Shown here: one piece after another, positions 1 through 64,000 of the stretch
Layout of the letters: each line of letters starts with the position of its first letter
Position numbering within the stretch: position 1 is the first letter of the stretch
DNA from: Chloroflexi bacterium OHK40
GTDB taxonomy: Bacteria; Chloroflexota; Chloroflexia; Chloroflexales; Chloroflexaceae
DNA length: 64,000 nt
Reading direction: 5' to 3'
Assembly: GCA_004367505.1 (NCBI GenBank)
Contig: SFCB01000116.1
Location: forward strand, 1 to 64,000
Position numbers and translations under genes: made by a program
Notes under the pieces: model-generated
What the model was told of the DNA's origin: nothing
Databases searched by the model: none
Seen by the model: only the letters and a program-made list of their open reading frames with translations

Positions 1-27
1 CGTCTGCTCGTTGATCGTGCCGCTCAT
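1..27 (-). CDS. Possible start of a divergent gene (partial, 9 codons visible)
   Basis: An ATG on the minus strand at 27-25 opens a reading frame (MSGTINEQT) that runs off the left edge. A GGAG-like ribosome binding site lies 8-9 bases upstream of it. Nothing can be said about function. It is listed because the spacing and direction fit a gene divergent from the glyS promoter, but nine codons are weak proof. Confidence 0.3.
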
Positions 28-114
28 GCTGGTAGCTCCAATAGACAGCGATAGCTGCCCATATCCTACCAGCCTTTGCAGGAACATACGTCACACCCTG
101 CGGCCTGAGGCTGA

Positions 115-143
115 TTGCCCCACGCACCGCCCTGTGCTATACT
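115..143 (+). promoter_or_regulatory. Sigma-70-type promoter of the glyS leader
   Basis: TTGCCC at 115-120 and TATACT at 138-143 are separated by 17 bases, and the -10 is extended (TGTGCTATACT). The promoter sits just upstream of the T-box leader, which is where a leader transcript should start. Confidence 0.7.
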
Positions 144-149
144 CCCGGC

Positions 150-343
150 AAATGCTGGCGATGAACTGGAGGAGTACCCCGCGCAGCGGCCTGCAGCGAA
201 CCGGGGAAGGTGCGAGCCCGGTGGAACGAGGCGGGGGAAGGGCACCAGGGAGCCGGAAGTGGCGCGTTATCGCGCCGAACGAGTGAGCGCGCGCCCTCGG
301 CGCCGCTAACTGGGGTGGAACCGCGCGGCCCGCCAGGCTGCGT
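150..343 (+). promoter_or_regulatory. T-box riboswitch leader upstream of glyS
   Basis: The leader has the hallmarks of a T-box. There is an AGTA box at 173-176, a GGTGCGAGCCCGG stem element near 209-221, and the conserved T-box AACTGGGGTGGAACCGCG at 308-325, followed by a terminator. In this family, uncharged tRNA pairs with a specifier codon and, through its 3' end, with the TGG of the T-box bulge, which favours the antiterminator. The downstream gene is a glycyl-tRNA synthetase, so tRNA-Gly is the expected ligand. GGC triplets occur at 157-159 and 230-232, but I could not fold the leader well enough to assign the specifier. Confidence 0.85.
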
Positions 344-376
344 CCCCAGGCACGTTACCGTCGCCTGGGGTTTTTT
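344..376 (+). terminator. T-box-controlled intrinsic terminator
   Basis: CCCCAGGC at 344-351 pairs perfectly with GCCTGGGG at 363-370 and is followed by six T residues. It lies directly after the T-box element and about 105 bases before the glyS start, as expected for the attenuator of this riboswitch. Confidence 0.85.
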
Positions 377-481
377 GTTGCCCCCAGGCTCTGGATGCCG
401 CCAGGCCCTCGGCGACCACCGCGCAGCCCCGCTGCCCGTCACCCCCTTGCCTGGCCGTCCGCCTCAGAGAGGAGCAGCGTT

Positions 482-2098
482 ATGCCCGCCACCACCCTGG
501 ATCAGATCGTTTCATTATGTAAACGTAGAGGCTTCATCTTCCCCGGCAGCGAGATCTACGGCGGCCTCCAGGGCACCTACGACTTCGGCCCGCTCGGCGT
601 GGAGCTGAAGAACAATATCATCGCCGACTGGTGGCGCACCAACGTCTATGAGCGCGACGACATGGAGGGCCTCGACGCGGCCATCCTGATGAACCGGCTC
701 GTCTGGAAGTACTCCGGCCACGAGGAGACCTTTAACGACCCGCTCGTGGATTGTCGGAACTGCCGCATGCGCTGGCGCGCCGACCACATTCAGGGCGTTT
801 GTCCCAATTGTGGCTCACGCGACTTGACCGAGCCCCGGCCATTCAACATGATGTTTCGCACCCAGGTGGGCCCGGTTGCCGAGAGTGGCTCCTTTGCCTA
901 CCTGCGCCCGGAGACCGCCCAGGGCATCTTTGTGAACTTCGCCAATGTGCTCACCACAACCAGTCGCAAGCTCCCTTTCGGCATCGCTCAGGTGGGCAAG
1001 GCCTTCCGCAATGAGATTAACCCCCGCAACTTCCTCTTCCGGGTGCGCGAGTTCGAACAGATGGAGATCGAGTACTTCGTGATGCCCGGCACTGACGAGG
1101 AGTGGCACCAGCGCTGGCTTGAGGCCCGCCTCGCCTGGTGGGCTGGCATCGGTGTTCCCCGCGAGCGCATCACGATCTACGATGTGCCCGCCGATGAGCT
1201 GGCCCACTACTCCAAGCGCACCTACGACCTCATGTACGACTACCCTTCGATCGGTGTGCAGGAGATCGAAGGGATCGCCAACCGTACCGATTATGACCTG
1301 GGCTCCCATTCCAAGGACCAGGCCCAACTCGGGCTGACTGCACGGGTGAACGCGAACGAGGACAGTACCGCCCGGCTCACCTATTTCGACCCGGAGAGCA
1401 AGCGCCACCTGGTGCCCTATGTGATCGAGCCTTCGGCTGGCGTGGGCCGCTGCGCCCTGGCGGTACTCTGCGAGGCCTACGCCGAAGAGCAGACGAAGGC
1501 GGTGCCAGCGGAACGGCTCCAGGCAGTGGCCGAGGCCCTCGCCGCCTTCATCAGGTCGGCCGGGCGGAGCGAGCGGCTCTCCGGCGAAACCCGCGATGCC
1601 CTGGTTGCCCACGCTGAGGCGATCGCCGGGGCACTCCCCGAGCGCCTGCCTGAAGTGGAGCCGCTACTCGCCCTGCCCGGTGCCGATACGATCGAGCTCG
1701 GCAAGAAGCTGCGTGGTCAGGCTCAGCCTGTGCTCGATGAGCATTACCGCACGGTGCTCCACTTGCGCCCGAAGCTGGCCCCGGTGAAGGTGGCCGTCTT
1801 TCCCCTCAAGCGCAACCACGAGCAGATCGTCGCCACCGCCAGAGCGATCCGCCGCCAGCTCCAGGCCGAGAGTGGCGTGCGCACCGTCTACGATGACACT
1901 GGTGCGATCGGCAAGCTCTATCGGCGCCAGGACGAGATCGGTACGCCCTTCTGTGTGACCGTCGATTTTGATACGCTCGGCGAGGGCAAGGACTCCAGCC
2001 TCGCCGGTACGGTGACCGTCCGCGATCGCGACACGATGGCCCAGGAGCGGGTGCCGATCGCCGAGTTGCAAACGTACCTGCGGGAGAAGATGCGGTAG
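482..2098 (+). CDS. glyS: Glycyl-tRNA synthetase, dimeric (eukaryotic/archaeal) type
   Basis: A class II synthetase of 538 residues that charges tRNA-Gly with glycine in the cytoplasm. I chose the ATG at 482 because it follows GAGAGGAGC and begins [18 protein letters not shown], the usual N-terminus. The frame is open further upstream, but that part lies in the leader. Visible are the two CxxC pairs of the zinc-type insertion (CRNCRMRW and CPNCGSRD), class II motif 2 ([19 protein letters not shown]), motif 3 ([13 protein letters not shown]), and a C-terminal anticodon-binding domain beginning near [11 protein letters not shown]. This is the alpha2 type, not the alpha2beta2 type. The T-box and promoter upstream indicate control by tRNA-Gly charging. 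Confidence 0.96.
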
Positions 2099-2122
2099 AG
2101 AAGCGCGATGAACCCGACGCCC

Positions 2123-2152
2123 GCGCAACCCGCCCACGCGCAACCCGCCCAC
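2123..2152. repeat. Two perfect tandem copies of a 15-base unit
   Basis: GCGCAACCCGCCCAC occurs at 2123-2137 and again at 2138-2152, in the spacer after glyS. No coding or regulatory role is visible. The rest of the 2099-2262 spacer is C-rich and featureless. Confidence 0.8.
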
Positions 2153-2262
2153 GCAATGCGCGCGGCTGCGGTTACCCCAGCCACGCCGGCCACCTGGTAG
2201 CATCGGCACCCGGACACCCGGCCACACAGTCACACCGGCACAGGGAAGAACAGAGCGAGGCC

Positions 2263-2586
2263 ATGGGCGAAGGACGTTTTACCATACCAGCCCGGATCTA
2301 CCTCACCGCTGAGGAGCGGGCGAAGCTCGAACAATTGCTCGAAGCCAGCGATCAGACCCTCGATGAGCTGCTAACGGGGCTCCTGTCGGCCTACCTCGCG
2401 GCCCAGCCCGCGCCGCCGCCGCCGCTGGCCCCCCCCGATGAACGGTCGAGTGAGCTCCGCCGTCTGCGGGGTGAGCTGCGGCGCCTGCGGCCCAAGCTCC
2501 ACGACCCGTATAACCCGCCTCCGGCATGGCTGGTGCAGCTCGCCGGTGAGCTGGAGGCCGAGATTCGCCGGCTGGGCGGGGAGTAG
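2263..2586 (+). CDS. Small hypothetical protein preceding tlyA
   Basis: A protein of 107 residues that I do not recognise. The first 45 residues ([30 protein letters not shown]) look like a short beta strand plus helices, reminiscent of ribbon-helix-helix or plasmid-type regulators. Then comes a proline-rich linker (APPPPLAPP), and the last 50 residues are charged and helical ([14 protein letters not shown]), possibly a short coiled coil. It ends 2 bases before the tlyA GTG, so the two genes are almost certainly co-transcribed and perhaps translationally coupled. Whether it binds DNA or RNA is a guess. Confidence 0.65.
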
Positions 2587-2588
2587 CA

Positions 2589-3365
2589 GTGCCGAAAGTT
2601 CGCCTCGACACCCTGCTCGTTGCTCGCGGGCTCGCCGAGAGCCGGACGAAGGCCCAGGCGCTGGTGATGGCTGGCAGTGTGCGCGTAGGTGGGCAGCCCG
2701 CGAGCAAACCCGGCGCGCTCGTGGACGAGGGCGCCACCGTGGAGGTGCTGGCCCCATTGCCCTACGCCAGCCGTGGCGGCTACAAGCTGGCTCACGCTCT
2801 CGACCGCTTCGGCCTCAGCCCGCTGGGCCGCACCGCCCTTGATGTCGGTGCGTCCACCGGTGGCTTCACCGATGTCCTGCTCCAACGGGGTGCCGCCCAC
2901 GTCTACGCGGTGGACGTGGGCTACGGCATCCTCGACTACCGGCTGCGGGCCGATCCACGGGTGAGCGCGCTTGAGCGCACCAATATCCGCCATCTGGAGG
3001 CGTTACCAGAGAGTGCCCGCGCCGATTGCGCCGTGATCGATGTCTCCTTTATCTCGCTGAAACTGGTGCTGCCCGCCGTGGCTCGCCTCATCACCCCGGA
3101 CGCCTGGGTGGTCGCGCTCGTCAAGCCGCAGTTCGAGGCCGGCGCCGAGCAGGTAGGCAAAGGTGGAGTGGTGCGCGATCCTGCGGTGCACCGCGCCGTG
3201 CTCCGGGAGCTGCTCGCCTTCGCGGGTAGCGCTGGCCTGCCGCCCCGGGGCCTGGAGCGCTCGCCGATCACCGGACCGGCGGGCAATATCGAGTTCCTCG
3301 CCTGGCTCCAGACGGGAGGGCCGGAGCTCGATCGCGAGGCGGCTATTCGCGCTGTGCTAGGCTGA
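2589..3365 (+). CDS. tlyA: TlyA family rRNA 2'-O-methyltransferase
   Basis: A protein of 258 residues with a GTG start. An N-terminal S4 RNA-binding domain ([19 protein letters not shown], about residues 5-60) is followed by an FtsJ/RrmJ-type methyltransferase domain. The SAM-binding loop is [15 protein letters not shown] (84-98). Lys66 in SRGGYKL and the later LVKPQFEAG segment fit the K-D-K-E catalytic set. Characterised TlyA enzymes methylate ribose in 16S and/or 23S rRNA, and some homologues are annotated as hemolysins. Length is normal for the family. It follows the small upstream gene with a 2-base gap. Confidence 0.92.
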
Positions 3366-3473
3366 CCGGGGCACTCCTTGCCGTCGTGCAGGAGGAACGG
3401 CCCTTCTGGGAGCCGGAGAGCATCGGTAGTTCAGGGAGCGCCGTCCCGCGCTGCAATCCGCGCCACCGAGGGA

Positions 3474-4463
3474 CTACGCGATGGCCGCCCGCTCGGCCGC
3501 AAGCGTCTCGGCCCAGAGTTGCTCCTGCCCCCGGAAGCGGGCGCCGAGCTCTTGCTCAGCTTTCGCGCCGGAAAACCGCAGATGGGTGCAGAGGGCCGTC
3601 ACCGCCTCCCGCGAGATAAAGGCCGTCTGACCGATGGCCCGCAGTAGCACCTCGGTGGGCGCCGCCATGAGCCGGGCGGCAGGCGCCGGAAGCCAGAGCC
3701 GCACGCGCTGGCCGCCCGGGTGACGCGCCCAGATCGCCATGATCTCGCGCACCGTCCGGTTCTCGCCGGCAAGGATGTAGGTCTCACCGGGGCGGCCCCG
3801 CTCGCAGGCCAGGGCGATCCCCTCGGCCACATCGTCCACGTGGGTGTGGGCGTGGTAGTAGTCGGCGCCCCAGGCGACCCCGGGAAAGAGCCCCCGCACA
3901 TACAGCCGCTGCAACTCGCCCCATGCCGAGTGGTCGCCCGGGCCGATCACCTGCGAGGGGCACACAGTGATGATCGGCGCGCCACGCTCGGCAAGCCCGG
4001 TGGCGATCGCGTGAGCCTCAGCCTTGGTCCGCTCGTAGTAGGATGCCGGTGGCGCGCGCCGCACGAAGCGCTCATCGGCGAGCACTCCGCCCGTATCGCC
4101 GAAGGCCACCACCGACGAGGTGTAGACGATTCGCGGTACGGCGAGTGCCACAGCAAGGCCCAGGGTGTTGCGGGTTCCCTCAACATTGATCTGGCGCATC
4201 TGCTCGCGGGCCTCGGCGGTGAGCCCGAGCTCGTACCAGCCCGCGTTGTGCACGACCATATGCACATCGCGCATCGCGGCGAGCATGCTGTCGCGTTCGG
4301 TGACGCTGCCAACCGCAAGAGTGGCGCCGAGGGCGGCCAGGCCACGCGCCTCCGCGCTCTCCGGCCGGCGCACGAGCGCCGTGACATGCCAGCCCCGCGC
4401 CAGCAGCCGCTCGGTGAGCCGCCGGCCAATGAACCCGGTTCCGCCGGTAAGCAAGAGCTTCAC
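3474..4463 (-). CDS. NAD-dependent epimerase/dehydratase (extended SDR)
   Basis: A protein of 329 residues with a nucleotide-binding Rossmann motif at its N-terminus (LLLTGGTGFIGRRL) and the SDR catalytic YxxxK as YERTK. I start at GTG 4463, which begins VKLLLTGG directly after a GGAGG box. The frame extends upstream for 61 codons but without family-like sequence. The middle matches the dihydroflavonol reductase/sugar epimerase branch (VVHNAGW, VYTSSVVAFG). The substrate cannot be told. It converges on tlyA and lies downstream of the VTT-family gene on the same strand, about 100 bases away. Confidence 0.85.
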   Translation of the reverse strand: MKLLLTGGTGFIGRRLTERLLARGWHVTALVRRPESAEARGLAALGATLAVGSVTERDSMLAAMRDVHMVVHNAGWYELGLTAEAREQMRQINVEGTRNTLGLAVALAVPRIVYTSSVVAFGDTGGVLADERFVRRAPPASYYERTKAEAHAIATGLAERGAPIITVCPSQVIGPGDHSAWGELQRLYVRGLFPGVAWGADYYHAHTHVDDVAEGIALACERGRPGETYILAGENRTVREIMAIWARHPGGQRVRLWLPAPAARLMAAPTEVLLRAIGQTAFISREAVTALCTHLRFSGAKAEQELGARFRGQEQLWAETLAAERAAIA

Positions 4464-4564
4464 ACATCCTCCAGAAGCCGCTACGCCTGCCCCGTATGGA
4501 CGGAGCGGGATGCGTCCGTTCGTATGCGCCCCGGACCACTGCGTTTCCCACCAACTGGTGGCTG

Positions 4565-5161
4565 CTAGAGGAGCCCCACCCCGAGGAAGACCACCGTCGC
4601 CATGCGCACCAGGCGCCCGAGAAACGTGCTGCTGATGTAGATCCACAGCGGAATGCCGAGCGCCCCGGCGAGCAGCCCTGCCACATCGAAGAAGGGGTTG
4701 GGCGGCGCCGAGAGGCTAAAGAGCACCAGTGGCGCCCGCCAAGGGTGGCTCAACTGGGCCTGTACCCAGAGGTAGAAGCGGGTTTGCTCCACCGCCTGGC
4801 GCCCGGAGCGGCCCACGGAGTAGGCTACCAGTTCACCGATCACCGAGCCCGCCGCCGCCGCGAACACCACACCCCACGGGTCGAAGGCCTGCCCAAGACG
4901 AATGAGCAGCGGGTAGTAAGGCACTGGTACGAGGACGGTGGCGTTGGCGAAGGCCGCAGACGCGAAGGCGCCCAGATAGCCAACGTTTCCCAGGCGTTCG
5001 AGCAGACCAGGCGGCAGCAGCAGGAAGACGGCGATATTCGCTGCGGCTACGGCGAGGCCGAGCAGCAACGGGCGAAGCCAGAGGCGCCAGGCGGGTGGCT
5101 GTGGCACTTCGGCAGGGGGCGAGGCGGCGTCACGCGGGGCAACGCGCTGCTCGTCCAGCAT
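4565..5161 (-). CDS. VTT/DedA (SNARE-associated) family membrane protein
   Basis: A protein of 198 residues with four or five hydrophobic segments, beginning with WLRPLLLGLAVAAANIAVFLLL near residue 27. The family-typical core lies around AAAAGSVIGELVAYSVGRSGR, and NPFFDVAGLLAGALGIPLW matches the second conserved block of the VTT domain. Family members act at the membrane in lipid scrambling or export, and some affect osmotic or pH stress. The specific role here is unknown. It precedes the epimerase on the same strand and may share a transcript with it. Confidence 0.75.
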   Translation of the reverse strand: MLDEQRVAPRDAASPPAEVPQPPAWRLWLRPLLLGLAVAAANIAVFLLLPPGLLERLGNVGYLGAFASAAFANATVLVPVPYYPLLIRLGQAFDPWGVVFAAAAGSVIGELVAYSVGRSGRQAVEQTRFYLWVQAQLSHPWRAPLVLFSLSAPPNPFFDVAGLLAGALGIPLWIYISSTFLGRLVRMATVVFLGVGLL

Positions 5162-5235
5162 TCAACGGCTCCTTCCCCTCGTAGACGAACCCGCTCCGGG
5201 CCGGACCACACCTCTCACGACGATTATACGAGGGT

Positions 5236-7254
5236 TTAGCCGCCGATGAGGCGCCGCAACCGCTGCCACCAGCGCTCGGGCGTAATTTGCAGCGGCAGCA
5301 CGAGCTGCAGAGCCAGCGCGCCAGCTACCAACTCCAGGGCCACTGGCTGGACGCCACGCAGCTGGTGGGGCGGGTGGAGCCGCACGGAGAGATGGCCGGT
5401 GGCGCCCGGCCCGAGCGCGGCGGGCGCCGCCGCAATCCGGGCCCATGCTGTCAGGCTGCGGCAGGTAAGGGGGGTCAGGGCGCTGCCGCGATTGCTGAGC
5501 TCGATCGTGGCATAGGAGGGCTCGCCGGCGGTGAGCGGGTGGGCCGTGGCCCGCTCCAGACCAGTGATGCTCAGGATAGGGAAACGATCGGGGGCGAGAT
5601 CGTGGAGCACCCGGCTCACCAGCAGGCGGCGCGCGAGTTCATCAGGCCGCTGGGCGAGGGCGGCATCGAGCTCGGCGGCGAGGGGCCGGCGGCCCGTGGC
5701 GCGCAGCCAGCGGCTCAGGGCACCCTGGATCAGCAGGGCCTCCAGCGCCGGCACCAGCTCTGGCCGGCTAAGATCCAGATCTTCCAGGCGGGCGATATGG
5801 CGGTTGCCCACCGGCACACCGGCGCGGGCCGTGCCCTCCCAGGGGATGGCCCAGGTGTGGGCCCCGCAGCGCAGCTGCACGGTGCCGCGCCGGGGTCCGG
5901 CGGTGGCCATCGCGACAAGCTCCAGCCGAACGCGATCCCCGGCGGCAACGACACCGGCCGCCCGGCGCTGCGGCTTCCCGCCAGTGAGCACGCGCACATC
6001 GGCGTCAGGCTGGGACGGACAGCTCAACTCCCAGCGCAGCGGTGTGAAGGTGCCGTTGTACAGAGTGAGCGTGGCGGGCCGGCTCCAGACGCGCCAACCA
6101 CGCAGCGGCAGCTCACCGAAGTCGAGCCGGTCTGGCGTGAACTGAAGCAGGCGGCTACCCTCGGCGGGAGCCATGGCGTGCAGGAGCGTCTCCAGGGGCT
6201 GCTGGCGGGCGGGGGCTGCCCGGGCTGCGGCCCGCAGGCTATAGCGCAGGGCGCCGAGGGAAGCGTCGGGATGAGTAGCGAGCCAGCGCTCCAGGGCGCC
6301 ATTGGCCACCGCCGGCTCAATCAGGCGCGGGCTACGCTGGATGATGGCCCGCAGATCGCGCCCATCGGCGAGCGCCACGCCGCCGCCGAGGAAGAGCGGC
6401 TGGGCCGGAGCAGGCGCGCCAAGCTGGGAACGCAGGGCAGCGGCGGTCGGACAGCGCCGAGCCAGGTCGAGCGAGAGCGCCGAGCGCAGCGCGGGCGCCA
6501 GAGCTGGCGCCACCCGGTCGAGGCGTTCGAGGTCGAACTGCAGCGGCGCCAGGGTCGCATCCTGGCCGGTGAGCAACTCATAGCAGATCACAGCGAGAGC
6601 AAAGACATCGGCGCGCTCGTCGTGGCCCCAGGCCCCGAGTTGCTCCGGCGGAGCGTAGCCGGGCGTCCCGTGGCGCGGCCGGGGCTTGCGCGGCGGGCGC
6701 CGGGTGAGGCTCTGGGCCGCACCGAGATCCACGAGCGCCAGCGTCAGATCGGGGCGAACGATGACGTTGGCGGGCTTGAGATCGCTGGCGACGATCGGGG
6801 TGTCGCGGGTGTGCAGGTAGGTGAGCAGATCGCAGAGCTGCACGGCCCATGCACGGACGCGCCGCGCGTCCTGGGGGGCCTGGCGGGCGAGGGCGAGGAG
6901 CGGCTGGCCCGGAATGAGGTCGCGGGCGAGCCAGGTGAGGCGCGGGCCGCTCTCGAGCCGGTAGAGGCGCGGCAGGGCCGGATGGCGCAGGCGCCGGAGC
7001 AGGCCGCCTTCCCAGCGCAGCACAGCCTCAGCCTCGGCCCGGGCGGCGGCCCCCTGGTCGCGCCGGGCCACCTTCACCGCCACCGGCACCCCACCACGGG
7101 CCACGTCGGCGGCCTGGAAGACGACGGCCTGCCCACCGTGGCCGACAATCTGGCCCAGGCGAAAGCGCCCGCCAAGCGTATCGCCGGGGGCGGCCCCACA
7201 ATCCGGGCCTGAAGGGCGCGCGCTGAGCCGGACCGTCTGCCCTACATTCGCCAT
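5236..7254 (-). CDS. Ser/Thr protein kinase with C-terminal Ig-like (ASH-type) region
   Basis: A protein of 672 residues from the chosen ATG (MANVGQTVRL). An in-frame ATG 22 codons upstream is possible, and neither has a strong ribosome site. The kinase domain is about residues 31-300: glycine loop IVGHGGQAVVF, Lys61 in VAVKVA, catalytic Asp158 in SDLKPANVIV, DLG in place of DFG, and GTPGYAPPEQLG. The usual HRD is VASD, so this is a non-RD kinase. After the kinase comes a region with at least one Ig-like domain (LDFGELPLRGW..TLTLYNG, about 400-500) of the ASH/hydin kind. No membrane segment is obvious. It lies 87 bases after the PP2C phosphatase gene and probably belongs to the same operon. 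Confidence 0.85.
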   Translation of the reverse strand: MANVGQTVRLSARPSGPDCGAAPGDTLGGRFRLGQIVGHGGQAVVFQAADVARGGVPVAVKVARRDQGAAARAEAEAVLRWEGGLLRRLRHPALPRLYRLESGPRLTWLARDLIPGQPLLALARQAPQDARRVRAWAVQLCDLLTYLHTRDTPIVASDLKPANVIVRPDLTLALVDLGAAQSLTRRPPRKPRPRHGTPGYAPPEQLGAWGHDERADVFALAVICYELLTGQDATLAPLQFDLERLDRVAPALAPALRSALSLDLARRCPTAAALRSQLGAPAPAQPLFLGGGVALADGRDLRAIIQRSPRLIEPAVANGALERWLATHPDASLGALRYSLRAAARAAPARQQPLETLLHAMAPAEGSRLLQFTPDRLDFGELPLRGWRVWSRPATLTLYNGTFTPLRWELSCPSQPDADVRVLTGGKPQRRAAGVVAAGDRVRLELVAMATAGPRRGTVQLRCGAHTWAIPWEGTARAGVPVGNRHIARLEDLDLSRPELVPALEALLIQGALSRWLRATGRRPLAAELDAALAQRPDELARRLLVSRVLHDLAPDRFPILSITGLERATAHPLTAGEPSYATIELSNRGSALTPLTCRSLTAWARIAAAPAALGPGATGHLSVRLHPPHQLRGVQPVALELVAGALALQLVLPLQITPERWWQRLRRLIGG

Positions 7255-7341
7255 GGACGTTGCCTGCGCTGATCGCTCGCTTGCACGAACGATTGTGCCA
7301 CAGGCGGGGCGCTCGCGCAAGGCGCGGCGCAGGGCCGTCCA

Positions 7342-9786
7342 TCACACCGGCCAGCCCGCCGTGATCCGCACGGCGAGGATCGCGATATCATCTTGCTGGG
7401 GCGCGCCTGCCATCCAGGTGCCAACCGCGTCCATCAACCGTTCGACGACCTCGTGGGCCGGCGCATCGCCGATCGCGGCCGCCGTCGCCTCCAGGCGCTC
7501 GAAGCCGAAGAGCTCGCCCGCCGGGCTGAAGGCCTCGATCACACCGTCGGTGTAGAAGAGCAGCAGATCGCCCTCATACAGCCGGACGGTGAGCGCCTCG
7601 TAGGCCGGCGCGGGTACCACGCCGAGGGGCAGGTGGTCACCGGGGCCCTCCAGCAGCTGGCCCTGGCCGTGGCGCAGCAGCAGCGGGGCGGGCTGGGCCG
7701 CGTTCACCAGGGCACAGGTACCGGCGGTGCGATCAAGACGGGCGAAGGTACTGGCCACGAAGCTCCCCCGGGGCATGTCGGTCACGAGCACGGCGTTAGC
7801 GCGCCGCAGGGTCTCCACGGGGCCATGATCACCGTCATTGGCCGCAGCATAGAGCGTCGTACGGGCCATTGTCATCAGCAGGGCTGCCGGCAGGCTCTTG
7901 CCCGACACATCGCCGATAAAGAGGTCCACCACATCGCGCCCGGCACTGCGGGCGCCCTGATTGGGCGTCACAAAGGAGTAGAAGTCGCCGGTCGTCTCGC
8001 GGGCGGGCCGGTAGAAGGTGGCGATGTCGAGGCCGGAGAGGGTCGGAGCGCGCTCGGGGAAGAGGTGCTTCTGGATCTGCCGGGCCGTCTGCAACTCCTG
8101 CTCCACCCGGCGCACCGCCTCTTCGTAGAGGCGGGCGTGGGCGATAGCAATCGCCACCTGGCCGCCAAGAGCCGCGAGGAGCGTCGCCTGTTCCTCGCCA
8201 TAGGCGCCCACCCGGCCGGCGTACACCGACAGGGTGCCAATCACGTGTTCCTTTGCCACCAGGGGCACCCCGAGCCATGCGCCACGGCCCGGGTCGGCGC
8301 CGAAGCTCTGCCGCCACGCCTCGTCCAGCGCGGTGTCGTCCACAATCCGGGGCCGCCGGTTGAGGGCCACATCGGCGAGCACGCCCCCGCTCAGCACCAC
8401 CCGGCGCGGCAGATTGGCCGCGCCCTGTCCAGCGGCGGCCACCGTCTCCAGGCAGGCACGCGAGGAGTCGAGCAGGCGGATGGTCGCGGCATCGTACTCG
8501 ACGAGACGCCCGATCTGATCGAGGACAGTTTGCAATACCGCTCGCTCCTCGAGCGTGCCGCTGCTGAGCCGCGCAACTTCAAGCACGGTGTGCAGCTGGG
8601 CCGTGCGCTCAGCCACGCGCTGCTCGAGCTCCTCGTTCCAGGCCCGTAGCTCGCGCTGGGCCGTGCGCAGGCGCTCAAACATCTGCTGGAAGCTGGCCGA
8701 GAGGGTGGCGAGCTCGGCGCTTGGGTATTCACCGGGCTCGTGCAATGCCGGGGACGCCTGCAGGTCGCCACTGGCCGCCACCCGGGCTGCGGCCGCACTC
8801 AGGCGCCGGACGGGACGCAACGCCCGGTCGATCTCGCTTGAGAGCAGGAGAGCCAGGCTTACGGCGCTGAGCAGGGTGGCGAGGGAGGCAGCCAGCCCGA
8901 TCGAGCGCACCAGCCGGAGCGCCGCATCGCTCTCCTGTTCCACGATTACGCCCCAGCCCAGCGGCGCCCCCACCGGGGCATAGGCCGCAAGGTAGGCGAC
9001 CCCCTCGCGGGTGTAGCGCGTCGCGCCTTCGAAGCCGGCGAACACCGGCGCAATGGCGGCCTGGTCGATCCGCGTCGCTACAAGGCGGCGGTCCGGATGG
9101 GCAAGCACCAGCCCTGTCTCGTCGACGATCGTCACGGCACCCTCGGCGATGCGAAAGCCATCAACCCTGGTCCAGAAGGAGCGGAGGTCGATCTGGGCCA
9201 CCAGAGCCCCGGAGGGATCGCATGGGCTCTCCTCGCCGCAGCGGATGAGCGGCAGGGTCGCGGTGACGTAGGGGGTACCGGTGATCGGGCGAAAGGCCAC
9301 CGGTGAGATCCGCAAGGTCCGGTCGGCGAGCACCTGGACGACCGCGCCATCGGGTGTACCGGGGGTCTCGGGGCGCCGGGCTCCCTCAGCCAGGGCGGCC
9401 ATCAGCGGGCCAGCCACCTGGAGGATCTCGCGACCGGCACCGTCGTAGAGACGCAGGTCGTTGAAGGTGTAGGGAAACCGGGCACGCAGGCGGAGGAGCA
9501 CCTGGCCCTGCTCATCCGGGCTGGCGCTGGCGATCAGCAGATCGCCCTGGAGGCGCAGGGTATCGAGCTGTGTCTGGAAGAAGGTGGCCACCTCGCCGCT
9601 TACCTGCACTGCCAGCTGGCGATTGCGCGCGTCCACCTGGTCGGTCACGGCGCGCTGGCCGAGGCGAAAGGCGACGAAGCCGAGGGCCGCCACAAAGAGT
9701 AGCGTCACCGCGATCACCGGGGTGGCGATCCGGCGGGTGAGGCGCTCGCGGCGCCAGGCATTGAGGCGCGCGAAGGCCCGCCTCAC
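7342..9786 (-). CDS. Membrane Cache-HAMP-GAF-SpoIIE/PP2C phosphatase
   Basis: A protein of 814 residues. A transmembrane segment at about 20-42 is followed by an extracytoplasmic Cache-like sensor (about 45-285), a second membrane segment (LAASLATLLSAVSLALLL), a HAMP linker, a short coiled coil, a GAF domain (about 400-545) and a C-terminal SpoIIE/RsbU-type PP2C domain with the metal-binding Asp motifs (IGDVSGKSLPAALLM and LLLFYTDGVIEAF). Such proteins dephosphorylate anti-sigma antagonists or similar partners in response to external ligands. The GTG start overlaps the stop of the binding-protein gene in a GTGA, so the two are translationally coupled. The kinase downstream is a natural counter-enzyme. 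Confidence 0.9.
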   Translation of the reverse strand: MRRAFARLNAWRRERLTRRIATPVIAVTLLFVAALGFVAFRLGQRAVTDQVDARNRQLAVQVSGEVATFFQTQLDTLRLQGDLLIASASPDEQGQVLLRLRARFPYTFNDLRLYDGAGREILQVAGPLMAALAEGARRPETPGTPDGAVVQVLADRTLRISPVAFRPITGTPYVTATLPLIRCGEESPCDPSGALVAQIDLRSFWTRVDGFRIAEGAVTIVDETGLVLAHPDRRLVATRIDQAAIAPVFAGFEGATRYTREGVAYLAAYAPVGAPLGWGVIVEQESDAALRLVRSIGLAASLATLLSAVSLALLLSSEIDRALRPVRRLSAAAARVAASGDLQASPALHEPGEYPSAELATLSASFQQMFERLRTAQRELRAWNEELEQRVAERTAQLHTVLEVARLSSGTLEERAVLQTVLDQIGRLVEYDAATIRLLDSSRACLETVAAAGQGAANLPRRVVLSGGVLADVALNRRPRIVDDTALDEAWRQSFGADPGRGAWLGVPLVAKEHVIGTLSVYAGRVGAYGEEQATLLAALGGQVAIAIAHARLYEEAVRRVEQELQTARQIQKHLFPERAPTLSGLDIATFYRPARETTGDFYSFVTPNQGARSAGRDVVDLFIGDVSGKSLPAALLMTMARTTLYAAANDGDHGPVETLRRANAVLVTDMPRGSFVASTFARLDRTAGTCALVNAAQPAPLLLRHGQGQLLEGPGDHLPLGVVPAPAYEALTVRLYEGDLLLFYTDGVIEAFSPAGELFGFERLEATAAAIGDAPAHEVVERLMDAVGTWMAGAPQQDDIAILAVRITAGWPV

Positions 9787-10850
9787 GGGGTATACTCCGT
9801 CAACGGGATGCGCCTGGCGACAAGCGCGTCGCGGATCTCGCCCAGACGGGCGCGAACGGCGAGGGGCACGAGCTCCACCAGGCGTCCATTGTGCATCACG
9901 CCGTCGAGCGGTGCGAGGCCCACGCCGCCGGTGAAGAGATCGAGCTGGCGCTGGCCGGGCTGGAGCGTGCCCCGCACCGCCTCGCGCACCAGGCCCAGCA
10001 CGGCCGTATCCATGTTCTTGGTGCGGCTCGTAACAACGGCCTCGGGCGCGAGCCAGCGCTGGTCGGTGCCGGTGGTGATCACGAGGCGCCCGGTCGAGCG
10101 GGCGGCCTCGATCGCGCCCAGGGCGCTGCCGCCAGCGGGCGTATACACGACCGCCGCGCCCTGAGCGAAGAGCGCCTCGGTCAGTTCCCGCCCCCGGTCG
10201 GGCTGAGCGAAGCCACTAAAGTCGCCGGGCCCGGAGATGTACTGGCTGAGGATGCGGGCGTCAGGGCGCACGTAGAGCACGCCCTGGCGCCAGCCGTGCT
10301 CGATCCGGCGGATCACCGGCACGTCGGCGCCGCCGAGGAAGCCGACCACCCCATCGGGGCTGAGCAGTGCCGTCAGCGCGCCCGCCAGAAAGTCGCCTTC
10401 GAGCTCGCGAAAGACGAGCGAGGTAACGTTGGGCGCATCTACTCTGGCATCGACGATCGCGAAGGCCTGGCCGGGATACTCGGCGGCCACGGCGGCCACG
10501 GCCGGCGCGTTGTCGCCGCCGATGGCGATCACCAGGTCTGGCCGCTCCTGGGCCAGCGCGCGCAGCGTATCGGCCTGGAGCCCCCGGCCCCGAAATGGGG
10601 TCACCCGAAAGCGCACCCCGAGCTCACGCTGGGCCTGCTGGAGCCCGGCGTAGGCGCTGTCATTAAAGGCGCGATCGCCGATATCGCCCGTCGCGAGAGC
10701 CAGCCCCACCGTGACGATCGGGCGGGGCGGGTCCGCCGTGGGCTGGCCACCGAACGCACCGATAGTGACCACCAGCGCCAGCCCCAGCAGGGTAGCGACG
10801 GCAGCCAGGGGACGGCGTGCGCCCGGGGTAGACGGGACGAGCTGCGCCAT
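9783..10850 (-). CDS. BMP/PnrA-type substrate-binding protein without its ABC partners
   Basis: A protein of 355 residues from ATG 10850. An N-terminal hydrophobic stretch (PLAAVATLLGLALVVTIGAF) acts as signal or anchor. It carries no lipobox cysteine, unlike most family members. The mature part matches the Bmp/PnrA family: VGLALATGDIGDRAFNDSAYAGL, VIAIGGDNAPAV, VSFLGG-like GVVGFLGG, GWRQGVLYV. Family members bind nucleosides and usually feed an ABC importer, but no permease or ATPase gene is adjacent. Instead it overlaps by 4 bases with a membrane phosphatase that has its own extracellular sensor. This suggests a role as ligand-capturing co-sensor, which is inference. Confidence 0.85.
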   Translation of the reverse strand: MAQLVPSTPGARRPLAAVATLLGLALVVTIGAFGGQPTADPPRPIVTVGLALATGDIGDRAFNDSAYAGLQQAQRELGVRFRVTPFRGRGLQADTLRALAQERPDLVIAIGGDNAPAVAAVAAEYPGQAFAIVDARVDAPNVTSLVFRELEGDFLAGALTALLSPDGVVGFLGGADVPVIRRIEHGWRQGVLYVRPDARILSQYISGPGDFSGFAQPDRGRELTEALFAQGAAVVYTPAGGSALGAIEAARSTGRLVITTGTDQRWLAPEAVVTSRTKNMDTAVLGLVREAVRGTLQPGQRQLDLFTGGVGLAPLDGVMHNGRLVELVPLAVRARLGEIRDALVARRIPLTEYTP

Positions 10851-10976
10851 GGCGACGAGACCTGTGGTAGAGCGGGGGCGCGGCCCGTTGGAGTCGCGCA
10901 ATGCGTATCTTACCACAGGGCAGGGCCTGGCGGCACACGTCGCCGGCACCCACGGGCGGGCCGGGCGTGCGAGAGG

Positions 10977-11010
10977 GGCCGGACACGGCGGGGGGGAACC
11001 GTGTCCGGCC
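10977..11010. repeat. Perfect 12-base inverted repeat
   Basis: GGCCGGACACGG at 10977-10988 is exactly complementary to CCGTGTCCGGCC at 10999-11010, with a 10-base G-rich loop. No T tract follows on either side, so it is not a standard terminator. It lies 127 bases upstream of the BMP start codon, in what would be its leader or promoter region. Confidence 0.8.
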
Positions 11011-11186
11011 TGGGCGAGGGGCGTCGCCGTCGGGGGGGAGACGCACGGGCGCCCCTCACGGGAAACGCGCGAGGCCAAAGCCTCGACGCAGGAGTGTGTC
11101 GCCACAGATGGCCGGGGTAGCGCCCGCCCGCTCAGGGGCGCGGCGCCAGCGAACCGGCTCACTTAACCAGAGCGGCACCGGCGCGC

Positions 11187-11237
11187 AAAAATACATTGTG
11201 CTACACTGAGAAAACCAGCCAGACGCTGTGTATTTTT
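11187..11237. repeat. A/T-rich inverted repeat enclosing a -10-like box
   Basis: AAAAATACA (11187-11195) and TGTATTTTT (11229-11237) form a 9-base perfect inverted repeat with a 33-base interior. The interior contains TGTGCTACACT (11197-11207), the same extended -10 seen before glyS and before the 43216 hydrolase. No good -35 is visible at the right distance. Confidence 0.6.
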
Positions 11238-11548
11238 CCTCGTCCCGGATGCTCTATGTCATATCAGAAGGCACAGAAGCTCCCGGCTCGAACGCGCGCC
11301 TGGCGCAATGCTGCACAGCCCGGCGGAGATAGATGCAGGCTCGTGATGGCGCAAGCCGGCCTGACGGCAGCGGCAGAGCTTCGCGGTACAGAGTGAGTAG
11401 CTCGCGCTTGGCGCAGCCTGCCGACACGCCAGGGCCGAGTGATTGGTGCGACAGGTGGCCACCCACGGTGCTAGCGAACCGTCCCTGAACCAGGCTGTTG
11501 AGCAGACAGCCAGGCCTTACCCGGCTCTCAGGACACAAGGAGGTCGGT

Positions 11549-12136
11549 GTGCAACCTATCATACACACGCTGCTGATCGACCTGGTGGAACGACGCCTCG
11601 CACCACAGGAGGAAGCCGCGCTCCGCGCCGTGATCGCCAACGATCCAGCCCTGCGCAACGAGCTTGCCGCGCTCGAAGCGAGCAGGGGGCCGGGGCCCAA
11701 CACCCAGGGCGTCGATGGGCCGGAACAGGCGGTAGGGCGGGCTCACCGGCACAGAACAACTATCAGCCCGATCCGCCGGCTGATCGCGCTGCTCACCGGC
11801 GACAGCTGGCACACCACGGGGCTGGCCACGGGCTTGCGCGGTGTGGAAGCCTGGCCACGGGCGCTACTCCTCAGCGCCGGCACCCACGAGCTCGATCTGC
11901 AGATCGGGCCGAACGGCGGGCGCTGGCAGATCCATGGGCAGGTGCTTGGCCCCGAGGCGCCAGGCACCGCCGTGCTCAGCAACGGCGAGATGCGAGTCGC
12001 TACAAATTTGAGCACAATGGGTGAGTTCGTTCTGCCGCCCGTCGCCGCCGGCCGCTACACGCTTACCATCACACAGGGCGACCTGGAGATCGTGGTACCG
12101 AATCTGGAGCTAGGCCCATCGCCCAGCTACACCTGA
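11549..12136 (+). CDS. Anti-sigma-factor-like cytoplasmic protein
   Basis: A protein of 195 residues. The start is set by a perfect AAGGAGGT box at 11538-11545 ahead of GTG 11549. The N-terminus (TLLIDLVERRLAPQEEAALRAVIANDPALRNELAALEA) resembles the helical N-terminal part of anti-sigma factors, but no zinc-binding HxxxCxxC and no membrane helix are present. The C-terminal 80 residues (PRALLLSAGTHELDLQIG..FVLPPVAAGRYTLTI) look like a beta-sandwich carboxypeptidase-regulatory or SpaA-like domain. An ECF-type sigma gene lies 1.6 kb downstream on the same strand beyond a decayed gene, which supports a sigma-control role. This assignment is inference. Confidence 0.6.
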   Translation: MQPIIHTLLIDLVERRLAPQEEAALRAVIANDPALRNELAALEASRGPGPNTQGVDGPEQAVGRAHRHRTTISPIRRLIALLTGDSWHTTGLATGLRGVEAWPRALLLSAGTHELDLQIGPNGGRWQIHGQVLGPEAPGTAVLSNGEMRVATNLSTMGEFVLPPVAAGRYTLTITQGDLEIVVPNLELGPSPSYT

Positions 12137-12150
12137 GAGCCGTCACGCGC

Positions 12151-13404
12151 GTGAGCAAGTTGATCGCCCTGGGCATCCTCAGACGCTACGAGGAGGCCGT
12201 CGCCTGCGGCATGGAGGCCCACGACACCCTGCTCGCCTATAGCGACGAACTCGGTGCCGGCAAGGTCGAGCAGAACCTTGGCGGCGGGAATAACGTTCAG
12301 GGCAACAGCGAGCCGCTCCAGTGCTACAACATCCGCTGCGACAGTGGCCCGCCCCCGCCGCTCGACCAGATGGCGCCCGAGACAGTGCTGTGGTCGACTC
12401 CCTTCAACCCGAGTACCGGCACCTCGGCTACCCTCTCCTTCAGCGGCTTCGACAACGCCACCGGCGTACACTTCGAGTGCCGCCCGAACCCCGTTGCCAC
12501 AGCCTTCAGCGACCGTGTCAGCCCGATGTGCTAGATCCAGATCGGATCGAGCACCTACGACATCAGCACCACGGCGAGCTACAGCGGGCTGATCGAAGTC
12601 TGCCTGAGCTACGACACGGCGACCTTCGGCGATTCGGGAGCGGTTGCCCTGCTCCACTACGTGGACGGTGCGTGGGTCGATGTCACCATACCCGGCGGCG
12701 GGGCGGAGGGCATGGTCTGCGGCACTGTCAGCAGCCTCTCACCCTTCACCATCGCGCAGTCGGGCGACGCGCCAACCTCGGTGCCGCCCACCCCGCCGCC
12801 CACGTTCACCCCGGTGCCGCCCACCCCGACACCAACCCATACGCCGACGGCAACGGCCGTGCCGTCCACCCCGACACCGGCGCCCCCGGCCTGCACGGCG
12901 AGCACGGTTACCTACAATGCCAGCGCCGACGCCCGGCTCGACCAGGGTAGCCGCTCCAACAACTATGCCAGCGACTCGATCCTCAAGGTGCAGGCCAAAT
13001 CGAGCAGCAACTTCCGCGACCTTGTACGCTTCGACATGCCGGTCAGCCCACCCGAGGGCTGCGTGGTCCAGACGGCCACCCTGCGGCTCTACGCCGCCTC
13101 GCACACCAGCAACCGCACCCTGCAGGCCTTCTAGGTGAGCGGCGCCTGGATGGAGGGGGGCGTGACCTGGAACAACCAGCCGTCCACCACCGGTACCGCC
13201 GTCACCACCGGCTCAGGGTCGGGCTACCGCAGCTGGAACGTCACCAGCCAGGTGCAGGCGATCTTCAGCACCGGCGCCAACCACGGCTTCCTGATCCGCG
13301 ACGCCAACGAGGGCGGCGGAGGACGCGAGCAGTAATTCCACAGCCGCGAGAAGGGCGAGAGCGTGCCGCAACTCGTCGTCACCTACGGCCCGCCGTCTGG
13401 AGGA
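12151..13404 (+). pseudogene. Decayed secreted protein with DNRLRE/CBM96-like domain (three in-frame stops)
   Basis: One reading frame carries coherent protein sequence across three stops: TAG 12532, TAG 13132 and TAA 13333. Segment order is an Ig-like piece (SATLSFSGFDNATGVHFEC), a DISTTASYSGLIEVCLSYD block, a Pro/Thr-rich linker (VPPTPTPTHTPTATA), and a DNRLRE-type domain (DARLDQGS..NYASDS..VRFDM..EGGVTWNNQP..FLIRDANEGG..FHSREKGE..PQLVVTYG). The family continues smoothly over the second and third stops. Where I recall family sequences, the third stop stands at a Gln (EQQFHSREKGE), one C-to-T change away. The frame has no stop of its own and runs on into the sigma gene, and no signal peptide is seen at the left end. 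It is most simply a pseudogene. Confidence 0.75.
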
Positions 13405-13716
13405 ACGGCGAGCGCCACCGGTCACCGCCAGCAGACGAGCGCGGAGGATCCCGAGTCACCCACCCGGGTGCAGTACCGCTACAGCATCCACACTTCCACT
13501 GCTCACCCGCTGAGTTATCGCGCGCACAACGGCCGGCCTCGTGCCACACCAGGATTGGGCACCGGCCGGCCGTTTCGATCACCGATTCCCCGCGATGGGC
13601 GTAACCATCCAGGCCCGCCCGTGTTCTATCAACACAGCGGGGGACGACCCGCACCCACCCGTGAGCGCCCGGCCATCGTCCGAACGGCGCGCAAGAGCCA
13701 AGGTGCGAGAACCACG

Positions 13717-14322
13717 ATGAACGACGTGATCCGCCCACTCCGCGATTCGATCATCTCCGAGACCACCGACGACACGAGCCTTCTCTGGGCCTGCCGGGCC
13801 GGCAACGCCACCGCCTGGGAGGTACTGGTGCGGCGTTACCAGCGCCTGATTTATGCCATCCCGCGCCGGGCCGGCCTGAGCCAGGATCAGGCGAGCGAGG
13901 TGTTTCAGCGGGTCTGCCTGACGCTGCTAGAACATCTGGACCGCATCGCTCAGCCCGAGCGCCTCGGCGCCTGGCTGGCCACCACTGCCCAGCGCGAGAG
14001 CTGGCGCCTGGCGCGCCGTGAGCGCGCCACACAGCCCCTCGGCAACGATGAGGACGAGGGCGTTACCGAGCTCCCCGACCCCGCGCTACTCCCGCAGGAG
14101 GTGCTGGAGCGCCTGGAACGCCAGCACCAGGTACGCCAGGCCCTGGCCACGCTCGATCTGCGCTCGCGAACGATCCTGAGCATGCTCTTCTTGCGCCCCG
14201 AGCCCGCCACCTACGCCGAGATCGCCGGCACCCTCGGCATCCCCGAAGGCAGTATCGGGCCCACCCGCGCCCGCTGCCTCCAGAAGCTCCGGCGCGCCCT
14301 GGAAGCCGTCGAGCGGGCCTAA
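13717..14322 (+). CDS. RNA polymerase sigma factor, ECF-like sigma-70 family
   Basis: A protein of 201 residues starting MNDVIRPLRDS. The open frame extends upstream into the decayed gene, but family similarity begins only here. Region 2 is LLWACRAGNATAWEVLVRRYQRLIYAI, and region 4 is LATLDLRSRTILSMLFLRPEP..YAEIAGTLGIPEGSIGPTRARCLQKLRRALE, a helix-turn-helix that recognises the -35. It would direct RNA polymerase to a small regulon. The anti-sigma-like gene at 11549 is its likely partner. The ribosome site is weak (AAGGTGCGAG about 10 bases upstream). Confidence 0.85.
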   Translation: MNDVIRPLRDSIISETTDDTSLLWACRAGNATAWEVLVRRYQRLIYAIPRRAGLSQDQASEVFQRVCLTLLEHLDRIAQPERLGAWLATTAQRESWRLARRERATQPLGNDEDEGVTELPDPALLPQEVLERLERQHQVRQALATLDLRSRTILSMLFLRPEPATYAEIAGTLGIPEGSIGPTRARCLQKLRRALEAVERA

Positions 14323-14342
14323 CGCAGCCACCAGCCTTCCCA

Positions 14343-14470
14343 TGCGTAACGGTTGCCATCAGCGCCGCGACGGGCGAAAACAGGCCTGTTGTCCACACGG
14401 ACCACAGCGGCGTCGCGGCACTCGGGCGTCCCGCACGCCCGGTGAAGCTAGCCTTCGCCGGTGGGTGGGG
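14343..14470. repeat. Dispersed repeat, copy A
   Basis: GCGTAACGGTTGC-ATCAGCGCC followed some 60 bases later by CTCGGGCGTCCCGCACGC and GTGAAGC recurs in diverged form at 55095-55330. The stretch codes for nothing recognisable. Its position between two oppositely directed genes fits an intergenic dispersed repeat. Confidence 0.5.
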
Positions 14471-14565
14471 CCACGGCGGTGGCCTTCGCGAGCATCGCCG
14501 GGGCGTTCACGCCGGTGGCGCGCACGCTGGTGGATCGGCTGCGCGCCTGACACACACGAGCGACG

Positions 14566-16128
14566 CTAGCGCATCTCCACGCCCAGCAGGCCGAGCAGCA
14601 CCTTGTAGGGGTCGGGGTTCTCGGGGTGCCACTCGAAGCGGGCCCGCTCGAACCATTGCACGGTGTACGGCCGCCCCTGGATTATCTCCGTCTGCGGCTC
14701 GCTCAGTGGGAGCCCGAAGAGCGCCAGACTCTCCGCAAGGCTATACCCGGCGCGTCCATCAAACTCCAGGCCTTTCCCGCGAAAGTAGCTCAGGAAGGGC
14801 TCGCAGAGGCTGTGGCCCGTCTCGCTGAAGTAGAGACACCCTGCGGGCGCGCCGCCTACCGTCCCGAAACTCCGCCAGTCACGCCCCTGTCGTCGTAGCA
14901 CCTCATCGCCCAGACGGCCCAGCAATACATCGTAGGGGCGACCATTCTCGGGGTGGAGTTCGAGCCGGTTGCGCTCAAACTCCTGGGCCTGGAAGGGCCG
15001 GCCCTCGATCATGACCTCCTGCTGGGGGCCGATCGGGTAGCCGAACACCGGAAGGCCCCCGTTCTCGCGCCAGTAGGAGAGCAGGCGCCCACACACCTGG
15101 TGGCCCGTCTCGGGGAAGAACTGGCAATCCCCGGGCGCCACGGGCTGGGGCGCCGGCCGGCCCACCTCGGCGCGGAAGCGATCGCTCAACTCGCGGGTCA
15201 GCCGCAGGTAGAGATCGCCGTAACGCTCACTCGGCTCGATATGGCTGCCCTCGTAGAACTCATTAAAGCTGGTGAGAACAACAGCCTGGGCATTCCGCTC
15301 GATCGCCGTCTGCCAGGTGCCCCGATAGTAGTTGCCGCCTTCCCGATCGCGAGCGTGGCCACCCCGGATCTTCAGATCGTCGTAGCCGGGCATCACCGTG
15401 GCCACAAAGGGGCGGCTCTGGCCGTTGGCCTGGTTGAACTGCTCCAGCCGGCGGGCGTAGGAGGCCATGGCGGCGCCGGGGCGCGCCTCCCAACTGATGT
15501 CGAAATAGTAGAGCGCATCGTAGACGTTCAGGTAGCCGAAGTTGTCGGTGCCACCAAACCAGAACTGCTCACGTCCCGGGTCGGCCCGCTCACGCAGCTG
15601 CGACCAGGCATCCACGCCGCCGAGCGAGGGAGGGTTGAACCAGAAGACGACGGGGCGGCCCTGGTAGCGCAGGTAGTTCGGCTGGCCGAAGAAGTCGCGC
15701 TTGAGCACGTCCAGCGCGCGGGCCAGGCCATCGATGCTCTTGAGCGGCCCCCAGGCCGACTGGTCGGGGATGATCGCCACCTGCAGATCCCGGCCGCCCT
15801 CGCGGGCCAACTCGATCAGGCGGCGGCAGCGCGCGTTGAGGCGCTCCTCATCCGGGCCGTACCAGGTGCAGATCAGCGCGTCGATCCCGGCATCATCGGC
15901 CTGCTGCACGTGCCGGCGGAGCACCGATTCGTCGCCGCCGGAGTAGCGGGGCGCCGGCAGATCGCTCATGCGATCGTAGCTCCAGTCGGAGTTCTCCCAC
16001 CATGGGTAGTAGAAGGCCATGATTGGCCGATCCGATACCGCACGGGCCGGCGCGGGTGTCAGCGCCAGCGCGCTCATTACCACGGCAAGCAGCGCTCCAA
16101 GGTAGCCAGGACGGGCAAGCGACGGCAT
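14566..16128 (-). CDS. Secreted GH99-like glycoside hydrolase with two ETGH repeats
   Basis: A protein of 520 residues. ATG 16128 follows AAAGGAGCTC, and the frame upstream lacks signal. The signal peptide is residues 1-31 (LGALLAVVMSALALTPAPARA). The TIM-barrel catalytic region (about 35-330) matches the GH99/GH71-like family: PIMAFYYPWWENSDWSYD at its start, ALICTWYGPDEERL, LTSFNEFYEGSHIEPS near its end. Family members are endo-acting alpha-mannosidases or related enzymes, and the specificity here is unknown. The C-terminal 190 residues hold two copies of a domain with FPETGHQVCGRLLSYWRENGG / YFSETGHSLCEPFLSYFRGKG and FERNRLELHPEN / FERARFEWHPEN. I know this repeat from secreted Chloroflexota proteins, where its function is undefined. 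Confidence 0.8.
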   Translation of the reverse strand: MPSLARPGYLGALLAVVMSALALTPAPARAVSDRPIMAFYYPWWENSDWSYDRMSDLPAPRYSGGDESVLRRHVQQADDAGIDALICTWYGPDEERLNARCRRLIELAREGGRDLQVAIIPDQSAWGPLKSIDGLARALDVLKRDFFGQPNYLRYQGRPVVFWFNPPSLGGVDAWSQLRERADPGREQFWFGGTDNFGYLNVYDALYYFDISWEARPGAAMASYARRLEQFNQANGQSRPFVATVMPGYDDLKIRGGHARDREGGNYYRGTWQTAIERNAQAVVLTSFNEFYEGSHIEPSERYGDLYLRLTRELSDRFRAEVGRPAPQPVAPGDCQFFPETGHQVCGRLLSYWRENGGLPVFGYPIGPQQEVMIEGRPFQAQEFERNRLELHPENGRPYDVLLGRLGDEVLRRQGRDWRSFGTVGGAPAGCLYFSETGHSLCEPFLSYFRGKGLEFDGRAGYSLAESLALFGLPLSEPQTEIIQGRPYTVQWFERARFEWHPENPDPYKVLLGLLGVEMR

Positions 16129-16528
16129 GTGAGCTCCTTTGAGCAGGGACGCCACGCGCTCCGTCCAGACGAGCTCCTGCAGGGAGACCGCGCGGTGTCC
16201 AGGCGAAGGTTGCCGGGCGATCCCGGCGAAGTCCGTGTCATTGTATCAGGGAGGGGGGGCTGCGTGCCGTACCCACCCGGCGTGCTGCCATTCGCCCATA
16301 CCCCCGGCACGCGGATCGGCATCAAGACGGATGTTGGACAAGTCAAGAAGATGGTACACTGGGACGGGGTTGCCTGGCCTGGTCGGGTGGCCCTTCTGTG
16401 TGGCATTATGGGCGGGCAGCGTAGTCCGGTATCGCAGGGGCAGCCGTGGCGCGCCGCGCAGCGCCGTCACCCCGCCGCGATCGATGATTGGCCGCGGCCG
16501 CGCCCGCCTCAGGAAGTGCGAACCCTGT
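16129..16528. other. Divergent intergenic region
   Basis: No gene is seen here. TTGGAC (16334-16339) and TACACT (16355-16360) could form a promoter for the MFS gene, but the 15-base spacer is short. A TACAAT on the minus strand (16245-16240) could serve the GH99-like gene, without a recognisable -35. Confidence 0.45.
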
Positions 16529-17740
16529 ATGCTCACCACCACCGCCCGCTTCGGCCTCGCCCGGCTCAGCCCGCCCGTGTGGCGCATTCTCGCCCATAGC
16601 CTGCTTTTCGGCCTGGCCCTGAGCGTGGCCGACTTGCTCTTCAACTTCTACCTCGCCAGCCTGGGCTACGCCGCCGACACAGCGGGGCTGCTCTCCACGG
16701 TGAGCCGTGGCGCGGGCATGGTCATGGGTCTGCCCCTCGGCCTGCTGATCGACCGGCTCGGCGCGCAGCGCGCGATCCTCTTCGGGCTGGCCGGGTACGC
16801 GGGCGGCTGGGTGCTCATGCTGCAGGCCACCGGGCTCTGGGCGCTGATCATCGCGCAGTTCATCGTCGGGGCGGCCTACATCCTCGCCGGCACCGCCGTC
16901 ACCCCTCTGCTCACCGCCGTCACCCGCGACGCCGACCGGGCGAGCGTTTTCGGCCTCAACGCCTCGGCAACGCTAATCGTCGGGCTGCTGGGCAGCGCCG
17001 TGGGGGGTGTGCTCCCCTCGCTCGCGGCACAGGCGCTGGAGGTGGGTCCCCAGGACACAGCGGCCTACCGGGCGGCCCTGGCGCTGGTGATCGTCCTTGG
17101 CATCGCCGCGATGCTGCCGGTGATCGGCCGCATGCCCACGGTCGAGGAGGTGCGCCCGGTAGGGCCAGACAACGGGCCGGAGCTCAACCTGCCGATGCGG
17201 CGCCTGCTGCGCTTCGCGATCCCGGCGCTGCTGCTCGGTGTGGCCGGTGGGCTGCTACTGCCCTTCCAGAATCTCTTCTTCCGCCAGCAGTTCGGCCTCG
17301 ACGACGCGGCGGTGGGCGTAGCCCTCGCGGTCGGCTCGCTCGGCATGGGCCTCGGTGCCCTGCTCGGCTCCCCCGTCACGGACCGCCTGGGGTTGCGGCG
17401 TGGCGCGGCCTACCTGCGCTTCGGCGCCGTGTTCGCCATGCTGCTGATGCTCGTGCCGACCCTCGCGCCGGCGGCTCTGGGATTCTTCTTGCGCGGGCTC
17501 TTTGTGGCCGCCAGCTTTCCCCAGAACGACGCGCTGGTGATGCGCCATACGCCGCCGGCCCAGCGCGGCCTGGTGATGAGCCTGATGAGCGTGCTCTGGG
17601 CCGGTGGGTGGGCGCTGGCCGCCGTGATCAGTGGGCTCGTCCAGATCCGCTGGGGCTTCACCCCGATCATCATCGCCAGCGTGGTGGCCTACATCGGTTC
17701 GGCCACCAGCATCCTCACCTTGCGCGTGCCCGACGAGTGA
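16529..17740 (+). CDS. Major facilitator superfamily transporter
   Basis: A protein of 403 residues from ATG 16529, with AGGAAG upstream. Twelve hydrophobic segments can be followed, with the MFS signature between helices 2 and 3 (GLLIDRLGAQRAILFG) and its echo in the second half (VTDRLGLRRGAAYL). Substrate is unknown, and the sequence is generic enough to be an efflux or sugar carrier. It diverges from the GH99-like secreted enzyme, which may hint at uptake of released sugars, but this is only context. Confidence 0.85.
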   Translation: MLTTTARFGLARLSPPVWRILAHSLLFGLALSVADLLFNFYLASLGYAADTAGLLSTVSRGAGMVMGLPLGLLIDRLGAQRAILFGLAGYAGGWVLMLQATGLWALIIAQFIVGAAYILAGTAVTPLLTAVTRDADRASVFGLNASATLIVGLLGSAVGGVLPSLAAQALEVGPQDTAAYRAALALVIVLGIAAMLPVIGRMPTVEEVRPVGPDNGPELNLPMRRLLRFAIPALLLGVAGGLLLPFQNLFFRQQFGLDDAAVGVALAVGSLGMGLGALLGSPVTDRLGLRRGAAYLRFGAVFAMLLMLVPTLAPAALGFFLRGLFVAASFPQNDALVMRHTPPAQRGLVMSLMSVLWAGGWALAAVISGLVQIRWGFTPIIIASVVAYIGSATSILTLRVPDE

Positions 17741-17837
17741 TGGTGCGGACAGGCCGCGCGTACGCCGCAGATCGAACCACGGCACGCGCCCGCGTGACCC
17801 GGCCAGAATCCGGCAACCCGACGCCTGGCCACAACGA

Positions 17838-18710
17838 TCAGCTCAGGACACCCTCCCAGAGCCCCCGCAGATAGGCCCGAGCCGCATCAGGGCGCCGGCG
17901 CCGCGCCAGCCGCACGAGCGTGCGCGCTGCGCTCCCCGCCCGATAGGGCCCGATCGCGAGCCACTGCCACGGCCGGGCATGCTTGCGGAAGAACTGCACG
18001 CTGCTGCGCGCCATCTGGTAGCGCTCGTTCGGCGAGTCGCTCCCGCCCGAGGAGACGGCCACTTTGTGGTACATCATGGCGCGGGGCTCCACCAGCACTA
18101 GCTGCCCCGCCCGCCGCGCACGCAGGCAGTAGTCGCTGTCCTCGTAGTACATGAAGAAGCGCTCATCGAACAGCCCCACGCGCTCCAGACAGCCCCGGCT
18201 CATCAGCACCCCACAGCCGGTCACGAAGTCCACCGCGAAGGGCGCCGGATCGTGGCGTGTCGGTGAGCGCTCGTAGCGCCGCACCTCCAGCAGAAGCGGC
18301 CGCAGCCGCCCCCCCAGCCACCACACCCGCGTCGGCGCGTCGAAGTAGAAGATCGCCGGGGCTACCATGGCCGCCCCGTGGCGCTCCGCCGTCGCTACCA
18401 GCCAGTCGAGCGCATCGGGGGCGAGCGTCGTATCGTTATTGGCGAGAAAGACGTAATCGGCCCCCGCAGCCAGGGCATGGCGGATGCCCGCGTTCATCCC
18501 TGCGGCGAAGCCCAGGTTCGCCCCGTTGGCCAGGATCTCCACCTCAGGAAAGGCCGCCGCGACCGCCTCCAGCGTCCCATCGTCCGAGCCATTGTCGGCG
18601 AGGAGCGTCCGCAGGCGCCCATAGTGGAGCCCCCGGCACGACGTGAGGAAGGCGAGGGTGTCGTCGCGCCGGTTCCAGCTCAGTGTGATGACATAGACAA
18701 GAGGCAGCAT
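17838..18710 (-). CDS. Family 2 glycosyltransferase (rhamnosyltransferase-like)
   Basis: A protein of 290 residues with a GT-A fold. It starts VYVITLSWNRRDDTLAFL, has ADNGSDDGT for nucleotide-sugar binding, the metal-binding segment FLANNDTTLAPDAL, and FDERFFMYYEDSDYCLRARRAG in the acceptor region, which is typical of WcaA/RfbN-type rhamnosyl- and related transferases. It would act at the cytoplasmic face in making a surface glycan or glycolipid. No other polysaccharide genes surround it. It converges on the MFS gene and diverges from dprA. Confidence 0.85.
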   Translation of the reverse strand: MLPLVYVITLSWNRRDDTLAFLTSCRGLHYGRLRTLLADNGSDDGTLEAVAAAFPEVEILANGANLGFAAGMNAGIRHALAAGADYVFLANNDTTLAPDALDWLVATAERHGAAMVAPAIFYFDAPTRVWWLGGRLRPLLLEVRRYERSPTRHDPAPFAVDFVTGCGVLMSRGCLERVGLFDERFFMYYEDSDYCLRARRAGQLVLVEPRAMMYHKVAVSSGGSDSPNERYQMARSSVQFFRKHARPWQWLAIGPYRAGSAARTLVRLARRRRPDAARAYLRGLWEGVLS

Positions 18711-18956
18711 AGACTGGATGCTCGACGATCGTATGTCTCGAACAGGTTGAACTGTCTGCGGAGGGGTTGGAGCGCTTCAGCACGCCATCCGCGTACGGTT
18801 CTCCGACCTCTGGTGCCGGTTCTTGCCCCAGGGAGCCTCTCGCGGCGAGCCGAACGGTTGCGCCTGGACATCGCGCCGCGTTTGGCGAGGGCGTAACGTT
18901 CTGGCGCCCCGCGCGGTAACAAGATAGAGCCTGCACCGAGTGCTTCCCGACCAGCC

Positions 18957-20039
18957 ATGAACACAACGCGCTACTATCTCGGCTTCAACCTGGTGCCCGG
19001 CCTGGGGCCAGCGCGGCTCGCGCGCCTGGTGGCCCACTGCGGCTCGATCGAGGCTGCCTGGCACGCCGACGCCTTCGCCCTTGCGGCGGCCGGAGTGGAC
19101 GCGCGCAGCAGCGCGGCGCTGCTGGCTGCTCGCGAGCGCCTCGACCTCGACGCCGAGTTGCGCCGGGTGAGCAGCGCCGGCATACAGATCCTCACCCTGG
19201 ACGATCCTGGCTACCCCCGGCTGTTGCGCGAGGCGCCAGGGGCCCCGCCCCTGCTCTACGTGCGCGGCTCCCTCACCCCGGCTGACGACTGGGGCATCGC
19301 CGTGGTCGGCACACGCACGCCAACCCCCTACGGGCAGGAGGCGGCCCGTCGCCTGGCCAGCGATCTGGCCCGGGCCGGGGCCACCATCGTGAGCGGGCTG
19401 GCGCTGGGCATCGATACGATCGCCCACGAGGCCGCCCTGGAGAGCGGCGGGCGCACCCTGGCCGTGCTTGGCAGCGGCGTCGATCGGCCCTACCCCGGGC
19501 GCAACCGTCACCTCGCCGAGCGGATCGTCGCGCAGGGCGCCCTGATCTCCGACTACCCCCTCGGTACCGCACCGGCCGCCGCGAACTTCCCGCCCCGCAA
19601 CCGCATCATCAGCGGGCTCGCGCGGGGGACGCTTGTCGTCGAGGCGAGCGAGCGCAGCGGCGCCCTGATCACTGTCGCCTTCGCGCTCGAGCAAGGGCGC
19701 GAGGTGCTCGCGGTGCCGGGGCCTATCTTCTCCCGCCAGAGCGTGGGCACCAACCGGCTCCTCCGCGACGGCGCCGCCCTCGCCGGCTCCGCCGAAGATG
19801 TGCTCACGGCCCTCGAGATGACCACGGCGACCGTACAGCGCGAGGCGCGCGCCGAGCTCCCCGACGATCCCACCGAGGCCGCGCTGCTCGAACAGCTCAG
19901 CTATGCGCCCCGGCATATCGACGAACTCGGGCGCGCAGCCGGACTCCCCGCTCCGGCAGTGGCTGCCGCTCTCGCGATGCTCGAACTCAAGGGTGTGGTC
20001 CGCCAGCCTGTACCTCTGCATTATGTGCTCGCGCGCTAG
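18957..20039 (+). CDS. dprA: DNA-processing protein DprA
   Basis: A protein of 360 residues, normal for the family. An N-terminal helix-hairpin-helix/SAM-like region (LVPGLGPARLARLVAHCGS) precedes the Rossmann-type DprA core: VGTRTPTPYGQEAARRLA, IVSGLALGIDTIAHEAAL, VLGSGVDRPYPGRN, NFPPRNRIISGLARGTLVVEA and SGALITVAFALEQGREVLAVPG. The C-terminal winged helix (about 305-355) is present. DprA loads RecA on incoming single-stranded DNA during natural transformation. No other competence gene is in the window. The 250 bases upstream hold no clear promoter. Confidence 0.95.
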   Translation: MNTTRYYLGFNLVPGLGPARLARLVAHCGSIEAAWHADAFALAAAGVDARSSAALLAARERLDLDAELRRVSSAGIQILTLDDPGYPRLLREAPGAPPLLYVRGSLTPADDWGIAVVGTRTPTPYGQEAARRLASDLARAGATIVSGLALGIDTIAHEAALESGGRTLAVLGSGVDRPYPGRNRHLAERIVAQGALISDYPLGTAPAAANFPPRNRIISGLARGTLVVEASERSGALITVAFALEQGREVLAVPGPIFSRQSVGTNRLLRDGAALAGSAEDVLTALEMTTATVQREARAELPDDPTEAALLEQLSYAPRHIDELGRAAGLPAPAVAAALAMLELKGVVRQPVPLHYVLAR

Positions 20040-20214
20040 GGACGGGGGACAGGGATACCACAGTCGAGCACGCCGTCGCTGCGACGATTGCAAGATGAGC
20101 CAGCCCCCACGCGGCCCGTCCCGGCGCTATCCCCACACGGCCCGCTGCTGCACCTGTGATCCTCTGGTGCCACCCCGAACACCACGATCACATGTGGCAA
20201 TGCCCCGGCCGGGC

Positions 20215-20688
20215 CTAGCGGTCAAAGCTCGCTTCGGCACGGCCAGCCAGCGCATCGGTGAGCATGCGCCGGGTGCGGGGCAGGAGCGGCGGGAGGTGCT
20301 CGGGCGGGAAGAAGGCCACATTCACATTCTCGTGGCCGGCGGGCTGCAGGGTGCCGCTCACGATCCGGGCCGCGAAGAGGATCGCCAGGATCTGGGCCTG
20401 ATCACCATTCGGGTAGGTCCAGTGGAACTCGGGGCCGCCGTAGACCCCGATCAGGCGCTCGGCCTCAAGCAGCAGGCCGGTCTCCTCGTGCACCTCGCGG
20501 GTCATCCCACGGGCGGGCACCTCGTCCAGCCCGATCGTCCCTCCGGGCACGTCCCACAGCATCACATCGGCACGCCGGCAGAGCAGCACATTGCCCTGCT
20601 CATCACGAACAAAGGCGCTCGCGCGCACCTGGAGGATGCGCTGGTGACCCACATAGGTACGGAGCCAGCGCGTATACTTGACCGTCAT
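20215..20688 (-). CDS. Nudix hydrolase
   Basis: A protein of 157 residues with a complete Nudix box: GTIGLDE followed by REVHEETGLL, carrying the Glu residues that bind Mg. It hydrolyses a nucleoside diphosphate linked to another moiety, and the substrate is not readable from the sequence. Its ATG overlaps the stop of the FGE-like gene in an ATGA, and it is the last gene of the TPR operon. It converges on dprA across 175 bases in which I see no terminator. Confidence 0.88.
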   Translation of the reverse strand: MTVKYTRWLRTYVGHQRILQVRASAFVRDEQGNVLLCRRADVMLWDVPGGTIGLDEVPARGMTREVHEETGLLLEAERLIGVYGGPEFHWTYPNGDQAQILAILFAARIVSGTLQPAGHENVNVAFFPPEHLPPLLPRTRRMLTDALAGRAEASFDR

Positions 20689-21461
20689 TGATCACTTCCT
20701 TCCGCTGAGCGCCCCATGGCCAGCCGAAAGCCGGTAAACTCGTTGCGCACCGCCGGGCCCATCCGGAAGCGGCATGCGCAGCGGGCGTAGCCCTGGGGGT
20801 TGGCGTAGCAGCCACCGCGCATGATCCGCCGCCCCGGTCCATCCGGCGACTCGCGCCCGTCGTCCGGCCGGTAGGGGTAGGCGCCGTCCAGCGAACTGGT
20901 CCATTCCCACACATTGCCCGCCATATCATACACCCCATAGGGGCTCGCGCCGTCGGGGTAGGCGCCCACGGGGCTGGTGCCGCCGCGCCCGCCCTCGCGC
21001 GTATTCGCGCGCCCGGGCTCGAACGTGTCGCCCCAGGGGAACAAGCGGCCATCGTCACCACGGGCAGCATGCTCCCACTCGGCCTCGGTGGGTAGGCGCA
21101 GGGGCAGCCCGGTAGCTCTGCTCAGCCAGCGGCAGCATGCGACGGCCTCGTCCCAGCTTACGTCAACCACGGGGTGATTGGCAAGGAGCGGCGGGGGGGC
21201 CGGGCCACGCCAGCGTGGCGGCGGCGGCGTGCCGGTGGCCAGTGTGTAGGCCGCGTAGAGCGCATTGGTGGTGGGGGTTGCGGCGATGGCGTAGGGCGCG
21301 AGCGTAAGGGCATGCTGCGGCGACTCCTCGCGGTAGCTCTCACGGGTACCACCGTAGCGCCGCGCCAGTTCGCTCAGGGCGCGCTCGGGCGTCCCCATGC
21401 GGAAGGGTCGCGCGGGGATCGTCACAAAGTCTGGCAGGAGCAACTCAAGAGGCTCGCTCAT
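20685..21461 (-). CDS. Formylglycine-generating-enzyme-like (SUMF1/EgtB-type fold) protein
   Basis: A protein of 258 residues. The FGE-sulfatase fold is shown by FVTIPARPFRMGTPE, HPVVDVSWDEAVACCRWLS, LRLPTEAEWEHAARG, PWGDTFEPGRANT, YGVYDMAGNVWEWT, MRGGCYANPQGYARCACRFRM and NEFTGFRLAM. True FGE uses two cysteines in a CxxxxC near this end to oxidise a sulfatase cysteine. Here the cysteines are GGC and CAC, which do not match that spacing, and no sulfatase gene is in the window. It may be one of the many non-FGE members whose role is ligand binding. The start overlaps the upstream gene by 17 bases. Confidence 0.8.
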   Translation of the reverse strand: MSEPLELLLPDFVTIPARPFRMGTPERALSELARRYGGTRESYREESPQHALTLAPYAIAATPTTNALYAAYTLATGTPPPPRWRGPAPPPLLANHPVVDVSWDEAVACCRWLSRATGLPLRLPTEAEWEHAARGDDGRLFPWGDTFEPGRANTREGGRGGTSPVGAYPDGASPYGVYDMAGNVWEWTSSLDGAYPYRPDDGRESPDGPGRRIMRGGCYANPQGYARCACRFRMGPAVRNEFTGFRLAMGRSAEGSDQ

Positions 21462-22059
21462 AGATCCGGTTGAGGCGGGCGAGCTCGCGATCGTGGACGG
21501 TTGTGGCGAAGGGCACGATATCGCTCACGCCGTGCAGGGCATCGTAGCCCTTAACGAGGAAGCTGTGGGCGGCTTCGAGCCCCGCCAGCCGCGCCACCAG
21601 CCGGGAGCGGTGCAAGGCCAGCCCGAGGAGTGGTGAGCGCGAGAGCTGGTACACATTCAGCAGGCTGCTACGGATGAGCTCCAGCTGCTGCACGCGGGCA
21701 TCGTAGTTGTCGGCCTCGCGGTACAAGCGCTCGTAGGTAGGCTCGTCGAAATCGATACCGACATCCCGCGCCAGGAGCATCCGGGCGAGGTCATCGTCGA
21801 GCCGATTGGTGAGCTCCAGCAAGTCGAGCACCTGCTCGACATCGCGCAGATGGACGCCGGGGAGCATGTGGAGCAGCCCGTGCAGACGCCGGGCCTCGCT
21901 ATCGCGCCGGCTGAAGTCGCGAGGGCCGTAGATCTCGCTGAAGAAGAACTCGCCGACCGGCTCATACTGTGGGATCTCGGCCAGGTCGCGATAGTCGCGG
22001 CGCAGCCGGTTGGACTGAAAGATCTGTAGGGCGAGCCGATATTGCTTCAGCGTCGTCAT
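21445..22059 (-). CDS. FFLEELY-motif-like hypothetical protein
   Basis: A protein of 204 residues, mostly helical and without membrane segments. Near residue 37 it carries GEFFFSEIYGPRDFSRRD, which resembles the conserved block of the FFLEELY-motif protein family, whose function is unknown. The rest is rich in Leu, Arg and Asp. It sits between the TPR gene (4-base ATGA overlap) and the FGE-like gene (17-base overlap), so its product is very probably made with theirs. No enzymatic motif is seen. Confidence 0.6.
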   Translation of the reverse strand: MTTLKQYRLALQIFQSNRLRRDYRDLAEIPQYEPVGEFFFSEIYGPRDFSRRDSEARRLHGLLHMLPGVHLRDVEQVLDLLELTNRLDDDLARMLLARDVGIDFDEPTYERLYREADNYDARVQQLELIRSSLLNVYQLSRSPLLGLALHRSRLVARLAGLEAAHSFLVKGYDALHGVSDIVPFATTVHDRELARLNRIYERAS

Positions 22060-25000
22060 GTCAGACGGGCGATCTGGGTGCGAGCGCGCCCCGCCAGCTC
22101 GCTGGTGGGATCGATGGCGATCACGGTCTGGTAGGCGCCGATCGCCTCGGCGGTACGCCCGAGGTCTTCGCTCACCAGGCCCATGTAGAAGATGGCGTCG
22201 AGATAGTTGCCATTCAGGGCCACAGCCTGCTGGAAGCTCTGCAGAGCCCGCTCGAGGCGCCCCTGGGCGTAGTAGGCGCGCCCGAGCCAGTAGGCGGCCT
22301 CGGGGAAGTTCGGCTGGAGCTGTAGCACGCGCCGCAGATCGCGCACGGCCGCGTCGTACTGGCCCTCCTGGAGCTGGAGGATGGCGCGGCGATAGTGGCT
22401 CTCGGCGATGTTCCCGTTGGCGCGGATGGAGGCGTTGTAGGCGTTGAGCGCTTCGACGGTGCGGCCCTGCTCCTGGAGCAGCTTGCCCTGAAAGAGCAGC
22501 GCTTCGGCGTAGTCGGCCTTCTGCTGGAGCGCCTCGCCGACTTCGTCGAGCGCGCCCGCTACGTCGCCCTGAGCGTAGCGGGCCTGGGCGCGGCCAAGCA
22601 GGGCATCGGGAAAGTTCGACTGGAGCTGGAGAGCCCGGTCATAAGCCGCGATGGCGCTACTCAGGCTGCCCTGGCGCAGCAGGGCCTCGCCGAGCCAGAA
22701 CTGAGCCAGCGGGTCGTCGAAGCCACCGGGCATGCCTGCGGCCGTCTGGAAGTAGCCAGTCGCAACGCCCCAGTTGCCCTGGCCCACCGCCACGAGGCCC
22801 TGGCCGAGCTGGGCAGCGATCAGGGTTGGGTCGAGCTGCGCCGCCTCGGTGTAGGCGCTGGTTGCGCCGGGCAAGTCGCCGCTGAGCCGCCGCACATCGC
22901 CGATGGTTGTCAGCGCGGCGGCGCGCAGCCGCAGTGCCTCCGGATCGCCCAGACCGGCCGTCAGGCTGAGCACCGTATTCTCGGCGGCGTCCGCATCGGC
23001 GAGGCGACCCGCAGCGAAGTAGGCCTGTCCGAGCCGGTGCTGGTAGGTGGGGTTGCCGGGGTCGAGCGCGACGGCATCGCCATAAGCGGCGACGGCCTGG
23101 GCATAGCTCCGGCTCGCCATCGCGGCGTCGCCGATCGCCACAAGCCGCGCTGGGTCGTTCACCCCGGCTTCGAGGGCCTGGCGGTAGGCGGCCATGGCCC
23201 GCTCGGGCTGCTCCAGCGGTCCCTGGTAGAGATCAGCCAGCGCGAGCTGGGCTGCGACATTGGCCGGGTCGGCGCGGACGGCCTGGTTCAAGGCGCGGGC
23301 GGCTTCTTCGTGGCGGCCCAGGGCGGCGAGGGTCTCGCCGAGCTCAAAGTGGGCGGCGGAAGAGTCGGGGTCCAGCCGCAGGGCGTTTTCGTAGGCGCCG
23401 ATCGCGGCATCGGGGCGGCCAGCATCGTTATAGAGGCGGGCCAGTTCGATCGCGGCCTGCCCATTCTCGGCGCTCAGCGGCAGCAGCAACTGCTCAGCCT
23501 CTACGAAACCAGCGGGGCCACTCCGGCGCAGAGCGGCGGCCAGGGCGATCGCGCTGCGCGGGCCGGGACGTTGCAGATAGAGCACCCGGCGCTGCGCCAC
23601 TGCGGTCGCCCAGTCACCGGCGGCCTCGGCGCCGCGAGCCAGCTCGATGTGGGCGGGGAAGAAGGTCGCGTTGCGCTCCAGCGCCAGGGTGAAGAGCTCG
23701 GTGGCCCGCCCCCGATCACCCCGATCGGCGGCGACCGTGCCCTTGCCGAAGTAGCCATCGGGGGCCTGGGGGGCCAGGCTGATCGTCTGATCGAAGCTGC
23801 TCTCGGCGGCGTCGAGCTCGCCGGCGTAGCGCTGGGCGCGCCCGATCGCATTGGGGATCTGCGCGTTGTCGGGGTAGCGGGTCCGCAACTGCTCCAGCAG
23901 TACCAGCGGCTGGACACGGTTCTGGCCGACACCGAAGAGCGCGCCGATATTGCTAGCGGTGTGGCCACGTTGCAGGCGAGCGAGTTCGATCTCCACCAGC
24001 GCCTGGTGGTAGCGCTGGCGGTCAGCATTAGCCTCGGCCCGCTCGGCCTGGCCAATGGCCAGCAGCCCACCACTGGGCAACGAGGCGCTATCGGCGGTAG
24101 CGCGCTGGCGCCACTGGACCACCTCCTGATCGGTCGTATCGGCGGCGCTATCGAGCTGGCGCCGCACGTCGTTGAGCAGATTGACGGGCAGCGGGTCGGC
24201 CACGGCGAGCTCCCAGCCGAGCTGCCCCTGTGCGTCGAGGGCTCTGGCCAGGCTGAGCAAAGCCTCCTGCTCGACTCGCGCGGCCTCGATCCGGCGCGAG
24301 AGCATCGCCCGGTAGATCTCGGGCACGGCGGCGCGCTCGGCCTGCTGGAGGCTCCGGGCTGCGTCGATGGCCCGGGCGGCCTCATCGAGGCGCCCCGTGT
24401 CGCGATAGGCGGCAGCGAGGGCAAGCAGGAGCGAGGTGCTGGGGCGCAACAGATTGCGCGCCTGCTCCAGTTCCACCACGGCATCGGCGGGGCGCTGCTC
24501 GCGCAGGGCCAGGGTCGCCAGGTTCATGCGCAACTCGCCGAGATCGCGCCCCTGGAGTAGCCGCACCGCCTCCTGGAAGGCGGCGAGGGCGCCCGGGTCG
24601 CCCGCATCGAGGAGGATGGCGCCGAGGTTATTCGCGAGATAAGCCTGGTCGTCGGAGGGCTCGGCGAGGGCCAGGCGATACTCCTCGGCGGCCTCGGCGT
24701 AGCTCCCGCGCGCCCAGAGTACATTGCCGCGCAGGGCGCGGGGGAGGGGCGCGCGCAGGCCAGGGTAGTTCGCGAGCAGGACGCCAATCCGTTCGTAGGC
24801 CACATCCGGCGCGCCACGCCCGTAGTCGTAGAGGGCGTAGATCAACGGCGCCAACACGGCCTGGCCATTCACTGGCTCACTGGCCACCGTGAAGCTCCGA
24901 GGCATGGCGAAGCGGCCGGAATAACCGTCCCAGGCGTTGGGGCCATAGGCCCCATTGGGCGTGTAGATCAGGCGCGGGCTCAGCGAGGGGCTGTCGAGCA

Positions 25001-25553
25001 TCGCGCCGGGCTCAACCGCGCCGTAGACGAGCAGATCGGCGCCCTGACTGGTCGCGAGCGCCAGCGCCGCCTGTGGGTCGAGCGGGGGCTCAGCCGCCAC
25101 GACCGCGCTGATCGCCCCCCGGGACTCCTCCCGCAGGAGGCGGGCCAGGCTCTCGGCCACATTGCGACCTGTCTGGCCATCGCCACCATCCTCGAAGGGG
25201 GCCACCAGCACCACGAAGCGGTCCGGCCCACGACCGAAGAGCGCCTCACCAGCAAGCAGCCCCAGCAGGCCAACCAGGCCGATCGCCATCACCAGCGCGG
25301 CGACCGCGTAGACGGGCTGCTCGCGGAGGCGCGCAACGGCCCCCCGGGCGGGCCGCGCCTCCAGCCCGGTAGTACCCGTCGCCGCATCCCGCGCGGGGAG
25401 GGCCGCAGTGGCGGCCGTCTCACCCGCCTGCCGGGCTTCGGCGGCGTTCTGCTGCTGCCTTTCCCGGGCTTCCTGGTGGCGGCGCAGCAGCACCAGCAGC
25501 CCCCCCACGCAGGCCAGAAGCACAACCACCACGATCAGGAGCAGGGTGTTCAT
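22056..25553 (-). CDS. Giant membrane-anchored TPR protein
   Basis: A protein of 1165 residues. ATG 25553 follows AAGGAGCCTCG. The first membrane helix is at 4-24 (LLIVVVVLLACVGGLLVLL). A second hydrophobic segment lies at about 82-105 (AVAALVMAIGLVGLLGLLAG). A globular region follows (FVVLVAPFEDGGDGQTGRNVAESLARLL, about 115-300). The remaining 850 residues are tetratricopeptide repeats with the usual A-x-x-x-Y-x-x-A-L pattern (AIGAYENALRLDPDS, AMAAYRQALEAG, AIAAYDRALQLQSN). It is probably a scaffold for protein complexes at the membrane. It leads a four-gene overlapping operon with an FFLEELY-like, an FGE-like and a Nudix protein. Confidence 0.85.
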   Translation of the reverse strand: MNTLLLIVVVVLLACVGGLLVLLRRHQEARERQQQNAAEARQAGETAATAALPARDAATGTTGLEARPARGAVARLREQPVYAVAALVMAIGLVGLLGLLAGEALFGRGPDRFVVLVAPFEDGGDGQTGRNVAESLARLLREESRGAISAVVAAEPPLDPQAALALATSQGADLLVYGAVEPGAMLDSPSLSPRLIYTPNGAYGPNAWDGYSGRFAMPRSFTVASEPVNGQAVLAPLIYALYDYGRGAPDVAYERIGVLLANYPGLRAPLPRALRGNVLWARGSYAEAAEEYRLALAEPSDDQAYLANNLGAILLDAGDPGALAAFQEAVRLLQGRDLGELRMNLATLALREQRPADAVVELEQARNLLRPSTSLLLALAAAYRDTGRLDEAARAIDAARSLQQAERAAVPEIYRAMLSRRIEAARVEQEALLSLARALDAQGQLGWELAVADPLPVNLLNDVRRQLDSAADTTDQEVVQWRQRATADSASLPSGGLLAIGQAERAEANADRQRYHQALVEIELARLQRGHTASNIGALFGVGQNRVQPLVLLEQLRTRYPDNAQIPNAIGRAQRYAGELDAAESSFDQTISLAPQAPDGYFGKGTVAADRGDRGRATELFTLALERNATFFPAHIELARGAEAAGDWATAVAQRRVLYLQRPGPRSAIALAAALRRSGPAGFVEAEQLLLPLSAENGQAAIELARLYNDAGRPDAAIGAYENALRLDPDSSAAHFELGETLAALGRHEEAARALNQAVRADPANVAAQLALADLYQGPLEQPERAMAAYRQALEAGVNDPARLVAIGDAAMASRSYAQAVAAYGDAVALDPGNPTYQHRLGQAYFAAGRLADADAAENTVLSLTAGLGDPEALRLRAAALTTIGDVRRLSGDLPGATSAYTEAAQLDPTLIAAQLGQGLVAVGQGNWGVATGYFQTAAGMPGGFDDPLAQFWLGEALLRQGSLSSAIAAYDRALQLQSNFPDALLGRAQARYAQGDVAGALDEVGEALQQKADYAEALLFQGKLLQEQGRTVEALNAYNASIRANGNIAESHYRRAILQLQEGQYDAAVRDLRRVLQLQPNFPEAAYWLGRAYYAQGRLERALQSFQQAVALNGNYLDAIFYMGLVSEDLGRTAEAIGAYQTVIAIDPTSELAGRARTQIARLT

Positions 25554-25861
25554 CGAGGCTCCTTCGGGTTCCGATCGCGTCTTGTGCTATTGTAAGCGTT
25601 TTGTGCCGGAGATCAAGCAGGAGTCGCCACCAGCACCGCGATCTCATCGGTGCAGTGGACGAAAGCGCTTACACCTTCGCGGGAGACACGCAGCATCGTG
25701 GATTTCAGACAGGCAGCAGCAGGGTTGCGGAATGAGCATCCAGAACACAGCCGAGCGCGCCCGCACGCGCTCCAGCGAGCCGTACCATCGATCGGCCACT
25801 TGCGCGGGGAGGCAGCGCGCGGCATCGACGAGCTACCGCAAGGGCGGCGTCGCCCCATCAT
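25554..25861. other. Intergenic region upstream of the TPR operon
   Basis: About 310 bases between the end of the GH140-like gene and the TPR start, both on the minus strand. The TPR promoter lies at 25589-25616. The remainder shows no convincing gene and no terminator with a T tract. Confidence 0.5.
25589..25616 (-). promoter_or_regulatory. Promoter of the TPR operon
   Basis: Read on the minus strand, TTGATC (25616-25611) and TACAAT (25594-25589) are 16 bases apart and lie 36 bases before the TPR start codon. Confidence 0.6.
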
Positions 25862-27151
25862 TTAGCGCGGATCAGTGGCGACGTCGAGGGTCAGCACCCA
25901 GTCAGGGCCGCCCGGGGGTGGCGTAAAACGCTGGAGCCCCCCCCGCTCCACCGTCCCGCTGATGCGCTGCGTCGTACCGGTGCGCGGGTCGTACCAGCCC
26001 GCGACGAGAGGCCCATCGGCCAGCCGGGAGGTATCGAGTTCGACTGGTTGCCCGTCGGGGATGTAGACGAGGGCGTAGCTGCCGTCGGCGTCCTGCGTGG
26101 CTTGCACGTGATGTGTGCCAGCGTGTGGCGCGCTCACGAGCAGCGACTGGCCGGGGATGCGCGAGAGGAAGGGCCGCGACAGGATCAGGTCGCGCAGGTG
26201 CCGCATCTGGCTCGCCCCGGGGAGGTCGAGAGCCTCATACCATGGGCGGCGCACGAAGCTCAGCGGTGGGCGGCCGGGCTGCCAGAACTGCCAGATCGGG
26301 TGGCAGCCGTAGGTGTGGCCGTGTGCGCCGGCAAAGACGGCCCAGTAGGCCGCCTTGCGCACATCGTAATCGTCCAGGTAGCCTTGCTCAAGCACAAAGC
26401 CCGCCGGGTGATCCTCGTACCCCGGCTCGCCGTCCATACACGGCTTCGTGGGGCTGCGCGCATAGTCGGCGGCGATCCCGGCGTGGTTGGGGCTGTTGCG
26501 GGCGTGGCCCGACTGCCACATGTTAAAGTCGAGCCAGGGGGCGGCATGGAAGGGCTCGGCGGAACTGGCTCCCCCGCAGGGGTGGAAGCTGATCAGGTGC
26601 CGGCCCTCGTCGCCTGCGCGCAGCCCCGCCGCCATGGCCTCAATCACAGCCCGGTGAAGCGGCGTCTCCACCGGCCGGTCGCCGCCGAGGATCCAGATCA
26701 GCGGGGCGGCGCGGTAGCGCGCGCCGAGGAAGCGCCCGTAGCTGTGGGCGTTCTCCGGCGTGAAGAGCTCTGGCCCGGCTCCCCGTTTGCGGTTCCACTT
26801 GTCGCCCCAGGTCGGCAGGAGCCCGACGTAGAGCCCCAGCGCTGCTGCGGCCGCCAGCACGGCGTCGACGTGGGCGAAGTAGGCCTCGTTGGGCCGGGTC
26901 GGGTCGCCCTCATGGAGCGGCACGTCGCCACAAGCGTTCGGCCCATGGATGCCGTCGCACTCCGCAAGCACCACGGTCTGGATCACCGTAAAGCCTTTGG
27001 CGGCCCGGTCGCGCAGGTAGCGCTCGGCCTCGGCCAGGCTACAGCGGTGCAGGAGCTCCCAGGCCGTATCGCCCAGGTAGAAGAACGGCCTGCCGTCGGT
27101 GTACGTGAGAAAGCGCCGGTTCGGGCTCACCTGGAGCATCTGGTTGCTCAA
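25862..27151 (-). CDS. Apiosidase-like glycoside hydrolase (GH140/DUF4038 type)
   Basis: A protein of 429 residues without signal peptide, so probably cytoplasmic. The TIM-barrel domain (about 1-340) has the DUF4038 signatures: RFLTYTDGRPFFYLGDTAWELLH, YLRDRAAKGFTVIQTVVL, GLYVGLLPTWGDKW, APLIWILGGDRPVE, NMWQSGH, KPCMDGEPGYED. A C-terminal beta-sandwich follows (about 345-425). Characterised GH140 enzymes release the apiose-linked side chains of rhamnogalacturonan II. Other DUF4038 members act on different substrates, so the exact activity is unproven. Its place at the end of a sugar-utilisation gene run supports a side-chain cleaving role. Confidence 0.8.
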   Translation of the reverse strand: MSNQMLQVSPNRRFLTYTDGRPFFYLGDTAWELLHRCSLAEAERYLRDRAAKGFTVIQTVVLAECDGIHGPNACGDVPLHEGDPTRPNEAYFAHVDAVLAAAAALGLYVGLLPTWGDKWNRKRGAGPELFTPENAHSYGRFLGARYRAAPLIWILGGDRPVETPLHRAVIEAMAAGLRAGDEGRHLISFHPCGGASSAEPFHAAPWLDFNMWQSGHARNSPNHAGIAADYARSPTKPCMDGEPGYEDHPAGFVLEQGYLDDYDVRKAAYWAVFAGAHGHTYGCHPIWQFWQPGRPPLSFVRRPWYEALDLPGASQMRHLRDLILSRPFLSRIPGQSLLVSAPHAGTHHVQATQDADGSYALVYIPDGQPVELDTSRLADGPLVAGWYDPRTGTTQRISGTVERGGLQRFTPPPGGPDWVLTLDVATDPR

Positions 27152-27172
27152 TCGAACCTCCTCACATGGCGC

Positions 27173-27807
27173 TCAGGCTGCCGGCGTCGGCGCCGCCGGA
27201 TCGAGCCTCCCCGCCGCGCGCAGCGCCTCCCACAACGCTGGCGGGAGAGGCTCGTCCACCGCGCACAGGGTGCTCGCGACCTCGTCCCTGCCAACGGCGC
27301 CGAGCACCAGGCTGGCGACGGCGGGATGCGCCAGCGGGAACTGGATCGTCGCTGTGGGGAGCGCCACATCAAAACGCCGGCAGATCGCCTCGATCCGCGC
27401 CACCCGGCCGGCAATAGTGGGCGGGGCAGGCGCATCATTATAGCGTGCCCCCGGGCGAGCGCCGGTCGCCAGAATGCCGCTATGGAAGACGCCGCCCAGG
27501 AGCACCCCGATGCCCCGCTCCTGGCAGCGCGTCAGGAGCGGGAGCGCGCCCTGCTCCAGCAGCGTGTAGCGGCCCGCGAGCAAGACGCAGTCGATGTCGG
27601 CATGGAGCGCAAAATCGCGCAGCACCTGCCACTGCTTCATCCCGACGCCAACCGCGCCGATGGGCCCCTGGTCGCGCAGCTCGATGAGCGCGGGGAGTGC
27701 CACGGCCTGCTCCCCGGCACCTCGCCGTAGAGGTTGGCGAGCGGTGCCGTACCGAGGCCCATCGGCGAGACGCGCGGTCCACAGTTTCCTAAGCGTCGCG
27801 CTTCCAC
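27173..27807 (-). pseudogene. Aldo/keto reductase with internal deletion
   Basis: The minus strand from GTG 27807 encodes a typical aldo/keto reductase N-terminus (RRLGNCGPRVSPMGLGTAPLANLYG), which stops resembling the family near 27727. From about 27715 a different frame gives the C-terminal half (ALPALIELRDQGPIGAVGVGMKQW, DCVLLAGRYTLLEQ, LLGGVFHSGILATG). Roughly 115 residues that normally lie between, including the catalytic Tyr and Lys, are missing, and the frame is shifted. Intact relatives oxidise L-fucose, D-arabinose or D-galactose. The ORF of 176 residues at 27173-27703 could be expressed as a fragment but cannot be an active enzyme. Confidence 0.75.
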
Positions 27808-27820
27808 GCCTGAACCCATC

Positions 27821-29836
27821 CTACGCCGCAGGTTGATGATCGAGCGGCAGGTAGCGCAGGATCGCCACTCCTCGTGGGGCCAGGCGAACGCTACGGCGGG
27901 GCACGCGATCGCCGAGCAGATCGGGCGCGGGGCTGTCGAGGGGCACCTCCACCGCGCCAGTTGTGTGGTTGAGCAGGAAGAGATAGCTAGCGCCAGGACC
28001 GTGGCGCCAGCAGGCCTCAACGCCGTTCGGCGCCGTGAGTGGCGGAGTGAGCCCGCTCTCGATCCTCACGGTCTCCAGCAGCCACTGCATCCCACCCGCA
28101 TCGAGCATGGTGCCAAGATAGTACGCGGCGCCGGCGCCGTAGGCATAACGGGTGGCGGCGGCCTGACCGGCGTAGTCACCCGCCGCATAGCTGGCGATAG
28201 CCGAAGCGCCCTCCAGCTCCAGCACCTCAGCCCAGACGGCGCAGGAAAAGGCGTGCCCATCCGCCGTGCGGATACTGCGCTGCTCGCCCAACGGGATCGG
28301 TGCGATCTCGGTGGCGCGCAGGCCCAGTAGCGCGCGGAGCGAGCCGAGCGAGCCGCCGGCCCACACCTGATTGTTCGCATCAACGATGCCGCTAAAGCAG
28401 GTGACAAGTAGCACCCCACCCGCCGCGACAAAGCGCGCAAGTTGCGGCCCGAGCTCCTCACGCATGAGAAACAGGGAGGGAAGGATCACAAGCCGGTAGC
28501 CGTCCAGCGCGGCACCGGGGCGGAGCAGATCGACCGCGATATTGCGCGCGTAGAGCGGGGTGTAGCAGGCCCGCAGCTGCTCCAGCGCTCGCAGGTGGCG
28601 GGAAGGCCGGCCCTCGAGCTCGAGCGCCCAGCGGCTCTCCCAGTCGTAGAGCATGGCGACCTCGCCGCGCACTCGCGTGCCCGCGAGCTCGGCGAGGTTG
28701 GCGAGCTCGCGCCCGAGCGCCCGTACCTCGCGCCAGGTTCGCGTCTCGGTGCCGCCGTGGGGCAGCATCGCGCTATGGAACTGTTCGGCGCCGGCCCGCG
28801 AGGCCCGCCACTGGAAGAACATCAGCCCATCCGCGCCCCGGGCGAGCGCCTGGTAGCTCCAGAGCCGCATCAGCCCCGGCGGCTTAGCCAGGTTGTGCTC
28901 GCGCCACTGCACGTAATCCGGCGCCTGCTCCATCAGCAGCCAGGGCTGGCCGGCCCGCAGCGAACGCATGAGATCGTGGGTCAGGGCCGCCCCGACGTGT
29001 GCCTCGGGGTCGGCGGGGTCGGGGTAGGAGTCGTTGGCGACGACATCCACGGTCTCAGCCCAGGCCCAGTAGTCGAGGGGCCTGTGGAAGCCGATGAAGT
29101 TGGTGGTGGCCGGCACCCCGGGGGTGAGCTCGCGCAGGATGGCCCGCTCAAGGGCGAAGCACTCCTGCAGTGAGGCCGAGCAGAAGCGTCGCCAGTCGAG
29201 CAACTGGGAGGGATTACCGGCTGTGGGCGCGCGGCACGGCGGCAGGATCTCGGCCCAATCGCCGTAGCGCTGGCTCCAGAACGCCGTGCCCCAGGCGCTG
29301 TTCAGCGCGTCCAGGCTTCCGTAGCGCGCCTGGAGCCAGCGGCGGAAGGCGGCCGCGCACTGCTCGCAGAAGCACTCGCGCACGTGGCAGCCGTACTCGT
29401 TGTTGATATGCCAGAGGGCCAGGGCAGGGTGACGACCGTAGCGCTCCGCGAGCCGCCGTACCAGAGCCGCCGCCGCGTTGCGGTAGGCCGTGCTCTGCGG
29501 GCAGTAGTGCTGGCGTGAGCCCGGCGCCAGCCTGATGCCTTCGGCGGTCACGGGCAGGCTTTCGGGGTAAAGGTGGCTGAGCCAGGGCGGTGGCGAGGCG
29601 GTGGCCGTCGCGAGTGCAACCTGCACCCCGTGGGCGTGTAGCAGGTCGAGCACCTGATCGAGCCAGGCGAAGTCGTAGCGCCCGGGTTGTGGCTCAAGCC
29701 AGGACCATGCGAAGACGCCGAGCGAGACGAGATTCACCCCGGCCTCCTGCATGAGGTGGGCATCCTCGGCCCAGACCGACGGCGGCCACTGCTCGGGGTT
29801 ATAGTCGCCGCCGTAGCGGATGCGCGGCTCGGCCAT
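27821..29836 (-). CDS. Beta-galactosidase, GH42
   Basis: A protein of 671 residues, normal for the family, starting IRYGGDYNPEQWP. The acid/base Glu147 is in HINNEYG and the nucleophile Glu303 is in LLMEQAPDYVQWR. Cysteines around CFCEQC fit the metal site of many GH42 enzymes. After the barrel come the trimerisation domain (about 400-610, VAMLYDWES..LVILPSLFLM) and a small beta domain. No signal peptide, so it acts on imported galactosides. It starts 3 bases after the GH43 stop codon, so the two are co-transcribed. Some GH42 enzymes prefer alpha-L-arabinopyranosides, which cannot be excluded. Confidence 0.92.
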   Translation of the reverse strand: MAEPRIRYGGDYNPEQWPPSVWAEDAHLMQEAGVNLVSLGVFAWSWLEPQPGRYDFAWLDQVLDLLHAHGVQVALATATASPPPWLSHLYPESLPVTAEGIRLAPGSRQHYCPQSTAYRNAAAALVRRLAERYGRHPALALWHINNEYGCHVRECFCEQCAAAFRRWLQARYGSLDALNSAWGTAFWSQRYGDWAEILPPCRAPTAGNPSQLLDWRRFCSASLQECFALERAILRELTPGVPATTNFIGFHRPLDYWAWAETVDVVANDSYPDPADPEAHVGAALTHDLMRSLRAGQPWLLMEQAPDYVQWREHNLAKPPGLMRLWSYQALARGADGLMFFQWRASRAGAEQFHSAMLPHGGTETRTWREVRALGRELANLAELAGTRVRGEVAMLYDWESRWALELEGRPSRHLRALEQLRACYTPLYARNIAVDLLRPGAALDGYRLVILPSLFLMREELGPQLARFVAAGGVLLVTCFSGIVDANNQVWAGGSLGSLRALLGLRATEIAPIPLGEQRSIRTADGHAFSCAVWAEVLELEGASAIASYAAGDYAGQAAATRYAYGAGAAYYLGTMLDAGGMQWLLETVRIESGLTPPLTAPNGVEACWRHGPGASYLFLLNHTTGAVEVPLDSPAPDLLGDRVPRRSVRLAPRGVAILRYLPLDHQPAA

Positions 29837-29839
29837 GCG

Positions 29840-31438
29840 CTACCACCCCTGGTATTCGAAGTAGTCGAAGTCGGCGACCGCCTCGCTCGGCCCGCCATCG
29901 CCGCTGGCGTACAGGCCGATCATCGCGCCAATGAAGCCCCCGGCCCGGTCGGTGCTGAGCACCCGGCCATCGAGTGGCGCGCCGATCGGCTCCCAGCGCC
30001 CTGGTCGCTCCGCGACGAAGAACTGATACTCCTGCCCGTGCGCCTCGACCTTCAGCCCCAGGCGCGCACCGCCCACTTGCCGCTCGGCCAGCAAGGTCGC
30101 CGGCCCACCCTGCGCCTGAAACACACGTAACGCCGGACCGGTCTCGTACCATCCTACCTCCAGGCGAAGATGGTAGCCCGCGTTCTGGAACAGCACCATG
30201 CCGGCCGTCTCGCCCGGCCGGCGCGGCGCAAACTCCAGGTCCGTCCGCGCCGCGAACCGGATGTGCTGCTGGCGGCGGCAGAGCATGCTCGGGCAATTGT
30301 TGGCAGCAAAGAGGGGCGGACCCGGCCGCAGCCGCAGGAAACCCGGCCGCTCGCCCAGGCTCCAGAACGACGCGCGGGGCGTACGCAGGAACACCCAGCG
30401 CGGATCGAGCGCCTCATCGTCGAACTGGTCGCAGGCGGCTGGCATTGGCCAGCGCTGGGCAGGCAGGTTGGGCGCCGGGGAGGACTGTTCGACCCGCCCG
30501 GTGCCCGGGCTCACAATTGGCCAGCCCTCCTCCCAGCGCACCGGGGCGAGGATCACCTCGCGCCCGAGGTTGCGGCAGAGCGGCGGCGTTCGGGCATCCG
30601 GGCCCGAACCATAGGGCCGCGACGCGAGGGCCACCAGCCACCACTCGCCTTGTTGCGTCTCCACCAGGTCGCCGTGGCCAACATTGCTGATCGGATAATC
30701 CCGCCCCAGGTGGCGGTGGGTCAGGATGGGGTTCGCCTCGTTACCCTCGTACGGCCCGCTCACGTGGTCGGCGCGGGCGATCGTCAGACAGTGGTGGTAG
30801 TGGGTGCCGCCCTCCGAGATCAGCAAGTAGTAGCGCCCGTCTCGCTTGTAGATGTGTGGGCCCTCGGCATGGGCGCCGCCGGTCCCGTCCCAGAGGTGGT
30901 AGCGCTCGCCGATCAGCCGCAGGCTGGCGAGGTCGAGCTCTTGCAGCCAGATCTCGCGCTGAGCGGCGCCCAATCCAGGCCGGGTGGCGCGCCGGTTGCC
31001 GATGTAGTAGGCCCGCCCGTCATCGTCGAAGAAGAGCGACGGGTCGATGCCCGGCGCATCGGGAAGCCAGACCGGGTCGGACCAGGGGCCGGCCGGGTTG
31101 TCGCTGGTGACGACGAAGTTATGCAGGCCCTCGCCACCCCGCCGGTTGACCAGCGTGGTGATCAGGTAGAAGCGGCCCTGGTGGTGACGGATCGTCGGCG
31201 CCCAGATCCCGTCCGAGGCGTTGATGCCGTCGAGGTCAAGCTGCTCGGGCCGGTCGAGCACGTGGCCGAGCTGACGCCAGTGCACCAGGTCGCGGCTGTG
31301 AAAGATCGGCACGCCAGGAAAGAACTCAAACGAGGAGGTGACCAGGTAGTAGTCATCGCCCACCCGGCAGATCGAGGGGTCGGGGTAGAAGCCGGGGATG
31401 ATCGGGTTGATGAAGTTGCTGGAGGGAACGGTGCTCAT
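29840..31438 (-). CDS. GH43 beta-xylosidase / alpha-L-arabinofuranosidase
   Basis: A protein of 532 residues. A five-bladed propeller (1-320) carries the three expected acidic residues: Asp20 in GFYPDPSICRV, Asp132 in GIDPSLFF and Glu192 in HAEGPHIYK. SSFEFFPGVPIFHSRDLVHW is typical of the xylosidase branch. The C-terminal 200 residues form a beta-sandwich (FDFFEY-like end) as in GH43 subfamilies 11/12. No signal peptide. Substrate is most likely xylo- or arabino-oligosaccharide taken up by the neighbouring ABC transporter. Gene order beta-helix, GH43, GH42 with short gaps indicates one operon. Confidence 0.9.
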   Translation of the reverse strand: MSTVPSSNFINPIIPGFYPDPSICRVGDDYYLVTSSFEFFPGVPIFHSRDLVHWRQLGHVLDRPEQLDLDGINASDGIWAPTIRHHQGRFYLITTLVNRRGGEGLHNFVVTSDNPAGPWSDPVWLPDAPGIDPSLFFDDDGRAYYIGNRRATRPGLGAAQREIWLQELDLASLRLIGERYHLWDGTGGAHAEGPHIYKRDGRYYLLISEGGTHYHHCLTIARADHVSGPYEGNEANPILTHRHLGRDYPISNVGHGDLVETQQGEWWLVALASRPYGSGPDARTPPLCRNLGREVILAPVRWEEGWPIVSPGTGRVEQSSPAPNLPAQRWPMPAACDQFDDEALDPRWVFLRTPRASFWSLGERPGFLRLRPGPPLFAANNCPSMLCRRQQHIRFAARTDLEFAPRRPGETAGMVLFQNAGYHLRLEVGWYETGPALRVFQAQGGPATLLAERQVGGARLGLKVEAHGQEYQFFVAERPGRWEPIGAPLDGRVLSTDRAGGFIGAMIGLYASGDGGPSEAVADFDYFEYQGW

Positions 31439-31492
31439 AGTGGTGCAGGCCGTGACGGGTGCTTGACACCCGCCACGGCGTCCTTGCCCTGT

Positions 31493-34400
31493 CTAGTTGA
31501 AGGCGATCCAGTCGAGGTTGCCAACCCCGTTGCCGCCCGTGAAGACGAGCACCACGTCGTGGATGCCAGTTACGTTGGCGCCGTTCAGGGCGACGGCGGT
31601 GCTCTGGGCGACGTAGTTGCTGAACCCGCCGGTACCCTGGACGGTGAGCGTGCCCACGAGCGGACCGTCGGGCGCATCGAGGCGGATCTCGATCTGCTTG
31701 CCGGCGAACTCGTTGCCCACGGCGATGCTCGCCGTGAAGTTGCTCACCCCGGCGCCGAAATCGACGCTCTGGTAGCGCAAGCTGTCGCCCTGGTCCAGCC
31801 CGCCCAGGCCGCTGCCGAAGTTGTTGATGCTGCCTGTGCTGACATCGACGCTCTCAGCCTCGATCCGGGCAAGACCGTCGCGCACCGGCTTTGCGCTGAA
31901 GCGGAACCAGTCGAGGTTGCCCGCCCCGTTGCCGCCCGCCACCTTCAGCACCACGTTGTGGACGCCGGTCACGTTCTCGACGCTGGTGCGCTGGATTACG
32001 TAGCGGCTGAAGTCGAACTCGGTGGTGCTCGTAGCAGCAGGAACAAGCGTGCCGATCAGCCGGCCGCTGGGGTCGTCGAGGCGGATCTCGATCTGGCGGC
32101 CGCCGCAGCAAGCGCCCACCGCGATCAGCGCCTCGAAGCTCGTCGCGCCCCCGGTGCCGAAGTCCACCCCATTGAACTGCACATAGTCGCCGTTGTCGAG
32201 GCTCCCGATCACCGGCCCGAAGTCGCTCACGCCCGCTGCGGCGTCGTAGCTCTCGGCCTGAAAGATCTCGGTCGCCAGGCCCCGCACCGGCGGCGGTGTG
32301 TCGTCGGCGAAGCGCACCCAGTTCAGGGCGGCGATGTCGGCGCCCCCACGGAATACGAGCACCAGGTCATGCACGCCGCTCGCCGTGCCGCTCAGGGCCA
32401 CGCTTTGCAGCACGGAGCTACCGCCCGTCGGCTGGAGCGAGAGGCTGGCCAGTAGCGGCCCATCGGGGCTGTCGAGCCGGGCCTCGATGCTGCCGCCGCT
32501 CGCCACTGCGGCGAAGGCCTGGAAGCTGCTGGCGGGATTGGCGAAGTCGACATCGGCGAAGCGCAGCCATTCGCCATCGTCGAGACCGCTCACGCCCAGG
32601 CCGGTGCCCTCGACTGCCCCGCCCACCTCGTCGTAGGTCTCGGCCTCGATCCGGGCTGTTGCCGGGCGGGTGAGCGGCGGCGGCGGTGGGTCGTCGCTGA
32701 AGGTGAACGAGGCCAGGTTGCCGGCGCCGTCGCCGCCACTGAAGACCAGGTAGAGGTCTTGCTTGCCGCTCACTCCGCCATCGACTGCCGTACGCTGATC
32801 GACGTAGGTGCCGAAGTCGAACTCGCCCGCGCCGGTGGGCCGGGTGACGAGCGTGCCAATCAACTGGCCGTCGGGGCTGCCCAGGCGCAACTCGATCCTG
32901 CGGTCGGCGCAGCAGGCGCCCACGGCGAGCGAGGCGCTGAAGGTGGTGTAGCCGCCCATGCCGAAGTCCAGGCCGGCGTAGCCCAGCCAGTCGCCCTCGT
33001 CGAGCCCGCCGACAAAACTGCTCTGGGCATTCACCGTGCCGTTCACCTCGTCGAAGTCGCTGCTGAGGATCACGTCGCCCACCGAGCGCTCGCCCACGGG
33101 GGCCACCGGCGGGTAGTCGCCCTCGCAGCCGTTGAAGTCGCAGCCTACGGTAGCGAGGTAGCCCTCGGTCGCGCCCGGGGCGCGCCGAGTATTGTTCTCC
33201 TGCACCAGCCCCGTCGCCGCACCGCCGACGCTGACCGGCGCCAGGATCTGGTTGTCGGTGAGGACGGTGCCGCTGGCGTCGCTGGAGTTGGCGACGGCGA
33301 TGCTGATCTCCTGCCCGTCGAGGATGCTGTTGTTGCGGACGAGGTTGTTCCGCGTGGTGTCACCCTGGCCGTTGATGCGCACGCCCTGGTTGCGGTTGTT
33401 CCAGAGTACGTTCTGGTACAGGTCGAAGCCCGCCGAGGCGTTGTCGATGTAGATGCCGACGGCGAGACCCTCGATCAGCGTCGAGCCGGTGTCGTGGACC
33501 CAGTTGTGGTGGATGCTGCTGGTCTGCCCGTTGGCGCCGCCGTTCAACTCGCAGCAGGCGTAGATCCCACCAACGTCGGTGGTGAGCCGCCCGTAGCCGG
33601 TGACGCGATTAAAGGCGATCTCGCTGTCGGCGAAGGTTTTGCGCGCGTCGTCCCAATCGATCGAGATGCCGTCACGGCCAGTGCTGATGATCGTGTTGTT
33701 GGTGATCGTCACACTGCCTGCGCCCGGCGCGGTGTAGATGGCGGTGCCGTAGGCGCCCGCGTAGCCGGTGTCGCGGATCAAGTTGTTGACGATCGTGTGC
33801 CCGCTATCGCTGAGCGCCACGCCGCTGCCGGCACTGTACTGGAGCGTGCTGTTACGAACGGTGTGGCCCGTGCCCTTGAGAACGATCCCGCTGTCGGCGG
33901 CGTTGGTCTTGAAGCTATCGCCGAGGATGGTAAAGTGCGAGAGGTACCTGGCGCTGATACTGTCGATCGTATGGTTGGCGCTCCCGGCATCGGTGACGAT
34001 CGTGCTGGCGAAGAGCCGGATACCGCGAATGGTCACGTCTGAGACGCCGCGCAGATCGAAGGCGTAGTCGCGCTGCTTGGCGCTCACCAGCAGCCGGCTG
34101 GGGTTCTCGCCGCCGGGCGCCCAGAGGTAGAGCGTGCTCGTCGCCGCATCGTAGAACCACTCGTTGGCCGTATCGAGGGCGGCGAGTTTGCCGAACAGGT
34201 AGTACTTGCCGCCGACACGTGAACAGATCGTGTCGCAGTAGGACGAGGCGGGGAAGGTGATCGTCCCCTCCGCCGAGCTCGTCACCTGGGCCGTCAGGTG
34301 GCCGAAGGGGTTCTCGCCACTCCACAGATGTACGGTCGCGCCGGTCCAGTCGATCGCGGGCAGCCGGGGGTCGCGAATGCTGCTGGCGGTCGAGCCGTTG

Positions 34401-34879
34401 CCGATCGTCGCCCAGGCCGGCTGCAGCAGGTCCGGGCCGGTGTTGGGCCAGCGCGCCTCAGTGGCCATGGTGTCGCCGACAAAGACTTGATTGGCGGCGA
34501 GGTTGGGGTTCAGTGTGACGGTAGCCTTGTAGATCTTGCCGCTGTGGTGGCTCCAGCCGCCGACGGGGTCGGCCCCGCTGATTACCACCGGCTCGCTCCC
34601 CGCCGGCTGGAAGGTCACGCCCGAGCGCGGGGTGACCGTCTCGGTATAGATGCCCGGCCTGATCGCGCAGGTGTCGCCAGCCACCGCGACGCTCGCGCAC
34701 TTCTGGATGGTGCGGAACGGTCGCAGCTGCGTGCCGGGGTTGGAGTCCGAGCCGAGCAGGCCGACGAAGTAGGTTCGGCCGCTGGCCAGGGCGGTCGGCG
34801 CCGAGCCGCCGAGCGCGAGGGCGGCGAGCAGCGCCCATACCCCGAGCAGCGAGAGGATGCGGAGCGCGTTACGCTTCAT
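31493..34879 (-). CDS. Secreted beta-helix protein with four CBM6-like modules
   Basis: A protein of 1128 residues. Signal peptide 1-32 (ILSLLGVWALLAALALGG). Residues 35-560 form a right-handed parallel beta-helix of the kind found in polysaccharide lyases and some hydrolases: FVGLLGSDSNPGTQLRPFRTIQKC, YTETVTPRSGVTFQP, ISGADPVGGWSHHSGKIYKA, and repeated NNLIRDTGYAG / NNTIISTGRDG turns. Four CBM6-like beta-sandwiches follow, each ending in GNLDWF-like strands (ARIEAETYDE, FQAESYDAAA, ARIEAESVDV). Catalytic residues cannot be assigned by eye. It is a paralogue of the next upstream gene (34899), 19 bases away, and was probably made by tandem duplication. Confidence 0.8.
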   Translation of the reverse strand: MKRNALRILSLLGVWALLAALALGGSAPTALASGRTYFVGLLGSDSNPGTQLRPFRTIQKCASVAVAGDTCAIRPGIYTETVTPRSGVTFQPAGSEPVVISGADPVGGWSHHSGKIYKATVTLNPNLAANQVFVGDTMATEARWPNTGPDLLQPAWATIGNGSTASSIRDPRLPAIDWTGATVHLWSGENPFGHLTAQVTSSAEGTITFPASSYCDTICSRVGGKYYLFGKLAALDTANEWFYDAATSTLYLWAPGGENPSRLLVSAKQRDYAFDLRGVSDVTIRGIRLFASTIVTDAGSANHTIDSISARYLSHFTILGDSFKTNAADSGIVLKGTGHTVRNSTLQYSAGSGVALSDSGHTIVNNLIRDTGYAGAYGTAIYTAPGAGSVTITNNTIISTGRDGISIDWDDARKTFADSEIAFNRVTGYGRLTTDVGGIYACCELNGGANGQTSSIHHNWVHDTGSTLIEGLAVGIYIDNASAGFDLYQNVLWNNRNQGVRINGQGDTTRNNLVRNNSILDGQEISIAVANSSDASGTVLTDNQILAPVSVGGAATGLVQENNTRRAPGATEGYLATVGCDFNGCEGDYPPVAPVGERSVGDVILSSDFDEVNGTVNAQSSFVGGLDEGDWLGYAGLDFGMGGYTTFSASLAVGACCADRRIELRLGSPDGQLIGTLVTRPTGAGEFDFGTYVDQRTAVDGGVSGKQDLYLVFSGGDGAGNLASFTFSDDPPPPPLTRPATARIEAETYDEVGGAVEGTGLGVSGLDDGEWLRFADVDFANPASSFQAFAAVASGGSIEARLDSPDGPLLASLSLQPTGGSSVLQSVALSGTASGVHDLVLVFRGGADIAALNWVRFADDTPPPVRGLATEIFQAESYDAAAGVSDFGPVIGSLDNGDYVQFNGVDFGTGGATSFEALIAVGACCGGRQIEIRLDDPSGRLIGTLVPAATSTTEFDFSRYVIQRTSVENVTGVHNVVLKVAGGNGAGNLDWFRFSAKPVRDGLARIEAESVDVSTGSINNFGSGLGGLDQGDSLRYQSVDFGAGVSNFTASIAVGNEFAGKQIEIRLDAPDGPLVGTLTVQGTGGFSNYVAQSTAVALNGANVTGIHDVVLVFTGGNGVGNLDWIAFN

Positions 34880-34898
34880 CGAAAAGTCTCCTGCGCTG

Positions 34899-37868
34899 TT
34901 AGTAGATCTTGAACCAGTCGAGATTACCGACGCCGTTGCCGCCCTTGAAGACCAGGTAGATCGTCTGGGTGCCGCTGGCGCCGCTGAGCGTGGCGCTCTG
35001 GGTGGTGTAGCTGCCCCAGCCGCCGGTGTTCTGCACCGTCAGCGTGCCGAGTAGCGCGCCGGTGGTGCTGCCCTGGCGCACCTCGATCTGCTTGCCGGCG
35101 CAGCAGGCGTCCACCGCAACGCGGAACTCGATCCTGGTCGCGCCTGAGCCGAGGTTGACCCCGCTATAGGCCGCCCAGTCGTTGGTGTCCAGGCTGCCGA
35201 TCCCGGTGCCGAAATTGTTGACGCCAGACTGGCTGCTGTAGCTCTCGGCCTCGACCGAGGCCAGGGGGGCGGCCGCCCCGAAGCGGATCCAGTCGAGGTT
35301 GCCAACGCCGTTGCCGCCCACGAAGGTCAGGTAAACGCTGCGCTGGCCGGTGGCCATCTGGCTGAGGTTCACCGTCTGCTGCTGGTAGCTGCTCCAGCCG
35401 CCGGTGTTCTGTACCGTCAGCGTGCCGATGATCGTCCCGGTGGTGCTGTCGAGACGCACCTGGATCTGTCTGCCGGCGTACTCGGCCGGCACGGCGACAT
35501 TCGCCGTGAAGCTACTCACGCCGCCGCCGAAATCAAGGTCGTAGCGCAGCCAGTCGCCCGCGTCGATGCTGCCGATGCCCGTGCCGAAGTCGGTCACACC
35601 CTGCTGGGCGTTCTCGCTCTCGGCCTCGATCTGGCTCGTGGCGCTGCGGTAGGTCGTCCCACCACCGGCGCTGAAGCTGATCCAGTCGACGTTGCCGGCT
35701 GCGGCGGCGCCGCCTGAGTTCGAGCCCTTCAGCACGAGGTAGAGATCGTGGACGCCGCTGGCCGACTGGACGGGGATGCTCTGCGTCACCTGGGTGTCGA
35801 AGCCGCCGGTGTTGGCGATCGTCAGCGTGCCCAGGAGCGTGCCGCTGGCGCTGTCGATCCGCACCTCGACCTTGCCGCCGGCGTAGCTACTGTTGACGCC
35901 AACGTTGTAGTTGAAGCTGCTCACCCCGCTGCCAAAGTCGACGTTGGGGTAGCGCAGCACCACGTCGTTCGCCGGCGCGTTCACGCCAACCCGGTCGAAG
36001 AGCATGCTCAGCCCGTTCTGGTCGCCGCCCAGAAAGCTCTCGGCCTCGATCTTGCGCGTGGCGCTAAACGCCCGCTCGCCGAAGGCCAGCGGCGCCTCGC
36101 CGCTGCAGCCGCTCAGGTTGCAACCGACGGTCGCGCCGATCCCCTCGTTGGCGCCGCTGGCGTTGGGCCCGTTGCCGCTGACGGTCAGGTTGGGGATCGC
36201 GGCGCCGCCGTAGGTGGCGAACACCTCGTTCGTGGTCTTGTTGTTCTCGACGCGCGTGCCGCTAGCGACACTGGAGCCGAGGACGGCGATGCCGCGCGGC
36301 AGGCCGGCGCCCCGGTCCCCTAGCTGGCTGCGGATCAGCGTATTGTTCGTCACCACGTGGCGGCTCGCCGACTCCTTGACGACGATCCCGATGCCCTTGG
36401 TATCCCAGGCGACGTTCTGGTAGATATCGAAGCCGCCCGCGTAGTCGTCGATGTAGATCCCCGAGGAGGGGAAGAGGCCGTCGATGATCTGTGAGCCGTA
36501 GGTCCAGTTATGGTGGATCGCGCTGTTGGAGGCGGCCAGGTAGCAGCAGGCGTAGATGCCGCCGGCATCGGAGGTGATGCGCGCGTAGTTGTAGATCCGG
36601 TTGTAGGCGATGTTGAAATTCTGAACCGTGTTGCCCTGCGTGCCGTACCAGCTGATACTGATGCCGTCACGGCCGGTGTTGTAGATCGTGTTGTTGGTGA
36701 TGGTGTGGCCGCTGGGGTTGTGCTCGGTCGGCACGGTGATCGCGGTGGCGTAGTTGCCAGCGTAACCCATGTCGTGGATCAGGTTATTCGTCACCGTGCT
36801 GCCGCTGCCGCCGAGCAGCACACCATTCCCGGCGCTGTACTCCAGCACGCTGTTGCGTACCGTGTGGCCGGAGCCCTTGAGGACGATCCCGGTATCGCGG
36901 GTGTCGAGGATATTGCCGCCGAAGTAGTCGAAGTGCGAGAGGAACTTCGCCCGCACCCCGTCGATGACATTGTTCTGGCTGGCGTCGCTCATCACAATCG
37001 TAGAGGCGAACAGGTTCAGCCCCTGGATGGTCACATTGGAGCGATCCCGCAGGTCGAAGGCGTAGTCGCGCTGCTTGGCGGTGACGTTGCTCGGTACACC
37101 GCCGGCCGACGACCAGAGGTAGAGCTGCTGTGCCCCGGCGTCATAGAACCACTCGCCGGCGCTGTCAAGGGCGGCCAGCTTGCCCATCAGCAGGTAGCGC
37201 GCGCCCGGGGCCGAGCAGAGTCGCGGGCAGGAGTTCCAGTTGGGCGTGTCGAAGAGGATCTGGCCGCTCGATGACAAGGTGACGGTCCCGGTCTGGTTGG
37301 CGTAGGGGTTCGTGCCGCCGAAGACACGCACGATCGCGCCGCTCCAGTCGATGTTGGGCAGGCCAGGATCGTTGATCACCCCGAGCGCGCTGCCCGCCCC
37401 GGCGGTGGCCCAGGTCGGCTGGAGCAGGCTCGCCGTCACGCTACTGTTCGGCCAGCGGGCCAGCAGCTGCATCGTCTCGCCGACGAAGACCTGGTTGGCC
37501 TTCAGGCTGCTGTTGAGTGCGACGCTGGCCCGGTAGATATTGCCGCTGTGCTGCGTCCAGCCGCCCACCGGGTCGGCGCCGCTCACAGTGACCGTAGCGC
37601 CGGTGTCGGGACGGAAGGTGACCCCCGAGTTTGGCGTCACGGTTTCGCGGTAGGTGCCGCTGCGGATCACGCAGCTGTCGCCGGCGACGGCGACGACCGC
37701 ACATTGCTGGATCGTCCCGAAGGGGTTGGCGCTGCTGCCGTTGCCGCCACTGCCGGCGGCGACGTAATACGTGGTGGCGGCGCGGGCCGGCGCAATGGGG
37801 GCAAGCACGAGGCAGAGCAGCAGCCAGAGCGACAGCGAACGGCTGAGCAGCGGTGAGCGAACGCGCAT
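34899..37868 (-). CDS. Secreted beta-helix protein with three CBM6-like modules
   Basis: A protein of 989 residues. I start at ATG 37868 because GAAGGAGG lies 8 bases before it, whereas the ATG at 37889 would put that ribosome site inside the gene. Signal peptide about 1-31 (LSLWLLLCLVLAPIAPARA). The beta-helix region (to about 590) matches its neighbour closely (CAVVAVAGDSCVIRSGTY, TVSGADPVGGWTQHSGNIYR, NTIYNTGRDGISISW, DAGGIYACC). Three CBM6-like modules follow (KIEAESFLGG, QIEAESENAQQG, SVEAESYSSQSG). It most likely binds and cuts a plant polysaccharide outside the cell, with family and linkage unresolved. Confidence 0.8.
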   Translation of the reverse strand: MRVRSPLLSRSLSLWLLLCLVLAPIAPARAATTYYVAAGSGGNGSSANPFGTIQQCAVVAVAGDSCVIRSGTYRETVTPNSGVTFRPDTGATVTVSGADPVGGWTQHSGNIYRASVALNSSLKANQVFVGETMQLLARWPNSSVTASLLQPTWATAGAGSALGVINDPGLPNIDWSGAIVRVFGGTNPYANQTGTVTLSSSGQILFDTPNWNSCPRLCSAPGARYLLMGKLAALDSAGEWFYDAGAQQLYLWSSAGGVPSNVTAKQRDYAFDLRDRSNVTIQGLNLFASTIVMSDASQNNVIDGVRAKFLSHFDYFGGNILDTRDTGIVLKGSGHTVRNSVLEYSAGNGVLLGGSGSTVTNNLIHDMGYAGNYATAITVPTEHNPSGHTITNNTIYNTGRDGISISWYGTQGNTVQNFNIAYNRIYNYARITSDAGGIYACCYLAASNSAIHHNWTYGSQIIDGLFPSSGIYIDDYAGGFDIYQNVAWDTKGIGIVVKESASRHVVTNNTLIRSQLGDRGAGLPRGIAVLGSSVASGTRVENNKTTNEVFATYGGAAIPNLTVSGNGPNASGANEGIGATVGCNLSGCSGEAPLAFGERAFSATRKIEAESFLGGDQNGLSMLFDRVGVNAPANDVVLRYPNVDFGSGVSSFNYNVGVNSSYAGGKVEVRIDSASGTLLGTLTIANTGGFDTQVTQSIPVQSASGVHDLYLVLKGSNSGGAAAAGNVDWISFSAGGGTTYRSATSQIEAESENAQQGVTDFGTGIGSIDAGDWLRYDLDFGGGVSSFTANVAVPAEYAGRQIQVRLDSTTGTIIGTLTVQNTGGWSSYQQQTVNLSQMATGQRSVYLTFVGGNGVGNLDWIRFGAAAPLASVEAESYSSQSGVNNFGTGIGSLDTNDWAAYSGVNLGSGATRIEFRVAVDACCAGKQIEVRQGSTTGALLGTLTVQNTGGWGSYTTQSATLSGASGTQTIYLVFKGGNGVGNLDWFKIY

Positions 37869-38004
37869 CAGTCTTGCCTCCTTCACCAATGAAAGAAAGG
37901 CACAGCGACCAGCGGGTGATACCGACGCAGTTCACGGCACGACGATCCGAGGCCAGGGGCGACGGCCGCCGGGCCGTGCGATCGGCTGCACACGATTGAA
38001 AGGA

Positions 38005-38050
38005 CGCCCGCTGACGGCGCGGCGGTCGAGGGCGCAACCGCCAGCGGGCG
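38005..38050 (-). terminator. GC-rich hairpin after the binding-protein gene
   Basis: CGCCCGCTG (38005-38013) pairs with CAGCGGGCG (38042-38050) just past the stop codon of the ABC binding protein. There is no T tract. It may act as a transcript-stabilising or partial terminator structure separating transporter from enzyme genes. Confidence 0.45.
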
Positions 38051-38060
38051 CGCGGCGTCC

Positions 38061-39635
38061 CTAGCCGCCCCTGGTGGCCAGCCAGGCGTCGATCTGCTTC
38101 TGGATCTCGGCCAGCACCCTGTCGGCGCCGGCGGCCTTGAGCTCGGCGTTGGCGGCAGCGAGGTTGGCGGCCACCTCGCCATCGCCAGCGTAAATCGGCT
38201 TGAACGCCCGCGTGAAGACTTCGCTCGTCTGCGCCAGCTCCGTCTCGACCGGCGTCCGGTCGAAGGTAAAGCCGAGGATAGGCGAGGGCCTGGCCGAGTC
38301 GTTGATCTCCCTGGTACGCTCCCAGTTCCCCACCGCCGCCGGGTCGGTGTAGTAGGCATTGAACTGGTTGCCAAACTGCCAGTCACTGTTCGGGGCGTAG
38401 CCCGAGTCCGGGATCAGCTCGATCACACGGGATTCGGCGTCCACAAAGCGCCAGTGTCGCCCCTCAATCCCCTTGGCGAGCAGGTTGTAGACCTCAGGGT
38501 CGGTGTTGACAAGCTCCAGGAACTGCATCGCCGCCTCCGGATGCGCCGAACTGCTCGGAATGCCAGTGAGTGTCGCGACCACGCCACCGGTCGTGAGGTA
38601 GTTCGGCGCAATGGCCCGGCCCACCCACTCATAGCCGTATCGGGCCTTCGCCTCCTGCTCCGCCCCGGGCTTGATCACCTCGGCCATCAGCACCGCCACC
38701 TGCCCGGCCTTGATCAGTCCTTCACGCTCCTCCTGGGCAAGCTCGTCGAGCGCGGTGAATCCAGCCTCGCGCCACGTCCGGACGAGCGTCGCGTATGCGA
38801 CAGCCTCCGGAGTCTCGAAGAAGTTCACGACCCGGGCGCTCGGGTCGTCAAACTTGACCGCCGGGAAGCCCAGGGCCTGGTCGATCGGGTCGTAGCCCCA
38901 GATCTCCTTGTGCGAGCCGTTATCGCCCAGGAAGACGTAGCGCAGCTCGGGCTCGCCATCTTTGATCTGCTGCAGGATGGGCGTGAGCTGCTCGTAGGAG
39001 GTGATCGCTTCCAGATCGATCTGGTACTTCTCAACCAGATCTTTGCGGAAGAGTGGCCCGAAGAGCTTGGGGAAGATCTGCTGGTTGATCACCGCGTAGA
39101 TCTTACCACCCACGCGAGCGGCCTCCCAGGTGCTTGGCGGCATGCTCGCCCAGAGGCCGGGGGCGTACTGGGGCAGCAGATCGTCGAGCGGCAGCAGCGT
39201 GCCATTGTTGACATTCTGGTAGTAGTTGTTAATCCAGGGCGCGGTGAAGACCAGGTCGAAGGGCTCACCACCAGTGTTCATCAGCATGACCCGCTCGTTG
39301 AAGGCGCCATAGTCGACCGGCTCAAGCGTAATTGTGGCATTGAGGCCCTTCTGCTGCACGAGCGCCGAGAGGGCCTCCTGCACGAGCGCCTGGTCCGGCT
39401 GGGGCGAGCCGGCGAAGACGTAGCGCAGGTTGACGACCTCGCCGCTCGCGCTCGGGGCCGTTGTCGGCGCGGCGGTCGGGGCCGGAGCGCTTGTCGGGCC
39501 GGCATTGCCCTCCGCCGTCGGCTGCGTGGCGGTCGGGGGCGCGCCACAGGCGGCCAGCACCCCGGCAAACGACGACGTCCCGACGAGCGCGAGAAAGCGA
39601 CGGCGTGAGACGGGCTTGCGGTCTTCCTGAGACAT
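38061..39635 (-). CDS. Sugar ABC transporter substrate-binding lipoprotein
   Basis: A protein of 524 residues. ATG 39635 follows AGGAGGAACCCAG. The N-terminus has a twin-arginine motif (VSRRRFLALVG) and a lipobox (GVLAAC), so it is probably exported by Tat and lipid-anchored. A Thr/Pro/Ala-rich tether follows. The binding domains (LRYVFAGSPQPDQALV, PFDLVFTAPWINNYYQNV, GVVATLTGIPSSSAHPEAAMQFLELVN) belong to the large family 1 group with a C-terminal extension, as in LplA/YtcQ proteins that take oligosaccharides such as pectin-derived oligogalacturonides. It is encoded after its two permeases. No ATPase gene is nearby, so a shared MsiK-type ATPase is expected elsewhere. Confidence 0.9.
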   Translation of the reverse strand: MSQEDRKPVSRRRFLALVGTSSFAGVLAACGAPPTATQPTAEGNAGPTSAPAPTAAPTTAPSASGEVVNLRYVFAGSPQPDQALVQEALSALVQQKGLNATITLEPVDYGAFNERVMLMNTGGEPFDLVFTAPWINNYYQNVNNGTLLPLDDLLPQYAPGLWASMPPSTWEAARVGGKIYAVINQQIFPKLFGPLFRKDLVEKYQIDLEAITSYEQLTPILQQIKDGEPELRYVFLGDNGSHKEIWGYDPIDQALGFPAVKFDDPSARVVNFFETPEAVAYATLVRTWREAGFTALDELAQEEREGLIKAGQVAVLMAEVIKPGAEQEAKARYGYEWVGRAIAPNYLTTGGVVATLTGIPSSSAHPEAAMQFLELVNTDPEVYNLLAKGIEGRHWRFVDAESRVIELIPDSGYAPNSDWQFGNQFNAYYTDPAAVGNWERTREINDSARPSPILGFTFDRTPVETELAQTSEVFTRAFKPIYAGDGEVAANLAAANAELKAAGADRVLAEIQKQIDAWLATRGG

Positions 39636-39776
39636 CTGGGTTCCTCCTGTTCTGACACGATGATGACAGACAACGCCACGGGGTTCGAACGAAGGCAACA
39701 CGAAGCCAGGCAGCCGTGCATGTGCCGGCCACGTGTCCCCGGGATGTTTTGTGCTAGCGAACGAAGGCGCCGACCA

Positions 39777-40655
39777 CTACTTGATGGCGCCGATCGAGAT
39801 GCCGCGTACGAGATGCTTCTGGAAGAAGAGGAACGCCAGAGCCGCCGGACCAGTGGCGAGCACCGCCATGGCCATCTGGAGCGGGATGGATGAGACCGGC
39901 GTGCTCACGCTGGTAGGGCGAGCCGCGAGCACCCGGGCATTCTCCAAAATGGCGTAGAGCAGGTACTGTAGCGGGTAGAGCTGCGGATCGCGGATGAAGT
40001 AGAGCGCCGTCTGCCAGTCGTTCCAGTAGAGCAGCGCCAGCAGCAGCCCGATCGTGGCCAGGGCGGGTCGGGAGATGGGCAGCACAATACTGAAGAACAT
40101 GCGCACCTCACCCGCCCCGTCGATCGCCGCCGCGTCGAGCAGATCTTGTGGGATCTGCGCGAAGTAGGTGCGCAGGATGAGCACGTAAAAGGGCACCACC
40201 AGGAACGGCACGAGCAAGGCCAGAATGCTGTTGCCGATCTGGAGATAGCGCGTCACCAGCAGATAGTAGGGCACCAGCCCACCATTGAAGAGCATCGTAA
40301 AGAAGACGAAGAAGCTCAGCGGCCGGCTCAGGGCGAAGTCCTTGCGGGCCAGGGGCCATGCCAGGCCGGCCGTCATCAGCACACCCAGCGTCACACCAAC
40401 CACCGTCACGACACTCGTGACGAGGTAGGAGCGCAGCAGTTGATCGGGGTCGGTGAGAATGTACTGGTACGCGGTGAGGCTCCAATCCTGGGGCCAGAGG
40501 CGAAATCCTGAGCGGGCCAGGGCACGATCGTCGGTGAAGGAGGCCGAGACGATCAGCCAGAGCGGCAACAGACAGGCCAGGCTCAGCAGCGCCAGCACGG
40601 TGTGGGCGATCAGCTGCACCGGGGTGACGCGGCGCACGGTGCGAAGGGCGATCAT
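39777..40655 (-). CDS. Sugar ABC transporter permease (LplC/YtcP type)
   Basis: A protein of 292 residues. ATG 40655 follows CAGGAGGCTGTG, and the longer open frame upstream is not protein-like. Six membrane helices are visible, and the inner-loop EAA motif is DAAAIDGAGEVRMFFSIVLPISRPALAT. The conserved start YILTDPDQLLRSYLVTS and FNGGLVPYYLLVTRYLQIGNS identify the LplC/YtcP subgroup that partners long binding proteins like the one encoded next. Located in the cytoplasmic membrane, it forms a heterodimer with the product of 40835-41857. Confidence 0.92.
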   Translation of the reverse strand: MIALRTVRRVTPVQLIAHTVLALLSLACLLPLWLIVSASFTDDRALARSGFRLWPQDWSLTAYQYILTDPDQLLRSYLVTSVVTVVGVTLGVLMTAGLAWPLARKDFALSRPLSFFVFFTMLFNGGLVPYYLLVTRYLQIGNSILALLVPFLVVPFYVLILRTYFAQIPQDLLDAAAIDGAGEVRMFFSIVLPISRPALATIGLLLALLYWNDWQTALYFIRDPQLYPLQYLLYAILENARVLAARPTSVSTPVSSIPLQMAMAVLATGPAALAFLFFQKHLVRGISIGAIK

Positions 40656-40725
40656 CACAGCCTCCTGGAGCAAGAACCGAGGGCTCGCGCACGAACCAGG
40701 GCCCGGAGAACGGCAGAGGGATGGC

Positions 40726-40814
40726 ATTCCGACGTGCTCCAGCCCTCCGCAAGATGGCGTAAGCGCCCCAAACCACAGAGCGTTCCGATGCGCACCAGCC
40801 CTCCACCAATGGCG
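40726..40814. repeat. Two imperfect 33-34-base direct repeats between permease genes
   Basis: A unit of the form TTCCGAYGYGCWCCAGCCCTCC followed by ATGGCG occurs at 40726-40759 and 40782-40814. They fill most of the unusually long (179-base) gap between two genes expected to be tightly linked. Function is unknown. Confidence 0.6.
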
Positions 40815-40834
40815 CCATCGTTCCGGACAGAGCT

Positions 40835-41857
40835 CTAGAATAGCGAGCGCTCGGGGTTCCAGCGCCGCACCAGCCAGTTCGAGGCGAGCACCAGCGCGAA
40901 GCCGACGGTGGCCTGGAGCAGCCCGGCGGCGGCGGCCATGCCGACATTCCCGACAGTCGTGAGCGAGCGGAAGACGAAGGTGTCGAGCACATCGGTAACG
41001 GGGTAGAGGGCGGCGTTGTTGCGGGGAACCTGGTAGAACAGACCAAAGTCGGCGTTGAAGATGAACCCGATCGCGATCAGCAGCTGAATAACGATCACCG
41101 GAACGAGCAGTGGCAGCGTGATGTAGCGAATCTCCTGCCACTTATTGGCGCCGTCGATCCGCGCCGCCTCGTAGTACTGCGGGTCGATACCGAGCAGAGC
41201 GGCCAGGTAGAGCAGGCTACCAGCCCCGGCGCCCTTCCAGAGCGCGGCAAGCAGCAGGATGAGCGGCCAATACTGGGGCGAGGTATACCAGCTAATGGGT
41301 TCGATCCCGAACTGGCGCAGCAGGCCGTTGATGATCCCGCCCTCGGTGCTGAGCAGCGCGTAGACGAAGTAGCTCACCAGCACCCAGGAGATGAACTGGG
41401 GGAAGAAGAGCGTCGTCTGATAGACACGGGTGACCCGCTGACGATAGATCTCGGCGATCAGGATCGCGATCGTCAGGGAGACAACCGTGCTGGCCATCAA
41501 AAAGAGGAGATTGAGGGCGACCGTGTTGCGGATGACGGGCCAGATCGCGCCTGTGCCGAACATGAAGCGAAAGTTCTCGAAGCCAACCCAGGGGCTGCCG
41601 AGCAGGCCATCGACGGTGCGATAGCGCTTGAAGGCCACCACGATCCCGATCAGGGTGACGTACTTGAAGACGAAGATATAGAGCAGCCCGGGCGCGGCCA
41701 GCAGTAGCAGGCCCAGCGTTGTGCGCGCGCGGCGCCCGCCCAGGCGAGCGCGGAGCCCCGTGGCAAGGCGGCGCTGCCATGGCTCCGCCGCGACCCGCAG
41801 TGAGCCCGGCACCGCAACTTGCTCACCCGATGCATGGGGGCGCGTCTCATCAATCAT
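40835..41857 (-). CDS. Sugar ABC transporter permease (LplB type)
   Basis: A protein of 340 residues. ATG 41857 (MIDETRPHASGEQ) is preferred, as the upstream extension overlaps the LacI gene end and looks random. Six membrane helices are present: TLGLLLLAAPGLLYIFVFKYVTL first, the LplB-type GFENFRFMF segment, and the EAA loop YYEAARIDGANKWQEIRYITLPLL. It pairs with the LplC-type permease downstream. It follows the LacI regulator gene by 56 bases on the same strand, so regulator and transporter probably share transcription. Confidence 0.92.
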   Translation of the reverse strand: MIDETRPHASGEQVAVPGSLRVAAEPWQRRLATGLRARLGGRRARTTLGLLLLAAPGLLYIFVFKYVTLIGIVVAFKRYRTVDGLLGSPWVGFENFRFMFGTGAIWPVIRNTVALNLLFLMASTVVSLTIAILIAEIYRQRVTRVYQTTLFFPQFISWVLVSYFVYALLSTEGGIINGLLRQFGIEPISWYTSPQYWPLILLLAALWKGAGAGSLLYLAALLGIDPQYYEAARIDGANKWQEIRYITLPLLVPVIVIQLLIAIGFIFNADFGLFYQVPRNNAALYPVTDVLDTFVFRSLTTVGNVGMAAAAGLLQATVGFALVLASNWLVRRWNPERSLF

Positions 41858-41913
41858 GCCAACCTCGTTGTCGTATGGGCGTCCGTGCCGATGGACCGCT
41901 GCGGGCAGGCGCG

Positions 41914-42906
41914 CTACGCCGCCGGCGGCGCGGTGGAGTGGCGCACCACCAGCGTGGTGTCGAAGCTCAACGCCTGGGTGACCGCCGTGGGATTGAGCGC
42001 GCGGTTGCGCAAACAGCGCACGCTCCACCGTCCGAGTTGCTCACGCGACACCGCGCACGTCGTGAGGTTCGGGCGGATGATCGTAGCGACGTTCACATCG
42101 TCGAAGCCGACGACCGAGAGATCTTCGGGGATGCGGTAACCGCGATCCTGGAGCCGGTGGATAACTCCCGCCGCCGCCTCGTCGTTGAAGACAATCAGCG
42201 CCGTTGCGTCGAGACGCTCACCCGCCTCCAGCATCCGGGCAAAGTTCTGCTCACCATCGCGCGCGCCGTGGGTGGGATCAGGGCCGATCACCACTGGCGT
42301 GAGCCCGGCCCTGGCGATCGCGCGCTGGTAGCCTAGCAGGCGCTCCTCAAAGCTGGGGTGGCCATCGGGGCCGCAGAGAAAGGCGATCCGGCGATGCCCT
42401 AGCTCGACCAGATGCGCAACGGCCTGCTGCATCGCGCCGATGTTCTCCGTCAGGACACGATCAAGGCCGAGATGGGGCAGGTTATTATCCACGAGCACCA
42501 CCGGCCGACCGAGCTGCTTTACCTGCCGTACCATCCCCTCATCGATGCTCCCGACCAGCAGGATGCCGTGCTGCTCCCCGAACTGGTTCAGATCGCGGGG
42601 CGAGAACCCCTCGGCCAGTTGCACGAAGTGGAGCGCGATGCCGAGCTCGCGGCACTCCGCTTCCGCCGCCCGCAGGATGTCGGCGTGGAAGTTGTTGCTC
42701 GACGCATAGGGCGTACAGAATGTGATGTGGCGGAGCCCCGTAGGGCTCACGCCCCGCACCCGCACGAGATAGCCGAGCTCCGCCGCCGCCTCACGCACCC
42801 GCGCCCGCGTCTCCTCGCCGATCTGCGGCGAGTCGCGCAAAGCCAGTGAGACCGTTGCCCGCGAGAGCTGAAGGCGGTCGGCGATATCCTGTAACCGGAC
42901 AGTCAT
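41914..42906 (-). CDS. LacI-family transcriptional regulator of the sugar locus
   Basis: A protein of 330 residues. The helix-turn-helix is residues 3-23 (VRLQDIADRLQLSRATVSLAL), then the hinge helix region (RARVREAAAELGYLV), then the periplasmic-binding-protein-like effector domain (GILLVGSIDEGMVRQV, GHRRIAFLCGPDGHPSFEERLLGY, DLSVVGFDDVNVATIIRPNLTT). It should repress the transporter and hydrolase genes until an imported sugar binds. It stands at the divergence point of the locus. Candidate operators with TTYACTAAA lie just upstream of it. Confidence 0.93.
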   Translation of the reverse strand: MTVRLQDIADRLQLSRATVSLALRDSPQIGEETRARVREAAAELGYLVRVRGVSPTGLRHITFCTPYASSNNFHADILRAAEAECRELGIALHFVQLAEGFSPRDLNQFGEQHGILLVGSIDEGMVRQVKQLGRPVVLVDNNLPHLGLDRVLTENIGAMQQAVAHLVELGHRRIAFLCGPDGHPSFEERLLGYQRAIARAGLTPVVIGPDPTHGARDGEQNFARMLEAGERLDATALIVFNDEAAAGVIHRLQDRGYRIPEDLSVVGFDDVNVATIIRPNLTTCAVSREQLGRWSVRCLRNRALNPTAVTQALSFDTTLVVRHSTAPPAA

Positions 42907-42956
42907 GGCCTTCTCCGCACCTGAGCGTTCGAGGGATACCCCTATCCTAGCATAGC

Positions 42957-42987
42957 TTCACTAAATGTCAAGCCTGAATTTACTAAA
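42957..42987. promoter_or_regulatory. Candidate LacI operator pair
   Basis: TTCACTAAA (42957-42965) and TTTACTAAA (42979-42987) lie in a small A/T-rich patch, 22 bases apart start to start, or two helical turns. They stand 50 bases from the LacI start and just upstream of the -35 of the divergent promoter. A third copy in reverse (TTTAGTGAA) lies inside the divergent gene at 44290-44298. Confidence 0.5.
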
Positions 42988-42994
42988 CTATCTA

Positions 42995-43023
42995 TTGACG
43001 GTAAGAAGCGCCTGTGCTACACT
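42995..43023 (+). promoter_or_regulatory. Sigma-70-type promoter of the divergent hydrolase genes
   Basis: TTGACG (42995-43000), a 17-base spacer and TACACT (43018-43023) with the extended form TGTGCTACACT. It points to the hydrolase gene at 43216 and abuts the candidate operators, as a repressible promoter would. Confidence 0.75.
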
Positions 43024-43215
43024 CGCCCTACCCTCGCCGTGGCCGATCGCCCCTCAGGGCTGGCACCGGATGACCTTGCCCCACACGATCCCGCGCCAAT
43101 CCACGGACCCACCACGCCACACGCGGCTTTGTGGCGCTGGAGGTCCGTAGGCGTTCAGTCTGAGGGTTACGGAGCCCGCACGCTGCTGTGGTAGCACATC
43201 ATCAGGATACGTTGT

Positions 43216-45183
43216 ATGGCACAGGCATTATATCGCGGCCCCACGCTAGACGCGCCGTTCGACTTCGCCATCGGCTGTAACTACTGGGCCTCGCACGCGG
43301 GCACCGCGATGTGGTCGGACTGGCGGCCCGAGATCGTCGCCACGGATCTCGAACAGCTCGCGGCCACTGGTGTGCAAGTGCTCCGCGTATTCCCACTCTG
43401 GCCGGACTTCCAGCCGATTGTGCAGCTCTACGGCGGCACCGGAGAGCTCGTCGAGATCCGCTTCGGCGAGCGGCCACTCCCCGACGACGAGGCTGGCCGG
43501 AGCGGGGTCTCCGCCATCATGGTCGAGCGACTACGTGCCCTGCTCGACTACGCGAACGACGCGGGCCTGCGGGTCATCGTGAGCCTGATCACCGGCTGGA
43601 TGAGCGGTCGGCTCTTCGTGCCCCCGGCCCTCGCTGGCCGCAATCTGCTGACCGACCCGGTCGCCCTGATGTGGCAGACCCGCCTGGTGCGCTATCTGGT
43701 GACGCGGCTGCGCGACCACCCGGCGATCAGCGCCTGGGACCTGGGCAACGAGTGCAATGTGATGGGCAAGGTGCCGGGGCGCGAGGCCGCCTGGCACTGG
43801 AGCGCGACGATTGCCAACGCCATCCGCGCGGTTGACCAGAGCCGGCCGGTGATCTCCGGCATGCATAGCCTCGGCCTGGACGGGAGCTGGCGCATCGAGG
43901 ACCAGGGCGAGCTGACGGATGTGGTGACGACCCATCCCTACCCGCTCTGGACACCCTACAGCGGCCAGGATCCGCTGATCAGTATGCGCGCCCTGCTCCA
44001 CGCAACCTGTGAGTCGCGGCTCTACAGCGATATCAGCGGGCGCCCTTGCGTCGCCGAGGAGATCGGCACGATGGGGCCTATGATCGCCGATGAGCGCGGG
44101 GCCGCCGATTTTCTGCGGCTCAATCTGTTTTCGCTCTGGCTCCACGATGTGCGTGGCCTGCTCTGGTGGAGCGCCTTCGACCAGCATACGCTCGAGCACG
44201 CGCCCTACGACTGGGTGGCCGTGGAACGTGAGCTTGGCCTCCTGCACGCCGATGGCCGCCCGAAGCCCGTTGCATCAGAGCTAAACAAGTTTAGTGAACA
44301 ATTAGCCGCGCTTCCCATACCGCGTTTACCGCCCTTCCAGCGCGATGCGGTCTGTCTGCTGAGCGCCGACCAGGACCACTGGGCGGTAGCCTACGGCGCC
44401 TTCGTGCTGGCGAAACAGGCAGGCTTTGACGTGCAGTTTCAGTCGGCCGAGCAACCACTGCTAGCGGCGCCACTCTACCTCCTGCCGTCGATCAGCGGCC
44501 ACCGGGTTCTCCCGCGCCGGCGCTGGCAGGAGTTACTCGCCCACGTTGCCGCCGGGTCAACACTCTACATCTCGCATGAGGACGGCTTCCTGAGCGAGTT
44601 CGAGCCGCTCACCGGGCTCCACCTGCGCAGCCGCTCGGCGCGCCGCGCCGAGGTGCGCTTCGCGCTCGACGATCTCGACGGCCGCGCGACCTTTCAGTTG
44701 CCGGCCGCATTCCGGCTTGAGCTCGCGGCGAGCCGGGCCACCGTGCTCGCCACCGAGCCCGATGGGAACCCCGTGTTCACCTGCGCGCCCTACGGACGCG
44801 GCCAGGTCTTCTTCTGCGGCCTGGCGCCCGAGACGATCCTCACCCGGCGCCCCGGCGCCTTTCATAGCCCCGAGGAGCCACCGTACTGGCGGCTCTACCA
44901 GCTGATCGCCCAGCGGGCGGGCCTCGATCGCGTGGTGAGCAAGCAGGCCCCCCGGCTCGGGCTCACCGAGCACGTTGTGAGCGAGCAGCACCGCTATATT
45001 GCCGCGATCAACTACGGCGATGTGCCGATTCAGACCCGCGTGCGGCTGCATCCCGAGTGGCGGCTTGAGCAGGTTTTGCTGGGTGCCGTGAGCGCCGATG
45101 CCCCGGGGCACCTGTGGCTCGACCTGGGCGGCTGTGATGCGGCGATCATCGCCTGCGGCCGCCGGGCTGGCGCCACGCCGTGA
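43216..45183 (+). CDS. Clan GH-A glycoside hydrolase (GH5/GH2-core-like)
   Basis: A protein of 655 residues, ATG 43216 with AGGA nine bases upstream. The (beta/alpha)8 barrel occupies about 15-370: FAIGCNYWASHAG, ATGVQVLRVFPLWPDFQP, the acid/base Glu179 in AWDLGNECN, and nucleophile Glu282 in CVAEEIGTMG. WWSAFDQHTLEHAPYDW closes the barrel. The C-terminal 280 residues include a glutamine-amidotransferase-like region (AVCLLSADQDHWAVAYGAFVLA, PLYLLPSISG) and a beta domain. No signal peptide. The substrate may be a mannoside, galactoside or similar. The overlap with AT-rich codons near residue 356-362 coincides with a candidate operator. The glucuronidase gene follows 130 bases later. Confidence 0.75.
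   Translation: MAQALYRGPTLDAPFDFAIGCNYWASHAGTAMWSDWRPEIVATDLEQLAATGVQVLRVFPLWPDFQPIVQLYGGTGELVEIRFGERPLPDDEAGRSGVSAIMVERLRALLDYANDAGLRVIVSLITGWMSGRLFVPPALAGRNLLTDPVALMWQTRLVRYLVTRLRDHPAISAWDLGNECNVMGKVPGREAAWHWSATIANAIRAVDQSRPVISGMHSLGLDGSWRIEDQGELTDVVTTHPYPLWTPYSGQDPLISMRALLHATCESRLYSDISGRPCVAEEIGTMGPMIADERGAADFLRLNLFSLWLHDVRGLLWWSAFDQHTLEHAPYDWVAVERELGLLHADGRPKPVASELNKFSEQLAALPIPRLPPFQRDAVCLLSADQDHWAVAYGAFVLAKQAGFDVQFQSAEQPLLAAPLYLLPSISGHRVLPRRRWQELLAHVAAGSTLYISHEDGFLSEFEPLTGLHLRSRSARRAEVRFALDDLDGRATFQLPAAFRLELAASRATVLATEPDGNPVFTCAPYGRGQVFFCGLAPETILTRRPGAFHSPEEPPYWRLYQLIAQRAGLDRVVSKQAPRLGLTEHVVSEQHRYIAAINYGDVPIQTRVRLHPEWRLEQVLLGAVSADAPGHLWLDLGGCDAAIIACGRRAGATP
44281..44298. promoter_or_regulatory. 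Candidate intragenic LacI operator
   Basis: The palindrome CTAAACAAGTTTAG (44281-44294) overlaps TTTAGTGAA (44290-44298), the reverse of the TTCACTAAA found near the LacI gene. It sits in the hydrolase coding sequence and there forces codons (TTT, AGT, nearby TTA) that are rare in this GC-rich gene. Confidence 0.4.
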
Positions 45184-45313
45184 GCCACCCGGCCCCGCCG
45201 GGATGGTCGGCCAGCGCAGGCGGACGCAGCACGCTGCGGTCCTCCGCCCCTCCGTTACGTCCGGTCGGTGGCTCTCGCGGACACCTGTCCCCTCGTTCTA
45301 CAGGAGGCACACG

Positions 45314-47080
45314 ATGTCCCTCCGCCCGCAAAGCAGCGCGGCCCGCGTCCTGTTCACCCTGGATGGTCCCTGGCAGTTTCAACCCGACCCCGACGATGTG
45401 GGCGAGGCCGCTGGATGGACCGGCGGCCTCCCCGCGCCCCGCCCGATCGCTGTGCCCGCCAGCTGGAATGAGCAGTATGGCGACCTCGTCCACTTTTTCG
45501 GGGCCGGGTGGTATCAGACGCGCCTGGACCTGCCACCACGCGCCCCCAACTCTGTCGCTCAGCTCCACATCGGCTCGGCGTTCTACCGGTGCGATGTCTG
45601 GCTCGACGGCGAGTATCTGGGCGGTGCTGAGGGCGGCTACCTCCCCGCCATCTTCGCGCTGGGCGAGCGGGCGCGGCCCGGGAGCCGGCTGGTCGTGCGC
45701 GTTGATGGGCGCCTCAGCCCGACCACCGTGCCCTCTGCCGGGCAGCCCTCCGATCCACGCGACGTGTTCGCCTCGTTCGATCAGCAGTTCCCCCGTGTCG
45801 GCTTCGATTTCTTCCCCTACTGCGGCATCCACCGGCCGGTGCGGGTGACCGTGCTGCCGGAGCACCACCTCACCGATCTGACCGTCGTCACGGATCCGGA
45901 GGGTAGCGACGGTGTGCGCGTACGGGTGCGGGTTGAGCGCAGCGATGCGCGCCCGTGCACCCTGCGCCTTTCGCTCTGCGGCCAGGAGCTGACCATGGCC
46001 CTGGCGCGCCAGCACGACGAGGCCACGATCGGCCTCACCGCCCCACGGCTCTGGTCGCTGGAGACGCCCACGCTCCACGATCTCCGGGCCGAGCTATGGG
46101 ATGGGCCACACCTCCTTGATTCCTACCAACTCCCCGTGGGGCTGCGCTGGGTTGAGCTCCGCGATGGCCTCCTCCTCCTGAACGGACGCCCCGTGCGGCT
46201 GCGCGGCTTCGGCAAACACGAAGATTTCCCGATCAGCGGGCGCGGGCTGGTGCAGGCGGTCAATGTGCGCGACTTCGACCTGCTCCGCTGGTGTGGGGCC
46301 AACTCCTTCCGCACCACCCACTACCCCTATAGCGAGGAACTGCTCGACCTTGCCGACCAGCTCGGCGTGCTGGTGATCGGCGAGACCCCGGCCGTGGGGC
46401 TGTGGTTCGGCGAGGGCTGGGAGCGGCGGCTCGAGCGCTGCCAGGAGCTGACTGCCGGTCTGATCGCCCGCGACAAGAACCGGCCAAGCGTGATCATCTG
46501 GAGCCTGGCAAACGAGCCGATGTCTGACCGGCCAGCGGCGGAGCCGTTCTTTGCCCGCCTCTTCGCCTGCGCGCGCGCCCTCGATCCGACTCGCCCGCTC
46601 ATGCTCGTCTCGTGGCGTGGTGTGGAGGAGGCCGCCTACGCCCATGCCGACATCCTGGGGCTAAACCGCTACGCCGGGTGGTACAGCGAGCAGGGGCAGA
46701 TCGAACGGGGCGTAGCCCGGCTCAAGGCGGAGCTGAGCGCGATCCACGCGCACTATGGCAAGCCGGTGATGCTCACAGAGTTCGGCGCCGAGGCGATCCC
46801 GGGCCTGCACGCGGCCCCCCCGGAGATGTTCAGCGAGGAGTACCAGGCGGCGCTGATCGCGGCCTACCTGGACACCACCGAGGCGCTGCCGTTCGTGATC
46901 GGCGAACATGTATGGAACTTCGCCGACTTTCGGGCGAACCAGCACACCACCCGTGTGGGCGGGCTCAACCACAAGGGCGTCTTCACGCGCGACCGCCGGC
47001 CGAAGCTCGGCGCCCATCTGCTGCGTAAGCGCTGGCGCGGCGATACAGACGGTTCGCCCCCCACGCTGCTCCCCGCGTGA
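45314..47080 (+). CDS. Beta-glucuronidase, GH2
   Basis: A protein of 588 residues. ATG 45314 follows CAGGAGG by 6 bases. An N-terminal jelly roll (PWQFQPDPDD..PIAVPASWNEQY..GAGWYQTRLDLP), an Ig-like domain and a TIM barrel are in the usual GH2 order. Acid/base Glu401 is in WSLANEP and nucleophile Glu489 is in LTEFGAEAIPG. Asn552 and Lys554 (GLNHKG) form the N-x-K motif that contacts the glucuronate carboxylate, and WNFADF and the RDRRPK end match GUS enzymes. No signal peptide, so it removes glucuronic acid from imported oligosaccharides. It follows the GH-A gene in the same direction and is probably under the same LacI-controlled promoter. Confidence 0.9.
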   Translation: MSLRPQSSAARVLFTLDGPWQFQPDPDDVGEAAGWTGGLPAPRPIAVPASWNEQYGDLVHFFGAGWYQTRLDLPPRAPNSVAQLHIGSAFYRCDVWLDGEYLGGAEGGYLPAIFALGERARPGSRLVVRVDGRLSPTTVPSAGQPSDPRDVFASFDQQFPRVGFDFFPYCGIHRPVRVTVLPEHHLTDLTVVTDPEGSDGVRVRVRVERSDARPCTLRLSLCGQELTMALARQHDEATIGLTAPRLWSLETPTLHDLRAELWDGPHLLDSYQLPVGLRWVELRDGLLLLNGRPVRLRGFGKHEDFPISGRGLVQAVNVRDFDLLRWCGANSFRTTHYPYSEELLDLADQLGVLVIGETPAVGLWFGEGWERRLERCQELTAGLIARDKNRPSVIIWSLANEPMSDRPAAEPFFARLFACARALDPTRPLMLVSWRGVEEAAYAHADILGLNRYAGWYSEQGQIERGVARLKAELSAIHAHYGKPVMLTEFGAEAIPGLHAAPPEMFSEEYQAALIAAYLDTTEALPFVIGEHVWNFADFRANQHTTRVGGLNHKGVFTRDRRPKLGAHLLRKRWRGDTDGSPPTLLPA

Positions 47081-47131
47081 GTGTGGGTGATCGCCGGGGC
47101 GACACGCAGATCGATTGAGCGCCCGACGCAG

Positions 47132-47151
47132 GGACGCGGCACGCGGCGTCC
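47132..47151. terminator. Short hairpin between convergent genes
   Basis: GGACGC (47132-47137) pairs with GCGTCC (47146-47151) in the 91-base gap between the glucuronidase and kdpC ends. No T tract, so activity as a terminator is uncertain. Confidence 0.35.
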
Positions 47152-47171
47152 TCTGTGATCCTCAGCGTGGC

Positions 47172-47771
47172 CTACCGCACCTCGTCGAGGGCGAGGTTGA
47201 GCCGCAGCACGTTCACTCGCGGCTCGCCAAGGATGCCGAAGTCGCGGCCTTCGGTGTGCTCGGCCACGAGCTGGCGCACCCGCGCCTCGCTCAGGCCTCG
47301 GGCAGCAGCCACCCGCCGCACCTGGAACTCGGCCGCCGCCGGGCTGATGTGCGGGTCGAGGCCACTCCCCGAGGCCGTCACGAGATCGGCGGGGTAGGGC
47401 GGCCCGGCCTGCGGGTCGGCGGCGCGCAGCGCTTCGATCCGCGCCTGCACCGCCTCGGCCAGCGCCGGGTTGAGCGGCCCGAGGTTCGAGCCCGACGATC
47501 CGGCCAGGGCGCCGGCATTGAAGGCGTTGTAGGGGTGGCCGCCCGTCGCCGACAGGCGGCCCCAGAAGTAGCGCGGGTCGTCGAAGGGCTGGCCGATCAG
47601 GGCCGAGCCTCGGATTTCGCCGTCCACCACGAGCAGCGAGCCGTTGGCCTGGCCCGGGAAGACCACCCGGGCGATTCCGGTCACCAACAGCGGGTAGAGC
47701 ACGCCGGTGATCAGGGTGAATACGAGCAGGCACACCAGGGCAGGGCGGAACTGGACCGTGAGCGAACGCAT
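47172..47771 (-). CDS. kdpC: Potassium-transporting ATPase subunit C
   Basis: A protein of 199 residues with a single N-terminal membrane helix ([26 protein letters not shown]) and an exported domain: [68 protein letters not shown]. These are the conserved KdpC blocks. It stabilises the KdpFABC complex and assists ATP use by KdpB. It is the last gene of the operon, 98 bases after kdpB, and converges on the glucuronidase gene. Confidence 0.96.
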
Positions 47772-47869
47772 TGGGTTACCTTATCTTGTTACTGCCCTCA
47801 CCTACCGCACCCCCGCCGCCGCGTGGCCCCGTCCGTAACGGAGCGGGGGATGTGGGCCGGTTGGCTTCT

Positions 47870-49942
47870 TTAGACCAGACCGAGGGTAGTCAGCGCGAGG
47901 TCGATCAGCTTGATCCCGGCAAAGGGAGCGACCAGGCCGCCGAGGCCGTAGATCAGCAGGTTGCGCCGGAGGAGCCGGGCGGCACCCACAGCGCGGTACC
48001 TCACGCCGCGCAGGGCCAGCGGGATGAGGGCGGGGATGATCAGCGCATTGAAGATCACTGCCGAGACGATCGCACTGGCGGGTGAGGTCAGGCCCATCAG
48101 GTTCAGCGCATTGAGCTGTGGGTAGGTCGCCGCAAACGCCGCCGGGATGATCGCGAAATACTTCGCCACATCATTGGCAATGCTGAAGGTCGTCAGCGCG
48201 CCGCGTGTGATCAGCAGCTGTTTGCCGATCGCGACCACCTCGATCAGCTTGGTCGGGTTACTGTCGAGGTCGACCATGTTGCCGGCCTCTCTGGCCGCCT
48301 GGGTGCCGCTATTCATCGCCACCGCCACGTCGGCCTGAGCCAGCGCCGGCGCGTCGTTGGTGCCGTCGCCAGTCATCGCCACCAGGCGCCCGCCGGTCTG
48401 GTACTCGCGAATGAGCTGGAGCTTGGCCTCAGGGGTAGCCTCGGCGAGGAAATCGTCCACCCCGGCCTCGGCGGCGATCGCGGCGGCGGTGAGCGGGTTG
48501 TCGCCGGTGATCATCACCGTCTTGATGCCCATGCGCCGCAACTCGCCGAAGCGCTCCTTCATGCCGCCCTTGACGATATCCTTGAGCTGCACCACGCCCA
48601 GCACCGTCGCCCGGTCGGCCACCACTAGCGGCGTGCCACCATTGCGCGCGATGTTCTCGACGATCGAGTGCACCTCAGGCGGGAAGCTGCCGCCCTGGCC
48701 CTCGACATAGCGCTGGATCGAGTCTGAAGCGCCCTTGCGGATCAGGTTGCCGTTCAGGTTCACACCGCTCATCCTGGTCTGGGCGGTGAAGGGCACGAAC
48801 TCCGCGCCGAGCTCGTGGACGCTGCGCTCGCGGATGCCGTACTTCTCCTTCGCCAGCACCACGATGCTGCGGCCCTCGGGCGTCTCGTCGGCCAGCGAGG
48901 CGAGCTGAGCGGCGTCGGCCAGGTGCTGCTCACTCACCCCGTCGGCGGGGATGAAGGCCACCGCCTGGCGGTTGCCCAGGGTGATCGTGCCGGTCTTGTC
49001 GAGCAGCAGCACATCCACATCGCCGGCGGCCTCCACGGCGCGGCCCGACATGGCGATCACGTTCGCCTGGATCATGCGGTCCATCCCCGCGATGCCGATC
49101 GCCGAGAGCAGCCCGCCGATCGTCGTCGGAATCAGGCAGATCAGCAGCGCCACAAGCACCGTGACGGTCACGGGGGCGCCGCTGCCATTGGCCTCGACGG
49201 CGAAGAGCGAGAAGGGCAGCAGGGTCGCGGTGGCCAGCAGGAAGATGATCGTCAGCGCGGCGAGCAGGATGTTCAGCGCGATCTCGTTGGGCGTCTTCTG
49301 GCGCTTCGCCCCCTCGACCATGCCGATCATGCGGTCCAGAAAGGTCTCGCCGGGGTTCGCGGTGATCCGTACCACCAGCCAGTCGGAGAGCACGGTAGTG
49401 CCGCCAGTCACCGCTGAACGGTCGCCGCCACTTTCACGGATCACGGGGGCGCTCTCGCCGGTGATCGCGCTCTCGTTCACCGAGGCGATGCCCTCCAGCA
49501 CCTCGCCATCAGAGGGGATGATGTCGCCGGCCTCGACGAGCACGACGTCGCCTGCCCGCAGTTCGCCCGAGGCGACGATGCTGTAGGGGGCGCCGTAGCG
49601 CGGCCCCTTGAGCCTTCTAGCCTGCACATCGCGCCGGGCCCGGCGGAGGGTTTCGGCCTGGGCCTTGCCACGGCCCTCGGCCATGGCCTCGGCGAAGTTG
49701 GTGAAGAGCACGGTAAACCAGAGCCAGACGCTCACCGCGAAGATGAAGCGCGCCGGGGCCTCACCCCGGCCAAAGAGCGCCTGGAGCCAGAGCGCAGTGG
49801 TCAGCACGGCGCCCACCAGTACCACGAACATCACCGGATTACGGATCTGCACGCGCGGGTCGAGCTTCTGGAACGAGGCCAGGACGGCATGACGGACAAT
49901 TGCCCTTTCGAAGAGCGGGCGCGACTGTGGTTGCGGGGTCAT
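47870..49942 (-). CDS. kdpB: Potassium-transporting ATPase subunit B (P-type ATPase)
   Basis: A protein of 690 residues. The phosphorylated Asp315 is in [13 protein letters not shown], the actuator loop is [15 protein letters not shown], the hinge motif is [22 protein letters not shown], and about seven membrane helices follow family spacing. It hydrolyses ATP to drive K uptake through KdpA. It begins 13 bases after the kdpA stop. Confidence 0.97.
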
Positions 49943-49955
49943 ATGCGTAGTTCCT

Positions 49956-51731
49956 CTACAGCCCGAGCATCAGCAGCTGCTCAACGATCGGGCCGAGGGC
50001 CAGGGCCGGGATGAACGTGAGCGCGCCGACGATGATCACCACGCCGATCAGCAGCACGACGAACAGGGGCGTATGGGTAGGCAGGGTACCCGGGCCGGCG
50101 GGCACGGTCCTTCTGGCCGCCAGTGAACCGGCGATCGCCAGGACCGGCACCATCAGCCAGTAGCGCGCGATCAGCATCGCCAGGCCGCCGGTGGTGTTGT
50201 AGAACGGGTTGTTGGCCCCGAGCCCCGCAAAGGCCGAGCCGTTGTTGTTCCCCTGCGAGCTGAAGGCGTAGAGCACTTCGCTGAAGCCGTGGGCGCCAGG
50301 GTTGTAGATGCTGGTGTAGCTGATGGCCGGCTCGTAGAGGGCACCTTTGCCCCAGGGCGTCGCCACGGCCAGCGCGGTGAAGAAGAGCACCACTACACAG
50401 GGGATAAGGATGACCAGCGAGGCCATCTTCATCTCGAACGTCTCGATCTTCTTGCCCAGGTACTCCGGCGTACGCCCCACCATCAGCCCGGCGATGAACA
50501 CCGCGATGATCGCGAAGATCAGCAGGCCGTAGAGCCCCGAGCCCACCCCACCGAAGACCACCTCGCCGAGCTGCATCAGGAAGAGGGGCGCCAGCCCGCC
50601 GAGTGGCGTGTAGGAGCCGTGCATCGAGTTGACCGAGCCGTTCGAGGCGGCGGTAGTTGCCGCCGCCCAGAGCGCCGAACTGGCGATGCCGAAGCGAGCC
50701 TCCTTGCCCTCCATGTTGCCGCCAGCCTGCTGATCACTCGCCGTTAGATCCACGCCGAGGGCAGCGAGCTGCGGTGTGCCTGCCTGCTCCTGGATCGCTG
50801 CCAGCAGCACGAAGGGCACGAAGAGCAGCGTCATGGCCGCGAGCAGCGCCCAGCCCTGGCGCCTGTCGCCCACCATCGTGCCGAAGGTGAAGCAGAGCGC
50901 CGCCGGGATGAGCAAGATCGCGAGCAGCTCCAGGAAGTTCGCGAGCGGGGTCGGATTCTCGAAGGGGTGGGCCGAGTTGGTGTTGAAGAAGCCGCCGCCG
51001 TTGGTACCCAGCTGCTTGATCGCGATCTGCGAGGCCGCCGGCCCCATCGGCAGTGTCTGTGTGGTCACGGGGTTGCCATCGCCGTCCGTCGTGCCCTGGA
51101 GCAGCGGCACCTCCACGTAGGGGTCGAAGCTCTGCACCACGCCCTGCGAGACGAGCGCCAGCGCCAGGATGAGCGCCAGTGGCAGCAGAATGTAGAGTGT
51201 TGAGCGGGTCAGATCGACCCAGAAGTTGCCGATGCTGGCCTCCGTGCGCGCCCGCAGCCCACGGATGAGCGCCACGAGTACAGCCATGCCCGAGGCGGCC
51301 GAGAGGAAATTCTGCACGTTCAGGCCGAGCATCTGCGCGAGGTAGCTCATCGTCACTTCGCCGCTGTAGCCCTGCCAGTTGGTGTTCGAGGCGAACGAGG
51401 CCGCCGTGTTGAACGCCGAGTCGGGTGTGACCGCGCCGAGGCTGGCCGGGTTGAGCGGCAGGGCGGACTGGAGCCGCTGCAGCCCGTAGACGACAAGCAT
51501 GCCCAGGGCGTTGAAGAGGATCACCGCGACGGCGTACTGCTTCCAGCTCTGCCCTTCCTCCACGCGAGTGCCGCAGAGCCGGTACAGCAGCCGTTCAAGC
51601 GGGGCGAGCAGGGTGTTCAACCCGACGTTCTGGCCCTCATAGACCCGCGCCATGTACCAGCCGAGCGGCCTGACCAGGGCCAGCAGCACGACGAGGTAGA
51701 GGGCGATCTGGAGCCATCCAATCGTCGTCAT
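49956..51731 (-). CDS. kdpA: Potassium-transporting ATPase subunit A (K-selective channel-like)
   Basis: A protein of 591 residues with ten or more membrane helices and the selectivity-filter segments of the superfamily of K transporters, including TNWQGYSGE near the first and [20 protein letters not shown] for the second filter. It binds and conducts K in the KdpFABC complex. Its ATG shares one base with the kdpF stop (TGATG), which indicates translational coupling. Confidence 0.97.
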
Positions 51732-51820
51732 CAGAAGCGCTCCGGATTCAACAGGGCCACAAACAGGTAGACCAGCAGCGCCAGCGCCAGAACGGCACCG
51801 ACCAGATAGAGCACGCTCAC
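51731..51820 (-). CDS. kdpF: Potassium-transporting ATPase small subunit F
   Basis: A 29-residue peptide, VSVLYLVGAVLALALLVYLF followed by VALLNPERF, made of one membrane helix and the typical NPERF-like end of KdpF. The start is GTG 51820 after GGGGGAAG, and a GTG two codons later is also possible. KdpF stabilises the Kdp complex in the membrane. It overlaps kdpA by one base. Confidence 0.88.
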   Translation of the reverse strand: MSVLYLVGAVLALALLVYLFVALLNPERF

Positions 51821-51821
51821 C

Positions 51822-51914
51822 TTACTTCCCCCTCATCAGACGATCGCTGAGCTCGATCAGCCCCCAGGTAAGGGCGAAGAAGCCGATCGTCAGCCCGAGA
51901 AACACCAGATCCAT
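51822..51914 (-). CDS. 30-residue single-helix membrane peptide leading the kdp operon
   Basis: ATG 51914 follows a GGGAGG box. The product is a hydrophobic helix (LVFLGLTIGFFALTWGLIEL) with a charged tail SDRLMRGK. Its stop codon is 1 base before the kdpF start, so it is the first gene of the operon. I recall similar short peptides ahead of kdpF in other bacteria, usually left unannotated. A role in the Kdp complex is plausible but inferred from position. Confidence 0.65.
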   Translation of the reverse strand: MDLVFLGLTIGFFALTWGLIELSDRLMRGK

Positions 51915-51966
51915 CACATCCTCCCGCGATTGTTCACGAACACGAGCGTTACTGTAGCCCTGACCC

Positions 51967-52020
51967 GTATAAAAATGGCGTATAAAACGTGGCTCGCGGC
52001 GTAAAAATGGTATACAAAAC
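51967..52020. promoter_or_regulatory. Paired 22-base direct repeats in the kdp control region
   Basis: Units at 51967-51988 and 51999-52020 agree in 17 of 22 positions, sharing TAAAAATGG and AAAAC, and start 32 bases apart (about three helical turns). They are A/T-rich in a GC-rich region and lie between the kdp operon and kdpD. They are candidate sites for a response regulator such as KdpE. Known KdpE sites are also T/A-rich with TTTATAC-like parts. Confidence 0.55.
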
Positions 52021-52021
52021 C

Positions 52022-52050
52022 TTCCGAAGCGTGGCCTGCTGGCCTACAAT
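52022..52050 (+). promoter_or_regulatory. Possible kdpD promoter
   Basis: TACAAT (52045-52050) has a weak -35 TTCCGA (52022-52027) at 17 bases. It lies 51 bases before the kdpD start and right after the second 22-base repeat, so a bound activator could replace the poor -35. Confidence 0.45.
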
Positions 52051-52100
52051 ACAGATGCACGCAGGAACGAAACACCCACCTGGCGCAGCCGAGGAACCCG

Positions 52101-54884
52101 ATGAGCGACCAGAACCGGCCCGACCCTGATGCACTGTTGGCCCGCGTGCGCGCCGAGGCGGCCGCCGCTACACGCGGTCGTCTCACAGTCTTTTTTGGCG
52201 CGGCGCCTGGCGTCGGCAAGACCTACGCCATGCTCGAGGCCGCCCACGCCCGCAAGGCCGAGGGCATCGATGTCGTCGCTGGTGTGGTAGAAACCCACGG
52301 CCGCGCCGACACGCAGGCGCTGCTCGACGGGATCGAGTTGCTCCCGCTCCAGGAGGTGACCTATCGGGGTGTCACCCTGCGCGAGTTCGACCTCGACGCC
52401 GCCCTGGCCCGCAGGCCCCGCCTGATCCTGATCGACGAACTGGCCCACACCAATGCCCCCGGCACCCGCCACCTCAGACGCTGGCAGGATGTCCACGAGC
52501 TGCTTGCCGCCGGCATCGACGTGTACACCACGGTCAACGTCCAGCACCTGGAGAGCCTCAACGACGTGGTCGCGCAGATCACCGGCGTGATCGTGCGCGA
52601 GACGGTGCCGGATAGCGTGGTTGAGCAGGCCGACGAGGTGAAGCTGATCGACTTGCCCGCCGACGATCTGCTCCAGCGCCTGCGCGCGGGCAAAGTCTAC
52701 ATGCCCCAGAACGCCGAGCGAGCCATGGGCAACTTCTTCCGCAAGGGCAACCTGATCGCCCTGCGTGAACTGGCCCTGCGCCGCACCGCCGACCGGGTGG
52801 ACGCCCAGATGGAGCGCTACCGGCGCGATAAGGCGATCACCACGCCCTGGCCAACCACTCTCAGGCTGCTCGTCGGCATCAGCTCCAGCCCCTCGGCGCC
52901 ACGCCTGGTGCGGGCCGCAAAGCGCATGGCCGCCAGCCTACGGGCCGAGTGGATCGTCGCCTTTGTCGAGACGCCCGCCGAGCTGCGCCGGGGCGAAGCC
53001 GAACGCGAGCGCGTTGCGCAGACGCTGCGGCTGGCCGAGCAACTGGGGGCCGAGACGGCAACGCTGAGCGCCACGAACGCCGCCGATGAGTTGCTGGCCT
53101 ACGCCCGCGCCCGCAACATCTCGAAGATCGTGATCGGCAAGCCCGAGCGTCCCCGCTGGAAAGACATGCTCTTCGGCTCGGTCGCCGACGACCTGCTGCG
53201 CAAGAGCGGGGTGATCGACGTCTACGTGCTCTCCGGCGACTTCGGCGATAGTGAGCCCCCGCTACGCGAGCAACTCCAGCCCACCAGCCCCTGGCAAAGC
53301 TACATGGCCGTCCCGGCCCTGGTGGCCCTCTGCACCGCGCTCGCGCTCATCGTGGATAAGGTCGGCATTGGCGAGGCCAATATCATCATGCTCTACCTGC
53401 TCGGCGTACTGGGCGTGGCCCTGGCTGGTGGGCGCGGTCCCTCAGCCCTCGCCGCAGTGCTGAGCGTGCTCAGCTTCAACTTCTTCTTCGTCGAGCCGCG
53501 CATCACCTTCGCCGTCAGCGACGTGCGCTACCTGATCACCTTCGGCGTGATGCTCGCCGTGGGCCTGGTAGTCAGCAACCTGACCGTGCGCTTCCGCCAG
53601 CAGGCCGAGGCAGCTCGCCAGCGCGAACGCCGCACGGCCACGCTCTATGCCCTGAGCCGCGCCTTCGCCAGCACCCGTGGCCGGGAGAACCTGCTCGCGA
53701 TCGCGGTGCGTCACATTCACGAGGTGTTCGACAGCCAGGTGGTTATCCTTCTGCCCGGTACGGACGGGGCGTTGCGCCCCTGGGGCGAGGCCAGTGGCTG
53801 GGCGCATGGGATCGATACCAGCCAGATCTTCGGGCTGAGCGCGGCGGAACAGGGCGTGGCCCGCTGGGTCTTCGACCACAAGGAGCGGGCGGGGCTCGGC
53901 ACCAACACCCTGCCCAGCGCCGAAGGCCTCTACCTCCCCCTGAGCGGCGCGCAGCGGGTTGTCGGCGTGCTCGGAATACGCCCGCGCCAGCGCAACCGGC
54001 TGCTCAACCCTGAACAGATCCACCTGCTGGAGACCTTCGCCAGCCAGACTGCCCTGGCCCTGGAGCGGGCGAGCCTGGCCGCCGAGGCCGAGCGGGCCAC
54101 CCTGACAGCAGAGACGGAGCGTCTGCGCGCGGCGCTGCTCTCCTCGGTCTCCCACGACCTGCGCACCCCCCTGGCGATCATCACCGGCGCGCTCACCAGC
54201 CTCACGGACGCCGGGCCCACGCTCGACCCGGCCACCCGCGACACGCTCGCCCGGACGGCCTGCGACGAGGCGCAGCGGCTCAACCGCTTGCTCAACAACC
54301 TGCTGGAGATGACCAGGCTGGAGGCCGGGGCGGTACGTGTACGCAAGGAGTGGCAGCCGCTGGAGGAGATCGTCGGCGTGGCGGTTGGCCGCGTCACCGA
54401 CGGCGGCGTGCAGCCGGGCATGCTGCCCGAGCACCACCCCCTCACGATCGACCTGCCCGCCGAACTACCGCTCGTCCCACTCGACGCCATCCTGATCGAG
54501 CAGGTACTCGTCAACCTGCTGGAGAACGCCATCCGGCACACCCCGCCCGGCACACCGATCCACCTCGGGGCCCGCTTCCTGCCAGCCGCCGCCGGGCAGC
54601 CGCAGCCCGCCGTCGAGGTGTCAGTCGCCGACCGGGGACCCGGGCTGGCGCCCGGCGACGAGCAGCGGGTCTTCGAGAAGTTCTACCGGGGCGGCGCCGA
54701 CAGCGGACGGGGTAACGTCGGGCTCGGGCTGGCGATCTGCAAGGGCATGGTCGAGGCCCACGGCGGGCGGATCTGGGCCGAATCTCGGCTGGAAGGCGGG
54801 GCGGTCTTTCGCTTTACCCTGCCGCTGGACGGTATTCCGCCTCCAGTGGGTGAAGAGGCGCTGGCAGCGCGCGACACAAGCTAA
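52101..54884 (+). CDS. kdpD: Sensor histidine kinase KdpD
   Basis: A protein of 927 residues. The N-terminal KdpD domain has Walker A GAAPGVGKT (33-41) and LILIDELAHTNAPGTRH. A universal-stress-type domain follows (about 250-370, LLVGISSSPSAPRLVRAA). Four membrane helices form the DUF4118 region (about 395-500, FNFFFVEPRITF), then come a GAF domain, the HisKA dimerisation domain with phospho-accepting His685 (SSVSHDLRTPLAI) and the ATPase domain (LLENAIRHTPPG, GLGLAICKGMVEAHGG). It senses K limitation or turgor and normally phosphorylates KdpE. It is divergent from kdpFABC, and no kdpE follows, which is unusual. Confidence 0.96.
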   Translation: MSDQNRPDPDALLARVRAEAAAATRGRLTVFFGAAPGVGKTYAMLEAAHARKAEGIDVVAGVVETHGRADTQALLDGIELLPLQEVTYRGVTLREFDLDAALARRPRLILIDELAHTNAPGTRHLRRWQDVHELLAAGIDVYTTVNVQHLESLNDVVAQITGVIVRETVPDSVVEQADEVKLIDLPADDLLQRLRAGKVYMPQNAERAMGNFFRKGNLIALRELALRRTADRVDAQMERYRRDKAITTPWPTTLRLLVGISSSPSAPRLVRAAKRMAASLRAEWIVAFVETPAELRRGEAERERVAQTLRLAEQLGAETATLSATNAADELLAYARARNISKIVIGKPERPRWKDMLFGSVADDLLRKSGVIDVYVLSGDFGDSEPPLREQLQPTSPWQSYMAVPALVALCTALALIVDKVGIGEANIIMLYLLGVLGVALAGGRGPSALAAVLSVLSFNFFFVEPRITFAVSDVRYLITFGVMLAVGLVVSNLTVRFRQQAEAARQRERRTATLYALSRAFASTRGRENLLAIAVRHIHEVFDSQVVILLPGTDGALRPWGEASGWAHGIDTSQIFGLSAAEQGVARWVFDHKERAGLGTNTLPSAEGLYLPLSGAQRVVGVLGIRPRQRNRLLNPEQIHLLETFASQTALALERASLAAEAERATLTAETERLRAALLSSVSHDLRTPLAIITGALTSLTDAGPTLDPATRDTLARTACDEAQRLNRLLNNLLEMTRLEAGAVRVRKEWQPLEEIVGVAVGRVTDGGVQPGMLPEHHPLTIDLPAELPLVPLDAILIEQVLVNLLENAIRHTPPGTPIHLGARFLPAAAGQPQPAVEVSVADRGPGLAPGDEQRVFEKFYRGGADSGRGNVGLGLAICKGMVEAHGGRIWAESRLEGGAVFRFTLPLDGIPPPVGEEALAARDTS

Positions 54885-54895
54885 ATGGGCAGCCT
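54881..54895 (+). repeat. 15-base direct repeat, left copy
   Basis: CTAAATGGGCAGCCT spans the kdpD stop codon. The identical sequence occurs at 56183-56197. Between them lie a dispersed repeat and the Pr6Pr-like gene. Confidence 0.7.
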
Positions 54896-55375
54896 TCCGG
54901 GGCGTCTCGCCCGCCCAGGCTGGATGCCGGCGGACCACCAGCCCTCTCAGGCCACATCGGGAACTAACCACCCGGCGTGGAGCACGAATGCTCCGGCAAC
55001 CTGGTTGTGATCGAGACATTTCTTGCATGGAAGGGCTTCACCCTTCCACGACCCCTTCCGCAGCACCCATCAGAAACTCGGGGTCAGCCCCCCAGCGCAA
55101 CGGTTGCGCGATCAGCGCCACGCGACCCGGCCCGTGGTACGCGCGGACTTTGGCGGGATCGCGGCGGAGCTCGGGCGTCCCGCACGCGCGGCGGCTGAAG
55201 CCACGGGCGAGCGCCCAGCGAAACCAGCCTGCGCCGGCTCGATCAGGCCCATCGGCGGCCCGTGGGGCGGCTCGCCGGAAGACGTGCCACCCCGGCGTGG
55301 GCGCGTAGTTCCACCGGAAGGGCGGCGTGTCCGGGCTGGTGGGGTCGGCTGCACGCCTGGCGCACCCCAGCGCCG
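54896..55375. other. Non-coding stretch after kdpD with hairpin and dispersed repeat copy B
   Basis: No gene is supported. TGGAAGGG (55028-55035) and CCCTTCCA (55041-55048) form a perfect hairpin that could end the kdpD transcript, without a T tract. From 55095 a perfect palindrome GCGCAAC-G-GTTGCGC begins the second copy of the repeat seen at 14343: ATCAGCGCC, then CTCGGGCGTCCCGCACGC and CTGAAGCC. This G/C-rich stretch gives long open frames in several phases that are not protein-like. Confidence 0.5.
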
Positions 55376-56041
55376 CTAGCCGACACGTAGTTCTTCTACC
55401 GGCACCAGGAACCGCGCCAGCACCTTGTCCAGGGCGACAATCAGCAGCCCGACGATACTGAAAATGACGATCAGGCCAAGCGCATTGGCAAAAGTTCGGC
55501 CGTAGCCGATCGCCGCCACGTTGATAAACGGGTAGGCATACCAGCCATCGAGCGCGCCCCGGGCGATGGCGTACGCCAGGTAGCCACAGGGGTAGAGCAG
55601 CCAGAGGGGCACAAAGCGCCACTGAAGAGCGCCTCGGGGCTGCAAGAACACCCAGTAGCCGATATAGCCGAGCGGCGTCACATAGTGCAATAGCACATCG
55701 GCAAGAAGCTGGGCACCCTTGGGTTCCCAGAGTCGCTGAAGGATCAGCACGTAAACGGCGCCCACCAGCGTGATCGCAGCCAGCACGGCTGAGTCAACTG
55801 CGGTGCGCGCAAAGAAGCGCCCGAGTGCCGAAGCCGGCGCAACCACCCGCGCGGTGTAACTCGTAGCCACAACGATATTCGTGAGGATGGTAAAGTAGCC
55901 GGTGAGCCGCCAGAGGATCTCGGGCAGGCTCAACCCACCCACGTCCATCGTACCGATCGATACCGCTAGCTGCACGAGCACCCCTGCCCACGCCAGCCCG
56001 CCCGCCACCGCCAGGTACGTTCGCGTATGTCGCACCGGCAT
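55376..56041 (-). CDS. Pr6Pr-like integral membrane protein
   Basis: A protein of 221 residues if started at ATG 56041 (MPVRHTRTYLAVAGG). The ribosome-like GGGGAGG is almost touching this ATG, so a start at 56068 or further upstream is possible. Six hydrophobic helices. The segment EILWRLTGYFTILTNIVVA and the later DVLLHYVTPLGYIGYWVF, PLWLLYPCGYLAYAIARGALDGWYAYPFINV match the Pr6Pr (FAR-17a/AIG1-like) family. Function in bacteria is unknown. It lies inside the segment bounded by 15-base direct repeats. Confidence 0.75.
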   Translation of the reverse strand: MPVRHTRTYLAVAGGLAWAGVLVQLAVSIGTMDVGGLSLPEILWRLTGYFTILTNIVVATSYTARVVAPASALGRFFARTAVDSAVLAAITLVGAVYVLILQRLWEPKGAQLLADVLLHYVTPLGYIGYWVFLQPRGALQWRFVPLWLLYPCGYLAYAIARGALDGWYAYPFINVAAIGYGRTFANALGLIVIFSIVGLLIVALDKVLARFLVPVEELRVG

Positions 56042-56466
56042 CCTCCCCGCATCGTACACGTTCAGCATGAGGGGGAACACATCCGCCTGGGAGCGCGAGC
56101 GGCTCGCCTGCATCGGACCATTGCGGGCAAGCCGCCGATACTTCCAGCAGAATGCTAAACAGTCACCCCGCATCAAGCGCTTCTAAATGGGCAGCCTCGC
56201 GTTGTAGTGTCAAGACAATCCTCGTCGCAGATAGTATAGACACTTTGCCAGCGCTCCATCTGGAAGGCGCACCTCCACGCCAGTGCGTAGCTCGAGGTCG
56301 CCGATGTCCGTCACGGCACTCTCTGTCGGATGCTGCCCGTCATGCCGTCATCTCCTCACGTGAATGGCGTCATTGTAGCCTGTCTGGAAGCGCGGCGCTA
56401 CTCCTTCGAAGGAAAGGTAGAAGCCACTTCTCCGCAAACGCGCTGCTGGCGAAGCACAGGCTTTAC
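56042..56466. other. Non-coding stretch
   Basis: No supported gene. It contains the right copy of the 15-base repeat and some A/T-richer sequence (ATAGTATAGACA near 56230) without a clear promoter pair. Confidence 0.4.
56183..56197 (+). repeat. 15-base direct repeat, right copy
   Basis: CTAAATGGGCAGCCT, identical to 54881-54895 and in the same direction, about 1.3 kb away. Confidence 0.7.
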
Positions 56467-56778
56467 ATGGAAGGTCACTCGCCCAGGGTGAACGAGGCCT
56501 CGCGGCACAATCCGTTCGAGCGGTTCCTGCCGGCGCTACGCAACCAGCCGGGCTTCGTCGCCGGCTCCTGGGGCAAGGCTCCCGACGGGCGGGCGGTGTC
56601 GATCACGGTGCGGGAGAGCGAGGATGCGCTGCCGCAGAGTACGATGAACGCGAACGCGGTGCCGCTGCTTCCCGGGCAAGAACCGGCGCTCATCGCTGCG
56701 CCGAGCAGCATGGACAGGTTTGCGCGCTGCGCCTGGGCGCGCAAGCAGCCGGCGGCAAGCGGCGACGCCGACACTTAG
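56467..56778 (+). pseudogene. Remnant of an antibiotic-biosynthesis-monooxygenase-like domain
   Basis: The frame from ATG 56467 reads FERFLPALRNQPGFVAGSWG followed by APDGRAVSITVRESED, like the core of a small ABM/dimeric alpha-beta barrel protein. The first beta strand of the domain is missing and the end is unlike the family, so it is probably a fragment. It converges with the DinB-fold gene, with the two ends overlapping by 4 bases. The call rests on one short segment. Confidence 0.35.
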
Positions 56779-57599
56779 TACAACACCTGCGTGTGTTTCA
56801 ATGCCAGCTCTGCCAGCCCGACATCGCCGCTGATCCTGGTCTTTGCGCGCCCTTCGGCGTAGCTGTACCGCCCCGAGGCATAGATGTTGAAATCGAGCTC
56901 ATCCATCTGAATCGTGGTAGCGGCTTCTCCTGGGCCTATCTTCCACACACCACCAGCCAACCCTGAGAGGTCGAATATCACGGCCTGCCCGCCCAGCTGT
57001 GGTGCAAGCTTTTTCGCCGCATCGCGCATCACCAGTGCGACGATCCGGTCGTCGTGCCCAGTCGTCGGCTCAAAGCTACGTCCGAGCGCGCGGCAGATAT
57101 CGAGCCGGTGCATCCAGGTGTCGCGACTGTGGATGACCCACATCAAATCCCGCATCGAAAGGCTTCCGGGAATTGGGTGCGGCACGCTGAGCAGTTTAAA
57201 CAGGCGGAACGCGTACGCCCACTTGCGGATCGCGACCGGCCCCACCTGCCGTATCTCGGCGATCAGTTGCCCCGGCGACGCATCAGCGCGCTCGGCCAGC
57301 TGGAGTTCATTCGTGGCGTCTTCGGTGAGCTGGCCCGGTTTGGTTCTCACGAGATACTGACGGAGCATTTCGCGGTAGCTTGTGCCGCTGGCATAGCTGC
57401 CCGCCTGGTGCGCCAGGATGTCGCGAACCGTCCACCCGGTGCAGGCCGTCGGCTTGGCCCAGTCGGCCGGGGCAACGGTCTCCGCCAGTGCCAGCAGGCG
57501 CTCCAGTTCCGTACGCAGCAACGCGTACGCTTCGTCAGCGGTCACAAAGGGCACGCGGAGAGCGTCGAGTGCGGTCATGGACGGATCGAGGGTGGTCAT
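56775..57599 (-). CDS. Maleylpyruvate-isomerase-family (DinB-fold) protein
   Basis: A protein of 274 residues. The N-terminal DinB-like four-helix bundle shows LRTELERLLALAETVAPADW..TACTGWTVRDILAHQAG, and a metal-binding His is expected in DILAHQAG, with HSRDTWMHRLDIC later in the domain. A C-terminal SCP2-like domain follows (FDLSGLAGGVWKIG..TTIQMDELDFNIYASGR). Relatives are thiol-dependent isomerases or transferases, and many are described as mycothiol-dependent. The thiol and substrate are unknown here. It lies 26 bases after the TetR gene and is probably controlled by it. Confidence 0.8.
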   Translation of the reverse strand: MTTLDPSMTALDALRVPFVTADEAYALLRTELERLLALAETVAPADWAKPTACTGWTVRDILAHQAGSYASGTSYREMLRQYLVRTKPGQLTEDATNELQLAERADASPGQLIAEIRQVGPVAIRKWAYAFRLFKLLSVPHPIPGSLSMRDLMWVIHSRDTWMHRLDICRALGRSFEPTTGHDDRIVALVMRDAAKKLAPQLGGQAVIFDLSGLAGGVWKIGPGEAATTIQMDELDFNIYASGRYSYAEGRAKTRISGDVGLAELALKHTQVLY

Positions 57600-57625
57600 G
57601 GTTTGCTCCAGAGTACGAGCGATGG

Positions 57626-58255
57626 TTACGGCTTGGACCAGGCTTTGTTCAGCACCGCCAGTGCGGCGGGGATTAACGACCCAAACCTTCCCTGGCCCAG
57701 CGGGAGATGTGGATCGTTTGCCATGTGCTGCGCGGTCAGCCCGTGCATGATGGCGATGAGGAGATTGATCAGCTGTTCGGGTGTGAGGTCGGTATCGAGA
57801 ACCTCGCTTAGCCGCGCAACTCGTTCGTAGGACTGCTGAAGCATGAGCATACTGAGTTGCAGGCTCTCATCAGAGGGAACGAAGCCAGGGACCGGCCGTT
57901 CGAAGCAAAGCTGGAAGAGCTCGGGGTTCTGGATGGCGAACGTCATGTAGGCTTCAAACTCCAGCCGGAGCTCATCCTGCCACGTCTCGGCTCCCCGGGC
58001 GGTCTTCGCTACATGCTCTGCGTACAGGGTGAAGCCAAGCCGAAACAGGGCGTCGTAGATGTCCAACTTGCCCGCGAAGTAATAGTAGAGAGACGGCGCG
58101 CGCATGTCTAACCGCCGAGCCAGCTCCTGCATCGAGAGGGCTGCCACCCCTTCTTCGCGCATAATCGCGCGGGCGGTATCAAGGATGCGCTGGACCATCG
58201 TGTCGCGGGTGCGCTGACGGCGTGGCGACAATCTCGAGGGAGTTGCTTTCTTCAT
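57626..58255 (-). CDS. TetR-family transcriptional regulator
   Basis: A protein of 209 residues. The helix-turn-helix is at about 15-65 (RDTMVQRILDTARAIMREEG, MQELARRLDMRAPSLYYYF), followed by a helical ligand domain with a WHG-like/TetR C-terminal pattern (LRLEFEAYMTFAIQNPELFQLCFERP). It is the first gene of a two-gene operon with the DinB-fold enzyme. A perfect palindrome and a promoter lie just upstream, which indicates autorepression. Confidence 0.92.
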   Translation of the reverse strand: MKKATPSRLSPRRQRTRDTMVQRILDTARAIMREEGVAALSMQELARRLDMRAPSLYYYFAGKLDIYDALFRLGFTLYAEHVAKTARGAETWQDELRLEFEAYMTFAIQNPELFQLCFERPVPGFVPSDESLQLSMLMLQQSYERVARLSEVLDTDLTPEQLINLLIAIMHGLTAQHMANDPHLPLGQGRFGSLIPAALAVLNKAWSKP

Positions 58256-58270
58256 CGTTTGTCGAATAAT

Positions 58271-58312
58271 ATTAGATAAATCTAATCATATTAGAATTCC
58301 ACCAGTTGTCAA
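58271..58312 (-). promoter_or_regulatory. TetR promoter and palindromic operator
   Basis: On the minus strand, TTGACA (58312-58307), a 16-base spacer and TATGAT (58290-58285) make a strong promoter. The palindrome ATTAGATAAATCTAAT (58271-58286) overlaps the end of the -10, where a bound repressor would block initiation. It is 16 bases from the TetR start codon. Confidence 0.7.
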
Positions 58313-58377
58313 GCCCTGGGTCTGTCTTTCGCCGTGGCAGAGATGCTCAGCCTCGCCAGGAAGCGTGACTTCGCCAA

Positions 58378-58803
58378 TTACACCACGCCGAGCGCTGCCC
58401 ACAGGTTCGGGTGCTCCTCCTGCAGGCGATCAAGCCAGGAGGTTACGCGCGGTCCAACCTCCTCTGGCCGCGCCCGCTCGACCAGAGTCAGGAAATACGC
58501 GCCATGCCGATCACGAGTCGTCTCTGCTTCGCCCGCAGCCGCCAATTGCTCCAGGGCGTACTCGCGAATCGTTTCCAGCATCGTCTAGTGTGGTTCGTTG
58601 CCCACACCCGCTCCTGGCGCGACCAGGCTCTTGTCGATCAAGTCCGCCCAGAAGATCGAGCGTTGTAGCCCCCAGACAACCCACAGCCTCCACGGCCGCC
58701 AGATCCCAACCGCCCACGAAGACTCCGAGCCGACGGAAGAGAGCCTGCTCCTGCTTGCTCAGCAGGTCGTAGCTCCAGGCGATCGTTGCGTGATCCTGGT
58801 TTA
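58378..58803 (-). pseudogene. Remnant of an ATPase-type transcriptional regulator
   Basis: Two minus-strand frames together give a piece of the AfsR/LuxR-type predicted-ATPase family. They are [20 protein letters not shown] with [16 protein letters not shown] in one frame, then [12 protein letters not shown] in a second, a TAG stop at 58587-58585, and then [20 protein letters not shown] with TSWLDRLQEEHPNLWAAL. A frameshift near 58655, the stop and missing ends show it is broken. Intact relatives are 700-1000 residues long. Confidence 0.7.
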
Positions 58804-59255
58804 CCTGGCCCAGGTAAGCAGCGACCTGTGCCCAGCGCGCGCCACGGCCGTGACGCCCACCCCAGCGCAAGCGGGGCGTGCTAGCACGCAGGATGTTACT
58901 GCTGCTCGGCAGCTTTCTGGCCGCCCACGCCTCGCCTGCGTGCCTCTGGTACTCGGGCTGGCGCGCCTCCTGGCGCCGCGAGTCGCATACGTGCCCGCCC
59001 TACGGCGCCTCGTGGACGACCTGACGGGCCAGAGCTTGCGCGAGGCCCTGGACGCCCTCGCCGCAGCGGCCGCCTTTGAGCAGGAACCACGCGCCGAGCG
59101 CTAACGAGCGCATCCAGCGATCGGGCCGTGCCACGCTGCTGCACTGCGCTGTTACACCAATTGAAAGCGAGGCGGCACAGCGTGCGGCAGCGAGGCACCG
59201 TGCGACGGCGAGCTGCCAGAGGCCCAACGCCAGGTGGCACAGCTCCGAAGTCACT
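58804..59255. other. Degenerate region between two remnants
   Basis: No intact gene. A minus-strand segment (LALGAWFLLKGGRCGEGVQG) is loosely like a TPR from the same regulator type, but this is too short to support. Confidence 0.35.
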
Positions 59256-59493
59256 GGTTTGCGGATCGAACGAGGCGAGGTCGGTGCCCTTGTGGCGCTT
59301 ATACCGACAGCAGGTGCAGGCCAGCTTGCCTTCCACCGATTCGCCGCCGTACTGCTCGGCAATCACATGATCGACCCGTGCGGCAGCATAAAGGCCAACG
59401 CTGCCGGAAGGAAGCAGAGCTCACACCGCCCGCCCGCCCGTTCTTCCACCAGCCGCCGAAGCGCAGCCGGGATGCAGGCCTTGGTTATTATCG
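59256..59493 (-). pseudogene. HNH endonuclease remnant, frameshifted
   Basis: One minus-strand frame gives AALRRLVEERAGGRCELCFL followed by PAALAFM. About 59385 the match moves to another frame with ARVDHVIAEQYGGESVEG, then LACTCCRYKRHKGTDLASFD. Together they are the core of the HNH family in which RCEYCLLPEALAF is followed by DHVIAEKHGG and NLAL-CxxCNxxKG. A one-base shift separates the halves, and the C-terminal third is unrecognisable. Its start overlaps the 3' end of the kinase-WD40 gene by a few bases. Confidence 0.7.
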
Positions 59494-62400
59494 CCCCGCC
59501 TGAGTCGGGCACGTCGGCCCATCGTCGGGGATGCCGTACTGGGCTCGCTCCTCGGGGGTGAAGTCGCGCTGCACGCGAGAACAGAGGTCGGCGACGGTGT
59601 CGGCAAGCGCGACTTCCCACAAGCGTACCGTGCCATCGGTGCTGGCGGTGAGCACGCGCTTGCCGTCGGGGGTGAAGGCGACTGCCCCGGCGAGGCTAAG
59701 CGCACCCGCATGGCCAACGTACCGCCGCACCTCCTGCCCTGTCGCCAGATCCCACAGCCGCGCCGTGCGGTCAAGGCTGCCGCTGAGAACATAGCGCCCA
59801 TCGGGCGAGACGGCGACGCCGACGACCGCATCGGTATGGCCAACAAGCTGGTGCAACTCCCGGCCGCTCCGCGCGTCCCAGATCCGGAGCGTCTGATCGA
59901 AAGAGGCTGTGACAATCCGTGTGCTGTCGGGCGTTACCGCCAGCCACCAGAGCCGGTCGGTATGGCCGATCATGCTTATGCGCACCGCCGTCCCATCGGC
60001 ACTCCAGACGCGCGCCCCGCCATCGTCGCTGCCGGTTACAAGAAAGCTGCCGTCCGCGGCAAAGGCCACGGTACCGACCACCTTGGATTGCCCCCGAAGC
60101 CGGGCGAGCTCCGCACCTGTAGCGGCGTCGATCAGCACCGCGCTATTGTCAGGCGGCCCGCCGATGACAATCCGGCTCGCATCAGGTGAGAGCGCAACGC
60201 TGTTGATGAAGGTCAAGGGCATCGCCCAGCGCTCCACTCCCGCCGCAACATCCCAGCGGCGCAGAACGCCGTCAGCCCCCGCGATGACGAGGAAGGCGCT
60301 ATCGGGGGCGTAGGCCAGCGTGTTCGCCGCATAGGGCAAGGTGCGCAGGAGGGCGCCATCCGGATACGACCAGATGTGGGTCTCCGCGCCCCCAGTCGCA
60401 AATGAGCGCCCATCGGGCGAGACTGCGAGCGCCATCGTCCATCCGACCTCGAGGGTGCGGAACCGGCCCTCGCCTGACGAGAGTGGCCAGATGCGTGCGG
60501 TTCGGTCATAGCCAGCCGTCGCAAGCGAGCGCCCGTCTGGGGCAAATGCCACGCCAATGACGAGGCCGGTGTGGCCAGCCAGCTGCATCACCTGCGCACC
60601 GCTGCCCAGATCCCACAGCCGGGCGGTGCCGTCCCAGCTTGCGGTTGCCACCCTGGTGCCGTCTGGCGAAAGCTCCAGATCGGGGATAGCGCCTGTGTGG
60701 CCGCGCATGGTTCGCATAAGAACGCCACTGACACGGTCGTAGAGGCGCATCTCGAGATCGCCCGTGGCGAGCAGGTAGCGCCCATCAGGGGTAAAGGCGA
60801 TATCCTCAACCCCACCATCAAAGGGCGTGTATGTCAGCATGGCCTCGCCGCTCGCTCGATCCCACAGGATCAGGCGTCCGTCCAAACTGCCGGTTGCCAG
60901 ATAGCGACCATCCGGAGCGATGGCCAGGCTGAGTACATCTGCCCCAGCCGGCAACGTTCGCTTCAGCGCCCCGCTCCTCCGATCCCATTCGCGCACCCCT
61001 GTCTCGCTATTGGCCACGATCGTCGATCCATCAGGCGCAATAGCCGCAGCCCCAAGCAGCGTTGTGCCCTGTGCCAGCTCGTGGACGAGTGACTGGCTGG
61101 CCAGGTCCCAGAGGCGGGCGACCCCGTCGATGCCGGTGGAGAGCACCTGCGCGCCATCGGGCGTGACATACAGCTTGAATATTTCCTCCTCGTGCGCCTG
61201 GATTGATCCGATCATGCGCGAGCTGGCGACGTTCCAGATGTAGATCCTGCCGTCCTGCGATCCCAGAATAAGCTGGCTGCCGTCTGGCGTGTAGACGACA
61301 GCGGCGATTGGTCCGCCGCCCGGTGCGATAATCTGGGTCGGCAGGGTGGTGCGCACCGCCGCCTCGATTGCCTCATCACCTTGCGGCGTATAGACGCGAT
61401 TGATCGAGCGCAGCGCCAGCAGGGCAGCTACCTCGCTGTTGCCATCAATGGCGATCATGCGATTTGCCTCCGCCGCAAGCCGCTGTGCCTCCGAGCCGAT
61501 AAGGTTTGCCTGGGCCTCGCCGCGCTGCTGGAAGGCGAAGCCACTCAGCCCTGCCGCCACGAGGAAGAAGAGCGCCAGGGCGCCCACCAGGGAACGCAGC
61601 CGCCGTGCCCCACGCTGCTGAGCCACGGCAGCCTGCTCCGCGGCAGCCTGGGCAAGCTGGGCGGCCTCGGCCCGCTGGCGCTGCTCCTCGGCCAGGGCCT
61701 GGGCCTGCGCGAGCTCGCGGGCCTGCCGCTCGCGCTCAGCCGCCGCAGCCGCATCGGCCGCCGCCTGGCTCGCTGCCACAAACGCCTGCTCGCCCGTGGT
61801 GAGCCGAACGGAGCCGCCCGCGCCCAGGGCCGTGAACTGGGCCAGCCGCCCGCCCGTCGCCAGGTAGCTCGGCTCGTACTCGGCCACCGTCCACTCGGCG
61901 GCCGCCAGTGCGAGCCGGCGCTGCACCAGGACTTCCGCGCGCGCCCCCTCCACCCACCCCTGCAGGCGCGGCCAGGCGCGCAGCAGGGCCTCGTGGGTGA
62001 CCTCGACCGTCGGCTCGCGGCTCGCCGTGTCGCGGTCGAAGCTCAGCAGGCGCGCCCGCCCGAAGCGCATCAGCACCGCCTCGATGTCCGCCTCAGTGCC
62101 CAGGCCCTGCAGCTCGCTGCGCGGCACACGGCGCCGCGTGTCCTCTGCCCCGTCGCCGATGGTGATCAGCCGGAGGAAGAGCTGTCGGATCAGCTCTTGT
62201 TGCTGGTCTTCCAGCGCGGCGTAGCAGCTCTCCGCGCTCCTCGTTAGAGCTCCCACCACGCCGTCAATCTCGGTGTAGGCGGCGCGGGTCAACGCGCGCC
62301 CACTCCGGCGCAGAAAGAGCTCGCTCAGCGCGTGCTGAAGCAACGGGAGCGCCCCTGGTCGCCCTTCAACCTCGCTGATCAGCGCGGCTGTCAGGCCCGG

Positions 62401-63993
62401 CTCCAGCCCCACGCCAATCCGCGCCGACGGGCCGATGATCGCACGCTCCAGCTCATCGGGCGTGAGCGGAAGCACCAACTCGCTGCGCTGCTTCAGCAGC
62501 TCGCCGAAGTCCACGTAGCGCAATGGCCGGTCGAGGAAGTCGGCCCGCAGTGTCAGCACCACGCGCAGCCGCGGGCGCTCGTCCAGCACCGCGGTCACGA
62601 TCCGGTCAAGCACGGCGACGCGGGTCCCCTCGTCTTCCGTCAGCGTGAACAGCTCCTCGAACTGGTCGATCACCAGCACCAGCTCGGTCGCCTGGTCGGG
62701 CGGCAGCACCAGGCGCACCGCGCGCACCAGGCCACGCGCATCGGCCTGGAGCAGCGCTCGCAGGTCGTCGGCCTCGATCCCAGACGGCGCGATCTTCCAC
62801 AGCGCCGCCGCCAGTGCCGCGTAGGGATCGGCGCCCGGCAGCAGGTCGACCACATACCACTGCTCCGAGCCGGGCAGTGCGCCGGCCCGTAGCGCTGGGA
62901 TCAGCCCGGCGCGCACGACGCTCGACTTGCCGCTGCCGCTTGGCCCGACCACCGCCAGGAACCGGCTCAGCTCGCCGCCCTCGCCAAGGCGCCCAAGCAG
63001 CTGCTGCTGAAGCGCCTCACGCCCAAAGAAACTGGCCGCGTCGCCCTCGCCGAACGCCCGCAGGCCAACGAACGGCGTGTCAGCATCCGCCAACTCCAGT
63101 TCAACCGTCGCTGGCGCTGCTGGGAGCGTGTGCGCCACGGGCCGTGGCGCGCTGGCGCCACCAATCACTGCGCGCAGTTCGACCAGCAGAGTCTGGACAT
63201 CCGGGTAGCGCGCCGAGGGCACTTTGGCCGTGGCGCGCTGGATGAGCGTGTCGAGGGCCGGGGGCAGGCCCGCCCGCTGGCTGGCCAGGGGCGGGAGGCT
63301 TCCCGTCAGATGCTGCTGGATCAGCTCCGCGTGCGAGGTGGCTGGAAAGGGTCGCTGCCCGGTGAGCAGCTCGAAGAGCAGCACGCCCAGGGCGTAGATA
63401 TCGGTCTGGGGGGTGATCGGCTCGGCGCGGATCGACTCGGGCGAGGAGTAGGCCGGCGAGCCGACGAAGGCCCCGGCCAGGGTGCCGTCCTCGTGGCCGC
63501 GGGCCAGGTCCTTGGCGATCCCGAAGTCGGCGAGGTAGGCGTTCGCCTCGCCATCGAGCAGAATGTTGGCCGGCTTGAGATCGCGGTGGACGATGCCGGC
63601 CCGGTGGGCAGCGGCGAGGGCGGCGACCAGCTGCTCGACCAGCCGCAGCACCTGGGCCAGCTCGAATGGCTCGTGGCCAAGGCGCGCCTGGAGCGAGCCA
63701 CTGAGCAGGCGCATCACCAGGTAGGCGACCCCGGGCTCGCGCCAGTAGTCGTAGAGCGGCACGATGTGCGGGTGCTCGAGGCGGGCCACAATCCGCGCCT
63801 CGTGCTCGAAGCGGCGCACAAAGTCGGGATGGTCGGCATACTGCGGCAAGATGATCTTGACCGCGACGGGCCGCTCGATCAGTGGTTGGACCGCGCGATA
63901 GACCGCACCGAAGCTGCCGATGCCCAGGCGTTCACCGAGCAGATAGTTGCGAATAGCCCGCCCGGAGCGATCCTCGGCCCCGACCTCGAGCAC
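59488..63993 (-). CDS. Ser/Thr kinase - STAND NTPase - WD40 protein
   Basis: At least 1501 residues. The first visible codon is GTG 63993, and the true start may lie beyond the edge. The kinase domain (16-280) has ERLGIGSFGAVYRA, Lys46 in VAVKII, Asp138 in HRDLKPANILL, ADFGIA and an APE-like SSPESI. Next is an nSTAND1-type NTPase with Walker A VGPSGSGKSSVVRAG (about 345-360), Walker B LVLVIDQFEELFTL and a winged-helix-like region. A Gln/Ala-rich coiled coil, one membrane helix (about 798-820, LVGALALFFLVAAGLSGFAF) and about 13-14 WD40 repeats follow (SPDGRYVLSGSLDRTARLWD). The STAND and kinase are cytoplasmic. By membrane topology the propeller would lie outside. Partner and signal are unknown. 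Confidence 0.88.
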   Translation of the reverse strand: MLEVGAEDRSGRAIRNYLLGERLGIGSFGAVYRAVQPLIERPVAVKIILPQYADHPDFVRRFEHEARIVARLEHPHIVPLYDYWREPGVAYLVMRLLSGSLQARLGHEPFELAQVLRLVEQLVAALAAAHRAGIVHRDLKPANILLDGEANAYLADFGIAKDLARGHEDGTLAGAFVGSPAYSSPESIRAEPITPQTDIYALGVLLFELLTGQRPFPATSHAELIQQHLTGSLPPLASQRAGLPPALDTLIQRATAKVPSARYPDVQTLLVELRAVIGGASAPRPVAHTLPAAPATVELELADADTPFVGLRAFGEGDAASFFGREALQQQLLGRLGEGGELSRFLAVVGPSGSGKSSVVRAGLIPALRAGALPGSEQWYVVDLLPGADPYAALAAALWKIAPSGIEADDLRALLQADARGLVRAVRLVLPPDQATELVLVIDQFEELFTLTEDEGTRVAVLDRIVTAVLDERPRLRVVLTLRADFLDRPLRYVDFGELLKQRSELVLPLTPDELERAIIGPSARIGVGLEPGLTAALISEVEGRPGALPLLQHALSELFLRRSGRALTRAAYTEIDGVVGALTRSAESCYAALEDQQQELIRQLFLRLITIGDGAEDTRRRVPRSELQGLGTEADIEAVLMRFGRARLLSFDRDTASREPTVEVTHEALLRAWPRLQGWVEGARAEVLVQRRLALAAAEWTVAEYEPSYLATGGRLAQFTALGAGGSVRLTTGEQAFVAASQAAADAAAAAERERQARELAQAQALAEEQRQRAEAAQLAQAAAEQAAVAQQRGARRLRSLVGALALFFLVAAGLSGFAFQQRGEAQANLIGSEAQRLAAEANRMIAIDGNSEVAALLALRSINRVYTPQGDEAIEAAVRTTLPTQIIAPGGGPIAAVVYTPDGSQLILGSQDGRIYIWNVASSRMIGSIQAHEEEIFKLYVTPDGAQVLSTGIDGVARLWDLASQSLVHELAQGTTLLGAAAIAPDGSTIVANSETGVREWDRRSGALKRTLPAGADVLSLAIAPDGRYLATGSLDGRLILWDRASGEAMLTYTPFDGGVEDIAFTPDGRYLLATGDLEMRLYDRVSGVLMRTMRGHTGAIPDLELSPDGTRVATASWDGTARLWDLGSGAQVMQLAGHTGLVIGVAFAPDGRSLATAGYDRTARIWPLSSGEGRFRTLEVGWTMALAVSPDGRSFATGGAETHIWSYPDGALLRTLPYAANTLAYAPDSAFLVIAGADGVLRRWDVAAGVERWAMPLTFINSVALSPDASRIVIGGPPDNSAVLIDAATGAELARLRGQSKVVGTVAFAADGSFLVTGSDDGGARVWSADGTAVRISMIGHTDRLWWLAVTPDSTRIVTASFDQTLRIWDARSGRELHQLVGHTDAVVGVAVSPDGRYVLSGSLDRTARLWDLATGQEVRRYVGHAGALSLAGAVAFTPDGKRVLTASTDGTVRLWEVALADTVADLCSRVQRDFTPEERAQYGIPDDGPTCPTQAGR

Positions 63994-64000
63994 GGGCGTC

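Follow-up and report, generated by a model that had tools for sequence, protein, structure and literature searches.

Receptors that depend on a binding protein are already known for histidine kinases and chemoreceptors. LuxQ recognises AI-2 through LuxP, and in HptA-HptS a double-PDC histidine kinase forms a complex with a binding protein (PMC8534201). A first, sequence-only reading of the locus described here spoke of a possibly undescribed signalling system. This was too strong, as LuxPQ and HptSA already show the principle of a binding protein joined to a dCache/double-PDC receptor (PMC8534201). The locus lies in the window, the whole 64 kb stretch of DNA that was analysed. By analogy with LuxP-LuxQ and HptA-HptS, its BMP/PnrA-type protein has probably been recruited as an extracytoplasmic receptor subunit that feeds a PP2C phosphatase. 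With good confidence, the BMP can be taken to bind the ligand within a membrane receptor made of two proteins, signalling via the dCache-HAMP part of its partner to a cytoplasmic output.

The gene pair at the locus

The unit at the locus comprises two genes, encoding the BMP and the phosphatase, not three (Table 1). The sequence-only reading had described a BMP/PnrA-type protein without a lipobox and without adjoining ABC genes, overlapping by 4 bases with a Cache-HAMP-GAF-SpoIIE phosphatase. All of this holds: no Cys is present within the first 60 residues of the BMP, ABC genes of the BMP-accompanying kind are absent from the 64 kb window, the overlap is GTGA, and all four phosphatase domains score above their cut-offs. 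The overlap is a predicted translational coupling of both genes. The linkage of BMP and phosphatase is beyond chance, because the pair recurs in other genera.

Table 1. Positions of genes in the window and of domains in the phosphatase, with the reference residues of BmpA.
Feature	Position	Numbering	Strand	Details
BMP/PnrA-type binding protein	9783..10850	window	minus	ATG start, 355 aa
Membrane receptor-phosphatase	7342..9786	window	minus	GTG start, 814 aa
GTGA overlap	9783..9786	window	minus	4 bases; BMP stop TGA and phosphatase start GTG
Non-RD Ser/Thr-type protein kinase	5236..7254	window	minus	672 aa; judged outside the module
VTT (DedA-type) membrane protein	4565..5161	window	minus	downstream of the kinase; outside the module
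TM helix	about 19-44	phosphatase residues		hydrophobic segment
Extracytoplasmic dCache	about 45-290	phosphatase residues
TM helix	about 295-319	phosphatase residues		hydrophobic segment
HAMP	321-375	phosphatase residues
GAF	412-549	phosphatase residues
SpoIIE/PP2C	620-808	phosphatase residues
Nucleoside-coordinating residues used as reference	D19, F27, F151, F176, D225, K242	BmpA residues		basis PMC13325309, PMC7093131

The sensor domain of the phosphatase matches dCache_1 (PF02743) with 48.1 bits against a cut-off of 45, and the output domain matches SpoIIE (PF07228) with 155 bits. The metal-ligand motifs TGDFY, GDVSGK, YTDG and QDDIA are intact. The sensor model matches dCache structures with Z of about 20; LuxQ is not among the structural matches listed, which has no bearing either way. 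The amino-acid-type ligand motif of dCache domains is probably absent; no Trp occurs in dCache residues 101-204. A point against the receptor reading is that the dCache domain might have a ligand of its own.

A perfect 9-base inverted repeat, CCTGTGGTA / TACCACAGG, lies just upstream of the BMP start (window 10861-10869 and 10911-10919, 41 bases between the arms) and overlaps a possible -10 box, TAAGAT. It is absent upstream of the BMP orthologues in the related genomes G030 and G013. A sigma-70 promoter scan gave a single weak match, located within the phosphatase gene, and none at gene starts. A glycosyl hydrolase family 99-like gene (window 14566-16155) precedes the BMP gene by 3.7 kb on the same strand. 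In G030, a gene whose start is very similar (L039 7560-9167) precedes the BMP gene by about 180 bases.

Recurrence of the pair and its outputs

Pairs of BMP and dCache genes were found in 11 genomes, the window included, from six genera (g1, g12, g14, g15, g25 and g62). The two genes overlap or are at most 5 bases apart: 10 of the 11 pairs share 1 or 4 bases or sit 2 bases apart, and the genes of the G044 pair are separated by 5 bases. A SpoIIE phosphatase is the output in four Chloroflexia genera. Among the pairs from the family of the window genome (G030, G024, G013, G014 and G025), this output is present in all but G024, whose contig ends in the GAF region of the phosphatase gene, with the output domain not visible. 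The partner in G044 (Herpetosiphonaceae) is a dCache-HAMP-STAS protein (PF01740, 41 bits). In one genus with pairs (g62; G286, G299, G096 and G229), the two partners scanned end in HisKA_3 plus HATPase, and a NarL-type response regulator comes next. G286 also carries a reductive dehalogenase. Three output types are thereby found on homologous dCache-HAMP halves. Other neighbours of the pairs mostly differ between genomes. A BMP and a dCache-HAMP protein with exchangeable output look like a swappable sensing module.

The class was sampled with 158 genomes and a sensor profile at a threshold of 1e-30. Twelve of the 158 genomes match, 7 of them as pairs (window included), so the unit is uncommon and patchy. 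Four matches, all from family f8, lack a neighbouring BMP; the two of these that were scanned have histidine-kinase outputs. The match in G017 is preceded by ABC_sub_bind proteins.

Other binding-protein families lie before dCache-HAMP proteins in Chloroflexota (L186, L187, L182, L185 and L179), in one case three in a row. A Peripla_BP_6 protein is encoded directly before a dCache-HAMP protein with HisKA_2 kinase in G012, one base being shared, and directly before a dCache-HAMP-GAF protein in G330. ABC_sub_bind directly precedes a dCache-HAMP protein with kinase and regulator in G387. A binding-protein-like frame, possibly frameshifted, precedes a dCache-HAMP-STAS protein in G051. Binding proteins seem to have been recruited to dCache receptors more than once, because Peripla_BP_6 and ABC_sub_bind also precede dCache-HAMP proteins in the phylum.

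Clade, anchor and pocket of the binding protein

The window BMP matches PF02608 (Bmp) in Pfam with 154 bits against a cut-off of 24.1 (E=5e-45). The nearest solved structures to its AlphaFold model (pLDDT 89) are of the PnrA type and include guanosine-, adenosine- and inosine-bound members; the AlphaFold input alignments were shallow, with 7 and 5 rows from the window and related-locus sequences only. A tree of 39 BMP sequences placed the 11 partner-linked BMPs and two orphans in one clade (support 98/93), with the ABC-linked BMPs outside. The earlier idea of a repurposed import protein had been staked on the closest homologues not all sitting with ABC permeases. The opposite of such a setting was found: the closest homologues of the window BMP (50-70% identical) adjoin dCache-HAMP proteins. 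No ABC importer genes were detected beside any clade BMP examined. A Spirochaetota match (39%) was rejected as a clade relative; it has a lipobox, ordinary pocket Asp residues and no dCache neighbour, and falls outside the clade.

Pairing is not universal within the clade. The two orphans, on contig C139 of G044 and in G292, have no dCache neighbour. The G292 orphan (L145 8174-9223) is located amid genes for an adenine deaminase, an amidohydrolase, carbamoyltransferases and a carbamate-kinase-like protein, a neighbourhood that hints at a purine-related ligand.

The window BMP has an N-terminal hydrophobic anchor (AlphaFold helix 12-33), which we infer to be uncleaved. All 6 paired BMPs of the window's family lack the N-terminal cysteine and keep the hydrophobic helix. 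In the STAS-linked BMP, the kinase-linked BMPs and the two orphans, the signal sequence ends with a cysteine. An altered anchoring mode in the window's lineage fits a protein that needs to stay membrane-bound.

Reference residues for the ligand positions were those of BmpA/PnrA (PMC13325309, PMC7093131). The window BMP retains D59, F62, N63, D134, F214 and K278 in the pocket. In place of the two ligand Asp residues it has A53 and G261. These differences extend to the whole clade: in 13 of 13 members, the equivalent of BmpA Asp19 is Ala or Gly, that of Asp225 is Gly or Ser and that of Phe151 is Ile. The equivalents of Phe27, Asn28, Asp24, Asp98, Phe176 and Lys242 are invariant across the 13 members, and an acidic residue (Asp/Glu) at position 77, in the pocket loop, is fixed in all of them. 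The full nucleoside-coordinating set of the importer subfamily is absent, with only F27, F176 and K242 of the 6 residues kept. ABC-linked BMPs of the same phylum mostly have the standard pocket set; exceptions include G227, G093 and G078b.

The pocket changes are common by descent and could mark a changed or a lost ligand. On the sequence, they suggest a changed specificity. Change rather than loss is favoured because the stacking Phe, the Asn, the Lys and two Asp are invariant and the acidic residue is fixed. A purine-like ligand of the clade BMPs is a guess based on the fold, the stacking residues that are kept and the genes around the G292 orphan. As a sequence signature, the changes may distinguish signalling BMPs from transport BMPs. 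Tandem proteins with two BMP domains, about 740-790 aa long, are common in the genome family of the window (L048 8865-10841 in G025; similar places in G014, G029, G033, G036, G009 and G021). The one checked, from G025, has ordinary pocket residues.

The BMP might still be an importer component that serves a distant permease, with the dCache phosphatase merely co-expressed and sensing its own ligand. Its fold and several pocket residues are of the nucleoside-importer type, dCache domains often bind ligands directly, and a BMP-type ABC permease is encoded on another contig of the genome. That transporter, however, has its own BMP: on contig C50, an ordinary lipobox BMP is followed by an ABC ATPase and two permeases (read by eye), so BMP-type import is served elsewhere in the genome. 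The window has no such ABC genes, the clade is separate from the ABC-linked BMPs and its members have the pocket losses in common. The coupling to dCache proteins stays tight across six genera while the outputs change. Continued service in import is therefore unlikely, and the receptor subunit is the preferred reading of the BMP.

The adjacent kinase, the phosphatase target and known systems

A non-RD kinase had been noted after the phosphatase, and it is indeed encoded there on the same strand, with HRD replaced by ASD. Its ATG start is at 7254; a longer TTG start is possible. The Pkinase domain is recognised with E=2e-25, DFG is DLG, and the ATP-lysine motif and the catalytic Asp are present. 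Orthologues have VGD, CGD or CND in place of HRD, and DLG throughout. The Ig-like tail ascribed to the kinase was appearance only, since the C-terminal tail has neither a Pfam family match nor a solved-structure match. Because 87 bases separate phosphatase and kinase, the kinase is not translationally coupled.

A module of all three genes, with one common target that gains its phosphate from the kinase and loses it through the phosphatase, is quite improbable. The genes are adjacent on one strand in the window, and the kinase occurs in 6 of 6 family genomes with the phosphatase pair versus 12 of 31 others (Fisher p=0.008, relatedness ignored). An indirect link is possible, because all 6 phosphatase-pair genomes carry the kinase. 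Against a module, the three-gene order was found only in the window genome, and the BMP-phosphatase pair alone recurs. In G030, G013, G014 and G025 the pair's neighbours do not include the kinase, which is encoded on a separate contig; the G024 contig breaks off within the phosphatase gene, before a kinase could follow. Kinase orthologues (full-length, split or partial; 43-74% identical) are present in 18 of 37 family genomes, 12 of them without the pair. They have another neighbour: a VTT gene follows the kinase in the window, G011 and G013, that is, in three genera. G044, the STAS-type genome, yields generic kinase-domain matches only. The kinase was rejected as a conserved third member and is probably a bystander of the pair. 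What stands of the sensing module once proposed is the repurposed import-type protein with a phosphatase, whose homologues pair with dCache-HAMP proteins; the membership of the kinase does not. Kinase and VTT gene are a possible unit of their own (L068, L077), and TlyA is encoded near the kinase in G011 and G016.

A search for a STAS or anti-sigma target nearby in relatives had been suggested as a check. A STAS connection exists in one relative, G044, where the partner is itself a dCache-HAMP-STAS protein. No STAS or anti-sigma gene was recognised adjoining the phosphatase-type pairs, which makes any target a guess. It is probably encoded at a distance, given the 17 SpoIIE and 23 STAS matches in the window genome. 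A shared local target was rejected; the genes after the phosphatase differ among relatives and none is conserved. They are a histidine kinase and a NarL-type regulator in G030, an adenylate/guanylate cyclase domain protein in G013 and a convergent DnaK-like gene in G014 and G025. The genes in G030, the closest relative (L039 12943-14281), begin 96 bases past the phosphatase and encode a HisKA_3 kinase without recognised sensor and the NarL-type regulator. They are reminiscent of the pairs with kinase output in the genus bearing the reductive dehalogenase.

In the proposed two-protein receptor, the uncleaved N-terminal helix would tether the BMP to the outside of the cytoplasmic membrane, a role that a lipid anchor would fill in relatives whose partner is a STAS protein or a histidine kinase. 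The cleft would bind a small molecule with altered specificity, probably nucleoside- or nucleobase-like. The BMP is predicted to dock on the dCache domain of its partner. A ligand-driven change between open and closed forms may then be passed on by TM2 and HAMP to the cytoplasmic output. The SpoIIE-type PP2C phosphatase presumably dephosphorylates a STAS-type antagonist encoded elsewhere, which would change an anti-sigma partner switch. In related lineages, the same input would act on a STAS domain or on a histidine kinase with response regulator. A ligand-independent structural or inhibitory phosphatase subunit with a decayed pocket could explain the replacement of both ligand Asp and one Phe in 13 of 13 clade members, but is very unlikely with the stacking Phe, Asn, Lys and two other Asp invariant and an acidic residue fixed in the pocket loop.

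For the receptor as a family, the chances seem about even that an extracellular purine- or nucleoside-like cue is read by a PnrA-type protein with altered pocket and relayed through dCache-HAMP to interchangeable cytoplasmic outputs, among them a PP2C phosphatase or STAS protein under its direct control. If true, a PP2C phosphatase or STAS protein gated by a binding protein would link the sensing of small molecules outside the cell directly to anti-sigma partner switching, a process whose inputs frequently lack a known signal. With its three natural outputs, the single input clade is also a ready set for studying dCache-HAMP signal transmission.

The open-access papers searched for binding proteins with SpoIIE/Cache or in Chloroflexi describe no such BMP-dCache pair. 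The nucleoside-binding lipoproteins PnrA, TmpC and BmpD of ABC transporters share family and fold with the window BMP. Unlike them, it has no lipobox and no ABC neighbours, both ligand Asp are replaced and the partner is a dCache protein. Med (comK activator, 2hqb) is a BMP-fold protein annotated as regulatory, but is only about 21% identical to the window BMP and is not known to have a dCache partner. SiaA of Pseudomonas aeruginosa is a dCache-HAMP-PP2C phosphatase with the same sensor-to-SpoIIE architecture. SiaB and SiaC are located beside it, and it is not known to have a binding-protein partner. The window phosphatase matches the SiaA model NF038263 with 65.1 bits, far below the family cut-off of 700.

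HptA-HptS of the monoderm Staphylococcus aureus likewise combines a binding protein with a double-PDC receptor, but the binding protein is of another family, the ligand is glucose-6-phosphate and the output is a kinase only. LuxP-LuxQ, the Vibrio autoinducer-2 receptor, also unites a protein of the periplasmic-binding fold with a dCache/double-PDC membrane receptor, and co-encoding of a binding protein with a dCache receptor was found here in 11 pairs from six genera. LuxP is ribose-binding-like, in contrast to the PnrA/BMP family protein of the window. The output of LuxQ is a hybrid kinase. The window partner ends in SpoIIE instead; the outputs of the pairs are a PP2C phosphatase, STAS or a NarL-type kinase, and among the pairs a histidine kinase is confined to the g62 relatives. 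A BMP-family binding protein combined with phosphatase and STAS outputs appears to be new.
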